From the NCBI GenBank assembly GCA_029288425.1, contig JARIHD010000026.1, positions 1 to 49,569 on the forward strand: 49,569 nucleotides of DNA, read 5' to 3'. Below the pieces are notes generated by a model. The model made no database searches and was not told where the DNA came from. It saw only the letters and a program-made list of their open reading frames with translations. Both the position numbers and the translations under genes were made by a program. This document shows positions 1 to 49,569 of this stretch, one piece after another. The first letter of the stretch is position 1, and every line of letters begins with the position of its first letter. This stretch comes from Candidatus Saccharimonadota bacterium. GTDB taxonomy: Bacteria > Patescibacteriota > Saccharimonadia > Saccharimonadales > UBA4665.

Positions 1-18
1 GATGTGTATAAGAGACAG
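1..18. other. Nextera/Tn5 mosaic-end adapter remnant
   Basis: These 18 bases match the 3' part of the 19-bp Tn5 mosaic end used in Illumina Nextera libraries. They lie exactly at the window edge and the dnaN reading frame begins directly after them. This is residual adapter at a contig end, not biology. Confidence 0.93.
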
Positions 19-263
19 AAGCAACGCAAAGCGTGAGCATTCGTTCGGTGGCTTCACAATTAGGTGAAAATACCGCTAAAGCCGATGCCAAGGTGGTCGG
101 TACCGGTGTTATTACACTCAATTCGCGCTATTTGCTGGATGCCCTGCATGCGCTGAACGGCGAAGAGGTGGCGTTCTTATTTAATGGTAAACTCGAGCCG
201 GTGGTGCTGAAAGATCCCAAAGAGGGTGATTACTTGCACCTGATTATGCCGCTCAAATCCTAG
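19..263 (+). CDS. dnaN: DNA polymerase III beta sliding clamp, C-terminal fragment
   Basis: About 81 codons of an open frame enter from the adapter junction and stop at TAG. The protein end has the typical third-domain clamp pattern: a segment around TQSVSIRSVA, then NSRYLLDAL, a strand with FLFNGKLEPVVL and the terminal LIMPL. DnaN encircles DNA as a dimer and tethers polymerase III. The rest of the gene lies left of the window. recF follows after 22 bp on the same strand, the usual dnaA-dnaN-recF order near oriC. The internal GTG at 33 is not the real start, because homology extends upstream of it. Confidence 0.9.
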
Positions 264-285
264 ATCTCGGCTACAATACAAAGAT

Positions 286-1338
286 ATGATTAATGATATT
301 CGCCTGCAGCATTTTAGGTCGTATACGGACGCTTTTTTTGAGCTTGGCGAAGGCGTAAATATAGTTTCCGGCCCGAATGCCAGCGGCAAAACCAATTTGC
401 TTGAAGCCTTGATGGTGATTGCCCGCGGGCATTCTTACCGCGTAAAAGATGCTGAACTGCTGGAATTCGACGCGACATGGGCTCGGTTGGATGCGGGAAT
501 GCCGGACGGCACAGTGCGTACCATAAAACTGCAAACCGAACCTGGATTTAGTAAGACGTTTGAAATAGACGGTCAGGTGCTGACCCGTCTGCACGCTGCC
601 CGTGCTTTGCCTATTGTGCTGTTTGAGCCGAATCATTTGCTGCTGCTGAGCGGCTCGCCCGACCTGCGGCGCACTTTTTTGGATGACCTAATCGAACAGA
701 CAGATGCGGGCTTTGGTGCAGTGCGCCGGCACTATAGACGGGTGCTTTCCCAGCGCAATGCGTTACTCAAAAAAAATCCGCCGGACCTGCGCGAACAGCT
801 TTTTGTATGGAATGTGCGGCTTAGCGAGCTGGGCGGACAGATTGCAAAAAAACGCAGTGAACTAGTGCGGCGATTCGGCGACCGGACTCCGGCGCTTTAT
901 GCGCACCTAGCTGCCCGCAGTAATCACGTGGAACTTCGGTATCATTCCCGCTTTGCCATACAGCATTACGAATCACAGCTGCTGCATAAATTGGAATCAA
1001 GCACCGAACTCGATGTGCTACGCGGTTTTACGCCATACGGTCCCCACCGAGACGACCTGCTGTTTTTGATCGACGGTCATCCGATGCAAGAAAGCGCCTC
1101 TCGCGGCGAAACGCGCACACTGGTATTGACGCTCAAAATTATGGAACTGCAGCTGCTTGAGGAGGTGCGTAACATGCGTCCGCTTTTGCTGCTTGACGAT
1201 GTATTTAGTGAACTCGATGCCGCTCGGCGTAGTAGCCTGACCGAATACGCAGGGCCATACCAAACCATTATTACGACTACCGATGCGGACATTGTGGCGC
1301 AGTATTTTACGGGCGGCAACCAGATAGCGCTGGCTTAG
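286..1338 (+). CDS. recF: DNA replication and repair protein RecF
   Basis: 350 aa, normal length for RecF. The N-terminus (MINDIRLQHFRSY) is typical, the Walker A GPNASGKTN is at residues 29-37, and the C-terminal Walker B LLLLDD with FSELDAARR is near 300-312. RecF is an SMC-like ATPase that loads RecA at single-stranded gaps with RecO and RecR. It lies 22 bp after dnaN and is probably co-transcribed. The ATG is preceded by TACAAT with 11 nt between, so it could also have a local promoter with a very short leader. It converges with the T4SS operon, leaving only 5 bp between stop codons and no hairpin terminator. Confidence 0.95.
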   Translation: MINDIRLQHFRSYTDAFFELGEGVNIVSGPNASGKTNLLEALMVIARGHSYRVKDAELLEFDATWARLDAGMPDGTVRTIKLQTEPGFSKTFEIDGQVLTRLHAARALPIVLFEPNHLLLLSGSPDLRRTFLDDLIEQTDAGFGAVRRHYRRVLSQRNALLKKNPPDLREQLFVWNVRLSELGGQIAKKRSELVRRFGDRTPALYAHLAARSNHVELRYHSRFAIQHYESQLLHKLESSTELDVLRGFTPYGPHRDDLLFLIDGHPMQESASRGETRTLVLTLKIMELQLLEEVRNMRPLLLLDDVFSELDAARRSSLTEYAGPYQTIITTTDADIVAQYFTGGNQIALA

Positions 1339-1343
1339 TCTTG

Positions 1344-1976
1344 CTAGTCTTTTGGCATGTCCTGCTGGACGATATTCATATTTTCGGGGTGATAGCCGCC
1401 GCTACGCAGCCAAATAAGAGCTGATTCACGGTCGTCTTGGGTCTTGCCGCTAATATAGATAGTTGGCTGATCAGGAAACTTGGCATCGGCAAGCGCCGGG
1501 CCGTAGTCTATACGCCAGCTGTAGCCTGGGCCGATGTAAGGTAGTTCTTTGATGAGACCATTGCTCCGGATGGCTTTATCCACGGCTTCATCGTGCTCAC
1601 GGCCCTTTTCGCCTTCGCGTTTTACGATCTGATTGAGGTTTTTTTCGTCGCCCAGCCAATCCTCACCTGCCTTGCTGTTGGGGTCAAGGTACATGGTAAC
1701 GTTTTTGGTCTCACCAGCTTTGACGGTGACGGTCACTTTTTTTGTTGCAAACCCAGTGCGTGATCCTTCAAGCGTATAAGTTCCCGGCTGTACACCGATC
1801 GCACCGACGCTTTTCACTTTTTTGCCGTCCATTTTGAGAGTCAGGTCCTGGGGAACCGAATCGACAACAATCCGTTCGCGACTATGAAGCATAGCTGAGA
1901 CGATAAAATAAATGAGGCCAATTAAAATGATACTGGCTATCACGATTAAAATAAGTTTTCGTCCCTTCGGATCCAT
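1344..1976 (-). CDS. Membrane-anchored PEGA-domain protein
   Basis: About 210 aa. A short basic N-terminus precedes one membrane span (residues ~8-29), after which the protein is probably outside the cell. A PEGA-like beta domain (~35-95) shows the DG..VKS.G...V.PGTYTLEGSRTGF pattern seen in surface or envelope proteins. The C-terminal ~110 residues are not recognised. It is the last gene of the minus-strand T4SS operon. I start at the ATG at 1976 because the AGAAGG Shine-Dalgarno is about 7 nt from it, but abuts the alternative ATG at 1982. A structural envelope role in the T4SS is inference. Confidence 0.7.
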   Translation of the reverse strand: MDPKGRKLILIVIASIILIGLIYFIVSAMLHSRERIVVDSVPQDLTLKMDGKKVKSVGAIGVQPGTYTLEGSRTGFATKKVTVTVKAGETKNVTMYLDPNSKAGEDWLGDEKNLNQIVKREGEKGREHDEAVDKAIRSNGLIKELPYIGPGYSWRIDYGPALADAKFPDQPTIYISGKTQDDRESALIWLRSGGYHPENMNIVQQDMPKD

Positions 1977-1996
1977 AGTCATCCCTTCTCTTTTTG

Positions 1997-3529
1997 CTAA
2001 ATAGCCCCGTTATTGCCACCAATGATAGGCGATGCCGTGCCGGTTGGTGTGCCGATAAATTCAAAGCCTGTGTAGCCGGCCTCAGTCCAAAAGTTTTGTG
2101 CTTCAGGTGCGGTACCCGGTGTGGTGTCAGCCAAAGAAGCCTGAGCTGCATTATATGTTTGGCCGTTGGTCTTGCTTTTGTAGTCTCCGGTGTAAATGTA
2201 CGTGTGACCGTCGCTGATCAAAATGGTTCCTTCTTTTTCTTTAAGCTGCAGAGTACTAGTCACGTTAAAAATTGGCTTCCATTTGCTCGGGTTCCTGAGG
2301 GCATAGTCGCGTTGAAGTAGAGTGCCGCGCCGAGCGTAGGAGCTGTCGACGCCAGAGGCATGAATGACGGTCGCGGTAAATACGCCGCAGTCGCTAAATG
2401 GGTTAACAGTCGTGTATTTATTGAAGGTTCTCTGCGCTTCGACATAGTTTGGCTTTGCGATCGATGCGCCACCGTCGCATTTGTCGCCGCATCCGTTTTC
2501 GATCTTCATAGCGGGTGTAATGACATGGCCGCCTTTGGTGTCCCATGCGAAACAAAGCGCAGTGCTGACGAGCAGTTGTTTGGGTGATGTACCGGCACCC
2601 GGCGGGTTACACCCGGCAACGACATTTCCACCGGCGCAGCCAGTATTTGCAGCGGCTCCGGCCGCCCCGCCGAACGCTTGGACGCTGTCGCTGGTCTTAC
2701 CATACACTAATTTTGATTTTTCGGTCATTCTAAGACGCTGTTCAAGTTCCGGTGTGCCGAGTACCAGGCCTGCTATATCGGCGTACTTGGCACGAACCTG
2801 GGCTAGCAGACTTAGTCGTTCTTGGTTGTACGCCGCTTCTTGTCCGCGAGAGGCTTCAGCCCAGGGGTGATTCCCTTCGTATTTGAACCAAAAAGAAACT
2901 GCTTCCAGGAATTGTTCTGCGGTTGAGGACGGGTTGATCAGGGTTTCGGCCATTCGATTCTGGAAGCTACCGATCATTGTGCGGGCAGTGGCTTCGACCC
3001 CGGCGTCAAATGATCTGTATGACTGGACGCCGTCAGGACGGTGGGGTGTATTCGGGTCGAGTAGTTCGGGTGCGTTCAGTCCAGAGTTGAGCGGGTTAAA
3101 AATACTACTCGTGTTATTGATGTCTCCACCCTCGCCCAGCATAAATGCAACGACGCCCTGAACATGTTGTTCGGTTACGGTGGCTGAAGCCGGTACATTA
3201 CGTTTCGCCGCGATGGCCTTTAGTGTTTCGATGGCGAATTGCTCCAAAATATAAGGTGGTTGGAGGCCACTGTTCCAAATGCCCGGCCCTCCGCCGCCAC
3301 TGCTGTCACCGCCAGTTCCACCTACGGTACCGGCACCGCACTCATTATCTTTCCAGTCAAAACGCAAAATATGATTGTTAAACAATTTTTGTTGTTCGAC
3401 AGAAAGCGCCCGGACGTCCGAGGAGTTGATGCCGCTTGCCAAAATAACGGCGATCATGCTGGCAACCGTTAGTCGTACGCCCAGCCTTCCACAAGCTCTA
3501 AGTATGGTCTTTCTTGATGGCATTTTCAT
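1997..3529 (-). CDS. Secreted bifunctional peptidoglycan hydrolase of a T4SS (VirB1/CwlT-like)
   Basis: 510 aa. An N-terminal hydrophobic segment (~16-36) is a signal peptide or anchor. A Gly/Ser-rich linker leads to a lysozyme/transglycosylase-like domain (~90-270) with a candidate catalytic Glu133 in FMLGEGG and later YRSFDAGVEATARTM. After a second linker, a C-terminal cysteine-peptidase-like domain (~315-495) has Cys381 in SDCGVF and His442 in DGHTYIY, which fits NlpC/P60 or CHAP chemistry. The lysozyme-plus-peptidase order matches CwlT/Orf14 proteins of Gram-positive conjugation systems, which open the wall for the channel. Extra cysteines (~C298, C307, C326, C347, C351) suggest disulfides. 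Family assignment is from motifs only. Confidence 0.68.
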   Translation of the reverse strand: MKMPSRKTILRACGRLGVRLTVASMIAVILASGINSSDVRALSVEQQKLFNNHILRFDWKDNECGAGTVGGTGGDSSGGGGPGIWNSGLQPPYILEQFAIETLKAIAAKRNVPASATVTEQHVQGVVAFMLGEGGDINNTSSIFNPLNSGLNAPELLDPNTPHRPDGVQSYRSFDAGVEATARTMIGSFQNRMAETLINPSSTAEQFLEAVSFWFKYEGNHPWAEASRGQEAAYNQERLSLLAQVRAKYADIAGLVLGTPELEQRLRMTEKSKLVYGKTSDSVQAFGGAAGAAANTGCAGGNVVAGCNPPGAGTSPKQLLVSTALCFAWDTKGGHVITPAMKIENGCGDKCDGGASIAKPNYVEAQRTFNKYTTVNPFSDCGVFTATVIHASGVDSSYARRGTLLQRDYALRNPSKWKPIFNVTSTLQLKEKEGTILISDGHTYIYTGDYKSKTNGQTYNAAQASLADTTPGTAPEAQNFWTEAGYTGFEFIGTPTGTASPIIGGNNGAI

Positions 3530-3541
3530 ATTTTCTGGCCC

Positions 3542-5950
3542 TTACCCGTTTGAAAATCCTACATACTGACATGACTCATTATCGCCGCCCAAACATGTCA
3601 TAGAGTTCATGTTGAGCGTGTATTTAACAAAGAAGCGAGTAAGGAGCCATTCGTATGTCTTATCCCCACATTCAGGGGCTTTTATCTCCTTCATGGTCGG
3701 GGTTTTGTCGGTGGCGCTGGTGGCATTCCAGTGGCCCTCACTGTCTTTACCAATAATGACGGCATTACAGGTGGCCATGCGGTCAATGAAAGGCCTGCCA
3801 TTTGGACTATCAAACAGTTTACCGGCGGCGCGGCCGACTTCGACCGGGTTTTGAAACCTGGTGTCATTCATTTCTTGGACGCTGAACCCTACCTTGGGGA
3901 ATGGGAATTTGTAGTAGGTGTCGCCGGCGGCATAACTACGGCCGGACAGCAGATTGCCAACATTGCTAATCAGAGTGCTGCCGACATTACCAATATTGCT
4001 AAATAGATCACTTATATTGCTCGACGCGCTGTAGTTGCTATAGCGGTCTATTAGGCGGGATACGGGGGTGCGATAGTCATAAGGACTGAATAGGCGGTAT
4101 GCGAGACTCTTTTCAGAGAATTCCTGACGCTGAGACACGGCACTAATATTGATGAGCTCTTTTTCTTCACCTTCATTGAGTGCGCGGCCGCCGCCTGCAA
4201 GTGCTTGGTCGCCAGCAGCGAGCCGTGAACCAAAACGCCATATGTTGCCTCTATCAGCGCCGACGGCGTTTATAACGTCGACTGGGTCATCGGAAAGCCA
4301 GGCGCCCCCCGCATCTATTATTTTAGGTATTAATGCGAGTCCTATTGCCGTGCTGACTACAGTTGATACCGGTCCGCCAATAAACGACACAACCAGCACC
4401 GCTCCCGCCACGGCCGCACTACAGGCTACATCCAGAGGTGCGTCGAACGGCGCTTCATTCAGGAATGAGAACGGTGTTCCATTGCCGATGTTTTTCAGAG
4501 ACAATGATGGCGCATAACCCTTACCAGGCTGTCCCTCGGCAGCTTTGATTGCCTGTGCATCGCTAAATGACGTCTTTTTGTTACTGCTGTCCACGCCATA
4601 CGTAAATTTATCAAAAAACTCAAGCTGACGCAGGTCAACATCATGACCGCTCTGCGCCTGTGCACCCATAGCTATGGTTGCCACGGCCTCACGTTGCATC
4701 GGTGCAACGACCTTTTCGCGCTCTATTTGTCCCGCTTCATCGTCCATGGATCGCAGTAGGCAAGGAATGGTGGTTAGAGCCGCGCCTCCAAGGGTTATTT
4801 TGGTGGCCAAGCTATTGCGGAATGCCGATAAAGGGGACTTATTTCCTTCGGCTGCCGCCTGACCCGCGGCCTTGCCCTCCTCGATAATTTTGTTAGCTTC
4901 TTGCGCATTCGCCTCGGCGTTTGCGCCCCTGGCCCGTTTTTCTTCCTCCGTTTGACCGCCTGGCTTGCTCTCTGCGGAAATCGAATTTGTGCCTTTGCGT
5001 ATTAGCTTGTTGCGCCGCTCGCGCATGGCTTTGTTAAAGGCGTTTTCAGCGCCGCGGAGTATCTTTTGGTCCAGCTTTTTTATGGGGTGGAGTGTTGCAC
5101 CGGTTCTGATCTTTAGTATTCGGGTACCGATTACACTTGATAACTTTCCAACCCCGGCTTGATTGAGCTTACCGCGTACGAATCTTTGACTCTTAAAATA
5201 GCCCAATTTTTGAGAACTAATCACTACTTTTCCACGCGCTTCGGGGTTGCTGCTCAGGCTGCTGCCATTTATGACGGCTTCTTTTGGTATACCGTATTTA
5301 TTTTGCAGGTGATCGCGCAACTGATTGTCATTCATGCCCCTAAATTCAGGATGTGAACGGTCTATTGCAAACCCATCGAAGTAACCGAATATATTGGTGT
5401 ATGCGGAACTTATCCCAGTGGAGTTAAGGCGAGCTTCGTACCGGTCAGCGAACTTGTTACCTAGAGCATTCAGGCGGGTATTTTCGGGAGTTCCCTTGTT
5501 CAGCATTCTGATGGTGCGGTAGATACGAAATACGGAAGTGTCGTCCTGGTCTTCGTTCGAGGACCAGTCGGCGGACTGTAGCAGCTGTGCAATGTGCATA
5601 AACTTTAGCGGGCCGGTGCCAATGGTTAATGTAAGCATGGCGCCACTAATAATCGCCCCCCCGATTACTCCACCTGCAGCGGCTTCTTTTTTGTGGCGCT
5701 TAAGCCACCCAAACCTTGGACCGCGGTCAACGTCGCTTGCGGCACTGTTAACGTCGCTGGAGCCATCGCTCTTCCGGCCGCCTCCGGGGATGTTTGGATT
5801 GTATCCACTGCCGATACGGTTAGGGTCGTCTTTGCCGTGATCATTTAAATATTGGTCATGGGCATTACCGCCAGTGGCCTTATTGAGCTCCCTAAGCTCC
5901 TCTTGTTCGGCTTCGGTTAATCCCCTCTCTTCGTCAGTCCCTGTCGCCAT
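3542..5950 (-). CDS. Large membrane protein of the T4SS operon, function unknown
   Basis: 802 aa. A polar, Asp/Gly-rich N-terminus (~1-80) ends in a Lys-rich patch, followed by one span (~90-112), a long Lys/Arg and Glu/Ala-rich region (~270-375) likely to be coiled coil, a hydrophobic stretch near 385-400, and a strong hairpin-like hydrophobic pair (~505-545). The C-terminal third ends with several cysteines. I do not recognise a family. Its place between VirB4 and the cell-wall hydrolase, with gaps of 12-22 bp, makes a scaffold or channel component likely. The ATG has AAAGGG and AGAGGG upstream. Confidence 0.72.
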   Translation of the reverse strand: MATGTDEERGLTEAEQEELRELNKATGGNAHDQYLNDHGKDDPNRIGSGYNPNIPGGGRKSDGSSDVNSAASDVDRGPRFGWLKRHKKEAAAGGVIGGAIISGAMLTLTIGTGPLKFMHIAQLLQSADWSSNEDQDDTSVFRIYRTIRMLNKGTPENTRLNALGNKFADRYEARLNSTGISSAYTNIFGYFDGFAIDRSHPEFRGMNDNQLRDHLQNKYGIPKEAVINGSSLSSNPEARGKVVISSQKLGYFKSQRFVRGKLNQAGVGKLSSVIGTRILKIRTGATLHPIKKLDQKILRGAENAFNKAMRERRNKLIRKGTNSISAESKPGGQTEEEKRARGANAEANAQEANKIIEEGKAAGQAAAEGNKSPLSAFRNSLATKITLGGAALTTIPCLLRSMDDEAGQIEREKVVAPMQREAVATIAMGAQAQSGHDVDLRQLEFFDKFTYGVDSSNKKTSFSDAQAIKAAEGQPGKGYAPSLSLKNIGNGTPFSFLNEAPFDAPLDVACSAAVAGAVLVVSFIGGPVSTVVSTAIGLALIPKIIDAGGAWLSDDPVDVINAVGADRGNIWRFGSRLAAGDQALAGGGRALNEGEEKELINISAVSQRQEFSEKSLAYRLFSPYDYRTPVSRLIDRYSNYSASSNISDLFSNIGNVGSTLISNVGNLLSGRSYAAGDTYYKFPFPKVGFSVQEMNDTRFQNPVEVGRAAGKLFDSPNGRPFIDRMATCNAVIIGKDSEGHWNATSATDKTPTMKEIKAPECGDKTYEWLLTRFFVKYTLNMNSMTCLGGDNESCQYVGFSNG

Positions 5951-5972
5951 CGCCCTTTTGTCCCTCTAGGGT

Positions 5973-7907
5973 TTATTGCCCGTTCTGTTGTTCGTTAAGA
6001 TTTATTATGCCTTGTCCCGGCAGCGGACTCAAGTCCTGAAATTGTGCCTGCTGTTGTCTTCCTGTAGCCTGGAACTGCCCCGGCGTGGTACTGACGAGGC
6101 CTGTTTCGGTTGGACTGGCCACCACCTGAATATGAACATGGTTGGGGCCGGCAAAGAAGAGCCCTTGACCTACGGGGAACTGACTAAGGCGTTTTCGCTC
6201 TTCTTCGGTAAGCTTGAAAACATTGGATAGCACATCGACTGCCGACGCCGATTGTTTCAGTAAAATCTGCATAGAGGCGTTGGCCACCACTGCACGGCCC
6301 ATACGCGAACCCATGAAGTCTTCGACGTCCTGGGTGATTGTGGTAATGCCCAGGTTATATTTACGCGCCCGCTTGGCCAAGCTGAACAAGAAGTTGGCGG
6401 AGTCCTCGTATTTCATGAGCTGCCATGCTTCATCCACAATCAGAATACGGCGTTTTTGGTCACTCTTGGTCTTATTCCATATGTAGTTTAGGACGATATA
6501 CATAGCCACAGGACGCAGCTCGTCTTCCAGGTCACGGATATTAAAGACCACCATTGGATTGTTTATGTCGATGTTCGAAGGCTGGCTAAAGATACCGGCG
6601 AAGGTTCCGGTGGTGTATTTGCGCAGACGCTGCGCCAATTGGGGTCCGGTGCCGCCCATATGCAAAAGGGTGTCGTAAAGATCTGAAATGGTCGGCGGAG
6701 GCGAATTATGTGTGAGCGGGTCGTTGGTAATGCCGGCCTTAGCGTATGTTTCAATAAGTGCGGCGTCGAGATCTGATTCTTCGACCGGTGACAGTGCAGG
6801 CGCAGCTATGCCCGCCCCTTCCATCATCTGCGCTTGGGCTCCACCCATCATCAAACGGAGCAGGCCATGTAGTGTAATCAGGTTGCTGCGCAGCGCGTTA
6901 TCGGCTTCGTCGGTGTCCACCACCCTCGGTAAGTCAAAAGGATTTATGCGTGTCGTCGAATTTAGACTCAGACGTACATATGCGCCCGCAACCGCATCAC
7001 ACATCCGTTCGTATTCATTTTCGGGGTCTACGATAAAGATTTCGGTCCCCATCATCAGGGATCGCAGCGCCTCTAGTTTGACGGTGAATGATTTACCGGC
7101 ACCGGATTTCGCAAATACGACTGAGTTGCCATTTTCCAAAGTAAACCGGTCGAAAATAACCAGCCCGGAGTTGTGCATATTAATGCCGTATAAAATACCG
7201 TTTTCCTGGCTCAAATCGGCCGAAGTAAACGGAAAGCTGGTGCTGATTGCGCCGGTACTCATGTTCCGGCGGATGAGCAGCTGATCGGTCATCTGCGGAA
7301 CTGTACTGTTGAGTCCTTGCTCCATCTGGGATGTCGCCGGTTTTGAATACACCAGCTGCTGTCCGAGCATGGATTCGATCTTACGCGAAACAAAATCGAG
7401 TTCTTCAAGGCTGCCGGCGTAAATAGTAAAGTAGAAGCCAAAGCGGAAGAAGCGCTCTTCGCCCACTTGTAATTTGTCGCGCATCTCTTCGGCATCGGAA
7501 ATAGCCGCTTGCTTGCCCGGGTCACGGATTTTGCCCTTCTCAGTGTCAATCTGGATGCCTGCCTCGAGCTGTGTAACCTTTTTACGCAGATTTTCCAGAA
7601 TAACTTGGCTGTCGACCGGAAAAATGAACATTGAAATGTCCATGACTTCATCGAGGTTGATCATACTACTGAGCCAGCCGGTGTATAGCTGGCGCGGGTA
7701 GCCATACACGTAGTACGTACGGGCGTATCGCGTGCCAATCTGAAAATGTTTGCTTTCTAATTCGATCGAACTGGGTGCGATAAAGTCGCGCAGCGCGGTT
7801 ATACCCTTGCGGAATGCGCTGTCTACTTCTTGGCGCTCACGTGCTTGCTGGGCTTGCGCCAATGCAACCGGGTCCATCGGCTGCGTTTTTTTGCCTCGAA
7901 ATGCCAT
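5973..7907 (-). CDS. virB4: T4SS ATPase VirB4/TraC-type
   Basis: 644 aa. The Walker A motif AKSGAGKS is at 266-273 after NGNSVV, and the Walker B ILIVDEAW is at ~488-495, followed by the TTITQDVEDFM segment typical of VirB4 and HerA-like ATPases. VirB4 powers pilus assembly and substrate transfer at the inner face of the membrane. The start overlaps the previous stop as TAATG (1 nt shared), so translation is coupled to the upstream protein that appears to carry the VirB4 N-terminal domain. The C-terminal ~40 residues are Gln/Pro-rich. High confidence in family; substrate unknown. Confidence 0.92.
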   Translation of the reverse strand: MAFRGKKTQPMDPVALAQAQQARERQEVDSAFRKGITALRDFIAPSSIELESKHFQIGTRYARTYYVYGYPRQLYTGWLSSMINLDEVMDISMFIFPVDSQVILENLRKKVTQLEAGIQIDTEKGKIRDPGKQAAISDAEEMRDKLQVGEERFFRFGFYFTIYAGSLEELDFVSRKIESMLGQQLVYSKPATSQMEQGLNSTVPQMTDQLLIRRNMSTGAISTSFPFTSADLSQENGILYGINMHNSGLVIFDRFTLENGNSVVFAKSGAGKSFTVKLEALRSLMMGTEIFIVDPENEYERMCDAVAGAYVRLSLNSTTRINPFDLPRVVDTDEADNALRSNLITLHGLLRLMMGGAQAQMMEGAGIAAPALSPVEESDLDAALIETYAKAGITNDPLTHNSPPPTISDLYDTLLHMGGTGPQLAQRLRKYTTGTFAGIFSQPSNIDINNPMVVFNIRDLEDELRPVAMYIVLNYIWNKTKSDQKRRILIVDEAWQLMKYEDSANFLFSLAKRARKYNLGITTITQDVEDFMGSRMGRAVVANASMQILLKQSASAVDVLSNVFKLTEEERKRLSQFPVGQGLFFAGPNHVHIQVVASPTETGLVSTTPGQFQATGRQQQAQFQDLSPLPGQGIINLNEQQNGQ

Positions 7908-9013
7908 TAACTCATCTCCCTCTCAAGGTGGGGCTGCGGGGCTATGCCTTGGCCTTTGGTTACGATATCGGCGTTCATGTCGCTGAAGTTTTTGAGCTGC
8001 TGGCGTGTAGCGGTATCGGGATTGTAGGTGTCATAGAACAGCTCGATCAACTCCTGCGTATCAAGCGGCAAACTTTGAATGCTGCACTGCATCAAGCCAT
8101 CGAGCACGGTCTGAACGCGGTTCCTAAGTTCGCTCTTGGCTTTTTCCAGATCCTCTTCATTAATGACGATATGATCTTCTTTTTTGTTAAAGAGCGCTGT
8201 AAGACCGGATAAGAAATTTTTGCTTTGTGTAAAGGTCTTTTGAATGTCCGGGTGCGGGAAAAACGGAATAACAATATAGAATTTTTTGTCCATGATGTTC
8301 GTTTGCTGGGACAACATCTCAATGTAATTGATGTAGTCGTCCATAAGCAGCGCGAGCAGCATATTGTCATGTTCGGTACGTACTTTATCGAGTTTTTCGA
8401 TGTACGGACCCATATCGACTTTTTGCGAACGTATAAAAATCTGAATCTCGAAATACAAAGAGTTCAAAAAGTTCTGATAGTTGAATTCTACCGCTTCTTG
8501 CTCTGCCCGACTCATCAGGTCGAAGTTAATGGAATTGACCATTACCACCGAGCGGAATGAGCCGTCGTTCATAATAACGATACCATCGCGGATTTCAGCG
8601 ATCTGCAGCATGTTTTGCGTGCTGTTGGGGTTGGTGGCGGGAACCGCGGGCTTCGTGCCCGGACCCGCCTGTGCGGCTGCGCTCGGCATTGGCGCCGAAA
8701 CACCTTGTTGGGGCGTGACAGTGGGGACACGGGGCGGTAATGGCTCATTGAATTGCTGTGACTGGGCCTGCTGTGGCGGTGGTGCTACAGAGCTTGGTAA
8801 TGGCGGGACCGGACCGACCGGACCCGTCGGAGGCGCGGGCATAGGTATGGATGCTGGGGCGGGTGCTTGCTGGAGCGGTAAGTTACCGCTTTCGGCCAAA
8901 AGAGTACGCGGATCGATGGCGTACGACGGCACGGCAGGTTGGGGGCCTGCTGGTTGAACGCCCAAGGGCTGTACCCTTGGCATCGGTTGTGGATTTTGAG
9001 CGTTAGGATCCAT
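7907..9013 (-). CDS. TraC-like protein, separate N-terminal half of split VirB4
   Basis: 368 aa. A long Pro/Gln/Ala-rich N-terminal arm (~1-130) precedes an alpha/beta domain (~135-340) with DGIVIMNDGSFRSVVMV, SINFDLMS..EQEA and KKFYIVIPFF. These resemble the N-terminal TraC/VirB4 domain that contacts the membrane complex. No Walker motifs are present. The stop overlaps the start of the ATPase gene, supporting a two-subunit VirB4. Gram-positive systems often carry such a TraC-like partner. The assignment rests on motif resemblance and position. Confidence 0.7.
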   Translation of the reverse strand: MDPNAQNPQPMPRVQPLGVQPAGPQPAVPSYAIDPRTLLAESGNLPLQQAPAPASIPMPAPPTGPVGPVPPLPSSVAPPPQQAQSQQFNEPLPPRVPTVTPQQGVSAPMPSAAAQAGPGTKPAVPATNPNSTQNMLQIAEIRDGIVIMNDGSFRSVVMVNSINFDLMSRAEQEAVEFNYQNFLNSLYFEIQIFIRSQKVDMGPYIEKLDKVRTEHDNMLLALLMDDYINYIEMLSQQTNIMDKKFYIVIPFFPHPDIQKTFTQSKNFLSGLTALFNKKEDHIVINEEDLEKAKSELRNRVQTVLDGLMQCSIQSLPLDTQELIELFYDTYNPDTATRQQLKNFSDMNADIVTKGQGIAPQPHLEREMS

Positions 9014-9043
9014 GTGATGTCGACATTCCCACCATTTATGACC

Positions 9044-10270
9044 TTAATGCAGCGAAATTACTACTTCGTCTGCCGGCGGTTCAGTTCGCTTCTGAGCTTC
9101 GCGCGCCAGAGTTGCCACATTCAGGTCATCATTTCTTGCAAGATCTAGTATAGCAGTGTCGCGGGCTTGTGTCACTGGTGAAGCGGTTGGATTTTGCTGA
9201 TTTTGTACCGGGCCTGGCGGCGGCGCAGCCGTTCCGGGTTGTCCCGCCTGCCCTGCGGCTGCCTGCGCCATAGCGGCCTGGGCCGAAAGTGGCTGAATTA
9301 CCGGCAGATGCCCATGCATATTGGCGCTGATTGCAGGTTCGTTGCGGTGACTTTTAATGAATGACTCTTCGTCTGCCGTAGGAACTGCAGCGGCGACGGG
9401 AAGGCTGGCGGCGGATGCTCCGGGCGCGACAACTTGCGTATTGAAAGTCACATTATTTTGTGGAATGGTGGAGCCTGGTTGCGTGGGTTGGCTTAGGAAC
9501 CAATAGTCGTTGCCTGCTGGTGCTGCTGTCTGGAGGGGTTGTGGCTGGGGCGGTGGTGGTGGAAGGGTGCGGGACAGGCGCTGCGCTGGCACGACCGCGG
9601 GCGCTGGCGGGGCTACAGCGGCCTGCATCTTTTCGATTACTTCGGCGCGGTGTGCCCGCTGAGAGGCAGCGATCATGGAATCGAATTGCTGGGCGACCGG
9701 GTTATTTTGGACATCCAGCATATCATCAGAGGCCTGCACGTCTACGCTTTCAACCGGTTGCGGCAGTGAATCGATGCTGACCAGACGATCGGAATCCGGC
9801 TCATTCATAATAAGAGCAGGCTGACCATACAGGCTGACATTAACGTTTTTAATGGCCCAGCCGCGGCTGTCAATGGTATCCGCTAGTGCGCGGAGCCGAC
9901 TCTTTACTTCATTTTGCGAAAGACCGTTCGTCAGGTTGCGTTCGACCTTTACCGGAGCGGTAATCGTGACCAGTTCTTTGACGCCTCCTTGGTCCCAAAT
10001 GCGTTTCCGGGGTTTAAATAGAAATCGAAAGCGGGCCAGCGCCCATACCTCAGTCGGCTGGTCCCTGCTCCAGGGCCATGCGAAAAATGCTGCCACCGCG
10101 CCAATAGGCAAAAAGACTATAGCCATAAACGGCGCACCCTTGCTTGTTACCAAAAAAGTCAGGTAAAAGTTGAGGGCCGCAATACCGGCATACACAAACT
10201 GGCGGAACGTTAACGGTCCGACCAGTTTATCTTCTGCCTCGATATCCTGAATAACCTTATAGGTCGCCAT
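9044..10270 (-). CDS. PrgI-family T4SS membrane protein (VirB3-like)
   Basis: 408 aa. The first ~110 residues fit PrgI: MATYKVIQDIEAEDKLVGPLT, then two adjacent spans (~25-45 and ~48-67), then the RFLFKPRKRIW segment. PrgI occupies the VirB3 position, directly upstream of VirB4 in Gram-positive T4SS operons, as here. The remaining ~290 residues are Pro/Ala/Gln-rich, much longer than usual PrgI proteins (~100-130 aa), and probably cytoplasmic and disordered. A TATACT -10-like box lies 11 nt before the ATG, so an internal promoter is possible. Confidence 0.78.
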   Translation of the reverse strand: MATYKVIQDIEAEDKLVGPLTFRQFVYAGIAALNFYLTFLVTSKGAPFMAIVFLPIGAVAAFFAWPWSRDQPTEVWALARFRFLFKPRKRIWDQGGVKELVTITAPVKVERNLTNGLSQNEVKSRLRALADTIDSRGWAIKNVNVSLYGQPALIMNEPDSDRLVSIDSLPQPVESVDVQASDDMLDVQNNPVAQQFDSMIAASQRAHRAEVIEKMQAAVAPPAPAVVPAQRLSRTLPPPPPQPQPLQTAAPAGNDYWFLSQPTQPGSTIPQNNVTFNTQVVAPGASAASLPVAAAVPTADEESFIKSHRNEPAISANMHGHLPVIQPLSAQAAMAQAAAGQAGQPGTAAPPPGPVQNQQNPTASPVTQARDTAILDLARNDDLNVATLAREAQKRTEPPADEVVISLH

Positions 10271-10323
10271 ATCCAGCTTATAGTATACCGGAAAAGAGGG
10301 CGCACGGGGAGGGTTTTATGCGG

Positions 10324-12270
10324 CTAGAAGAGCTTGCGGCGCTTACCATTGGCGAACCAACGCCATACATTCATTTGACGCGCGGTAACGGGCGCGTTCG
10401 GCGCCTTCGGGTCGTGTTCGACGGCGACGTGATTTTTCCAGAGAATAGAACCATCGCTGAGCAGTTCGGCGCTCGGGTTGATCTGGTTGGGATCTGCTTT
10501 TACGACTTTGGCTACGGTAAATACACCGAGTAGTTTTTTCTTCTTGATATGCAGCGGTGCTTCTGGTGACATGCGGGTTTCAAGCATACCCTGCCAGTAG
10601 CGGCCACTGCCAAGTTTGTGACGCGCTTCTTTGAGCGCCAAGCCCGAGTTATGCAACGTTTGCTCGTTTGTCCTCCAGTCGGCATGCGCTTTTGCCTCTT
10701 GGGCACGCAGCTGAGGCAAGGCTTGATGTGCCTGCTGTAATTTCAGGGTCGCTTGCTGGTGGTCGAAAATTGCCCGGTCGCGTTTTTGGCCAAACTGGGG
10801 GTCATTAGGGTCCAAACTCCTTAGGTGCGCATCTATTTGATTGATAAGAATCTGGTTCGTTCTAATGTCATGGGTTGCTCGAGCAATGTTATGGCGAGTG
10901 GCATCGATAAAATGCTCAATCCGCGGTTTTTGATCCCACGCGTTCCGGTGTGCACTTTCGGCGGCTGCCTCCATACCCTCGATGGTTTTGTTGTAGCATT
11001 TTAGTTCGGCGTGTGCGCGGGCTGTTCGTTCCGGGCTGCGGGCCTCGTCCCAGGCGGCAAGTTCTTCGGCCGGGAAATCGTAACGGCGCTCGTATTCTGA
11101 ATGAATTTGGGGTATGCGGGTATCGGGCGTTATCTCGCTTGGCGTTCCGTCGGCACGGGTGCGCGGAGTGATAAATACATTACCGCTTGCATCGCGGGCA
11201 ACACGGGCTTGGTCGCCATTGTCATAGATAACGGCTTCTTCGGGCGTGTTGGGGTTGATTATAATGCCGCCGTCAGGAGTGAATTCGGCGTTGATGTTTT
11301 TGCCCTCGGCGACGTTGGTGGCGATTTCGCGCTGCTTTAGGCGGTAGCTCATGCTTATGTAAGCGGTCAGTAAGTTGGCCCGTTCTGGGTCATGCCTGGA
11401 GAGCTTGTTCATAGACGTGGCAACGTCTTCAAGTACTGCCTGCATGTTGCCAAGCTCTGTGGGGTCTATAGGTCCATTCAAAGGAAACTGTTCTAAGTCG
11501 GTGTTGATAAGCTGCAGGTCGGTTGTTGCTTCCTCGATGGCCCTATTACGGTCTTCGTCGAGTTTGTCGACAATCTCAAAGACCAGGTCTGCTTGGCCTT
11601 CGGTAGCGGCCCTGTTGCGCAGTGCTTGCATGTGTGCTTTTCGTTCCCGGCGGGATCGACTCATGATCGTGGAATTATCAGCATGAGCCCGTTCGAGGTC
11701 TCGGGCGGCACCTTTATTTTTCGGATCCTTAAGGTCCTTGCCTGCATGTGCGTCCTCTGCGGCACGTACATGGAAATTGGCGGCAGCGATGTTATGTGTG
11801 GCTTGGTTGACGGCTGCGGCCGTACCATGCGGCTTTGCTGCTGCCTTCTTCTCGGTCGCTAAAAATGTTCGGCCCCGACTTACCAGCAGGTCAAAGACGG
11901 TTTCTGGGTTGTTCCTGGTCATCATGTCGCTGACATAATTAAGCGCGTTTGCCTTTATTGCGGCCATTTTTTGATACTCGGCGTCCAGGCCGCGTTTATT
12001 AAAATGATTACCTGCAACAAATTGCTGGGCCTGATCTGGTGAATAACCCTGTTGCATTAGCTGCCGAATGATCCCATCTACCTTGATCTGATAGTCATTG
12101 TGCGCCTGCCGGTAGCCGTCCAGTACACTATCGAGTTCGAGCACCTGGGCGTGCCAGGTCTGTTCCGGAACAGGCGGCAGATTGCGCTCCGGAAGTGTTT
12201 GAGTCACGACATGGTCAACATGCACTTCGGGTGCTTGAGGAGGTATAGGAGGATGATTTGGATTTATCAT
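10324..12270 (-). CDS. Coiled-coil protein of the T4SS operon, function unknown
   Basis: 648 aa, soluble, with no signal peptide or span. The N-terminus is Pro-rich (PNHPPIPPQAPE) and most of the rest is charged helix rich in Ala, Gln, Glu and Arg, likely coiled coil, with one beta-rich insert (~340-400) around GGIIINPNTPEEAVIYDNG. It ends in a basic tail (ANGKRRKLF). It lies between the VirB6-like and PrgI genes but has its own promoter and a perfect inverted repeat upstream, and that promoter resembles those of the repeat-protein cluster at 29-35 kb. A cytoplasmic T4SS accessory or substrate role is inference. Confidence 0.7.
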   Translation of the reverse strand: MINPNHPPIPPQAPEVHVDHVVTQTLPERNLPPVPEQTWHAQVLELDSVLDGYRQAHNDYQIKVDGIIRQLMQQGYSPDQAQQFVAGNHFNKRGLDAEYQKMAAIKANALNYVSDMMTRNNPETVFDLLVSRGRTFLATEKKAAAKPHGTAAAVNQATHNIAAANFHVRAAEDAHAGKDLKDPKNKGAARDLERAHADNSTIMSRSRRERKAHMQALRNRAATEGQADLVFEIVDKLDEDRNRAIEEATTDLQLINTDLEQFPLNGPIDPTELGNMQAVLEDVATSMNKLSRHDPERANLLTAYISMSYRLKQREIATNVAEGKNINAEFTPDGGIIINPNTPEEAVIYDNGDQARVARDASGNVFITPRTRADGTPSEITPDTRIPQIHSEYERRYDFPAEELAAWDEARSPERTARAHAELKCYNKTIEGMEAAAESAHRNAWDQKPRIEHFIDATRHNIARATHDIRTNQILINQIDAHLRSLDPNDPQFGQKRDRAIFDHQQATLKLQQAHQALPQLRAQEAKAHADWRTNEQTLHNSGLALKEARHKLGSGRYWQGMLETRMSPEAPLHIKKKKLLGVFTVAKVVKADPNQINPSAELLSDGSILWKNHVAVEHDPKAPNAPVTARQMNVWRWFANGKRRKLF

Positions 12271-12274
12271 AGGA

Positions 12275-12321
12275 TTATGTGCTTATGGTTTAATTTAAGC
12301 ACATAATTGCTAAAATATCAA
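12275..12321 (-). promoter_or_regulatory. Promoter with overlapping 12-bp inverted repeat (operator-like)
   Basis: Reading the minus strand, TTGATA (12316-12321), a 17-bp spacer ending in TGTGC, and TTAAAT (12293-12298) form a sigma70-like extended -10 promoter, with a predicted start about 16 nt before the ATG at 12270. Perfect 12-nt arms at 12275-12286 (ATTATGTGCTTA) and 12296-12307 flank a 9-nt centre. They cover the -10 and the start site, where a dimeric repressor or an RNA hairpin could act. The arms are A+T-rich and no T-run follows, so a terminator is less likely. Confidence 0.55.
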
Positions 12322-12337
12322 TATAGTTTAATTGAGA

Positions 12338-15300
12338 TTATGGTTGCATGCGAGGATTGTTGGGATTGTGGGGGTCATTGAGGCTGTTGCCACGCTGTGG
12401 TGATACCCAACGTGCGGTCTGTGCTAGCTGGGGGTCATGCCGGGGGTTGGGCATATAGACTACGTTTCCGGCACCGTCATCGTGCATCACGACTGGCCGT
12501 TCCATAACCTGTACGGGTCCGCCGGCCAGACTTCCGTTCATCGATTGAACATTGCCGCTCTCAGTTTGATATGGCTGGCTTGCTGCAGCCACTTGAGCCG
12601 CAACTTGGGGTCGTAGATCTTCCGCTTCGGCGAGTCCATTCGCAAAACGCTCTGTGTTGCTTGCTGCGGCGTAAGGAGTGGTCATTTGCAGGTTGTCGAC
12701 TATACCCTGTAGAACCACAGCTTCCCGGCGTGCAGCCTGAGCCTTTTCCGGATCGGAAGAAGTCCGAGCGATAGATACTTGTTTCTCCAGCTCTTCAGAG
12801 ATAGCCGGTGCCCAGTTGTTGACGGCCACGCCTTTGGCACGGGCCATAGTGTGGGCATCGGTGTCCTTGGCCGAGGCGACAACCCCGCGTCTTACCTGGG
12901 CGTCATCAAGGGAGTGTCCTTGGGCCATGCGCTCATTATACAATTCCATATGTGTACCGAAACCGGCAGCCAGGTCGTTGCGGCCAACACCCTTTGTGGT
13001 GGCGTTTCCCTCACCCAATATAGCTGCTGCAAGCTGGTTGTTTTTGCCTGCTACACGAGCGACAGTGTCATGTACCTGGCGTAAATTGTCGTAACCTGTA
13101 CCGGTGGCAAATAGTCTGCGCGCAGCATTGATCTGTGCGGCACGACTCCAGCCGCCGCTAACCTTGGCAGCTGCAATCGCATCCTCAAGTTCTTGGCCTT
13201 TCATGCCCCAGTCAGCTTCCGCGAACATGCGGGCTTCGGCTTCGTTTTTATAGGACAGCATGCGTTGAGCGCCATCATTATGCTGCATGACCTGTGCTTT
13301 TTCGGTCTTGCCATAGCGCGCAGCCAAGATGTTTTCGTGCTGCTCCATAGCCGCGTTGCGAGCTGATTGTCGGCGGCTCTTATTAAGGCTCAAAAAAGCG
13401 CCCTTGTTGTCAGCATTCCACCATGCTGCCGCACCTTTAGTGGCAGTGTTGAATCCGAGGTAGTCGCGCTTGAAACGGTCACCAGACGCCATCTTGCCCA
13501 TATTCTTTGATATTTGATTGCCGCGGAATTTACTAAGCGCACGGGATCCCATATTGAACTTGTCCTGAATGCCGGTCAAAAGTCCGGTTATGTTGCCGCC
13601 GAGTTTGATGATCAGGGCTGTGACCAAGAGCGGGCCGGCCAAATCAAGTCCGGTGCCAACTAATTGGTTTACGGGGCCGCCCAGATTATATAGGGTAAGT
13701 CCTCCGGCTCGTATACCCGCGATAATGGCCGGCGTCGCTATCATAACTATTGCTACGGCCGTTCCTGCCCCGGCGCCGAACTTTCCTAAGCCGCGTGTAT
13801 TTTCAAGGGCAAAGCTGGCTATAATAATAGGCAGCAATGCCAAAACGAGGAACCCCACGGTTTCGACGATACCCAAAAGAAAGACTGCCGCCCCAACCGT
13901 AAGCGCAGCTGATCCGACAAGGCTCAACAGCCCAAGCGGTCCCAAAAATAGTACGGCTCCAGTACCAAGCAGTGCCAGCGCGATGGAGCTTCCCCCGCCC
14001 AGCTGTTCGCGGGGTATATTATCGAAAGGCGTTATAACTACAGCAGCAAGTCCCTGGCCAAGTCCGTTTATGATTCCTACGGCAAGTTTTCCCAGCGGCC
14101 ACGCGAAGCTGATAAGCAATATAATAATGGCCAGTTTGGGCGCTAATCTTTTTATGCTGTAGGCGCTCATAAATTCGAAGCCTGTAGCCTGCGACACTAC
14201 CATAATGAGCGCGACGACAACAATAAGACCGATTGCGAGTACGCGGAAGGCGTTCGATACCAGATGATACGGACCTCCATCATTAAGAGGGGTAATATCT
14301 ATGGAGAGCTGCGAGTTGAGCAGATCGTTTAATAGACCGACTACGGCTGACAGGCTATCCAATACCGGGCAGACGATCCATTTCAGGGAAAGGTAGTCAA
14401 CGACACTAAAGGCAAGATCACAGCTTGTCGGAGCAAGGTTGCCGTCTTCGCTTGTTCCCGGTGTGGGGGGCGGTGCATTGGCGGGCGGTGCATTGTCGGC
14501 GGTGCCGACGCCTTTCATGATTTGGAAACCGTCGTCGCCCCAGCCGGCGGGGGTTATGAAATTGACATATGCGAAGAGATTGCCGTTAATACCTGTACGG
14601 GCATAGCCATCTGGTTCACAAACTATAGTCCTACCGGTGTCCTTACATCCTTGATCGGGCCTTAGTATATCGGAACGTCTACGCTTTTCGAGCTGGAATG
14701 GTGATTCGATTTCGATTGATCGCACCCGACAGTTCTCTTTTGAAATGCCCCCGGCACCGATATATCCGTCATAACGTTCTGAGACTGCAGTGCCCTTTTC
14801 GTCGCCAAAATCAACGGTTTTGGGTGCCATCGGAAAGATATACCAGTTAGCGCCATCTTTAACGACAATATCGGCACACTGGACACCGGATTCACCATTG
14901 CGCACGAAGACTTCCGCGCCGCCGCTATTGCCTGTTTTATTAAAACTGACGCTTCCATTGTAGGAACTAACGGTGTCGCCAGAGCGATACAGGCTGTAAC
15001 CGTTTGCACTTGCCGGATTGGAAATGGTGATCGCTGTGTCGGTGCCTTCACAGGTTTCGGAGCCCGTGAGGTCTTTTTTATTGGGGTCAATAACATGGCG
15101 CGTGCCACTCGTGCCGTCGCCGGTAACTGAAATGTAGTCGCGCATAACGTTCTGGCGAGTGCCATAGGTACATGGACTTGATCCGGCCAGGTCAAAGTTG
15201 CGGACATCGTCTGTGATGTTTCTGTCGTAAAATATTTCGTTGCCATTAACGATGGTTCCGGCGTTGCGGTAGGTATAGGCATTTCCCTGCGCCTGGACAT

Positions 15301-15445
15301 GTACCGGTTGTACGATGATATTAATAAGACTCGCAAATATTGCCGTGCTCAAAACTAACATAGCGCAGTTAAATGTTATAAAACGGTGTAGAGTTAGCTT
15401 TGAGAAGTATTTCATGCCCATTTGAAGCAGTTTATATCCTGCCAT
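12338..15445 (-). CDS. VirB6/TrbL-like polytopic T4SS protein
   Basis: 1035 aa. An N-terminal signal or span (~22-45), ending near VQAQG, is followed by an exported Gly/Asn/Ser-rich domain (~50-350) with cysteines. At least six hydrophobic segments follow (~355-640), including SNAFRVLAIGLIVVVALIMV and long Gly/Ala/Ile spans. A ~390-residue cytoplasmic tail begins near DKFNMGSRALSKFRGN and is rich in Ala, Gln, Arg. VirB6/TrbL proteins form the inner-membrane channel. It is the first gene of the minus operon, divergent from the pilins. A TATGCT box lies 10 nt upstream of the ATG, so the leader is very short. An alternative start is Met11. Confidence 0.8.
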   Translation of the reverse strand: MAGYKLLQMGMKYFSKLTLHRFITFNCAMLVLSTAIFASLINIIVQPVHVQAQGNAYTYRNAGTIVNGNEIFYDRNITDDVRNFDLAGSSPCTYGTRQNVMRDYISVTGDGTSGTRHVIDPNKKDLTGSETCEGTDTAITISNPASANGYSLYRSGDTVSSYNGSVSFNKTGNSGGAEVFVRNGESGVQCADIVVKDGANWYIFPMAPKTVDFGDEKGTAVSERYDGYIGAGGISKENCRVRSIEIESPFQLEKRRRSDILRPDQGCKDTGRTIVCEPDGYARTGINGNLFAYVNFITPAGWGDDGFQIMKGVGTADNAPPANAPPPTPGTSEDGNLAPTSCDLAFSVVDYLSLKWIVCPVLDSLSAVVGLLNDLLNSQLSIDITPLNDGGPYHLVSNAFRVLAIGLIVVVALIMVVSQATGFEFMSAYSIKRLAPKLAIIILLISFAWPLGKLAVGIINGLGQGLAAVVITPFDNIPREQLGGGSSIALALLGTGAVLFLGPLGLLSLVGSAALTVGAAVFLLGIVETVGFLVLALLPIIIASFALENTRGLGKFGAGAGTAVAIVMIATPAIIAGIRAGGLTLYNLGGPVNQLVGTGLDLAGPLLVTALIIKLGGNITGLLTGIQDKFNMGSRALSKFRGNQISKNMGKMASGDRFKRDYLGFNTATKGAAAWWNADNKGAFLSLNKSRRQSARNAAMEQHENILAARYGKTEKAQVMQHNDGAQRMLSYKNEAEARMFAEADWGMKGQELEDAIAAAKVSGGWSRAAQINAARRLFATGTGYDNLRQVHDTVARVAGKNNQLAAAILGEGNATTKGVGRNDLAAGFGTHMELYNERMAQGHSLDDAQVRRGVVASAKDTDAHTMARAKGVAVNNWAPAISEELEKQVSIARTSSDPEKAQAARREAVVLQGIVDNLQMTTPYAAASNTERFANGLAEAEDLRPQVAAQVAAASQPYQTESGNVQSMNGSLAGGPVQVMERPVVMHDDGAGNVVYMPNPRHDPQLAQTARWVSPQRGNSLNDPHNPNNPRMQP

Positions 15446-15597
15446 TTCGCTTTAAGCATAGCAGATTTTGTAAAAATAAGCATAAAAAACTATGGGATTT
15501 GCTGTGTATAACTGACGGTCCGGGCCACTTGACGTTTTAAGTACTTGTGCAGGATGATCGATACGCCTATACTTATTTAAAAAGAGCCTCTTAGCAT
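15446..15597. promoter_or_regulatory. Divergent promoter region between VirB6-like and pilin operons
   Basis: 152 bp, A+T-rich, with no reading frame of note. On the plus strand TTGTGC, a 17-bp spacer and TATACT (around 15571-15576) lie about 21 nt before the first pilin ATG. On the minus strand TGC-TATGCT lies 10 nt before the VirB6-like ATG. The two halves of the T4SS locus are therefore fired outward from one intergenic segment. Confidence 0.5.
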
Positions 15598-16110
15598 ATG
15601 ATAAAAATTGCAAAATACCGCCACAAAAAAAATATCGTACTTGCCTTCGCCGCGTTGTTGTTCGGCCTGGGTATGGTGTTTGCTGCACCTTCGCCTGTTT
15701 TTGCCCAGGACCAGCCTAAGGTGCGGGAATGTACAGAAGCGGATAGTAAAAACCCCAACCCTGCCGACCCCTGCCTGCCCAAGGACAAAGTTACATCAAC
15801 TCCCAACCCGGCTGCTGCAAATGCCTGTAAAAAGGGAGAGTCATGTACGGTCACTCGTATTCTAGGAAACAGCCAGCTGGTACAGATGTATATCAATCCA
15901 TTGATTCGTACCCTGACTGCGATAATCGGCATCGTGATCGTTATTGCCATAGTTGTTTCAGGGATTCAATATGCGGGTTCTGCGGGCGACCCGTCCAAGG
16001 TCGCGGCCGCCAAAAAACGCATCATGAATGTCATCCTTGCCCTCCTGGCCTATATCTTTATGGCGGCATTTATTAACTGGCTAATACCTGGCGGCCTGGT
16101 GGGTGCGTAG
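15598..16110 (+). CDS. VirB2/TrbC-like pilin 1
   Basis: 170 aa. A signal peptide (spans ~13-31, cleavage near VFAQD) is followed by a Cys-containing exported segment (~36-85) and two C-terminal spans (~100-122, ~140-160) joined by a short cytoplasmic loop with QYAGSAGDPSKVAAAKKRI. That loop, G..Y..S.GD...v..AK..I, recurs in all six consecutive small genes and is typical of VirB2/TrbC-like pilins. It is the longest of the six and heads the plus-strand operon, so it may be a minor or tip pilin. Confidence 0.78.
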   Translation: MIKIAKYRHKKNIVLAFAALLFGLGMVFAAPSPVFAQDQPKVRECTEADSKNPNPADPCLPKDKVTSTPNPAAANACKKGESCTVTRILGNSQLVQMYINPLIRTLTAIIGIVIVIAIVVSGIQYAGSAGDPSKVAAAKKRIMNVILALLAYIFMAAFINWLIPGGLVGA

Positions 16111-16126
16111 TTATGAAGGAGTTCTT

Positions 16127-16531
16127 ATGATTTCGCAGTATTTACAGAATTTCGCAGCGGATTGCTCGGTACGATACTTCTTTGGTATCCCTTCCTGGGA
16201 TCGGTATCTTATTGAGGCGGGCCGCATCAAAGAAAATGCCGCTACTGGTGCCTGTGAGATGGTGTCTGCTTTTGAGTGGAAAACTGCCCCAGGTACAACG
16301 AGTGACCTGACATTTATACTTTTGGGAATTTTGGATATTTTGCTCCGGTTGGCCGGTATCGTGGCCGTGGCCTTTATTATCTACGGGGGTATCCAATATA
16401 TTACGAGCGATGGTGCGCCCGATGCGACGAAAGATGCACAGCAGACCATCATCAATGCCCTTGTGGGCCTGGTGATTTCCATGTTAGCAACGGCAACGGT
16501 ATCATTTATTGGAACGGCGGTAGCAAAATAA
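16127..16531 (+). CDS. VirB2/TrbC-like pilin 2 (no signal peptide)
   Basis: 134 aa from the ATG at 16127, chosen because GAAGGAG lies 5 nt upstream; the in-frame GTG at 16103 overlaps the previous gene. A polar, Cys-containing N-terminal ~60 residues lack a signal sequence. Two spans (~62-88, ~105-130) flank the loop GGIQYITSDGAPDATKDAQQ, the pilin-family signature with Asp-Ala replacing the usual GD-Ser. Its stop shares one base with the next start (TAATG). Confidence 0.72.
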   Translation: MISQYLQNFAADCSVRYFFGIPSWDRYLIEAGRIKENAATGACEMVSAFEWKTAPGTTSDLTFILLGILDILLRLAGIVAVAFIIYGGIQYITSDGAPDATKDAQQTIINALVGLVISMLATATVSFIGTAVAK

Positions 16532-16815
16532 TGGATTTTCTCGATACAATTGCCCAGATAATAACCACCAAGGATATTCTGCCCAGCGTGTCGGCTGATA
16601 GTGCGCGTCTCAGGCTTATTTTGAACCTCGTATTTGGAATCGCTGGCGCAATTGCCATGTTGGTTATTACAGTCGCCGGTTTTCGCTACGTTATTTCGCA
16701 CGGCGATTCAAGCTTGATTGCGCGCTCCAAGAACGCCATCATTTACGCATTGGTCGGTTTGGCGGTTTGCATAACTGCTCTGGGTATCGTTAACTTTGTG
16801 ATGGGTAAGGTGTAG
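16531..16815 (+). CDS. VirB2/TrbC-like pilin 3 (short)
   Basis: 94 aa, the shortest member, with no signal peptide: a 28-residue polar N-terminus, then two spans (~30-52, ~67-92) around FRYVISHGDSSLIARSKNAI, the family loop. It overlaps the previous stop codon by one base and ends 1 bp before the next start, so the genes are translationally coupled. Probably an accessory membrane subunit rather than a processed pilin. Confidence 0.72.
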   Translation: MDFLDTIAQIITTKDILPSVSADSARLRLILNLVFGIAGAIAMLVITVAGFRYVISHGDSSLIARSKNAIIYALVGLAVCITALGIVNFVMGKV

Positions 16816-16816
16816 C

Positions 16817-17200
16817 ATGAGACGTTTTCGACTTGCCCTGATCGCCCTATTCACCGCTGGACTTTGTTTTGCTCCTGCTGCACCCACGCATGCGCTTAGT
16901 ATTTTTCAAAGCGCATGCGAAAGTGCCGCCGCCAAATCCTCCCCCGCTTGCCAGACCAATGGAGCAAATCCCTTTACCGGAGCGAACGGCACACTCCAAA
17001 AAGCCGCGAATATCATCAGTTATCTCGCCGGTGTTTCCGCTGTCTTGATGCTTATTATTGCCGGAATGATGTATGTCCTGTCTAATGGTGATTCTTCCAA
17101 GATCAGCACCGCCAAAACCACCGTCATTTACGCAATCGTGGGAATTGTGATTGTGGTAGCGGCCCGGGCAATTGTTATTTTATTTGTTAACAAAGTGTAA
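16817..17200 (+). CDS. VirB2/TrbC-like pilin 4
   Basis: 127 aa. A signal peptide (~1-27, cleavage near THALS) is followed by an exported segment with two cysteines (~C34, C45), likely a disulfide, and two spans (~65-86, ~103-125) around MMYVLSNGDSSKISTAKTTV. Same length and plan as the next gene, its closest relative in the cluster. Confidence 0.77.
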   Translation: MRRFRLALIALFTAGLCFAPAAPTHALSIFQSACESAAAKSSPACQTNGANPFTGANGTLQKAANIISYLAGVSAVLMLIIAGMMYVLSNGDSSKISTAKTTVIYAIVGIVIVVAARAIVILFVNKV

Positions 17201-17209
17201 GGAATATCT

Positions 17210-17593
17210 ATGAAGAAACTGCTACTCATCGCGTTATTTGTACTCGGTCTCGGAGTGGGCTTATTTGCATTTGGCAGCCAGCCCGTATTTGCTGACGCTA
17301 AATCTGAGATTTGTGCCGGTGTCGGTGCCGTAAGTGGTACCGGTGGCTGTACCCCTGGTAAAGATGATCCTACGGTCGACAAGCTCATCACCAATGTTAT
17401 TAATATTCTTAGCTGGATCGTCGGCGTTATTGCCGTTATAATGATTATTATCAGTGGCTTTACCTACGTTACCTCCGGTGGTGATTCCGGCAAGATCAAT
17501 ACCGCCAAAACGACACTTATTTATGCTGTTGTCGGGATTGTAATAGTGGCCTTTGCGCAAGCGATCGTTCAGTTTGTACTGACCAAGGTTTAG
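17210..17593 (+). CDS. VirB2/TrbC-like pilin 5
   Basis: 127 aa. A signal peptide (~1-28, ending VFADA) is followed by two cysteines in the exported part (C36, C47) and two spans around FTYVTSGGDSGKINTAKTTL. A weak SD (AAGGAAT) precedes the ATG. The C-terminal half is nearly the same as pilin 6 (shared YVTSGGDSG and IVQFVL segments), suggesting a recent duplication. Confidence 0.8.
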   Translation: MKKLLLIALFVLGLGVGLFAFGSQPVFADAKSEICAGVGAVSGTGGCTPGKDDPTVDKLITNVINILSWIVGVIAVIMIIISGFTYVTSGGDSGKINTAKTTLIYAVVGIVIVAFAQAIVQFVLTKV

Positions 17594-17625
17594 AGAAGGG
17601 GGTAAGGGTTTTACAGGGTGGCATA

Positions 17626-17655
17626 TTGAAAAAGCGCAAACCGCTGTGCTATAAA
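17626..17655 (+). promoter_or_regulatory. Strong internal promoter of the last pilin gene
   Basis: TTGAAA (17626-17631), an 18-bp spacer ending in TGTGC, and TATAAA (17650-17655) form an extended -10 promoter. The predicted start leaves a ~27-nt leader carrying AAAGGA before the ATG at 17689. No other gene in the pilin operon has such a promoter. Confidence 0.6.
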
Positions 17656-17688
17656 ATAACTAAAGAATTCTTTAAGAAAGGAAACAAA

Positions 17689-18123
17689 ATGTTCAAGCGT
17701 ATTCGCAAAACAATTGCAATAGCTGCTGCCAGTTTGGCCCTCGCGGTCATACCAGCATTGGCACTCTCACCTGCCTTGGTCTCGGCTCAAGGTACACCTA
17801 CGGCTAATGGCCCTAATATTCGTGAAAACTTAAAGTGTGGTTCTACGTTGACTACCACCGGCACGGGCTGTGATGTCCAGAGTGGTACCAAGAGTATTAA
17901 TGATATGATCACCACTATCATCAACATCTTCTCAATCTTGGTTGGTATCGTGTCGGTTGTGATGATTATCTACGGCGGTTTCCGTTATGTTACCTCTGGT
18001 GGTGATTCCGGTAACGTGAGCAGCGCCAAAAACACAATTATCTACGCCATCATTGGTTTGGTAATTGTGGCGCTCGCCCAGTTCATCGTTCAGTTCGTTT
18101 TGGATAAGGTGACGCAGCAGTAA
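17689..18123 (+). CDS. VirB2/TrbC-like pilin 6, probable major pilin
   Basis: 144 aa from the ATG at 17689, which has AGAAAGGA 7 nt upstream. The in-frame TTG at 17626 is the -35 box of the promoter and is rejected as a start. A signal peptide (~1-34, cleavage near VSAQG) is followed by a ~45-residue exported region with two cysteines (C50, C59) and two spans around FRYVTSGGDSGNVSSAKNTI. It has its own promoter, a good SD and a strong terminator, unlike its five neighbours, which suggests high expression as the main pilus subunit (inference). Confidence 0.8.
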   Translation: MFKRIRKTIAIAAASLALAVIPALALSPALVSAQGTPTANGPNIRENLKCGSTLTTTGTGCDVQSGTKSINDMITTIINIFSILVGIVSVVMIIYGGFRYVTSGGDSGNVSSAKNTIIYAIIGLVIVALAQFIVQFVLDKVTQQ

Positions 18124-18143
18124 AAGCTTCGGCAATTCTATAA

Positions 18144-18180
18144 ATAAAATACCGCCCAGGATTGCCGGGCGGTATTTTAT
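18144..18180 (+). terminator. Rho-independent terminator of the pilin operon
   Basis: A perfect 14-bp stem (18144-18157 with 18167-18180), with a CCGCCC/GGGCGG core and ATTTTAT following, and a 9-nt loop. It begins 21 bp after the last pilin stop. Symmetric A/T flanks allow action in both directions. Confidence 0.88.
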
Positions 18181-18219
18181 TATGCCCTGCCCCCTTGACT
18201 AATACTATGAGCTCAAAAT

Positions 18220-18254
18220 AAAATACCCCCGGCCATTTCGGCGGAGGTATTTTT
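18220..18254 (-). terminator. Rho-independent terminator of the Hsp20 gene
   Basis: Read on the minus strand, a G+C hairpin (AATACCTCC with GGGGGTATT, one mismatch) is followed by TTTTATTTT. It lies 22 bp past the Hsp20 stop, back to back with the pilin terminator. Confidence 0.78.
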
Positions 18255-18276
18255 ACAAACGGGATTGCTCTTGAAA

Positions 18277-18750
18277 CTAGAGAACTTGTATTTTCTTCAC
18301 AGTATCTTGTTTGACCTTGGTAAAGCTGATGGTCAGGACGCCATCCTTGAGGACGGCCTCAATTTCTTCTTCTTTAACAGGTACGGGCAATGCGATGCTG
18401 CGTGAGAATTCACCCCAGTAGCATTCCTGGACAAAGTAATTTACAACATCATCTTCGCTGCCAGCAGACAATGTGCCGCGAATGCTCAATGTGTTGTCGG
18501 CAATACTTACGTCTAGGTCATGCTTGTTAACGCCCGCTGTACGAGCCTTAACAACTAATCTTTCCTTGGTTTCATATACATCAACAGCGAGCTGCCCAGG
18601 CATATCGCTTTCATCCCACTCATCATCTACTGCTGGCTGAGGTACGGCTGCAGGATCGTCCACGATAGCAGCATCGTCGTCGCCCAAAAAGGCAGCGGAT
18701 AGTTCGTCCTCTTCCATCAGCAGGTCATCGTCGCGATTGCGTCGCGCCAT
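18277..18750 (-). CDS. Small heat shock protein, Hsp20/alpha-crystallin family
   Basis: 157 aa from the ATG at 18750, chosen for the GGAGGG about 8 nt upstream; the frame extends 31 codons further without support. An acidic N-terminal arm (~1-55) leads into the alpha-crystallin domain (~55-150): LAVDVYETKERLVVKARTAGV, DLDVSIADNTLSIRG, RSIALPVPV and LKDGVLTISF are standard strands. It holds unfolding proteins for refolding by other chaperones such as GroEL. A CIRCE element is not present here. Confidence 0.93.
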   Translation of the reverse strand: MARRNRDDDLLMEEDELSAAFLGDDDAAIVDDPAAVPQPAVDDEWDESDMPGQLAVDVYETKERLVVKARTAGVNKHDLDVSIADNTLSIRGTLSAGSEDDVVNYFVQECYWGEFSRSIALPVPVKEEEIEAVLKDGVLTISFTKVKQDTVKKIQVL

Positions 18751-18807
18751 AGTTGTTACCCTCCACTGAGTTAATATCAATAGTCCTTGCGTTTTTGTGT
18801 TAATAGC

Positions 18808-18837
18808 AGTATAGCTTAGGGCCGAAACAGCGTGCAA
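18808..18837 (-). promoter_or_regulatory. Likely promoter of the Hsp20 gene
   Basis: On the minus strand, TTGCAC (18832-18837), 18 bp and TATACT (18808-18813) give a sigma70-like promoter with a leader of about 50 nt before the ATG at 18750. Confidence 0.42.
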
Positions 18838-18875
18838 CCCCAAAACCTTTTATTTACAACACAATAAACACAACA

Positions 18876-19562
18876 ATGCCGATTCTTGAATACATAATTA
18901 GCACGATTGCCCCTCACCTCTGTTTGAAATGCCACCGGGAGGGGGCGTTACTTTGTGGAGCTTGTATGCCAACGCTAGCTTCGCCGGTGCCGGAATGTAT
19001 TTTCTGTCATCGTCGTAAGGAGACTAAAGTCCATCCTCACGTCTGTCGGTCGTGCAGGCCTACCCTACCTTTTGATTGTTTAGTAATTGCGGCAGACTAC
19101 GAAGGTATAGCTAAAAATTTAGTTCATAAACTCAAGTTTGAGCGGGCCCGTTCAGCCGCCTATCCGATGGCTGAAATTTTGGCGCAATACGTCTCCTCTG
19201 TTCCGGTTGCAAGCGGGATTGTCACTCACCTTCCCACTGCTAGCAGGCGCATCAGACAGCGAGGTTATGACCAGTCGGCACTAGTGGCGAAGTTTCTGGC
19301 GCGTAACCTCGGGCTTCCTTATGCTGCGCTGCTCCATCGTCAAGGTGATAAGCGTCAGCTCGGACAAGGCCGGCGTATACGGCAGGTACAGCTGGAAGGT
19401 GCCTTTTGGACGGCAGCGCATCTGCAAAACAAACACGTCATACTAGTTGATGATGTAATTACAACGGGTGCCAGTACTGTGCGCGCTGCTACGGTGCTGC
19501 GCGAGGCTGGCGCAGATTCCATTACAGTTGCTATATTTGCCCGAGCAGCCAGGAGAAGTTGA
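18876..19562 (+). CDS. comFC: ComF-family phosphoribosyltransferase-like protein
   Basis: 228 aa. Two N-terminal zinc-binding CxxC pairs (LCLKC..LLCGAC, then CIFCH and CRSC, ~residues 16-59) precede a PRTase fold. Its binding loop is HVILVDDVITTGASTVRAA near 187-205, and the family segment RIRQRGYDQSALVA is near 125-138. ComF proteins are needed for DNA uptake during transformation; Saccharibacteria usually keep them with type IV pili. The stop codon overlaps the -35 of the next tRNA promoter. Confidence 0.9.
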   Translation: MPILEYIISTIAPHLCLKCHREGALLCGACMPTLASPVPECIFCHRRKETKVHPHVCRSCRPTLPFDCLVIAADYEGIAKNLVHKLKFERARSAAYPMAEILAQYVSSVPVASGIVTHLPTASRRIRQRGYDQSALVAKFLARNLGLPYAALLHRQGDKRQLGQGRRIRQVQLEGAFWTAAHLQNKHVILVDDVITTGASTVRAATVLREAGADSITVAIFARAARRS

Positions 19563-19587
19563 ATAAAGCTAACACGCTTGCTATAAT
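19559..19587 (+). promoter_or_regulatory. Promoter of tRNA-Ser(UGA)
   Basis: TTGAAT (19559-19564), exactly 17 bp, TATAAT (19582-19587). The predicted start is ~27 nt before the tRNA. The -35 overlaps the comF stop codon. Confidence 0.7.
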
Positions 19588-19620
19588 TACCTCTGTTACA
19601 AATCAAAATACCGCGCCTAT

Positions 19621-19710
19621 GGAAGGGTGTCCGAGCGGTTTAAGGAAACGGTCTTGAAAACCGTCGTGCCGGCAACGGTACCGTGGGTTCGAATCCCACC
19701 CCTTCCGCCA
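19621..19710 (+). tRNA. tRNA-Ser (anticodon UGA)
   Basis: A class II tRNA of 90 nt with a long variable arm. Acceptor GGAAGGG pairs with CCCTTCC. The anticodon stem ACGGT/ACCGT encloses CTTGAAA, anticodon TGA. The T arm has GGTTCGAATCC. CCA is encoded. Confidence 0.95.
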
Positions 19711-19723
19711 TTGTTTAAAAAAC

Positions 19724-19745
19724 AGCCCCGCAAGGGCTTTTTTTG
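19724..19745 (+). terminator. Terminator after tRNA-Ser(UGA)
   Basis: AGCCC-loop-GGGCT hairpin followed by a run of seven T, 14 bp after the tRNA CCA end. Confidence 0.8.
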
Positions 19746-19812
19746 TTGGCTACAATTACCCTTTCCCTCAGGGATGATATCTGTTAAAATTGGCTCTATT
19801 AGCACTTCAGCT

Positions 19813-19905
19813 GGAGAGGTACCCAAGTGGCTGAAGGGGACGGTTTGCTAAATCGTTAGGGGGGCGCGAGTCCCCGCGAGGGTTCGAATCCCTCTCTCTC
19901 CGCCA
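19813..19905 (+). tRNA. tRNA-Ser (anticodon GCU)
   Basis: A class II tRNA of 93 nt. Acceptor GGAGAGG pairs with TCTCTCC (one G-U pair). The anticodon loop TTGCTAA gives anticodon GCT. A long G/C variable arm and the T arm GAGGG/CCCTC are present. CCA is encoded. Confidence 0.95.
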
Positions 19906-19939
19906 TCTAAGACGCCCGGTTCTGCCGGGCTTTTTAGAT
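19906..19939 (+). terminator. Terminator after tRNA-Ser(GCU)
   Basis: Hairpin GCCCGG/CCGGGC (19914-19919 with 19925-19930) followed by TTTTT, inside an outer TCTAA/TTAGA pairing. It abuts the tRNA 3' end. Confidence 0.82.
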
Positions 19940-19991
19940 GGCTGCATTTTGTACTTTTATAAGTACTTGCAACAGTGATACAATAACGCTT

Positions 19992-20642
19992 ATGAATGGG
20001 GATGAGCCTGAGAAGCACGCGACCGAACCGGTGCAAAGGTCGACTGACGCGCCAGCCGCAGAGTCAACACCTCAAAAGCAGTCAGCATCGCCTGAACCCG
20101 CGAGTCCTTGGGCGTATAACACGACAAGCCCGGCTCAACCCCAGCTCGGGGATGACTTTGACATGGGCCCTCTGCCAGGCATGCCTGTGGATGTCTCTTG
20201 GACCGCTTCCGAATTTATTGCACATAATAAAGGCATCGGGTGGTATATAGGGCTTGCCGTATTTACTGTCGCCATTGACATTCTGCTGTTTGTTTGGACT
20301 CACGACATTCTGACGATGGTCGTTCTGCCCGTATTTGCCGTACTTTTTGGAATTATCGCTGCACGTAAACCAAGAGTGATGGAATACAAACTGAATGCGG
20401 CGGGCCTGTCTATCGGCGAAAAATTTTATTCTTTTGCAGATTTCAAATCGTTTTCAATTCAAGATGATGGTGCATTTTCGAGCATCACCTTTCTGCCGGT
20501 CAAGCGTTTTATGCCGCCGGTCAGCATTTTCTATGAGCCCAAAGACGAAGAGCGTGTTCTGCAGGTGCTGGCCCAGTATCTGCCCATGGAGCACCGCGAA
20601 CATGATGTAGCCGATCGCCTGGCCCGCCGCATTCGTTTTTAG
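19992..20642 (+). CDS. Conserved membrane protein with two central spans, unknown
   Basis: 216 aa from the ATG at 19992. TACAAT ends 7 nt upstream and there is no SD, so a leaderless message is likely; the frame open from 19938 lies partly upstream of that promoter. A polar Pro/Gln/Ser-rich N-terminus (~1-65) is followed by two close spans (~82-103, ~106-124) and a C-terminal beta-rich domain (~130-216) with PRVMEYKLNAAGLSIG and SFADFKSFSIQDD, reminiscent of PH-like membrane proteins. No family name can be given from sequence alone. Confidence 0.72.
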   Translation: MNGDEPEKHATEPVQRSTDAPAAESTPQKQSASPEPASPWAYNTTSPAQPQLGDDFDMGPLPGMPVDVSWTASEFIAHNKGIGWYIGLAVFTVAIDILLFVWTHDILTMVVLPVFAVLFGIIAARKPRVMEYKLNAAGLSIGEKFYSFADFKSFSIQDDGAFSSITFLPVKRFMPPVSIFYEPKDEERVLQVLAQYLPMEHREHDVADRLARRIRF

Positions 20643-20695
20643 ACATAAACAAAAGCGTGTTATAAAATAAAGCCACTAAGCTGGAGGGTTTTTGG

Positions 20696-21076
20696 ATGGA
20701 CAATGAACAGCGCCGGGCAATCGCACGCAGTGTTGCAATCTTGGTGGCGGGAATCATTATTGTTGGCGTTATTATTTGGGCAATTTTCTACCGCGGCACC
20801 GATGAGAAGAAAAATACCGGCAACACTTCCCCGCCCACCTCGCAGCAATCCGAAAAAAAGACCGCTGACGCGGGTAATCAAAAAACAAATGAACCTAAGC
20901 CTGCTACAGCTTCGAACCAGCCAAACACAACGTCGCAAAATTCGCGCCCGCAGCAATTGGCTAATGTCGGACCTGGCAGTCTGTGGCCGCTATTTATTGG
21001 AGCAGTCGCGGGAGGAACTACTTTTCATGTGTTGCTCCGGCGCTATCGCCAGCATCTAATCGTCCGGCTGCGGTGA
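20696..21076 (+). CDS. Small two-span protein with degenerate sortase-type C-terminus
   Basis: 126 aa. An N-terminal span (~13-32) is followed by a ~55-residue Thr/Asn/Gln/Lys-rich low-complexity stretch like a surface stalk. The C-terminus has LANVGPG (88-94), a hydrophobic segment (~96-113) with a His, then RRYR and more basic residues. That is the layout of a sorting signal, with Val where LANTG has Thr. A class-E-like sortase and a LANTG gene are at 42.4-43.3 kb. The ATG has GGAGGG upstream and TATAAA further up. Confidence 0.62.
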   Translation: MDNEQRRAIARSVAILVAGIIIVGVIIWAIFYRGTDEKKNTGNTSPPTSQQSEKKTADAGNQKTNEPKPATASNQPNTTSQNSRPQQLANVGPGSLWPLFIGAVAGGTTFHVLLRRYRQHLIVRLR

Positions 21077-21080
21077 GTGC

Positions 21081-21677
21081 TCAGGCTGTATCTTTTTGCA
21101 AAACGGAGGTTAAGGGTAGCCGACAAAGTCTAAGGCCGTGATTTATTGTTATTCGCAACCTACTGTCATCCGTATAGCCCGGATAGAGCTTAAAAAGACG
21201 TTCTTGGATAGTTTGGTGATCACCTACTTCAGTGCCGCTCAGCACTTGCCAGCTTAGAAATTTTGCCACTAATTCGTACATCCCTTGATAATTGCGCTCC
21301 GGAAACGGGCCTGCACTAAATGGAGTAATTTTATATTCCGACCCCAATACATGGTCAAAAATGAGGCTACTTCTGTCGAGATGTGAATCAGTAGTTATTA
21401 AGCCAAGTGTCCGTTGAGCGTTTCTGCGCAGTATATCTTTTACAGCCAGTGCGTCACCGATTGTATCAAGCGACCAGTCTGCCATGGCTATCGCATTACG
21501 CGGCACGCCTTGATTTACTGCGCTATTCCCCATTTGTGCTGCGCTAGGCGCGCCTGTTGTTATGACGTGTCCAGCTAGGCCAGCCTCGTATAGCTCAACC
21601 ATCTTGTTTGTGCGCTGCTGGCATTCATCGCTCGTTGGCGCGCCTAACACTACTAATGTATCGAGGTGTTCAATCAT
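21081..21677 (-). CDS. DUF218 (YdcF/SanA-like) protein
   Basis: 198 aa. It shows the DUF218 pattern: DTLVVLGAP, then ELYEAGLAGHVITTGA, a D-x2-TIGDALAVKDIL motif in the middle, and TTDSHLDRS. These cytoplasmic or membrane-linked proteins bind nucleotide-like ligands; some are tied to envelope biogenesis or vancomycin sensitivity (SanA). No membrane span is visible, unlike SanA. It is monocistronic and convergent with the preceding gene, with 4 bp between. Confidence 0.7.
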   Translation of the reverse strand: MIEHLDTLVVLGAPTSDECQQRTNKMVELYEAGLAGHVITTGAPSAAQMGNSAVNQGVPRNAIAMADWSLDTIGDALAVKDILRRNAQRTLGLITTDSHLDRSSLIFDHVLGSEYKITPFSAGPFPERNYQGMYELVAKFLSWQVLSGTEVGDHQTIQERLFKLYPGYTDDSRLRITINHGLRLCRLPLTSVLQKDTA

Positions 21678-21720
21678 AAAATGTATCTCGTGAATTGGAG
21701 TCTTCTACCCACTATAATAA

Positions 21721-21748
21721 GAAAAAGGACTCCCAGAAAAAAGTCCTT
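21721..21748 (-). terminator. Terminator after tRNA-Arg
   Basis: Minus strand hairpin AAGGACT/AGTCCTT followed by TTTTTC, starting 12 nt after the tRNA CCA end. Confidence 0.7.
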
Positions 21749-21760
21749 AGTATAAACATT

Positions 21761-21837
21761 TGGTACACCCGGCAGGATTCGAACCTACGACCTTTGGCTC
21801 CGCAAGCCAACGCTCTATCCAGCTGAGCTACGGGTGC
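21761..21837 (-). tRNA. tRNA-Arg (anticodon GCG)
   Basis: 77 nt including encoded CCA. Acceptor GCACCCG pairs with CGGGTGT (G-U at the end). The D arm has GCTCAGCTGGATAGAGC. The anticodon stem TTGGC/GCCAA encloses TTGCGGA, anticodon GCG. The T arm is GTAGG/CCTGC (one mismatch at the wobble). GCG is unusual, since most bacteria use ACG (inosine) for CGN arginine codons. Confidence 0.9.
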
Positions 21838-21902
21838 GTATTTTTGTAACAGAGGTAATGATAGCACATTCTCTGCGCAATTGCTAGCTGTATTCTGACT
21901 CG

Positions 21903-21970
21903 GCATGCATATCTTTGTACGCTTCCGGACTGAGCGCAGCGAGGGAGGCTTAGTGCAAAGATATGCATGC
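21903..21970. repeat. Long inverted repeat between tRNA genes
   Basis: Perfect 15-nt arms, GCATGCATATCTTTG at 21903-21917 and its complement at 21956-21970, enclose 38 bp that include GAGCGCAGCGAGG. The 193 bp between tRNA-Arg and tRNA-Ser holds nothing else except the tRNA promoter. There is no T-run, so this is not a standard terminator. It could be a REP-like element or a structured RNA. Confidence 0.7.
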
Positions 21971-21989
21971 TTAGCCACTTACTCAAAGA

Positions 21990-22018
21990 TTGCAAGAACA
22001 ACAGAGGTGCTTTACAAT
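21990..22018 (+). promoter_or_regulatory. Promoter of tRNA-Ser(CGA)
   Basis: TTGCAA (21990-21995), 17 bp, TACAAT (22013-22018), with the predicted start only a few bases before the mature tRNA at 22031. Confidence 0.62.
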
Positions 22019-22030
22019 ATCCGCAGGAAT

Positions 22031-22121
22031 GGAGAGGTCGCATAGTTGGTCTAGTGCGCTGCACTCGAAATGCAGTATAGGGGCAACTCTATCGAGGGTT
22101 CGAATCCCTCCCTCTCCGCCA
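22031..22121 (+). tRNA. tRNA-Ser (anticodon CGA)
   Basis: A class II tRNA of 91 nt. Acceptor GGAGAGG pairs perfectly with CCTCTCC. The anticodon stem CTGCA/TGCAG encloses CTCGAAA, anticodon CGA. The variable arm is long and CCA is encoded. Third serine tRNA within 2.5 kb. Confidence 0.95.
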
Positions 22122-22130
22122 ACATAAGAG

Positions 22131-22158
22131 CACGATCTTTAAGCGGTCGTGTTTTTTT
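22131..22158 (+). terminator. Terminator after tRNA-Ser(CGA)
   Basis: CACGATC/GGTCGTG stem (one G-U) with a 7-nt loop, then seven T. It overlaps the 3' end of the convergent membrane-protein gene. Confidence 0.8.
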
Positions 22159-23302
22159 GTTTGTTGGCGGTCTCTGTGCTGTCATTTTTATTTGGCGTTG
22201 GATCGCCAGGGGCGGCTTCGGGTGCATGCGGATCAAATTTGGTACCAGCCGTCGGCACGTCATTGCGGTACCCCATGGCTTCGTTCAGGGCTTGATTGTG
22301 TGCCGCCTTGGCTTGCCGTCCCAGCGTCCTTGCCAAAAAGAGCGCGGCTAGACCCAGGGCAACATACCCTATTGTAATGCCGAGCCACCAGTTTCGCAGT
22401 TGTCCACCCAAACCTTGAAGTACTTCGATGAGTTTGGTCTGAATGGCTACGAGCGTCGAATTTTGGTCGATGATAAACCGGCCGGCGTTACTAAGGAACC
22501 AACCAGCACCAAGCGCCAAAATCACACCGATTATACCATTTGTGATAAGAATTTTGCCGAGTGCCTTCAGTCCCGCCCGCTTGCTAGCGGCCCAAAAGAT
22601 TATGGCCGCAGCACATAGTGCCAAAACGACCGGTATGATAAATAGCGACCATACGAAGTACAGGTAGATCTGCGGCAGTGCCCGCAGATTATCACTGAGC
22701 GGCTGTTGGTTGCCGTCCAAAGTGGTGACCTGTTCGGCCGTGCCTGCAAATAGGCTGCTGGTTGCGGCCTGGCGTTCGGCGCTCTCGACAAGCGCAGCTT
22801 CTGAAACACCTGGAGGTCTACACGTCAAAGCTAGTAGCTCTTCTGGTGTAGTAGGTGTGGCAGCGGCATTTTTACATACAGGGAGCCCTTCCAGCTTTTG
22901 TTTCACTACATTACCGATATTTTTGGAAAAAAGCGCCCTGGGCGCACTTAAATCTGCGCCTATTTTAGGAGTGGCCGTTTGACCATGAATCCAGGCGTAC
23001 ACACTCCGGACATTTGTCTCAACGGTCGTCTGTAGATAACCGGGCGGAAAAGCCCCTATTACGGCACCGCGAATGGCGGGATTATCAAGGGCCAACTCTC
23101 CTTCCCCGTCCTTCTGCTTCGCCTGCTGATCAAAAATAGTTGGTGCCACTGTTGAATACAGGCCACTCGTACGCAGCGCGTCCAGAAGCGGGTCGGGTTT
23201 GCCTAGCACCATATAGATGCTTATAAATAGCGCAAGGGTCGTTAGGAGTGATGAAAATATGAGAGTTGCTAGGCCGAAGCCCAGACGGCGGAAAGCATTC
23301 AT
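22139..23302 (-). CDS. Multi-span membrane protein, unknown
   Basis: 387 aa from the ATG at 23302 (Met20 of the longer frame). TACAAT ends 6 nt upstream, giving a leaderless start, so the upstream 19 codons are untranslated. There is an N-terminal span (~9-31), a large exported domain (~35-205) with two cysteines, then three spans (~215-240, ~250-275, ~310-335) and a polar Asn/Thr/Lys-rich tail. It resembles poorly characterised Saccharibacteria membrane proteins; no enzyme motif is seen. The gene end overlaps the tRNA-Ser terminator. Confidence 0.7.
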   Translation of the reverse strand: MNAFRRLGFGLATLIFSSLLTTLALFISIYMVLGKPDPLLDALRTSGLYSTVAPTIFDQQAKQKDGEGELALDNPAIRGAVIGAFPPGYLQTTVETNVRSVYAWIHGQTATPKIGADLSAPRALFSKNIGNVVKQKLEGLPVCKNAAATPTTPEELLALTCRPPGVSEAALVESAERQAATSSLFAGTAEQVTTLDGNQQPLSDNLRALPQIYLYFVWSLFIIPVVLALCAAAIIFWAASKRAGLKALGKILITNGIIGVILALGAGWFLSNAGRFIIDQNSTLVAIQTKLIEVLQGLGGQLRNWWLGITIGYVALGLAALFLARTLGRQAKAAHNQALNEAMGYRNDVPTAGTKFDPHAPEAAPGDPTPNKNDSTETANKQKNTTA

Positions 23303-23382
23303 ACATTTATTGTAACGCATTCTGGCGCAAGCTGGCCGTTTGTGGCTAGTTTGTTGCAATTCTCAGGGGCAACTAGTATTAT

Positions 23383-24246
23383 ATGGCTATGGATGAGAAG
23401 GGTTTGGGACGCCGTCTGCAGGCGCTGCGTGTGAGCGCAGGTCTAACACAGCAATCGCTCTGCCAGCAGGCTGGACTGAGTTATTCGACGCTCACCAAAA
23501 TCGAACGCGGCGCCATCAAAGCCCCTTCTATTTTTACGATTCAGAGTATAGCTGTGGCCTTGGGAGTGGGACTGGATGAAATCATGCTGCACACAGCGCC
23601 CGCTGGGCGTCTAGCCCGCACTGTAAAAAAACACCGCTCCACCAGCGGAATCAGCTTTGTGTACTTTGATATAAATGGCTGTCTAGTGCGCTTCTACCAC
23701 CGAGCGTTTACGCGTTTGGCCGAGGTAAGCGGTGCCACGACCGACCTCATCGAAAGTACTTTTTGGCACTACAACGACGATGTTTGCCGCGGCGACATGA
23801 CTATGGCTGAATTCAACGCCGTCTTCGGCAAAGCCATTGGCCTGGATGACCTTAACTGGGCCGATTACTATTTGGAAACAGTTGATCCTATAGACGAAAT
23901 GCATGAATTGGTGCGTTGGGCGGCGGCGCATTACCGCATTGGACTCCTCACCAATACGATGCCGGGGCTGGTAGAGGCGATGATTGGCCGCGGACTGCTG
24001 CCTAAAGTCGACTACGAAGTTATCATCGATTCATCAGTAGTGAACGCAATCAAGCCGGAGGCAAAGATCTACGAGGTTGCGGCCGGTAAAGCGGGCTGCC
24101 CAGCCTCGGAGATTTTGCTGGTCGACGATGCCCGCATTAATCTAATGGCGGCCGAAAAACAAGGATGGCACGTGTTATGGTTTGACGACTACAATCCTGA
24201 CGAGTCAGTCGCCCGAATCCGTGCCGCACTTGAAATAGCCGACTAG
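23383..24246 (+). CDS. XRE-type HTH fused to a HAD-like hydrolase domain
   Basis: 287 aa. Residues ~8-68 form a Cro/C1-type helix-turn-helix (RLQALRVSAGLTQQSLCQQAGLSYSTLTKIERG). Residues ~90-285 form a HAD domain: motif I FVYFDINGCLV (Asp96, Asn98 where the general acid Asp is usual), motif II GLLTNT, Lys in IKPEAKIYEVA, motif IV LLVDDARIN with GWHVLWFDD. A DNA-binding domain coupled to a HAD fold suggests a metabolite-sensing regulator or regulated phosphatase. TTGTTG-17 bp-TAGTAT places transcription start near 23386-23390, so the second ATG (23389) may be the real, leaderless start. It abuts fur with no gap (TAG|CTA). Confidence 0.78.
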   Translation: MAMDEKGLGRRLQALRVSAGLTQQSLCQQAGLSYSTLTKIERGAIKAPSIFTIQSIAVALGVGLDEIMLHTAPAGRLARTVKKHRSTSGISFVYFDINGCLVRFYHRAFTRLAEVSGATTDLIESTFWHYNDDVCRGDMTMAEFNAVFGKAIGLDDLNWADYYLETVDPIDEMHELVRWAAAHYRIGLLTNTMPGLVEAMIGRGLLPKVDYEVIIDSSVVNAIKPEAKIYEVAAGKAGCPASEILLVDDARINLMAAEKQGWHVLWFDDYNPDESVARIRAALEIAD

Positions 24247-24675
24247 CTACGATTGCCCTGCCCTTTGTTGACATGCCGCGCAGCAGCCCTGAATCTCAAT
24301 TTGATGCGCCGAAGGCTCAAAGCCATTCTGTCGCGCCAAAGAAACGATAAAGGATTCGAGCTGCTGTTCATTTATCGGGGTTGTGCGTCCACATTCCAGG
24401 CAAGTCAAGTGATGATGATGCGCGGCGAACCGGTCGGTCAGTTCAATGCGGTATTTCCACCCCGTGTACAGACGCTGCACTATGCCCAACTCTTCAAACA
24501 GCTCGACCGCACGGTAGACGCTGGCTCTATCTGCAGTACGCACGCTTTCCACCAATGAATGCATACTCATGGGTTCTTGGCCTAAAAGCGCCTCAAAGAC
24601 GGCCGTACGGGCTGCGGTGCGGCTATAGCCGGCCTCTTTAAGTATTTGGTAGAAAGTTTCTTTTACTAAAGCCAT
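24247..24675 (-). CDS. Fur-family metal-responsive repressor
   Basis: 142 aa, normal size. An N-terminal winged helix (~1-80, with YSRTAARTAVFEALL and ASVYRAVELFEELGIV) and a dimerisation/metal domain with AAHHHHLTCLECGRT, plus two CxxC zinc sites (CLEC and CAAC near the end). It could be Fur, Zur or PerR type; the metal cannot be told. TAGACT ends 6 nt before the ATG, so it is probably leaderless with its own promoter in the 41-bp gap after valS. Confidence 0.9.
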   Translation of the reverse strand: MALVKETFYQILKEAGYSRTAARTAVFEALLGQEPMSMHSLVESVRTADRASVYRAVELFEELGIVQRLYTGWKYRIELTDRFAAHHHHLTCLECGRTTPINEQQLESFIVSLARQNGFEPSAHQIEIQGCCAACQQRAGQS

Positions 24676-24716
24676 GCCTTTAGTCTATAAAATTGCGACC
24701 GATTTGCAAAATGCTT

Positions 24717-27284
24717 TTAGTTGTTTGGGAAGAACCGTGCGATTTCGTTTTGGATGGAGGCGAGTCGGGCTTCAGTTTCAGCGAGTTGTTGTTTGGTCTG
24801 GGCAACTACCGCTTCCGGGGCATTGTCGATATATCTTTTGTTGGTCAGTCGGGCTTTTAGCCGTTCAAAAGCTGTCTGTTCGGACTGCAATTTTTTTTGG
24901 AGCGCCTCTAGATATTCCTTGGCCGTATCGGCGTCGATGGCCAGCCAGGCATCCAAACTGCTACCCGTTAGCTTTAGTCCGTCCGACACCTCAACTTCTG
25001 TTAGATCACTTAGCTTGGCCATTCGTTTGATAATCTCGGCGTTATCGCTAATCGCACTGGCGGGGCGATATTCTATAACCCCGGTGGATAGGCCGATGTT
25101 TTTCATGGCCGTCCGGATTTCGCCGACCAACTGCTTAACTTTTTCAAAAGCGTTAGCGCGCTCGGCGTCGCCGGGTTTAATGACCGGCCACAGGCTAGTT
25201 GCAGCCAATGATGTCTCATCATCCCATTTAAGGGTTTGCCAGATAGTTTCGGTTACAAATGGCGCAAAAGGATGAGTGATAGTTAGGATGTGCTGTAATG
25301 TGCGCGTCAGCAAGGGAATATTTTCCTGGGCTTTCGACGCTTCGAGGTACCAGTCGGCAAAATCATCCCATACAAAGTGATACACGCGGTCATACGCTTC
25401 GGCGAAACGGTATATTTCAAGATCAGCCGCAACGCTGTCTGCTGTCTGCTGGAGTTTACTTAAAATCCAGTGGTCGGCATCCGTCTCCGGCTCTACCCTG
25501 CCCCTCTGCGCAGTGCCATTGGTCTTGCTCTCGATATATCGGGCGATGTTCCAGAGTTTATTGGCAAAGTTGCGTGCATCTTCGACCTTTCGTGGGTCGT
25601 AGCCGCGGTTTACAGCGGCGGCACGTCCGGCAATGATTCCCATCCGCAACGCATCGGCACCATATTGCTCTATTACTTCTGGCGCGTTAATAACATTGCC
25701 AATACTCTTACTCATCTTACTGCCGTCTTCGGCCATCACATAACCATGGATATACACCGACGTAAAAGGAATCTCCCCTGTTACGTACAAGCCCAACATG
25801 ATCATACGGCTTACCCAGGGATATAAGATCTCGCCCCCCGTTTCCATGAGGCTGAGCGGATAAAATTGCTTGAAGTCCTCATTGTCGGGATAGCCTAGGG
25901 TGACATAAGGCCACGAGCTGCTTGAAAACCACGTGTCAAAAACATCGGAATCCCGGCGGTAGATTTCTCCGTCAACCTCTATAATTTCTTGATCGACGCG
26001 CTCGTCATATATCCAATCGTCCCTGTTATTGACATTCTGAAACGCGGGAATAGGAATGCCCCACGCATTCTGACGTGAAATGTTCCAGTCACGCAGGTTC
26101 TTGAGGTAGTTGATGAGTTGCTCTTTTTTCGCCTCCGGGTAAAAGGTGATCTTGTCCGCTTCCAGGGCTTTAAGGGCTGGTTTTGCCAAAGGCTGCATGT
26201 CTACAAACCACTGATCGCGTAGAAGGGGCTGAATAACGGTGCCGCACTTATAGCAGTGTCCTACGTTATGAGTGTAGTCTTCGACTTTTACGAGGTACCC
26301 CTGCTCTTCCAGGTCTTTGACGATCTGCTTCCGGGCTTCTTCGACGGTCATACCTCGATATTCGGCCGGAACCTCCGCGTTCATTTTGCCGTCGTAATCG
26401 ATAACGGTGATCAAAGGTAGCGCATGTCGTTCACCGAGCGCAAAGTCATTTGGATCGTGCGCCGGCGTGATTTTGACGGCACCGGTACCGAAGGCGGGAT
26501 CTACAAATTCGGTATCGGTAATAATAGGAATCTCACGTCCCACCAGAGGCAGAGTAACGGTTTTGCCATGAAAATCACTGTAGCGCGGATCATCGGCATG
26601 AACAGCCACTGCAGTGTCACCAAGCATGGTTTCCGGCCGAGTTGTCGCCACAATAATCTCGCCATTACCATCAGTTAAGGGATAGCGTAGCTGCCATAGT
26701 TGGCCCCGATCTTCCTTATATTCTACCTCGATATCGGCAAAAGCCGTACCGTGAAACGTGCAGTAATTTACTAAACGTTCACCCCTATAGATAAGCCCCT
26801 CATCCCACATCTTTTTGAACGTAGCATACGCACGGTTCACAACTTTTTCATCCAAGGTAAACGTAAAACGGGTCCAATCTACGCTGCCGCCTAGACTGCG
26901 GAACTGGTCCTCGAAGTTTTTGCGATTGAGAGCTACAAAATCCCAAATTCGCTTGTACAATTCTTCTCGAGTAAAATCGAAACGGCTCTTCCCTTCCTTG
27001 GCCAAGTGTTTTTCGTACACAGCTTGTGTTTCAAACCCGGCATGATCGGCGCCCGGCACAAAGAGTACGCTCTCCCCTTTTAGGCGATGGTAGCGCACGG
27101 CGATATCCTGTAATGTCATCGTAAGGGCAAAGCCGATGTGCAAGTTGGCATTGGCATTCGGCGGAGGGACGACCACTGAAAAGCTCTTCCCTGCTTTACG
27201 TGGCTGGAAGGCTTGGGATTTCTCCCAAAGTGCGTAGATGTCGGCCTCATATTTTGAAGGCTCATACACTTTTGGCAAATTCAT
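24717..27284 (-). CDS. valS: Valyl-tRNA synthetase
   Basis: 855 aa. HIGH-type motif NLHIGF at 48-52, KMSKS at 523-527, the CP1 editing domain (~150-380) with TTRPETMLGDTAVAVH, a zinc-type segment HCYKCGTVI (~343-349), and a C-terminal arm with the coiled-coil tail (~790-850) typical of ValRS. It charges tRNA-Val. AGGA lies 7 nt before the ATG, so this gene has a normal leader, unlike many neighbours. Confidence 0.97.
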   Translation of the reverse strand: MNLPKVYEPSKYEADIYALWEKSQAFQPRKAGKSFSVVVPPPNANANLHIGFALTMTLQDIAVRYHRLKGESVLFVPGADHAGFETQAVYEKHLAKEGKSRFDFTREELYKRIWDFVALNRKNFEDQFRSLGGSVDWTRFTFTLDEKVVNRAYATFKKMWDEGLIYRGERLVNYCTFHGTAFADIEVEYKEDRGQLWQLRYPLTDGNGEIIVATTRPETMLGDTAVAVHADDPRYSDFHGKTVTLPLVGREIPIITDTEFVDPAFGTGAVKITPAHDPNDFALGERHALPLITVIDYDGKMNAEVPAEYRGMTVEEARKQIVKDLEEQGYLVKVEDYTHNVGHCYKCGTVIQPLLRDQWFVDMQPLAKPALKALEADKITFYPEAKKEQLINYLKNLRDWNISRQNAWGIPIPAFQNVNNRDDWIYDERVDQEIIEVDGEIYRRDSDVFDTWFSSSSWPYVTLGYPDNEDFKQFYPLSLMETGGEILYPWVSRMIMLGLYVTGEIPFTSVYIHGYVMAEDGSKMSKSIGNVINAPEVIEQYGADALRMGIIAGRAAAVNRGYDPRKVEDARNFANKLWNIARYIESKTNGTAQRGRVEPETDADHWILSKLQQTADSVAADLEIYRFAEAYDRVYHFVWDDFADWYLEASKAQENIPLLTRTLQHILTITHPFAPFVTETIWQTLKWDDETSLAATSLWPVIKPGDAERANAFEKVKQLVGEIRTAMKNIGLSTGVIEYRPASAISDNAEIIKRMAKLSDLTEVEVSDGLKLTGSSLDAWLAIDADTAKEYLEALQKKLQSEQTAFERLKARLTNKRYIDNAPEAVVAQTKQQLAETEARLASIQNEIARFFPNN

Positions 27285-27593
27285 AGTGGTGTCCTATTCT
27301 AGACTTAATAACAGATTACAGCTTATCATTTTATTGACTTATTTACTACTGCACTCTATCGATAAAATCATTTCACATGAAACTGAGCCAATGCAAACAG
27401 AGTTTTCGCGTGAAAACCTTACACTGTCCCCATAGCCAAGTTATTTGTTTACGTTTTATCTGGTCATGCAAACATGCAAGGTACGATCCGCTTACGGATT
27501 AAAGTCTCTGGTTTTTGTTTTTGCAGCGCTAGGGTATCCTAGGCTGGGGTAAGATTGCAAGTATTACCTATAAGAAAGTGGGGCACTCTTTGC
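27285..27593. other. Intergenic region between valS and the GNAT-like gene
   Basis: 309 bp with divergent promoters. A TTGACT is at ~27334. A 41-codon frame (27377-27502, Cys/His-containing) is the only small ORF and lacks an SD; I do not call it. A near-palindrome CTAGG-GTAT-CCTAG at 27529-27542 could be an operator for the downstream gene. No RNA gene is recognised. Confidence 0.4.
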
Positions 27594-28253
27594 ATGATTG
27601 AGAATAACTATGTTCGAAAAGACCCAGAATTCGTAAGGCAGGCTTTGGGCAGGGCAGAGGTGAGCTGTTTTATTAACCGAGACCTACTCGGCGTTGCTAC
27701 CGCAGCCAATGGCACCAGTTATGATATGCTCGCATGGCCTGTCGATGATCATCGCGTTAACCTGCTCGGTTTCTTCGCGCCGGGTTCCATGGGACGGACA
27801 GGGCTGCCGCAAATCGTGTATAACATCAACGACATTCAAAACTTGCCAAGGGAGCAACTTCGACATATTGATCGTACCGGCAAAGGGGTGGGAGCTCGAC
27901 TTTATAATTCTCTGGGTGCGCTTATGAATTCTCACGACCGGGAATTTCCCTGCACACTTTATAGTACAACGGTAGATATGCGGTATATTTTCGACGCAAG
28001 GACTCCGAACGACGGGGCGGGTAAGTGGAATCGCTTTGTTGCCCATACTGCTGAGCTGTGGAGGCTTACGACTAGAGGTGCCGCCGAGATCGTGGAGCAA
28101 GCCGAGCGACAATATGGCCCTCAGTGTGATGCCGCCATTTGGACGCAGCCCTATTTATCCGGTACTCGACAACCCGTAAGCGATAGCTCACTGCCGCCCA
28201 CTTTTGCTTTAATCCGTCACAGCAACCAACTTAGGGTGGCGGATCAAGGCTAA
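27594..28253 (+). CDS. Uncharacterised protein, possibly GNAT-like
   Basis: 219 aa from the ATG at 27594; the frame is open from a TTG at 27555, but nothing supports that start. Cytoplasmic, with no span. The only hint is DRTGKGVGARLYNSLGALM (~106-124), which resembles the acetyl-CoA-binding RxxGxG/A loop and following helix of GNAT acetyltransferases, preceded by a beta strand LPQIVYNIND. The rest is not recognised. It converges with tsaD with 2 bp between stops. Confidence 0.6.
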   Translation: MIENNYVRKDPEFVRQALGRAEVSCFINRDLLGVATAANGTSYDMLAWPVDDHRVNLLGFFAPGSMGRTGLPQIVYNINDIQNLPREQLRHIDRTGKGVGARLYNSLGALMNSHDREFPCTLYSTTVDMRYIFDARTPNDGAGKWNRFVAHTAELWRLTTRGAAEIVEQAERQYGPQCDAAIWTQPYLSGTRQPVSDSSLPPTFALIRHSNQLRVADQG

Positions 28254-28255
28254 GG

Positions 28256-29314
28256 TTACATCGAGAGGTTTGGCACGACTTCAAGGGTCAGGGGATCGAC
28301 TGCTGGTTGCCCGAGCATGGCTTTAAAGCACCCCAACGTGGCAATCATGGCCCCGTTATCGCCGCATAATTTCAGATCGGTATAAGAAATAGGGAAGGGC
28401 AGTCGAGCCGCCAGTTGCCGCCGCAGTTCGCTATTGGCGGCTACGCCACCACCGATGACTACGCACGCAGGTTTGAATTCTTCCACCGCCAGCACCACCT
28501 TGTCGACAATCGTTTCACAAGCTACACGCTGAAAACTAGCCGCAATATTGGCTTTCTGGCCTTCATTTAATAGTCCAGGAAGGGCTGTAGAGGGTAATGA
28601 GTAATCATGTCCCGTTTGTTCCTGTGCAAGCCGCAAAACGGCCGTTTTGAGCCCCGAAAAGCTAAAATCGTATTTTCGCATGCGCGCTTTGGGCAGCTGA
28701 AAGGCCATAGGATCGCCTTCCAGTGCTTTATTCGAAACATTTATACCGCCGGGGTAGGGGAGTCCGATAATTTTAGCAACCTTATCAAAGGCCTCGCCGA
28801 TAGCGTCATCTTGTGTCTGTCCGAGCAAGGTATAATCGAAATGATCGCGCCATAGCACGAGCTGGCTGTGTCCGCCGCTTACAATCACCCCCAGTATCGG
28901 AAACCGGGGTTGCTCAGCGGGCAGTACGTAGCCGCGCAGAGAAGTTTGAGTCAGAAAATTAGCATAAATATGACCCTCGACGTGGTTTATGGCATATAAC
29001 GGTTTGTTTTTAGCAAGAGCCAGTGTCCGCGCGGTCAATACGCCGATCAGCAAACTACCTAAAAGACCGGCACCGTAAGTAACGGCAATCGCATCAATAT
29101 CATCCCATGTACAGCCACTGTCATCCAGTGCTTGCTGCACGACTGGAATGATGGCTTCAATGTGGCTGCGCGCGGCAATTTCAGGAATAACGCCGCCGTA
29201 TTTGGCATGCAAGTCCATACTGCTGGCAACGACGTTGCTCCGCAGTTTTTTGCCATCTTGTACCACAGAGACGGCTGTCTCGTCGCAGCTTGATTCAATT
29301 CCCAATACGATCAC
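28256..29314 (-). CDS. tsaD: tRNA N6-threonylcarbamoyladenosine transferase TsaD
   Basis: 352 aa from a GTG at 29314, giving the standard N-terminus MIVLGIESSCDET. The metal site HVEGH has His111 and His115, and the family segments VTYGAGLLGSLLIGV, ILGVIVSGGHSQLV and CVVIGGGVAANSELR are present. With TsaB/TsaE it makes t6A37 in ANN-decoding tRNAs. TATGCT (with TGC before it) ends 6 nt before the GTG, so the message is leaderless; the TTG at 29332 lies upstream of that promoter and is rejected. Confidence 0.95.
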   Translation of the reverse strand: MIVLGIESSCDETAVSVVQDGKKLRSNVVASSMDLHAKYGGVIPEIAARSHIEAIIPVVQQALDDSGCTWDDIDAIAVTYGAGLLGSLLIGVLTARTLALAKNKPLYAINHVEGHIYANFLTQTSLRGYVLPAEQPRFPILGVIVSGGHSQLVLWRDHFDYTLLGQTQDDAIGEAFDKVAKIIGLPYPGGINVSNKALEGDPMAFQLPKARMRKYDFSFSGLKTAVLRLAQEQTGHDYSLPSTALPGLLNEGQKANIAASFQRVACETIVDKVVLAVEEFKPACVVIGGGVAANSELRRQLAARLPFPISYTDLKLCGDNGAMIATLGCFKAMLGQPAVDPLTLEVVPNLSM

Positions 29315-29360
29315 GCTTACAGCATAGCACAACCGTATCCATTCATACTATTGAGTATAG

Positions 29361-29389
29361 TTGACTTACATGCATCATTATGCTAATGT
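29361..29389 (+). promoter_or_regulatory. Shared-type promoter of repeat-protein gene 1
   Basis: TTGACT (29361-29366), a 17-bp spacer ending in ATTATGC, then TAATGT (29384-29389). The predicted start is ~4 nt before the ATG at 29400. It sits inside the longest open frame, which is why the upstream TTG start is wrong. Confidence 0.6.
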
Positions 29390-29399
29390 ATATATTAAT

Positions 29400-30704
29400 A
29401 TGCTTCACCACGAGCAACCACTAAACATCCCCAGCGAAGCAGATGACCGTTATTTTTCAGGCCGGCTGCCTATAGAACATGTCGATGCCACGCCTGAACC
29501 GCAGATTGACTTTAACGAATACGTTCACCGCAAAACACGTAGTGACTTAGAGGATCTTTTGGCTCCAACCGAACTATCGCTCAAAGAGGGAGGGGTGCTG
29601 GATGGTCTTCGTAAGGCAGCTCAGGCGGAGCTCGATGCCCGTAACCAAAAAAGCCGGAGCGGCGGTAATTTCCAGGCTGGTCTACTCAAAGGCAAAGATG
29701 TGCCTGTAAGGGAAATTGAAGATAACATGCCCAATATGAGCGGCAATCCCGACGCACTCACTCATAAAGAGTTTCCGCCTGAGGATAAGTCCAACGAGGC
29801 CGCTCCAAAGGAAGCGTCCAGGCCGGAGCGGCCAGCCCCCATCTTTTATCGCCGCAAAAACATAACTCCACCCAATCCTATTCCTTCGATGGAAGGTAAA
29901 CTATACAGCGACGCACCAAAAACATATCCTTATGCACTGTGGCATAAGGCTGCCGAGAAGGGGAAGGATGACAAGGGAAATCGTAACTTTCTTGGTGGCA
30001 TCGACTACTTATCGACAGAGGAAATTCAGGACATGGTCAATTACGCCACCGGCCCGGATCGGGCTGCTGATTTCACAAAGGCGCGTGATGCTGCCTATAT
30101 CGACTCACAAACGTATGCCAGCATGCACATGCGTCGCAGAGGGCATATAAATGATGCGACGACCGATGAGTACGCCGCCAAAGCCCGGCAGTCTAAGGCT
30201 CGCGCAGATTACCACCATCGATTGGCCGGCGATATCTTTAATACCGAGGATAGAAACTTATTGTCGCCCCGCGACTTAAAGGTGCTGCAGCAGGAATTAC
30301 GCGACCGCCAGGCTGCTGACGCCTACATTGAGAAGCAATTTGATAGCCTAGCAAAATCCCAGGAAGGGGTTGACACTACCCTGCAGATGCTGCAATTCCT
30401 GGGTCTTGAAAAATCTCCCAAAAAATTATTGAACTGGAAAGTCAGTATGGGCAATATAGGGGTCGGCCCTGCGGCAGCAGCGCAGGCATACGACTGGCGT
30501 GCTCTCCAGATTATTCGCGATAACCCGGCGGTTTCCGAATATATATTTGAACACTCCGCTTCGCATGATGTATATGACCGCCTCAAAACTCATGCCGGCA
30601 AAGAGTTATTCCTAGATTTTTACCATCCCTACGCTCATGAAATGAGCGAGCGAATGAGCCGGCGGTTGCACGCTGAGGAACAAGCAAGAAAGCAAGCCGC
30701 ATAG
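29400..30704 (+). CDS. Repeat-family protein 1 (tandem paralogue), unknown
   Basis: 434 aa from the ATG at 29400. Soluble, charged, no signal or span. The N-terminal half is low-complexity with a conserved helix pair (DLEDLLAPTELS...GLRKAAQAELDARNQ). The C-terminal half has the block GGIDYLSTEEIQDMVNYATGP, then a helical region with LKVLQQELRDRQAADAYIEKQFD and YDWRALQIIRDNP. The same blocks occur in the same order in the next gene, and weaker in the third, showing descent by duplication. It has only one copy of the core, the shortest of the three. No homologue with known function is recognised. Confidence 0.75.
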   Translation: MLHHEQPLNIPSEADDRYFSGRLPIEHVDATPEPQIDFNEYVHRKTRSDLEDLLAPTELSLKEGGVLDGLRKAAQAELDARNQKSRSGGNFQAGLLKGKDVPVREIEDNMPNMSGNPDALTHKEFPPEDKSNEAAPKEASRPERPAPIFYRRKNITPPNPIPSMEGKLYSDAPKTYPYALWHKAAEKGKDDKGNRNFLGGIDYLSTEEIQDMVNYATGPDRAADFTKARDAAYIDSQTYASMHMRRRGHINDATTDEYAAKARQSKARADYHHRLAGDIFNTEDRNLLSPRDLKVLQQELRDRQAADAYIEKQFDSLAKSQEGVDTTLQMLQFLGLEKSPKKLLNWKVSMGNIGVGPAAAAQAYDWRALQIIRDNPAVSEYIFEHSASHDVYDRLKTHAGKELFLDFYHPYAHEMSERMSRRLHAEEQARKQAA

Positions 30705-30726
30705 TAATATATAAAGTGCTATATAA

Positions 30727-30755
30727 TTGACATTCTTTCATATTTATGATTGAAT
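30727..30755 (+). promoter_or_regulatory. Shared-type promoter of repeat-protein gene 2
   Basis: TTGACA (30727-30732), a 17-bp spacer ending in TTTATGA, then TTGAAT (30750-30755), followed by GTATATAG and an A/C-rich leader. About nine in ten bases over ~60 bp match the region at 33151-33210 by eye. The leader is ~50 nt and carries AAGGA before the ATG. Confidence 0.58.
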
Positions 30756-30814
30756 GTATATAGAAACACAAAACAAAATTAGTAAGCTCAACCCCTCCAT
30801 AAGGAACTAGAACC

Positions 30815-33145
30815 ATGTTATCCCCAATCGGTAATTTCGACCAACCCCCACAGACGAGACTCTCCGAAGCGGGACATTTTGGAAGCGCGCTGGAAAAGGC
30901 AATGCAAGAAGCCGCTGAAAGCTTAAATGCTCCGGCAATACCACGGCCTGGTGTTGAACATTCACCCGCACCGGCCGAGCCGGAGAAGCCTGCTGAATTT
31001 GTTAATCCTTTTAACGAAGTATCAAACGGACTCCTGAAAAGGATAATGAATGCGGAAAATACCGATCAATTACCTGAGGTCGCTGGTGCTGCCGGCATTC
31101 CTGTCGAAGAGCGCGGTACTTGGTTTCTTGGTCTGCAGGCTGGCGCTCGGGCAGAAATAGAACGACGCAAAGCGGCCAATCAGCAAGGCAAAACCTTTAA
31201 GACTCTTGATGAACTCAATGCCAATAAACCTAAAGTCGCCGAAGCCAAAACTCCGGATTCTGATGAGACCGTAACGGCCCCTGAACTCTCCCTGGACACG
31301 GATAAGTTTCCCGCCCAAACAGAAGTTAAGCCCCGGGCTGAGGCCCTTCCCCAAACCGACGCGGAAAAATATGACGCCAAATACGCTGCTATGGGCGAAG
31401 ATAAAATCATGGACTTAGGCTATCGCATATCAGAGCTCGGCGACGATACTGTCACCAAAGACATGTCGGTAGAGGAGCAAAAAGCTCTAGCCCGTGCTTA
31501 TAACCGCATCATGAGCACGGCCCATGCAGAATATGATCAGGTTGGCCCTTCATGGATTCTGCACTGGAAGCAAAATGAAGGAGTTAAGCCTTTGCCTCGT
31601 GGCTACCAGGCTATTTTAGATGCACGCGCCAAGCAAGCCCAAATCGAACTAACCGAGCAGTACCGCCAAATGAGCAGTATGGATTTGATCAAAATGGCCG
31701 ACGATGGGGCAGAGATCCGAAGTAAAGCTGAGTTGGAGATCTATGGCGCGCAACTGGAGCGTGCCCAAAAAGAAATAGCAGAAGTCCTTGCAGGCCTGGG
31801 TCCACAAGAGATCATCAAGGAGTATGAGGCTAGGAGAGCGAATCCCGAAGATAATAAAGGAATGTACATGGATCTGCTCGCCAAAAAATATGAAGCAGCG
31901 CAAAAAAAGCTAGAAAATTGGCGGGCCAAGTATCACCACATGTCTGACGACGCCATTATTGGTTTGTCCGAAGAGCGAATAAAAGCTATGTCCGAAGCAG
32001 AATTCGACATATACGCCGAGGAATATCAGAAGGCGGTGAAACACAGGAAAGAACTACTTGCCGATAAAAATCATGGGAAGGTTCCGAGAGAGAGTGTTGG
32101 CGCGTCGCCTGCATCCCAAAGCCTGGATCTCAATGCTATCCACGCAAAATACAACAGCATGGATACGGCGGGGATTCTGCACGCCGCTGATGAGGCTTTT
32201 GCCGGCAAAATGTCTGACACCGAATTCGATGTTTTTATACATAAGTACAATGCTGCCCTAAACAATATGCACGTGCAGTTAAATAAAATGCCGCGGCAGC
32301 AGATTATTTCCATCTACGAACAGTTCAAAGGCGATGAGACGGACGCACCCAGGCATGAAGGTCTCCTAAAAGTTATGGAGCCGTTCTATGCTCGCGCCAA
32401 ATCCGCCCAGGAGTCATATGACATTTTCAATAAAGCACTCAAGCACGGCGAAGACGACTTCATGAAAGGTATCGACTATCTGAGTACAGAAGAGCTTGAG
32501 ACCCTATATGATTATGCAACCAGTCCCCAGGAAGCTGGTAGACTGCAGCGAAAGTTTAACCGTGCTGCCAAACGACGCAACAAGCTTACGGCGAAGGTTG
32601 TCCGAGGTCGGGCAACTGCCTTGGAAGATGGGGTTGCCCGCGCGGCTGCCCATCTCGCCGATAGTTATCGGCGGCAGCGTGAGGCATTGCCCAATGTTGC
32701 CGATACGCAGTTACTTACAAAACGCCATCTCCGCGAAGTGGAACGCGAGTTGACAAACAGAGATGTTGCCGACGAATATATCCAAAAGCAATTTGATGCA
32801 ATGAAAAGCATCGCGGAAAAGCAAGGGGGTATATTTGAAGTTCCCGAGCAGTTCATTGATCTCGACAAAGCTCCTCCAGTCATAAAACAGGCAATTGAAA
32901 AGGGCGACGCTGGGATAGGCAACCAGTTCATCCGAGAGGCCTACGACCGTCGAGTTCTCCGGATGATGCAGAAGAGTCCCTACCTGGCTGACAGCATCCT
33001 GCTATGGCGCGATAAACACGCTAAGTTGCACAACCAATTAGCAACCCGTGCCGCACAAGAACAGCTCCACGACCTTTACCTGCAGCGCATGAGTGCTCTG
33101 GATGAACGAATGAGGGGGAATGACTCCAGAGGCGAAGCAGCCTAA
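30815..33145 (+). CDS. Repeat-family protein 2 (tandem paralogue), unknown
   Basis: 776 aa, soluble, very rich in Ala, Glu, Lys, Asp. Conserved N-terminal helix pair (LLKRIMNAENTDQLPEVAG...GTWFLGLQAGARAEIERR, ~69-125), Pro-rich linker, then four or so ~60-70-residue modules each starting KY..M.(D)...I and followed by a MS..E motif (e.g. ~186, ~275, ~371, ~443). The C-terminal block GIDYLSTEELETLYDYATSP (~552) and LREVERELTNRDVADEYIQKQFD match paralogue 1. AAGGA lies 9 nt before the ATG. Probably an extended helical-repeat protein; role unknown. Confidence 0.75.
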   Translation: MLSPIGNFDQPPQTRLSEAGHFGSALEKAMQEAAESLNAPAIPRPGVEHSPAPAEPEKPAEFVNPFNEVSNGLLKRIMNAENTDQLPEVAGAAGIPVEERGTWFLGLQAGARAEIERRKAANQQGKTFKTLDELNANKPKVAEAKTPDSDETVTAPELSLDTDKFPAQTEVKPRAEALPQTDAEKYDAKYAAMGEDKIMDLGYRISELGDDTVTKDMSVEEQKALARAYNRIMSTAHAEYDQVGPSWILHWKQNEGVKPLPRGYQAILDARAKQAQIELTEQYRQMSSMDLIKMADDGAEIRSKAELEIYGAQLERAQKEIAEVLAGLGPQEIIKEYEARRANPEDNKGMYMDLLAKKYEAAQKKLENWRAKYHHMSDDAIIGLSEERIKAMSEAEFDIYAEEYQKAVKHRKELLADKNHGKVPRESVGASPASQSLDLNAIHAKYNSMDTAGILHAADEAFAGKMSDTEFDVFIHKYNAALNNMHVQLNKMPRQQIISIYEQFKGDETDAPRHEGLLKVMEPFYARAKSAQESYDIFNKALKHGEDDFMKGIDYLSTEELETLYDYATSPQEAGRLQRKFNRAAKRRNKLTAKVVRGRATALEDGVARAAAHLADSYRRQREALPNVADTQLLTKRHLREVERELTNRDVADEYIQKQFDAMKSIAEKQGGIFEVPEQFIDLDKAPPVIKQAIEKGDAGIGNQFIREAYDRRVLRMMQKSPYLADSILLWRDKHAKLHNQLATRAAQEQLHDLYLQRMSALDERMRGNDSRGEAA

Positions 33146-33156
33146 AAACTATATAG

Positions 33157-33185
33157 TTGACATTTATTCACGTTTATGCTTGAAT
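33157..33185 (+). promoter_or_regulatory. Shared-type promoter of repeat-protein gene 3
   Basis: TTGACA (33157-33162), a 17-bp spacer ending in TTTATGC, then TTGAAT (33180-33185), followed by GTATATAGG. The segment is a near-duplicate of the promoter of gene 2. Confidence 0.58.
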
Positions 33186-33241
33186 GTATATAGGAAAACA
33201 CAAAACAAAAAAGCAATCAAGTAAGCGAAAGAATACGGATC

Positions 33242-35413
33242 ATGAGCGAACAATTCCCCGGTAATATGGCAGGCAACCAGTTTTATACGAACCCACAGGT
33301 GCTACGCGGCGACGTGCAAGGTGGTCTTTTTGATGCGACCGAACCAACTCAAGTACATCCGGTGCCTCCTGTTGCCGAAACGCAGTATATTCCGGTCATC
33401 GACCCTGCATTGCAGCATGAAAATATGGCTGGCATACCTCCTCAGTCTGGGCCCGAAGCCGTCCAATCACCGGTGAATGCTCCTGAAAGTATCCCGCCAG
33501 CTCCGGCTATCTATGATGCACCGCGCAAAATCCTCAATAGTGTCCTAAAAGCCACTAGCGTCGAGGATTTGCCGGCTATTGTTGGCGCCGACAAGATTCC
33601 AGAGGCAGAACGGGAAGGTTGGTTCGCTGCTCTAAAAGCGGACGCGCAACATGCATTGGACCAGCGAAATGCCGGTAAGCGCAGTGCTAGCTTCAGGTCA
33701 CTAAAAGACCTTAATGCTCACACATCTGCAGCCGCGGCATCTACCACCGAGGCGACATCGGCCCCTGAATCTCTCGACCAGCGCGTTAATAGTGCAACTA
33801 CTACAACTCCCGGTGCCGTACCCGAAATTACAGGGCGGCTTAACGCTAACTCAGCAACCGAAGTCGACCCTCCAACCGGCTTCCTTGATCCAGAGGAAGT
33901 AAAAAAGGCCATGACTGCCGATCTTGAAGTTAAGTACAGCAAGATGAGCGACGATGAGATCCTGACTATCGGTTACGAAGCAATGCACGGTTCCGGTAAA
34001 GTAGCAAAAATGCACCCCATAGAAAAAGCGGTATTCGACAAAGCCAGTCAGAAAGCCCTGGACAAGGTGCATGCTCAATTGGATACCCTGGGCGATTCCG
34101 GTATCCTTTTGCAGGCTGAACAGGTGTTCAACCCAAGTAACGGCAATGCCCCTGTAAAAGTATCAGAGGTTATGAAGGAGATCCTTCACGGCCGAGCCAA
34201 CCGGGCACACCAAGATCTACAAGAGCACTACAATAATATGCCGGCCGAGGACATGCTCCGTTTCGACGAACACGCTGCCAGTGACCCTAATGTAGTAAAA
34301 AATATGAGCAAAGTCGAATTCGCAATGGCAACCCGCAGGCTCAACGAAGCGACTAAAGAGTTGCAGGACAAATATAAAAATATGAACAATGAAGATGTCT
34401 TATGGCTGAATGAAGACGCCAAAAAAGACCCTAGCATCGTAAGTAACATGAGCAAGGTTGAGCGTGCGCTGGTTGACGCTAGAATTAACCAGGCATGGAA
34501 CGAGTTTATTGAAGGGATGAACAAGAATGACTTCAAAGCCGTTCAAGCGGAGTACGATAGTAGTTTGCAGGACCCCGATGATTATCCGACGGACTACCGT
34601 GAATGGTTGAGTAAGTACTACGTATACCGTAAGAATGAAGAGGATAAACGCCTCAACCCGCTAACTACACCTATTCCTGTTCAACCTATCCCTCTTCCAA
34701 AGCAGTCCGAAGGCGTTGCAGAACCGGAAAAAGGGCCTGAAGCGCCTCGAACCCTCGCCGATATATCAGCTGAATTAGACCAGCAAGAGATTGCCCGGAT
34801 TGGCACCGAAATTAATCCTCTTACTCTAAGTAAAGAGGGCATAGCCGATCTGACCGATGCCCAGCTCAACTACATAGTTGACATTGCCACTGGTCCGGCA
34901 CGGTTTGCAGAAAATCGGCAGAAATACGACGACCTGCGTAAAAAACTAGCTAAGCAGCTGAAATCCCAAAAGCGAGCTGAAATCGAAAAGCAGATGCAAG
35001 AACTTGCCGAGAAGGGCGACGCCATTATTAACAAGACCGACCAGAGTATGATTAAGAGTCAGCTCAAGGCATTCCAGCGCGAAAAGACCAAGCGGGAAAA
35101 TGCGCGCACTAATCTAGAAGCGGATATGCACAACCTGAAGCACACGGTTTATCACCGAAAATCCCAAGAAAAGGATGAGAATGAATTGGATGCCTACCAG
35201 AGGGCGATCCTAGGTTTCGATGCTAAAAAAGGCTTTAACCCATGGAAGATGAACAAGCGTATGCAGCGTGCCTCTGACATGGAAATACTTAAGCTCCTGC
35301 CTCCAGCAAAAATCTTCAGCTCCAGAGAGTTCGCCAACCAAGTTTGGAATCGTTTGACTACCAAACAGGGTCGTGACCGATTTGAAGCCCTAGCGGCAGA
35401 ATACGAAGCCTAG
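33242..35413 (+). CDS. Repeat-family protein 3 (tandem paralogue), unknown
   Basis: 723 aa, soluble. Shares the N-terminal helix pair with paralogue 2 (ILNSVLKATSVEDLPAIVGA...GWFAALKADAQHALDQRN, ~97-135) and three clear modules: KYSKMSDDEIL (~230), HYNNMPAEDML (~327) and KYKNMNNEDVLWLNEDAKKD (~375), the latter two ending in NMSKVE. The C-terminal region has the YLST-type block degraded to TDAQLNYIVDIATGP and a long Lys/Glu/Gln coiled coil (~570-650). The SD is weak. It is followed by a hairpin terminator at 35435. Confidence 0.75.
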   Translation: MSEQFPGNMAGNQFYTNPQVLRGDVQGGLFDATEPTQVHPVPPVAETQYIPVIDPALQHENMAGIPPQSGPEAVQSPVNAPESIPPAPAIYDAPRKILNSVLKATSVEDLPAIVGADKIPEAEREGWFAALKADAQHALDQRNAGKRSASFRSLKDLNAHTSAAAASTTEATSAPESLDQRVNSATTTTPGAVPEITGRLNANSATEVDPPTGFLDPEEVKKAMTADLEVKYSKMSDDEILTIGYEAMHGSGKVAKMHPIEKAVFDKASQKALDKVHAQLDTLGDSGILLQAEQVFNPSNGNAPVKVSEVMKEILHGRANRAHQDLQEHYNNMPAEDMLRFDEHAASDPNVVKNMSKVEFAMATRRLNEATKELQDKYKNMNNEDVLWLNEDAKKDPSIVSNMSKVERALVDARINQAWNEFIEGMNKNDFKAVQAEYDSSLQDPDDYPTDYREWLSKYYVYRKNEEDKRLNPLTTPIPVQPIPLPKQSEGVAEPEKGPEAPRTLADISAELDQQEIARIGTEINPLTLSKEGIADLTDAQLNYIVDIATGPARFAENRQKYDDLRKKLAKQLKSQKRAEIEKQMQELAEKGDAIINKTDQSMIKSQLKAFQREKTKRENARTNLEADMHNLKHTVYHRKSQEKDENELDAYQRAILGFDAKKGFNPWKMNKRMQRASDMEILKLLPPAKIFSSREFANQVWNRLTTKQGRDRFEALAAEYEA

Positions 35414-35434
35414 TTTTGTTACTTCACTTTTCAC

Positions 35435-35468
35435 TACGGCCTCTGGCTCTTCGGAACTAGAGGCCGTA
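35435..35468 (+). terminator. Terminator hairpin overlapping the murE promoter
   Basis: A 10-bp stem TACGGCCTCT/AGAGGCCGTA (35435-35444 with 35459-35468) with a 14-nt loop containing CTTCGG, ending in ATACTTTT. The right arm supplies the first two bases of the murE -10 TATACT (35467-35472), which ends 6 nt before its ATG. Confidence 0.68.
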
Positions 35469-35478
35469 TACTTTTGGT

Positions 35479-36777
35479 ATGAACATTCGTACAGTAGTTA
35501 AGAAGTTGATTCCGCGCGGCTTGTTTCGGCGGATCGAGCCGCTGGGTCATTTGGCCGAGGCGGTTTTATTAAATATTTGGAATGGTTTTCCGGCGCGCGG
35601 AATGAAAGTGATCGGTGTAACCGGTACGAACGGCAAAACGACGACCGTATTTTTGATCCACCGCATGCTGCACGAATCGGGTAAAAAAGTGGGCATGATG
35701 AGTACGGTGGCGTATGGCGTCGGCGACGATATCCGGCCACAAATGACGCACATGACGACATCATCGGTGCCGGTTATTATGAAACGTTTAAAGGAAATGC
35801 GTGCTGCGGGTGTGGAGTATTTGGTGCTGGAAGTAACGAGTCATGCATTGGCGCAACACCGCGTATGGGGGATTCCATTTTCTGTGTCGGTTATGACCAA
35901 CCTAACGCACGAGCATTTGAATTATCACGGAACATTTGAGCGGTACCGCCAGGCCAAACGCATGCTGTTTCGGCAGACCGACCGGAATGTGCGCGGATTG
36001 CGAGTCGGGCTGGTGAATGCCGATGATCCGAATGCCAAGGTGTTTGCCGATGCTATTAGCCATCCGGTGATGTATGGCACGGGCGAGGCTGATTTGCGGG
36101 CTACGGATATAAAATTGTCCCCCAGCAAAGTTTCGTACCAGGCAGTCCATGGTGACAAAAAGTATCACATTACCTGCCAATTGCCAGGGAGTTTTAATGT
36201 GTATAACTCTTTGGCGGCGGTGGGTGTGGGTGAGGCGCTGGGTTTGAGCACGACACAGATAGAACAGGGAGTCGCGGCGCTGGAGGGCGTGGAAGGCCGC
36301 ATGACCAGTATTGACGAAGGGCAGGATTTTACCGTTGTAGTGGATTACGCACACACGCCCGATAGTTTTGAAAAGCTGTTTCGCGACATGAAACCGGTGG
36401 TAAAGGGTAAGTTGATCGTGCTGTTCGGTTCTTTGGGCGGCGGTGACGAGGCCAAACGTGCCGAACAGGGACAATTAGCCGGTGCCTATGCCGATGAGGT
36501 TGTCGTGACCGAAGAAGATAACCGGACCGAAGACCCAGAGCGTATTCGGCGGATGATTGCCGAAGGTGCCGAAGCAGCTGGAAAAGTGATCGATAAGGAT
36601 TTGTTTTTAGTGGCGGATCGGCGCGAGGCGATTCGGTTTGCTTTGGGGCGGGCGCGGAAAGGTGACACGGTGATGCTGCTCGGCAAAGGCCACGAAAAGA
36701 CGATTGAGCGCGCAAAAGAAACTATTTCCTGGAACGAAGCCGACGAAGCACGTAAGGCGCTCAAAAAACTGGCTTAA
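35479..36777 (+). CDS. murE: MurE-like UDP-MurNAc-tripeptide synthetase, short form
   Basis: 432 aa. The Mur-ligase P-loop GTNGKTT is at 49-55, the central domain has LVLEVTSHALAQHR and NLTHEHLNYHG typical of MurE, and the C-terminal domain has VDYAHTPDSFEKLF and LLGKGHE. The N-terminal UDP-binding domain is about 60 residues shorter than in E. coli MurE, and the DNPR substrate motif reads EEDNRTEDP (~346-353), lacking the Pro. It adds the third residue (diaminopimelate or lysine) to the cell-wall stem peptide; which one cannot be said. Leaderless start: TATACT, 6 nt, ATG. Confidence 0.88.
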   Translation: MNIRTVVKKLIPRGLFRRIEPLGHLAEAVLLNIWNGFPARGMKVIGVTGTNGKTTTVFLIHRMLHESGKKVGMMSTVAYGVGDDIRPQMTHMTTSSVPVIMKRLKEMRAAGVEYLVLEVTSHALAQHRVWGIPFSVSVMTNLTHEHLNYHGTFERYRQAKRMLFRQTDRNVRGLRVGLVNADDPNAKVFADAISHPVMYGTGEADLRATDIKLSPSKVSYQAVHGDKKYHITCQLPGSFNVYNSLAAVGVGEALGLSTTQIEQGVAALEGVEGRMTSIDEGQDFTVVVDYAHTPDSFEKLFRDMKPVVKGKLIVLFGSLGGGDEAKRAEQGQLAGAYADEVVVTEEDNRTEDPERIRRMIAEGAEAAGKVIDKDLFLVADRREAIRFALGRARKGDTVMLLGKGHEKTIERAKETISWNEADEARKALKKLA

Positions 36778-37715
36778 TTCTTATTGCGTTCAAGGTAGTG
36801 CGTGTACCAGCTGTACTCTTTGCCGAAAAAGGTGGCGATGAGTTCGATTGCCAGTTCTGCGGTTTTGCCGTTTTCATCTTGGAGTGGATTGTATTCGACA
36901 ACATCAACACCTACGACATGACATTTCTGGCCAATGTAGTCAGCAATAGCAGCAATTTCGCGGTAGGTAAGGCCTTTTTTGTTGGGCATGCCTGCGCCAG
37001 GCGCGTACACCGCATCAATGGCATCCAGATCCAGACTGACCCAGATATTGTCAACCTGTGACGCAAGTTTGTCGATCATGGGAAGCAAGGGTGCTAACCC
37101 GTTTTTTAGCAGATCGAGCATGCTAAAAGTGTGCAGGTTTTCGCGCGCCACCAGGTCGGTTTCGGCTTGATCAAAATCGCAGCCGCCGATGTGCAGCATG
37201 TTATCTTTGTGGATTTTGACCGATTTGCCATACGCTTCGACCAGTTCGGGCGCGCCGTAGCCCATAAGCGACGCTAGCTGCATGCCATGAATATTGCCGG
37301 TAGGCGTTGTCTGGTCGGTGTTCATATCGCCGTGTGCGTCAAAATAGATGATACCCAGGTTACCTTTTAGGCCTACCGATGCGCCTGCCACCGCTCCCAG
37401 ACAGATGGAATGATCACCGCCGAGAACAATAGATTTTTCGCCCTTTTGGGCTACTGCCTCTGTTATTTTGGCGGTTTCTTCGCTGACGCGAATGATTTCG
37501 GCGGCGCGGCGGAGTTTGGGGTTGCCAACTGGTACGTCGGCGCGGCTTTTGACGGTGATGTTGCCTTTGTCGGTCAGTTCCAGCCCGGCGCTGCGCAATT
37601 TAGAAACGATGCCTTGATAACGAAAAGTGTCCGCCCCCATGGAAACACCTAAATTTTCGGCGCCCAAATCAAGCGGCACACCTAAAAGTGTGACGGAAGT
37701 TAAGTTAGATTTCAT
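36774..37715 (-). CDS. rocF: Arginase family ureohydrolase
   Basis: 313 aa from the ATG at 37715 (Met17 of the open frame); TATACT ends exactly 6 nt upstream, so it is leaderless. Manganese-site motifs: GGDHS (99-103), DAHGDMN (126-132), GNIHGM (140-145) and SLDLDAIDAVYAPG. The GN-HGM block favours arginase over agmatinase. It converts arginine to ornithine and urea. The stop codon shares TTAA with that of murE, so the two convergent genes overlap by 4 bp. Confidence 0.9.
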   Translation of the reverse strand: MKSNLTSVTLLGVPLDLGAENLGVSMGADTFRYQGIVSKLRSAGLELTDKGNITVKSRADVPVGNPKLRRAAEIIRVSEETAKITEAVAQKGEKSIVLGGDHSICLGAVAGASVGLKGNLGIIYFDAHGDMNTDQTTPTGNIHGMQLASLMGYGAPELVEAYGKSVKIHKDNMLHIGGCDFDQAETDLVARENLHTFSMLDLLKNGLAPLLPMIDKLASQVDNIWVSLDLDAIDAVYAPGAGMPNKKGLTYREIAAIADYIGQKCHVVGVDVVEYNPLQDENGKTAELAIELIATFFGKEYSWYTHYLERNKN

Positions 37716-37748
37716 AAATCTAGTATAGCAGACGGCAGGGCAACAGTA

Positions 37749-37777
37749 TTTACATAAATACAAAAATGTGCTAATGT
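37749..37777 (+). promoter_or_regulatory. Shared-type promoter of kinase-like gene
   Basis: TTTACA (37749-37754), a 17-bp spacer ending in ATGTGC, then TAATGT (37772-37777), the same -10 as repeat-protein gene 1. The ATG is at 37787, so the leader is at most ~4 nt. Confidence 0.58.
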
Positions 37778-37786
37778 TTAGTTAGT

Positions 37787-38575
37787 ATGGCCAAAGCACC
37801 TAAACCCCGTAATCTACCCCTCAAAGTCGAACTTGGCGGACGTATTGGCAATGGGCAGGACAATAGCGTCTACCAGACCTTGAACCCGGCAGAAAAACCT
37901 CATCTACGCGTTCCTACGGGGTGGGTCCTAAAATTGAGTCATGATATTGATGGCAAGGGCTACACCAAGCGTCCGCGCCACGAAGATCCACGCGAAGCAT
38001 CTTGGCGTGGTATTCAATACAAGAAACATAAATATGACCTACTGAAACACTTTCTGGGGGATAATATTCCGCAAACCGAGTTTATTATGACTAAAGTTCA
38101 AGATGGTGGCAAAGAGCGTTATGTTGAGATGATGCTGCAGCGTGAGGTGCCCCAAGTAACGCTTAATCAGCTTTCGGCAGAGCAGCGTAAAGATCCTCGG
38201 CTTCATGCAAATATGCAGAGTCTCGTAAAAAGAATGCAGTATATGTACAAGATCCTCGGTGAGGTGAATGCACGTACGGCTCACGGTATTAATCTGGATG
38301 CGAAACTGGACTTAGGTGGTATTTCGGATCGTGTTAGGGCCGAAGATCTTGATCATCAGTTCACTGACGACGAGACTGATGATGTGATTGATTCTACGAA
38401 ATCTCCTAACCTACTGGTAGATCCAGAATCGATGCAGCTTTATTGCATTGATTTTGACCAAGGACAATGGGAGCCGGGCATGGATGAGGCAAAAACCATG
38501 GCATTTGAAATTGATGCTCGCCGCCAGCGTCACAACGCACAGGCCTTTCATGTCGGGGCGGTTGCTCTGGGCTAA
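37787..38575 (+). CDS. Protein-kinase-fold-like protein, possibly pseudokinase
   Basis: 262 aa, soluble. Residues 16-30 (LGGRIGNGQDNSVYQ) resemble a glycine-rich loop and VLKLSH (47-52) a beta-3 lysine strand. Later SPNLLVDPESMQLYCIDFDQG (207-226) resembles the N...L.D..DFG-type metal segment, as in YrbL-like or aminoglycoside-kinase folds. The HRD/HGD catalytic Asp is not evident. It is driven by the same promoter type as the repeat proteins, so it may be co-regulated. The kinase fold is an inference from spacing of short motifs. Confidence 0.6.
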   Translation: MAKAPKPRNLPLKVELGGRIGNGQDNSVYQTLNPAEKPHLRVPTGWVLKLSHDIDGKGYTKRPRHEDPREASWRGIQYKKHKYDLLKHFLGDNIPQTEFIMTKVQDGGKERYVEMMLQREVPQVTLNQLSAEQRKDPRLHANMQSLVKRMQYMYKILGEVNARTAHGINLDAKLDLGGISDRVRAEDLDHQFTDDETDDVIDSTKSPNLLVDPESMQLYCIDFDQGQWEPGMDEAKTMAFEIDARRQRHNAQAFHVGAVALG

Positions 38576-38587
38576 ACAGCCTCAGGC

Positions 38588-38617
38588 TTGACAGCGGATT
38601 CCAACCTCTTATATAGT
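38588..38617 (+). promoter_or_regulatory. groES-groEL promoter
   Basis: TTGACA (38588-38593), 18 bp, TATAGT (38612-38617), with the CIRCE element beginning 12 bp downstream, i.e. over the transcription start. Confidence 0.75.
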
Positions 38618-38629
38618 GAATGACGATGA

Positions 38630-38658
38630 GTTAGCACTCACATAGTGCAAGTGCTAAC
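38630..38658 (+). promoter_or_regulatory. CIRCE operator (HrcA binding site)
   Basis: TTAGCACTC (38631-38639), 9 bp, AAGTGCTAA (38649-38657). It matches the CIRCE consensus in both arms except one base (A for G). It lies in the leader of groES. HrcA would repress groESL here at normal temperature. No hrcA gene is in the window. Confidence 0.93.
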
Positions 38659-38693
38659 TCCCCCTAATAACAGTCACTAACGGAGGATTTAAT

Positions 38694-38963
38694 ATGAGCG
38701 TTAAAGTACAACCTCTCGACGAGTACGTTGTTGCCGTGGCCGAAGAAGCGCAGACCAAAACCGCTAGCGGCCTGTACCTGCCCGGCGGAGCAGCCGAAAA
38801 ACCAAAGGTCGCTAAAGTGATGGCCGTAGGTAAGGCTGTAACCGAAATAAAAGTGGGCGACCGCATTTTATACAAAAACGAGTATGAAGCGACCAATGTA
38901 AAAGTCGACGGTGAAGCCTACATTATTATCTACGCCCGCAACATCATTGCGACTGTTAACTAG
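38694..38963 (+). CDS. groES: Co-chaperonin GroES
   Basis: 89 aa, a little short for the family. VQPLDEYVVAVAEEAQTKTASGLYLPGGAAEKP contains the mobile loop, and VGDRILYKNEYEATNVKVDGEAYIII the roof strands. It caps the GroEL ring. GGAGG lies 8 nt before the ATG. First gene of the CIRCE-controlled operon. Confidence 0.96.
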   Translation: MSVKVQPLDEYVVAVAEEAQTKTASGLYLPGGAAEKPKVAKVMAVGKAVTEIKVGDRILYKNEYEATNVKVDGEAYIIIYARNIIATVN

Positions 38964-38983
38964 TACCAGGAGGATTTTTAGGG

Positions 38984-40639
38984 ATGGCAAAGAAAGTTTT
39001 TTATGATGATGACGCCCGCCGCCGTGTGCTGGCCGGTGCAAAGATTTTATACGATGCAGTAAAGACGACAATGGGGCCAAAAGGCCGCAATGTTGTGATC
39101 GGCAAAGGCTACGGCGCACCGACCGTTACACATGATGGCGTGACCGTTGCCAAAGGTGTAGAGATCGGTGATGTCGACGATGAGACCTTGGGCTACAAGG
39201 TGGGTGCCGAACTGATCAAGCAAGCCGCTTCTAAGATGAACGATGTAGCCGGTGACGGTACGACTACTGTGACGGTGCTGACCTACAGTATTTTAAACGA
39301 AGCCAACAAATTGATTGCTGCGGGCCACAACCCGATGCTGTTGCGCAAAGGCTTAGAATCTGCCGCACAGGACGTAATCGAAAAATTGGATGGTCTACGC
39401 GAAGATATTGCTGCCAATAAAAAGCGCATCGCCGAAGTGGCAACTATTTCTGCCGGTGATGCAGAGATCGGCCAACTGATTGCCGACGTTATGGATAAAG
39501 TTGGCCGGGACGGTGTAGTGACGGTTGAAGAAGGCCAAGGCCTGACGCTCCAGAGCGAAGTGGTCGAAGGGTTTACTTTTGACCGTGGTTTTGTGAGTCC
39601 GTATATGGTAACCGACACTGCGCGCATGGAAGCCGTATACGACAAGCCCGCGATCGTCATTACCGACAAAAAAATCAGTTCGATTCAGGAATTTTTGCCC
39701 GTACTGGAGCGCCTGGCGCAGAGCGGTAAAAAAGACCTGGTGCTGATCGCCGAGGACGTAGAGGGTGAAGCTATGGCAACGCTGATCTTGAACCGTTTGA
39801 AGGGGGTATTTAATACGGTTGCCGTCAAGGCTCCGGCTTTTGGCGACCAACGCAAGGCTATCCTGGAAGATTTGGCGACGTTAACCGGCGCAACCGTTAT
39901 CAGTGAAGAACAAGGCCATAGTTTTGACGATGTTGACCTGCATATGGTTGGTTCTGCCCGCCGCGTGATCGTAGGTAAGGACGAGACTACTATCATTGAA
40001 GGTGCCGGCTCGGCAGCCGATCTGCAAGGTCGAATCAAACAAATTACTGCTCAGATTGATGCAGCGACGAGCGAGTACGACCGCGAGCAGTTGGAGAAAC
40101 GCCGCGCCGCTTTGTCTGGCAAGGTTGCCGTTATCAAAGTGGGCGGTGCTACCGAGACTCAGATCGAAGAAGAGAAGTTTCGTGTGGACGACGCTGTCGC
40201 TGCCGTGAAGGCTGCGTTGGCTGAAGGTGTTGTACCTGGCGGTGGCGTAACTTTGGTTAACCTGGCTGCAACTATTACGTCGGGTACGGCCACGGATGAC
40301 GACGATGCCACGGTTATCGCCGGCAAGATGCTCCTAAAGAGCGCGCTCGAACAGCCATTCCGTATTTTGCTGACCAACGCCGGCTTGAATGCCGACGAGT
40401 GGCTACCCCAGGTCAAGGCCGCAAAACCTGGTTTTGGTGTGAATGTGAACCATCAAGGCGCACTGGTCGACCTTCGCAGTGCCGGTGTTGTTGATCCTGC
40501 GCGCGTTACCAAGGAGGCTCTTTTGAACGCGACCTCAATCGCTGGAACAAGTATGACCATGGGCGCATTAGTTGTTGACGTACCAGAGCCGGAAAAGGCT
40601 GGTGCTGCACCCGACATGAGCGGCATGGGTATGATGTAG
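38984..40639 (+). CDS. groEL: Chaperonin GroEL
   Basis: 551 aa. Typical KTTMGPKGRNVVI near residue 25-35, the ATP site segment VAGDGTTTVTVL (~86-97), and VVPGGGVTLVNLA (~410-422). The C-terminus ends DMSGMGMM, a reduced form of the usual GGM repeat. It forms the double-ring folding chamber with GroES. AGGAGG lies ~10 nt upstream and the operon ends at a strong terminator. Confidence 0.98.
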   Translation: MAKKVFYDDDARRRVLAGAKILYDAVKTTMGPKGRNVVIGKGYGAPTVTHDGVTVAKGVEIGDVDDETLGYKVGAELIKQAASKMNDVAGDGTTTVTVLTYSILNEANKLIAAGHNPMLLRKGLESAAQDVIEKLDGLREDIAANKKRIAEVATISAGDAEIGQLIADVMDKVGRDGVVTVEEGQGLTLQSEVVEGFTFDRGFVSPYMVTDTARMEAVYDKPAIVITDKKISSIQEFLPVLERLAQSGKKDLVLIAEDVEGEAMATLILNRLKGVFNTVAVKAPAFGDQRKAILEDLATLTGATVISEEQGHSFDDVDLHMVGSARRVIVGKDETTIIEGAGSAADLQGRIKQITAQIDAATSEYDREQLEKRRAALSGKVAVIKVGGATETQIEEEKFRVDDAVAAVKAALAEGVVPGGGVTLVNLAATITSGTATDDDDATVIAGKMLLKSALEQPFRILLTNAGLNADEWLPQVKAAKPGFGVNVNHQGALVDLRSAGVVDPARVTKEALLNATSIAGTSMTMGALVVDVPEPEKAGAAPDMSGMGMM

Positions 40640-40674
40640 ACGTGTGTGGGTCGAGCCTAGCCGCTCCCTGTCTT

Positions 40675-40712
40675 AAAAAATATCCCGGATATTACATTCC
40701 GGGATATTTTTT
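40675..40712. terminator. Bidirectional terminator between groEL and the small Tat-like gene
   Basis: A perfect 15-bp stem (40675-40689 with 40698-40712), CCCGG core flanked by A6 and T6, and an 8-nt loop. It serves groEL on the plus strand and the gene ending at 40728 on the minus strand. Confidence 0.92.
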
Positions 40713-40727
40713 GTACGGGCATGTATT

Positions 40728-40919
40728 CTAATTTTTGTGGCCGCCGTATGTTCCACCGCCGTAACCGAACTCATTTTGCCGGGTTAGCGGATTTTCTTTG
40801 TTGGTAATGAGTTTTATGATGGCGCTGAGGCCAAAAATTGAGGCTACGCCAAAGCCTACCGTCGTTAGAAATTCTTTTCTGGTCATTTCTTTCTGCATGA
40901 GCTCGTTGATTTTTTGCAT
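40728..40919 (-). CDS. Small protein with Tat-like signal anchor
   Basis: 63 aa. MTRKEFLTTVGFG (residues 12-24) resembles a twin-arginine signal (consensus S/TRRxFLK) with Lys for the second Arg, then a hydrophobic stretch (~20-38) and a short Gly/Tyr-rich tail (FGYGGGTYGGHKN). It may be a membrane-anchored Tat substrate or a Tat accessory protein. tatC and tatA are directly upstream on the same strand. It has its own strong promoter and GGTGG before the ATG. Confidence 0.7.
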   Translation of the reverse strand: MQKINELMQKEMTRKEFLTTVGFGVASIFGLSAIIKLITNKENPLTRQNEFGYGGGTYGGHKN

Positions 40920-40956
40920 GCTGCCACCTTTATTTACTTATTTTGCGCTCGGGCGC

Positions 40957-40986
40957 ATTGTAGGACGGGCTGTATCGGACTGTCAA
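40957..40986 (-). promoter_or_regulatory. Promoter of the small Tat-like gene
   Basis: Minus strand TTGACA (40981-40986), 18 bp, TACAAT (40957-40962). The -35 overlaps the tatC stop codon. One of the best consensus promoters in the window. Confidence 0.75.
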
Positions 40987-42116
40987 GATATGCGTGACGA
41001 ACGGGCAAGTGCATACGAAGGGCGGCTAAAATCGCTAAAGTAGCGTTTTTGCCGGTGTATCAGCGGTGTACGCGAAACGAACGGTTTGGCAGGTTGCTGC
41101 TTCGTGGAGGTTGCTGGCGCCAACATAGACTGGAGCGCTCCAACCGTGGTGTTCTGTATTTTGGCACCCGTAGAGGCTGTTTCGGTCTGAAGGGTGCCAG
41201 GAACGGCCTTGACTTCGGAGGTTTGTATAGGAGTGATGGACCGGTGAGCGGCTTTTTGCTGCCGCGCCAACTGCGCCCGAGTAAACTTTGCCAGCCTGTC
41301 TGCCTGCACATCGGCGTCTTTTTGAAGGAGCTCGATGATTTTTCGCGGCCGCCGCTTGCGCGGTTGCATGATCCAGATAATGCCTACGCTCACTTCGTAC
41401 ATCAGAATGATGGGGCCACTGAGCATGAGCTGATTTTGGATGTCGGGCGTGGGGCTGACGACGGCGCCGGCAATAACTGCTCCCAAAATAATCCACCGTT
41501 GCTGCCTGAAGAGTGTACGGGGATTAAGCGGCTTGATACGGTTGATAAGCAACAATACCAGGGGTAACTGAAATAACAAGGCTGCTCCTAATAGATATAC
41601 GAGTACGAAATTTATGTAAGACTGAATAGTGATGAGCGCCTTGATCTGTTCCGTTGAAAAACTGGTCAGCAAAAAACGCATTGCCGCTGGCAGCCCGACA
41701 AAGTATCCAAAGGCTATGCCACTCGCTGCCAGCAAGGTAGACGCTAGCGTGGTGAATCGTAAGAAGCGTTTGGTTTCGTGCCTGATAATCGGGTGAATAT
41801 ACATGAACACCTGATGCACGATAACAGGAATACCGGCTGCTACGCCCGCATACAAACATAGCTTGAATTGAAAATCGAAACCGCCGCCAGGAGTGGTAAA
41901 GATGAATTGCTGGCCATGCGCCGGCGCAAGCAGCCACCGTGTTAATGTATCGGTCGCGGCAAGAGCTGCTGCCCCAAAAATACCCACCACAAACAGGACA
42001 TAAAACAATCGTTTACGCAGTTCCTGAATATGGGCCGACAGCGGTATTTTTTCCGGCTGTTTAGGAGGCGTTTTTCGCTTCAGTCTTTTCGTTGGCTTGT
42101 TTCTGGTGTGTCTCAT
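40983..42116 (-). CDS. tatC: Sec-independent translocase TatC with long C-terminal tail
   Basis: 377 aa from the ATG at 42116, with GGAGGG immediately upstream; longer starts would read through tatA. The conserved IQELRKRL segment is near residue 30-37, followed by six spans (to ~255). After them comes a ~120-residue cytoplasmic tail rich in Lys, Gln, Ala, Thr, absent from ordinary TatC (~250 aa). TatC binds twin-arginine signals and with TatA exports folded proteins. Its start lies 56 bp inside tatA, in another frame. Confidence 0.93.
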   Translation of the reverse strand: MRHTRNKPTKRLKRKTPPKQPEKIPLSAHIQELRKRLFYVLFVVGIFGAAALAATDTLTRWLLAPAHGQQFIFTTPGGGFDFQFKLCLYAGVAAGIPVIVHQVFMYIHPIIRHETKRFLRFTTLASTLLAASGIAFGYFVGLPAAMRFLLTSFSTEQIKALITIQSYINFVLVYLLGAALLFQLPLVLLLINRIKPLNPRTLFRQQRWIILGAVIAGAVVSPTPDIQNQLMLSGPIILMYEVSVGIIWIMQPRKRRPRKIIELLQKDADVQADRLAKFTRAQLARQQKAAHRSITPIQTSEVKAVPGTLQTETASTGAKIQNTTVGALQSMLAPATSTKQQPAKPFVSRTPLIHRQKRYFSDFSRPSYALARSSRIS

Positions 42117-42273
42117 TGCCCTCCAGACCCTTTCGAAGTTCGCGCGCCGAAGAACCCAAACTTTTCGCCAACTCCGGCAACTTGCGGCCACCAAAAAGCA
42201 GCAACGCAATCAGCAAGATTAGCAATAATTCCCAACCGCCGAGGTTTAAAAAGCCAAAATGGTCAAATACCAT
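42061..42273 (-). CDS. tatA: Sec-independent translocase subunit TatA
   Basis: 70 aa. Short N-terminal span (~12-26), then the FGGRKLPELAKSLG hinge and amphipathic helix, then a charged tail, all typical of TatA/E. GAGAGGG precedes the ATG. Overlaps tatC by 56 bp. Confidence 0.93.
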   Translation of the reverse strand: MVFDHFGFLNLGGWELLLILLIALLLFGGRKLPELAKSLGSSARELRKGLEGNETHQKQANEKTEAKNAS

Positions 42274-42358
42274 AATACCCTCTCTTTTTTAATTTGATCG
42301 ATCGGTCATCTGCTATAATAATACCATAAGCAAAAAGAGTTTATAGATACCAAAAAAT

Positions 42359-42649
42359 ATGAAATACATGGTTTTTGCGGTTGCCTACGGGGAAGGTGGT
42401 TATGGGGCTTGCGGATATCCCGAACAGGGCCAGGCGGGTGTAACCTGTCCCGGGCGGGCGCCGGAAGAGCGGTCCTGGCTGGCTAATACCGGTATCGATC
42501 TGCTAATTATCGCCACCATCGCATGCCTGTTAATTTTTGCCGGGCTGCTGGTACGCTTTTGGCGTCGCAAGCCGAATAAAAAACTAGACCAGCGCGCCGC
42601 TAGCCAAGCGGTTGGCAAACCAAAGCAGGGCAAGACTGGCAAAAAGTAG
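42359..42649 (+). CDS. Small surface protein with LANTG sortase sorting signal
   Basis: 96 aa. A Gly/Tyr/Cys-rich N-terminal part (GEGGYGACGYPEQG, cysteines 18 and 30) is followed by LANTG at 41-45, a hydrophobic span (~47-66) and a basic tail beginning RFWRRKPNKK: the three parts of a cell-wall sorting signal. LAxTG is the form recognised by class E sortases, and such a sortase gene lies 38 bp beyond on the other strand. The N-terminus lacks a strong signal peptide, only a short hydrophobic MVFAVAYG, which is odd. The tail after the span is unusually long (~30 residues). Confidence 0.7.
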   Translation: MKYMVFAVAYGEGGYGACGYPEQGQAGVTCPGRAPEERSWLANTGIDLLIIATIACLLIFAGLLVRFWRRKPNKKLDQRAASQAVGKPKQGKTGKK

Positions 42650-42694
42650 TCCGACCAGTATATAAAAACGAATTTTATCGGATTTGTTATTCAT
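42584..42694 (-). CDS. Possible 36-aa single-span protein overlapping the sortase gene end
   Basis: An ATG at 42694 lies inside the last codons of the sortase gene and opens a 36-codon frame: polar start MNNKSDKIRF, hydrophobic YILVGLLFASLALLWFA, short end. The overlap suggests translational coupling. It also overlaps the 3' end of the LANTG gene on the other strand by 66 bp, so it may be chance. Confidence 0.33.
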   Translation of the reverse strand: MNNKSDKIRFYILVGLLFASLALLWFANRLASGALV

Positions 42695-43265
42695 GAGAAC
42701 CCTCTATCTCGGGTTTTGCCACGACGACTAGTCGGTCTTTGGGCAGCCAGAGTGGCGTGCAGGTGTAGATAGTGAGTCGTGGTTCGGTACTAGACGATTC
42801 AACGGTGCCGTCGCTGGCGGCAACTGTTCCTATACTACTTACTTTATAGTGGTAGGATTTGCCCTTCCAGATGATTCCGACCGAGTCGCCTGGTCGCACT
42901 TTATGTAGGTGATAGAGCGCCCCGCGCGGATTACTGTAAGTAAAGCGATGGCCTACAATAACGGTGTTGCTATTTTTATCGGGCGCGCTGGAGGCTGGCC
43001 TGTGCCATAGCCCTTTTGAGAGCGTGCTAGTGTTATCGCCTTCATACATTTGCTGGTCAAGACCGAGGGCAGGGACGATGAGCCGGTTTTCGGTAACGGA
43101 CACGGCAGGGCTGTTTGAATGAAGCCTTTGTTCGAGCCGGGCGGGTGTATTGACCTGTTTTTGCCGTGCATATAATAGTTCGGGCATTATAGGCGCGAGC
43201 AAAATATAGCCATTGACGACAATTATGGCTATGAGCAATAACGAATTAACACGTGATAGCTTCAC
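42687..43265 (-). CDS. Class D/E-type sortase transpeptidase
   Basis: 192 aa from a GTG. One N-terminal span (~7-27) anchors it. The catalytic triad is visible: His106 in VIVGHRFTY, Cys169 in LTIYTCTPLW, Arg178 in PKDRLVVVA. The IPALGLDQ and SKGLWHRPAS segments are typical of class D/E sortases. It cleaves a C-terminal motif and joins the protein to the cell wall. The adjacent LANTG protein is its likely substrate, and the protein at 20696 a second candidate. Confidence 0.93.
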   Translation of the reverse strand: MKLSRVNSLLLIAIIVVNGYILLAPIMPELLYARQKQVNTPARLEQRLHSNSPAVSVTENRLIVPALGLDQQMYEGDNTSTLSKGLWHRPASSAPDKNSNTVIVGHRFTYSNPRGALYHLHKVRPGDSVGIIWKGKSYHYKVSSIGTVAASDGTVESSSTEPRLTIYTCTPLWLPKDRLVVVAKPEIEGSHE

Positions 43266-43297
43266 GCTTTTAACTGTACTTTATAGGCGCAGACTTT

Positions 43298-43819
43298 TTA
43301 AGCTGCGTTTGCGCCGTTGTGTGTAAAGTAATTGATTTCGTTGACGATGTCGAGCAGGGCTTGGGCGCGGGCTTTGTCGTCACCGATTTTTTGGGCCGCT
43401 TCGTAGGCTTTTGAAATGAGTTCGTGATTGTCGGAAGCCTGAATCATCATCATGGTGGTGCGGAATTCGTCTTCCGGAGCCTGTTCGAGGTGATCGACGA
43501 GCGGCGTTAGCTGCTGCAGGGCCTGTTGCTTAATATCGAGCAGTTTGTCGGTATCTGCCGGACCACTGACGGCAGGTGCGGCTACAGGGGCCGCTGCCGG
43601 TTCACCGACAGTAGTATCGTCACTGGCTGCCGGTGCAGCAACCGGATCCGGCTGCGTTACGGTTGGCCCGGTGGCAACGGGCGTGTCTTCTATGTAGTCA
43701 CCTGCTGTGTCTGGAACTTGCGGAGCTGTTACGCTCGCGTCATCCCCTGTTAGTGCGCCATCCGGACTTGGGGCCGGCAGCGTGCTTTCCTGATGTTGTT
43801 GGTTGTCGTGCCCAAACAT
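43298..43819 (-). CDS. Uncharacterised acidic protein with Pro/Ala-rich N-terminus
   Basis: 173 aa, no span. Residues ~1-90 are Pro/Ala/Thr/Asp-rich and probably disordered. Residues ~90-170 form a helical domain (KLLDIKQQALQQLTPLVDHL, EFRTTMMMIQASD, ARAQALLDIVNEINYF). It resembles small conserved proteins of Patescibacteria with no assigned role. GGGGGA precedes the ATG. The gene is divergent from the isomerase operon, with only 39 bp between. Confidence 0.72.
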   Translation of the reverse strand: MFGHDNQQHQESTLPAPSPDGALTGDDASVTAPQVPDTAGDYIEDTPVATGPTVTQPDPVAAPAASDDTTVGEPAAAPVAAPAVSGPADTDKLLDIKQQALQQLTPLVDHLEQAPEDEFRTTMMMIQASDNHELISKAYEAAQKIGDDKARAQALLDIVNEINYFTHNGANAA

Positions 43820-43858
43820 TACATTCCCCCTTAAAAGTGTTTACGTTTATAATACTAC

Positions 43859-44926
43859 ATGACGCAACTAGCGAAAAGGAGTTTACGGCCAATGCTTGAC
43901 GATCTGAAATTAATACACCAGCGTGACGCTGAAGACGCGCTGGGGATCGCCGAAAAACAGAGTGGGCAGCTGCTGCATGCATTTGAAGTGCAGGGAAATG
44001 TTTCATTCGAGAATGTATATAACGTGGTATATGCCGGGATGGGCGGATCGGCTTTAGCGGCTGATTTGATTGCCACCTGGCCAGGGATCGCCGTACCGTT
44101 TCAGGTAGTCCGCGATTATGAATTGCCGCCGTATGTTGATGGCGACACATTGGTTATTGTGGCCAGTTATTCTGGTAATACCGAGGAAACGCTGAGTGCA
44201 CTCGAAGCGGCCGAAACGGCTGGCGCGCAGATAGCGGTGATTGCAGGCGGTGGAAAATTGCACGATCACGCTGTGGAAAAAGGGTACCCGCTGCTCGTGC
44301 TGCCTAAAGCGGCGCAGCCCCGGTATGCGATGCTGTACAATTTCCGGGCGCTTTTGGACGTGCTGGTACTTGCCGGGTTGCTGGATGCATCCAAGATTAT
44401 CCCAGCATTAGAACAAGCTGCAGCAAAACTAGCCGAATCGGCTGCCGCCTGGCGCCCCGATGTGCCTACGAGTCAAAATCCGGCCAAACAATTGGCACAG
44501 GAATTAATCGGCAAATCAGTTGTCGTGTACGGCGGCCCAAAAATGTACCCGGCCGCCTGGAAATGGAAAATCGGCTGCAACGAAAACGCCAAGCATGTTG
44601 CCTGGGCGGGACGGTATCCGGAATTTAATCACAATGAATTTTTGGGCTGGAGCAAGCAGCCGACAGATAAACCGTATGCCGTGATTGATTTGCGGAGCGA
44701 CCTGGAGCATCCCCGTGTGCAAAAACGGTTTGAGGTTTCGGCGCGGCTGCTTTCGGGCATGCGCCCTGAACCGTACGTCGTGCAGGCCGAAGGCGACACT
44801 ATTTTGGAACAGCTGCTTTGGACTATGGTATTCGGCGATTTCGTAACCATCTACCTGGGCATTTTGAACGGACTGAACCCTGCGCCGGTAGAATTGATCG
44901 AGACATTTAAAAAGGAACTGAATTAG
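43859..44926 (+). CDS. Bifunctional phosphoglucose/phosphomannose isomerase
   Basis: 355 aa. Tandem SIS domains: AGMGGSALAADL (~60-71) and ASYSGNTEETLSALE (~102-116) in the first, with the C-terminal PGI_C part containing NHNEFLGW (~257-264) that carries family catalytic residues. It interconverts glucose-6-P or mannose-6-P with fructose-6-P. TATAAT ends 5 nt before the ATG, so it is leaderless. The stop overlaps the GTG of the next gene (TAGTGA). Confidence 0.9.
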   Translation: MTQLAKRSLRPMLDDLKLIHQRDAEDALGIAEKQSGQLLHAFEVQGNVSFENVYNVVYAGMGGSALAADLIATWPGIAVPFQVVRDYELPPYVDGDTLVIVASYSGNTEETLSALEAAETAGAQIAVIAGGGKLHDHAVEKGYPLLVLPKAAQPRYAMLYNFRALLDVLVLAGLLDASKIIPALEQAAAKLAESAAAWRPDVPTSQNPAKQLAQELIGKSVVVYGGPKMYPAAWKWKIGCNENAKHVAWAGRYPEFNHNEFLGWSKQPTDKPYAVIDLRSDLEHPRVQKRFEVSARLLSGMRPEPYVVQAEGDTILEQLLWTMVFGDFVTIYLGILNGLNPAPVELIETFKKELN

Positions 44927-45387
44927 TGAGTGAGCAGCAATTGCCTGTTTTTGACAAAAGTAACTTTAGTACCGCCGCGTACGTGCGCCGTGTGGAAAAG
45001 CCATGGGGCTACGAGCTGCACTGGGTTCCGGAAGATGCACCATATATGGGCAAATTGATCCACGTGAACGCCGGCGCGCGACTAAGCATGCAGGTCCACG
45101 ACGAAAAAAAGGAGAGTTGGTTTATCATGAACGGCCGCGGTGCGGTAATTTGGGAAGACGCCGAGGGTAATGTGACCGAAACCGAACTAAAGCCGGGTGT
45201 AGGCTATACGACGCAGATCGGGCAGCGCCACCGCCTGAAAGGTATAACTGACTGCGACATTATAGAAGTTTCGACCCCCGAAGCCGGCACGACCTGGCGT
45301 TTGGAGGACGATTACGCCCGTACCCACCAAACGCCCGAAGAACGTGATGCCGAATACGCCAAAAACGCCCGCATAGAAACGAATTAG
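44926..45387 (+). CDS. Cupin, mannose-6-phosphate isomerase type II-like
   Basis: 153 aa starting at a GTG that shares one base with the previous stop. VEKPWGYELHWV, KLIHVNAGARLSMQVHDEKKESWFIMNGRG (metal-binding His/Glu of a cupin) and GQRHRLKG are the pattern of the C-terminal domain of GMP/PMI-II enzymes. Coupling to the isomerase gene points to sugar-phosphate or mannose metabolism. The stand-alone form may act on mannose-6-P or a nucleotide-sugar precursor. Confidence 0.82.
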   Translation: MSEQQLPVFDKSNFSTAAYVRRVEKPWGYELHWVPEDAPYMGKLIHVNAGARLSMQVHDEKKESWFIMNGRGAVIWEDAEGNVTETELKPGVGYTTQIGQRHRLKGITDCDIIEVSTPEAGTTWRLEDDYARTHQTPEERDAEYAKNARIETN

Positions 45388-45398
45388 GAGAAGGCACA

Positions 45399-46013
45399 AT
45401 GCGTGAACGTGTCGTATTGATTCCTGGATACGGATCGGCCTTGGATGAGCCTGTGTATGACCCGCTCTTTGAGTTCGCAGAACAGAACTACCATGATATT
45501 GCGGGGGTTGATGTTCCTTGGGCGCAGGGTACGATCAATGATTGGTTCGAGGCGGTGCTTGAACAGATGCCCCAGGGCAAAAGCGATGTTATCGCATATT
45601 CCTGCGGTGCGCTTTTGGCCCTACGACTGGGCAGTGATGAGCAAGCTAAAGATATACGATTCGACAAGGCCTTTCTGCTCTCGACTTCTTGCTGGGGAGG
45701 CAATGAAAAGAGCATGGAAATAGCTACCGTCGATTCGGTACCATTATTTAATCCTGAGCAGACTGCCGCCTTTATTGACTCGCCGGTCGGGTATTGGGCA
45801 CGGATGTTTAGGGCGCAGAAAACGCACATCTTTTACGGAGAGAATGAAGTGTGGGAGATGGTTCGTCGCAGTCAGGACGTGCATCATTTAATTGGAGAGC
45901 GTGCCACGCTGCATGCCATTCCCCATGCCAGGCATGCCGATATGTTGCGAAGGCCTGCATTAACTGCTCTTCAGCAATATTACGATACAGGGCTAACCTC
46001 TGAGACTATCTAA
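45399..46013 (+). CDS. Alpha/beta-hydrolase-like protein
   Basis: 204 aa. VVLIPGYGS (~5-13) as oxyanion region, AYSCGALLAL (66-75) as the nucleophile elbow with Ser68, and PHARHADML near 174-182 offering the His. This fits a small serine hydrolase (RBBP9/YdeN-like or a thioesterase). GGAGAAGG lies 5 nt before the ATG; third gene of the operon. Overlaps the convergent gene by 4 bp. Confidence 0.72.
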   Translation: MRERVVLIPGYGSALDEPVYDPLFEFAEQNYHDIAGVDVPWAQGTINDWFEAVLEQMPQGKSDVIAYSCGALLALRLGSDEQAKDIRFDKAFLLSTSCWGGNEKSMEIATVDSVPLFNPEQTAAFIDSPVGYWARMFRAQKTHIFYGENEVWEMVRRSQDVHHLIGERATLHAIPHARHADMLRRPALTALQQYYDTGLTSETI

Positions 46014-46699
46014 TCTTTGACCGGCCGGATACCGTCAAAGGCTGGGTGATCAAAGTTATTCTGTAGAAGTTCGTCCAGCCATGCTGGTGTGCTTGGATCT
46101 GGCCGCTTGCGTGCTTGTTCTACAATCTTTTCAATCTGGATGGTGATGAATTCTTCCCATGGCTTATGAATGGTTACGCGATGATCTGTTCCGTACGCAA
46201 CAAGATGGGCTTTGATGAGCCCGGCGCGGTCTTTGAATCGTCCCCCGTTGTTCTTGCTGGCGATGAGATGACCAACCGATGGCATCGCAATACCACCCCA
46301 TTCCCGTCGATCGCTAATCATTCCTTGATAGCTATCGTAAAGCGCTACTTCGGTGGCAAATTGTGCCGCTGCCCGCCCGCGCATAAGGGTAATGGGTAGG
46401 GGCGCCTCTTTTGGTTGTTTTATGACAACTTCATCGATGAATGGTTTGCGTATACGTTGTCTCCAGCCGCGAACCAATTTTTCTTCTTGTATCAAAATGA
46501 TATCTATATCAAATCCGATGTCTTGTCCTTGAAGCGGGGGAATATAGGTATCGAGGTTGTGCAGAGCCAGGGCACCACCACCTACGACGATGGCGTTTTC
46601 CGGAGTTAAGCCATAATAGTCGGCGGCTTCAAGGACACGTAGCTGACGCTGCATAAAGTTTTCTCGCTCTTCAGGTGAAAGTAATTGCTCGACGCTCAT
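46010..46699 (-). CDS. Nucleotidyltransferase-fold protein
   Basis: 229 aa. Residues ~36-70, AIVVGGGALALHNLDTYIPP..DIGFDIDIILI, follow the GG...D.D pattern of the nucleotidyltransferase superfamily (AbiEii/MNT-like). A second Asp-rich site is not clear. It might be a sugar or tRNA-type NTase, or the toxin of an orphan system; no partner antitoxin gene is adjacent. The rest is helical. Confidence 0.6.
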   Translation of the reverse strand: MSVEQLLSPEERENFMQRQLRVLEAADYYGLTPENAIVVGGGALALHNLDTYIPPLQGQDIGFDIDIILIQEEKLVRGWRQRIRKPFIDEVVIKQPKEAPLPITLMRGRAAAQFATEVALYDSYQGMISDRREWGGIAMPSVGHLIASKNNGGRFKDRAGLIKAHLVAYGTDHRVTIHKPWEEFITIQIEKIVEQARKRPDPSTPAWLDELLQNNFDHPAFDGIRPVKD

Positions 46700-46801
46700 A
46701 AGAAATGACTACTATACTATTATAATTGACATATAGCAATGCCGACCGGGTTGCCGGTTCTTCAGCAATATTGCAGTACAGAGGTGTTATTATAGGAATA
46801 T

Positions 46802-47464
46802 ATGCGGATTTTGGTTGTAGAAGACGAAGTAAAAATTGCCAAGAGTTTGGAAAAAGGACTAGTGAGTGAAGGCTACGTGGTGGATGTCGCCTTTGACGGC
46901 GATATGGCAGAAACGCTGGCCGCTGCCAATAGTTATGACCTGGTGCTGCTGGACTGGATGATTCCTGGCAAGCACGACGGACCGGGGTTGGTCCAACTGT
47001 GGCGGGATAATGGCGAAGAAGCACCGATCCTGATGCTGACTGCGCGCACCACCATCGGCGATCGCGTGGAGGGCCTGGACGCCGGGGCCGACGATTATCT
47101 GGCCAAGCCGTTTTCTTTTGACGAATTACTGGCGCGCGTGCGGGCGCTGCTGCGCCGCCCCAAAGGTCACGGCAGCAACACGCTGGCAAGCGGTGCTTTA
47201 CAGCTGGACGTCGTGGCCAAAACAGTGCAAGTCGATGACAAGCCCGTGCATCTTACCGCAAAAGAATTTCAGCTGGTAGAATACCTGCTGCGCCACAAGG
47301 GCGAAGTAGTTAGTAAAGACCAGCTACTCGATCATGTATGGGAAGACGAAGACCGTGTGCAGCACAACACCGTCGAGACATTTATCGCAAATGTGCGCAA
47401 AAAGATTGGTTCCGGCGACAGCATAATCCAGACGGTGCGCGGGTATGGCTACAAGGTGGTCTGA
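46802..47464 (+). CDS. OmpR/PhoB-family response regulator
   Basis: 220 aa. Receiver domain (~1-115): acidic pair E7/D8, phospho-acceptor Asp51 in LVLLDWMIPG, Lys in DDYLAKPFS. C-terminal winged helix (~125-220) with LTAKEFQLVEYLL and VRGYGYKVV. A TATTAT box with TGT before it ends 8 nt upstream of the ATG, so the leader is 1-2 nt. It is followed by its kinase after 10 bp. Confidence 0.95.
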   Translation: MRILVVEDEVKIAKSLEKGLVSEGYVVDVAFDGDMAETLAAANSYDLVLLDWMIPGKHDGPGLVQLWRDNGEEAPILMLTARTTIGDRVEGLDAGADDYLAKPFSFDELLARVRALLRRPKGHGSNTLASGALQLDVVAKTVQVDDKPVHLTAKEFQLVEYLLRHKGEVVSKDQLLDHVWEDEDRVQHNTVETFIANVRKKIGSGDSIIQTVRGYGYKVV

Positions 47465-47474
47465 CCGGCTGAAT

Positions 47475-48503
47475 ATGTTCCGGTCGGCGCGGTTGCAGCT
47501 GACGCTGTTTTATCTGGCGATTATCGCCATGCTGAATCTTTTGGTTACTTTAAGTGTTCGGGTGTATGCCGAACAGGAATTTTTGCGCTCCAATAATGCG
47601 CAGCGCAGCGAAGTGCGTGAATGGGTGGTGCGGTTTTTTGATACTCCGGTGCCACGTTCGGATGTGGCCATCCAGAATATTCAGGATGAACAAGCCCAGA
47701 TCGTGCGCCAACACCTGAATGAAGGACTGTTTGTGATAAATATGTGCGCGCTGTTTTTGGGTGGCGCCTTGAGCTACTGGTTTGCCGGACGCACGCTGCG
47801 GCCGATCCAGGAAGCGCATGAATCCCAGGCTCGCTTTACTGCCGACGCCAGTCACGAGCTACGCACTCCGCTGGCCAACATGCGCCTGGAAAACGAAGTC
47901 TTTCTGCGTCAAAAACATTTTACCGAAGAAGAGGGGCGGGAGCAGCTGGCCAGTAACCTCGAAGAAATCCAACGCCTCGAGCGCCTGTCCAACAACCTCT
48001 TGTTATTACACCAGTATGGCCAGACTGCCTTGGTCCGGACTTCGGTGCAGGTAAAGCGGATTGTCGACGACGCCGTTCATCAGATTACGCCGACTGCGAC
48101 GGCAAAAAACGTGACGGTCAGTACCGATCTCGCAGACAAGAGCGTGCTGGTGCACCGCGAAAGCATGGTGCAGGTCATGGATATTTTGCTGGATAACGCC
48201 TTGAAATATGGAGCGAAGGGCGGGGAGGTGCTGGTAAAGGGCTACGAAAAATCCGGTCGGTATTACCTGTCGGTCCAAGATAAGGGCCCTGGGCTGGCAG
48301 CGGGCGACATTCCTCATTTGTTCGACCGTCTGTACCGAGGGGACAAGGCGCGTTCGACGCACGTTCCCGGATACGGTCTGGGTCTGGCGCTGGCCAAAGA
48401 AATTGCCCAGGCTAACCAAACAACCATTACAGCCCGCAATAATCCGCACGGCGGTGCTTGTTTTGAGATCTGCATGGAAACCGCACCGCGCAAGGCTCCA
48501 TGA
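47475..48503 (+). CDS. Sensor histidine kinase
   Basis: 342 aa from the ATG at 47475; an earlier ATG at 47445 would overlap the regulator gene. Two spans (~8-28, ~87-105) flank a short external loop. The HAMP is very short. HisKA motif DASHELRTPLANM (His127), N box LDNALKYG, G boxes DKGPGL and GYGLGLALAKE follow. Pairs with the preceding response regulator. The signal sensed is unknown. Confidence 0.94.
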   Translation: MFRSARLQLTLFYLAIIAMLNLLVTLSVRVYAEQEFLRSNNAQRSEVREWVVRFFDTPVPRSDVAIQNIQDEQAQIVRQHLNEGLFVINMCALFLGGALSYWFAGRTLRPIQEAHESQARFTADASHELRTPLANMRLENEVFLRQKHFTEEEGREQLASNLEEIQRLERLSNNLLLLHQYGQTALVRTSVQVKRIVDDAVHQITPTATAKNVTVSTDLADKSVLVHRESMVQVMDILLDNALKYGAKGGEVLVKGYEKSGRYYLSVQDKGPGLAAGDIPHLFDRLYRGDKARSTHVPGYGLGLALAKEIAQANQTTITARNNPHGGACFEICMETAPRKAP

Positions 48504-48548
48504 CCGTAGTCTATCCGGGCCTAAAAGGGAAATTGATATAATAAGCCC

Positions 48549-49232
48549 ATGGCGAAACGTTTTATTTCTGCCCGCGTCAAACTGGGCATAGCTCTGGCAG
48601 GCGCAAGTGTGGCCGGCATCGGCCTGTATTTTTCCAGAAACTGGGGTGCATACGATGGTGATTTTGCCTACATGATTTGGAACTTGTTTTTGGCATGGGC
48701 GGCGCTGTTTATCACCCTATGGCTGGAATATGTGATTCACCGCAATTTATGGTCGAGTTGGTATGCGCTGGCTGTGACATTCCTTTGGATGCTGTTTTTA
48801 CCCAACACGTACTATTTGATCACTGATTTTATTCACATCGAGGAACTGCGTCCGGCCGATATGCTGCACGGGGTATTTATGCTGACGTCATTCATCTTTA
48901 CTGGCGTTATTTTGGGATTTATTAGCACGTTTATCGTACATTACGAGCTTAAAAAGCGGCTGGGGGTGCGTCCGGCCGCTACCCTGATCGGTGTGGTGCT
49001 GTTGATATGCAGTTTTGCAATGTATATCGGGCGCGAGCTGCGCTGGAATTCATGGGATGTGCTGACCAATCCGGCGTCGCTGCTGTTTGACGTAACCGAT
49101 CGGCTGCTGAATGCGCACGAACATCCGCATATGTTCACGGCGGTCGCTAGTTTCTTTATGTTGATTACGGCAATGTATGGCGTGTTGTGGTGGCTCGTGC
49201 GCGCCGCACGCAGCCTGCCCGCCGACAAATAG
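48549..49232 (+). CDS. DUF1361 membrane protein
   Basis: 227 aa with six to seven spans. WNLFLAWAALFITLWL and WMLFLPNTYYLITDFIHI are the DUF1361 hallmarks. Function is unknown in the family. TATAAT (48537-48542) ends 6 nt before the ATG, with no SD: a clean leaderless start. Confidence 0.85.
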   Translation: MAKRFISARVKLGIALAGASVAGIGLYFSRNWGAYDGDFAYMIWNLFLAWAALFITLWLEYVIHRNLWSSWYALAVTFLWMLFLPNTYYLITDFIHIEELRPADMLHGVFMLTSFIFTGVILGFISTFIVHYELKKRLGVRPAATLIGVVLLICSFAMYIGRELRWNSWDVLTNPASLLFDVTDRLLNAHEHPHMFTAVASFFMLITAMYGVLWWLVRAARSLPADK

Positions 49233-49258
49233 CTGCCGTATCTGTTATAATAGCTGGC

Positions 49259-49569
49259 ATGAATGATGTATCTTTAACGCTTTCGCGTGTAGTTAAGGCT
49301 GTTTTTAACGTTGATCTGACGGCCGAATTAACACGTCCCGACGAACAGTTCGGTGATTTTGCTACTAATGTTGCTATGCAACTGGCCGGGCGATTGCAGC
49401 GAAACCCGCGGGAAATCGCCGAAGAATTAGTAGCGGCTTTTAAGGAGGCAGAGAGAAAATATGTGGGTATGAATGACCGCACATTTTTTTATGCTATACA
49501 ACATATGTCTGCTTTCTTTTCTAAAGTAAATGCTAATAATACTAATGACGTCAATGATCCCGTTATTAC
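49259..49569 (+). CDS. argS: Arginyl-tRNA synthetase, N-terminal fragment (runs off the window)
   Basis: TATAAT then 7 nt, then ATG: leaderless. The first ~66 residues (RPDEQFGDFATNVAMQLAGRLQRNPREIAEEL at ~28-59, quoted in part: GDFATNVAMQLA) match the ArgS N-terminal domain. From about residue 67 on, the sequence turns A+T-rich and no longer shows the expected AGPGFIN-type segment, although the frame stays open to the edge. Either an odd ArgS or a chimeric contig end. The HIGH and KMSKS regions are not in the window. Confidence 0.72.
   Translation, partial: MNDVSLTLSRVVKAVFNVDLTAELTRPDEQFGDFATNVAMQLAGRLQRNPREIAEELVAAFKEAERKYVGMNDRTFFYAIQHMSAFFSKVNANNTNDVNDPVI

Follow-up and report, generated by a model that had tools for sequence, protein, structure and literature searches.

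A tandem family of predicted helical-repeat proteins in the tsaD-murE junction of a Saccharibacteria genome

Three tandem genes between tsaD and murE

The window analyzed here is the whole 49,569-nucleotide stretch of contig JARIHD010000026.1 from a Candidatus Saccharimonadota bacterium. Three uninterrupted open reading frames (ORFs), named A, B and C, lie head to tail and co-directionally in the junction between tsaD and murE. Gene A (29400..30704, plus strand) encodes a protein of 434 aa with a marginal N-terminal helical part, a linker and a C-terminal helical domain, and with zero central modules. Gene B (30815..33145, plus strand) encodes 776 aa: an N-terminal helical part, a linker, seven modules and a C-terminal domain. 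Gene C (33242..35413, plus strand), with 723 aa, combines an N-terminal helical part and a linker with four modules and a degraded C-terminal domain. A preliminary description of this DNA had listed three ORFs of these sizes in a row, and their coordinates are borne out. The left border of the junction is the divergent tsaD gene (28256..29332, minus strand; TIGR03723, E 2.8e-114), present in 40/40 relatives. The right border is a gene for a murE-type ligase (35479..36777, plus strand; TIGR01085, E 1.6e-123), which shares its strand with A, B and C and is separated from the end of C by 65 nt.

The products of the three genes would be soluble, charged and mostly helical, and a cytosolic location is presumed. 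No transmembrane span is found in any of them by hydropathy, nor is a signal peptide, the latter being assessed solely from the hydrophilic N-termini; on these grounds, the earlier statement that both are lacking holds. The proposed layout runs from a small N-terminal helical part through a flexible Ala/Pro-rich linker and the module array to the C-terminal helical domain.

Among known families, nothing significant was found for A–C in Pfam (best E 0.13) or PHROGs (best E 0.027). Neither NCBIfam nor PADLOC gave a match, and the C-terminal, module and full profiles found none among PDB sequences, in agreement with the preliminary description, which recognized no known family. Furthermore, no homologue of B is present in 92 other genomes of the family, the module profile has no match in 392 other genomes of the order, and the C-terminal-domain profile has no accepted homologue in 392 other genomes of the class. 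A class-wide match of the C-terminal profile in genome G158 (E 1.6e-4) is taken as chance, as the protein is unrelated by eye. The genome collection, viral contigs, phages and plasmids contain no homologue of A–C. The restriction to this genus rests on one genome, and assembly or sampling may contribute to it.

Paralogy and the repeat module

The three proteins were proposed to be tandem paralogues, and pairwise comparison confirms this. The C-terminal ~245 residues of A and B align with 32% identity (E 1e-27), and B and C are homologous over the N-terminal part and the middle (E 7e-17). The C-terminal block was rightly called degraded in the third protein: this domain still scores 84 between A and C (shuffle maximum 59) and 67 between B and C (shuffle maximum 56). 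The N-terminal helix pair, initially assigned to all three, is strong between B and C (113 vs. a shuffle maximum of 51) and marginal between A and B (50 vs. 45); between A and C, it is not seen (37 vs. a shuffle maximum of 44). Likewise, the helical block ELRDRQAADAYIEKQFD thought to be common to the three is clear in A and B and not clear in C.

The module is a short-helix/long-helix unit of ~41–53 residues, with seven copies in B, four in C and none in A. Successive modules start 41–53 residues apart, with one exception of 73 residues that contains linker. Hence, the repeat noted earlier is real, with a shorter period than the ~60–70 residues first given. In B, the array covers 31364..32416 (plus strand), with modules 1–4 at 31364-31534, 31523-31663, 31646-31789 and 31769-31918 and modules 5–7 at 31913-32056, 32132-32278 and 32261-32416; the module profile was built from these same units, which are therefore found by construction. 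The array of C covers 33923..34519 (plus strand), with units at 33923-34081, 34064-34231, 34217-34375 and 34355-34519.

Periodicity is evident on self-comparison: the best off-diagonal alignment of the middle of B scores 118 (shuffles 39 +/- 7.5) and that of C 142 (shuffles 32 +/- 6). As an independent check, profiles made from the modules of one protein were run on the other and against shuffled sequences. A profile of B modules only recovers all four C modules (full E 1.5e-16, 46.6 bits; 200 shuffles at most 7.0), and a profile of C modules only recovers six stretches of B (E 3.5e-9, 22.9 bits; shuffles at most 6.8). On its own genome, the module profile finds the 11 units used to build it and nothing else.

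Structure prediction with AlphaFold2 gives, for each module, a short helix of ~9–14 residues followed by a long helix of ~23 residues. Confidence in the two models is low (mean pLDDT 54 and 67, pTM 0.26 and 0.42), the best part being modules 1–3 of B (pLDDT mostly 70–80), while the linkers fall below 50. Fold searches with both low-confidence models returned no solved structure below E 0.5. The proteins resemble helical-repeat types such as alpha-solenoids or spectrin-like arrays in their tandem helix pairs, variable copy number and solubility, but differ from them by the lack of a Pfam or PDB sequence match and of a fold match at that threshold. By none of the tests applied is the module a TPR, Sel1 or spectrin repeat.

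Sequence comparison thus supports an undescribed paralogous family with module gain and loss; the module numbers of 0, 7 and 4 in A, B and C sustain the earlier suggestion of duplication with changing module content. The most likely action of these proteins would be multivalent binding, the array setting the number of partner contacts, and the C-terminal domain would do a job common to A–C, for example assembly or attachment. The interpretation as a binding array rests on the helical periodicity, since the predicted structures carry low confidence and found no counterpart among solved folds.

Repeated promoter-like elements

Each of the three genes is preceded by a repeated element, of which 40 nt are common to A, B and C and 60 nt are common to B and C. 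Its general form is TTGAC, 15 bases and TGnT(A/T), which reads as a sigma-70-type promoter-like sequence of the extended -10 form. The element of A lies at 29361..29389 (plus strand; TTGAC-N15-TGCTAATGT; repeat family D1). Those of B (30727..30755) and C (33157..33185), both on the plus strand and belonging to repeat families D1 and D2, have the form TTGACA-N17-TTGAAT, with TGA and TGC, respectively, before the -10 box. Each gene would probably be transcribed from its own element. In B and C, an A/C-rich leader follows; in A, the ATG stands ~11 nt after the -10 box, so that this gene may be leaderless. A TTG start at 29361 for gene A is unused; it falls within the -35 box. The elements were missed by a consensus promoter scan because the scan requires an A at position 2 of the -10 box. 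The form found in B and C occurs nowhere else in the genome with up to three mismatches; an 18-nt match to its start inside gene C (34868-34885) is probably due to chance.

The same general promoter type is found ahead of many junction occupants in other genomes. Across the fetched regions, it precedes 62/404 rare ORFs (those whose homologues are confined to three other genera or fewer) vs. 0/465 widespread ORFs, a set of 15 families only; control motifs with altered spacing or letters are flat. For rare ORFs of at least 180 aa, the proportions are 21/51 in the junction vs. 15/171 outside it, an enrichment that is partly by construction, as the motif itself came from sequences upstream of junction genes. 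Outside the junction, the contrast between rare (15/171) and widespread ORFs (0/381) is less affected by the choice of motif. The genome under study has 23 motif matches vs. 3 in a reversed control, and conserved genes are among them: ftsK-like, helicase and further genes also carry the promoter type upstream. A promoter private to rare genes was therefore rejected, and the claim is reduced to one of enrichment, given the small widespread set and the ftsK-like and helicase genes with the pattern.

In several loci (L142, L143, L148-L152, L155 and L156), a conserved ORF of 101–128 aa with a hydrophobic start lies ~6–8 kb upstream of murE and has the same promoter type ahead of it. A promoter link to a type IV secretion system (T4SS) pilin in family f35 was considered and dropped, as the small ORFs there are not pilin-like on reading.

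The tsaD-murE junction and the possible roles of A–C

The length of the junction was measured in 79 Saccharibacteria genomes, seven further ones being unresolved, mostly because of contig ends. It is nearly closed in 37/79 (<250 bp between tsaD and murE) and filled in the other 42 (0.65–8 kb; 649–703 bp in six genomes and 1–8 kb in 36). The occupants are mostly lineage-specific ORFs, which lie on the murE strand in 51/61 cases (ORFs of at least 180 aa). In this size class, 38/61 junction ORFs have no homologue in the fetched region of another genus vs. 126/552 outside the junction, the comparison being solely with the surrounding 12–18 kb (odds ratio 5.6, p 7e-10, a p value overstated by the relatedness of the genomes and a simple ORF caller). 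Turnover is also visible within genus g2, where the junction is empty in G112, holds related proteins in G001 and G114 and holds an unrelated 635-aa protein in G115. These observations suggest that tsaD-murE is a hotspot of gene turnover, with occupants replaced across and within genera. For the diversifying selection proposed in the preliminary description, the fast replacement of occupants across genera is indirect evidence at most.

Other occupants are like A–C in position, strand and size, and some are tandem paralogues as well (G008, G016 and G042); the promoter type is a further common trait of many. They have domains in common among themselves, combined in varied ways. In sequence, however, they are unrelated to A–C: distant kinship was sought by HMM and hhalign, and nothing rose above shuffled controls (best 1.4% vs. 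1.05% shuffled). Several, unlike A–C, have a hydrophobic span, and one has a PP2C domain.

Some of these occupants deserve mention in their own right. L082, L040, L045, L105, L110, L114 and L160 encode large, lineage-specific proteins in which domains are variously combined; several join a hydrophobic span to a C-terminal block that is LysM-like by eye, although Pfam reports no LysM there. The junction protein of G015 (L086:2906-4690) carries a PP2C phosphatase domain (PF13672, E 3.3e-11), with weaker related domains in L040 and L124, and an ORF of G067 (L122:1978-2769), on the strand opposite to murE, has a Fic domain (PF02661, E 1.9e-16). A protein with a GDSL-lipase match and 14–16 cysteines (L155:1403-3895; relatives in L149 and L156) has an N-terminal hydrophobic stretch and a C-terminal span. 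In family f35, a Mur-ligase-like protein (L142:9285-10358; relatives in L143, L150 and L152; PF08245, PF02875) overlaps the start of murE. Finally, the 1295-aa junction protein of G002 (L054:8303-12187) has no significant Pfam match, and its C-terminal part is glycosyltransferase-like by eye. A limited literature search brought up no account of the tsaD-murE locus.

The neighboring murE raises the idea that A–C form an intracellular structural or envelope-linked scaffold tied to cell-wall synthesis. The prevailing murE orientation of the occupants, the short distance from the end of C to murE and the joining of a hydrophobic span with further domains, one of them a PP2C phosphatase, in some other occupants are consistent with this. 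Such a scaffold is nevertheless improbable: murE does without any such gene in the 37 genomes with a nearly closed junction, the occupants are mostly unrelated to one another, and A–C have neither a span nor a wall-binding domain.

The diversity of the occupants and the many genomes without any would also suit tolerated insertions: the site, with its divergent promoter region, would simply be permissive, foreign or new genes would survive in it, and A–C would have no important function; the presence of the promoter type ahead of ftsK-like, helicase and other genes points the same way. This is the least probable of the explanations weighed here, as selection is suggested by the long, uninterrupted frames in genomes of small size, by recurring tandem duplication and by the survival of modules in paralogues that have diverged.

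T4SS genes lie in the window as well, ~20 kb from A–C; their products are a VirB4-type ATPase, a PrgI protein and pilin-like proteins. Such a T4SS gene set has been described for Patescibacteria (PMC12102498), but A–C match none of its components. Beside the T4SS genes lie large ORFs of 648, 1035, 510 and 802 aa (10324-15445 and 1997-5950) for which Pfam gave no match. The preliminary description took the T4SS in the same window as a hint that A–C are its substrates and proposed a survey of linkage to virB4. This survey does not favor the idea: in the 17 genomes measured, 17–39 kb separate virB4 from the junction, which is empty in seven of them. The linkage is thus ordinary, inherited gene order and was rejected as a sign of a functional tie; hence, the T4SS in the window says nothing about substrates.

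A host-directed role is broader than this linkage. A–C could leave the cell through the T4SS or by other means, their arrays varying so as to match partners in the host bacterium or escape them. A host-facing role would fit the tandem paralogues with their differing numbers of modules and the quick replacement of genes at this locus. The organism is also a member of an epibiotic group, in which the T4SS is reported to be essential for growth that depends on the host (PMC12102498 citing PMC10633639). Against this, A–C give no positive sign of export, with neither span nor signal peptide; no common tail is seen by eye on their C-termini, and the distance to the T4SS genes is alike at empty junctions. 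Such a role is therefore judged unlikely, if somewhat less so than the scaffold.

The reading preferred here, with a probability of roughly 0.45, is that A–C are a helical-repeat multivalent binding family, made of duplicated promoter-plus-gene units and placed in the tsaD-murE turnover hotspot. Growth of this family would have proceeded by duplication of the promoter-plus-gene unit within the junction. A bolder proposal, and a doubtful one, is that the junction is reserved for host-interaction proteins that evolve fast and are strongly expressed, of which A–C would be this genus's module-varying set with a common promoter type.

Saccharibacteria live on other bacteria, and how lineages are fitted to their hosts is poorly known. 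A fixed address with core-gene flanks, at which lineage-specific proteins are gained and lost, would let a short set of candidates be drawn up for any Saccharibacteria genome, those of genetically tractable strains among them, and A–C supply an undescribed repeat unit for structural work.
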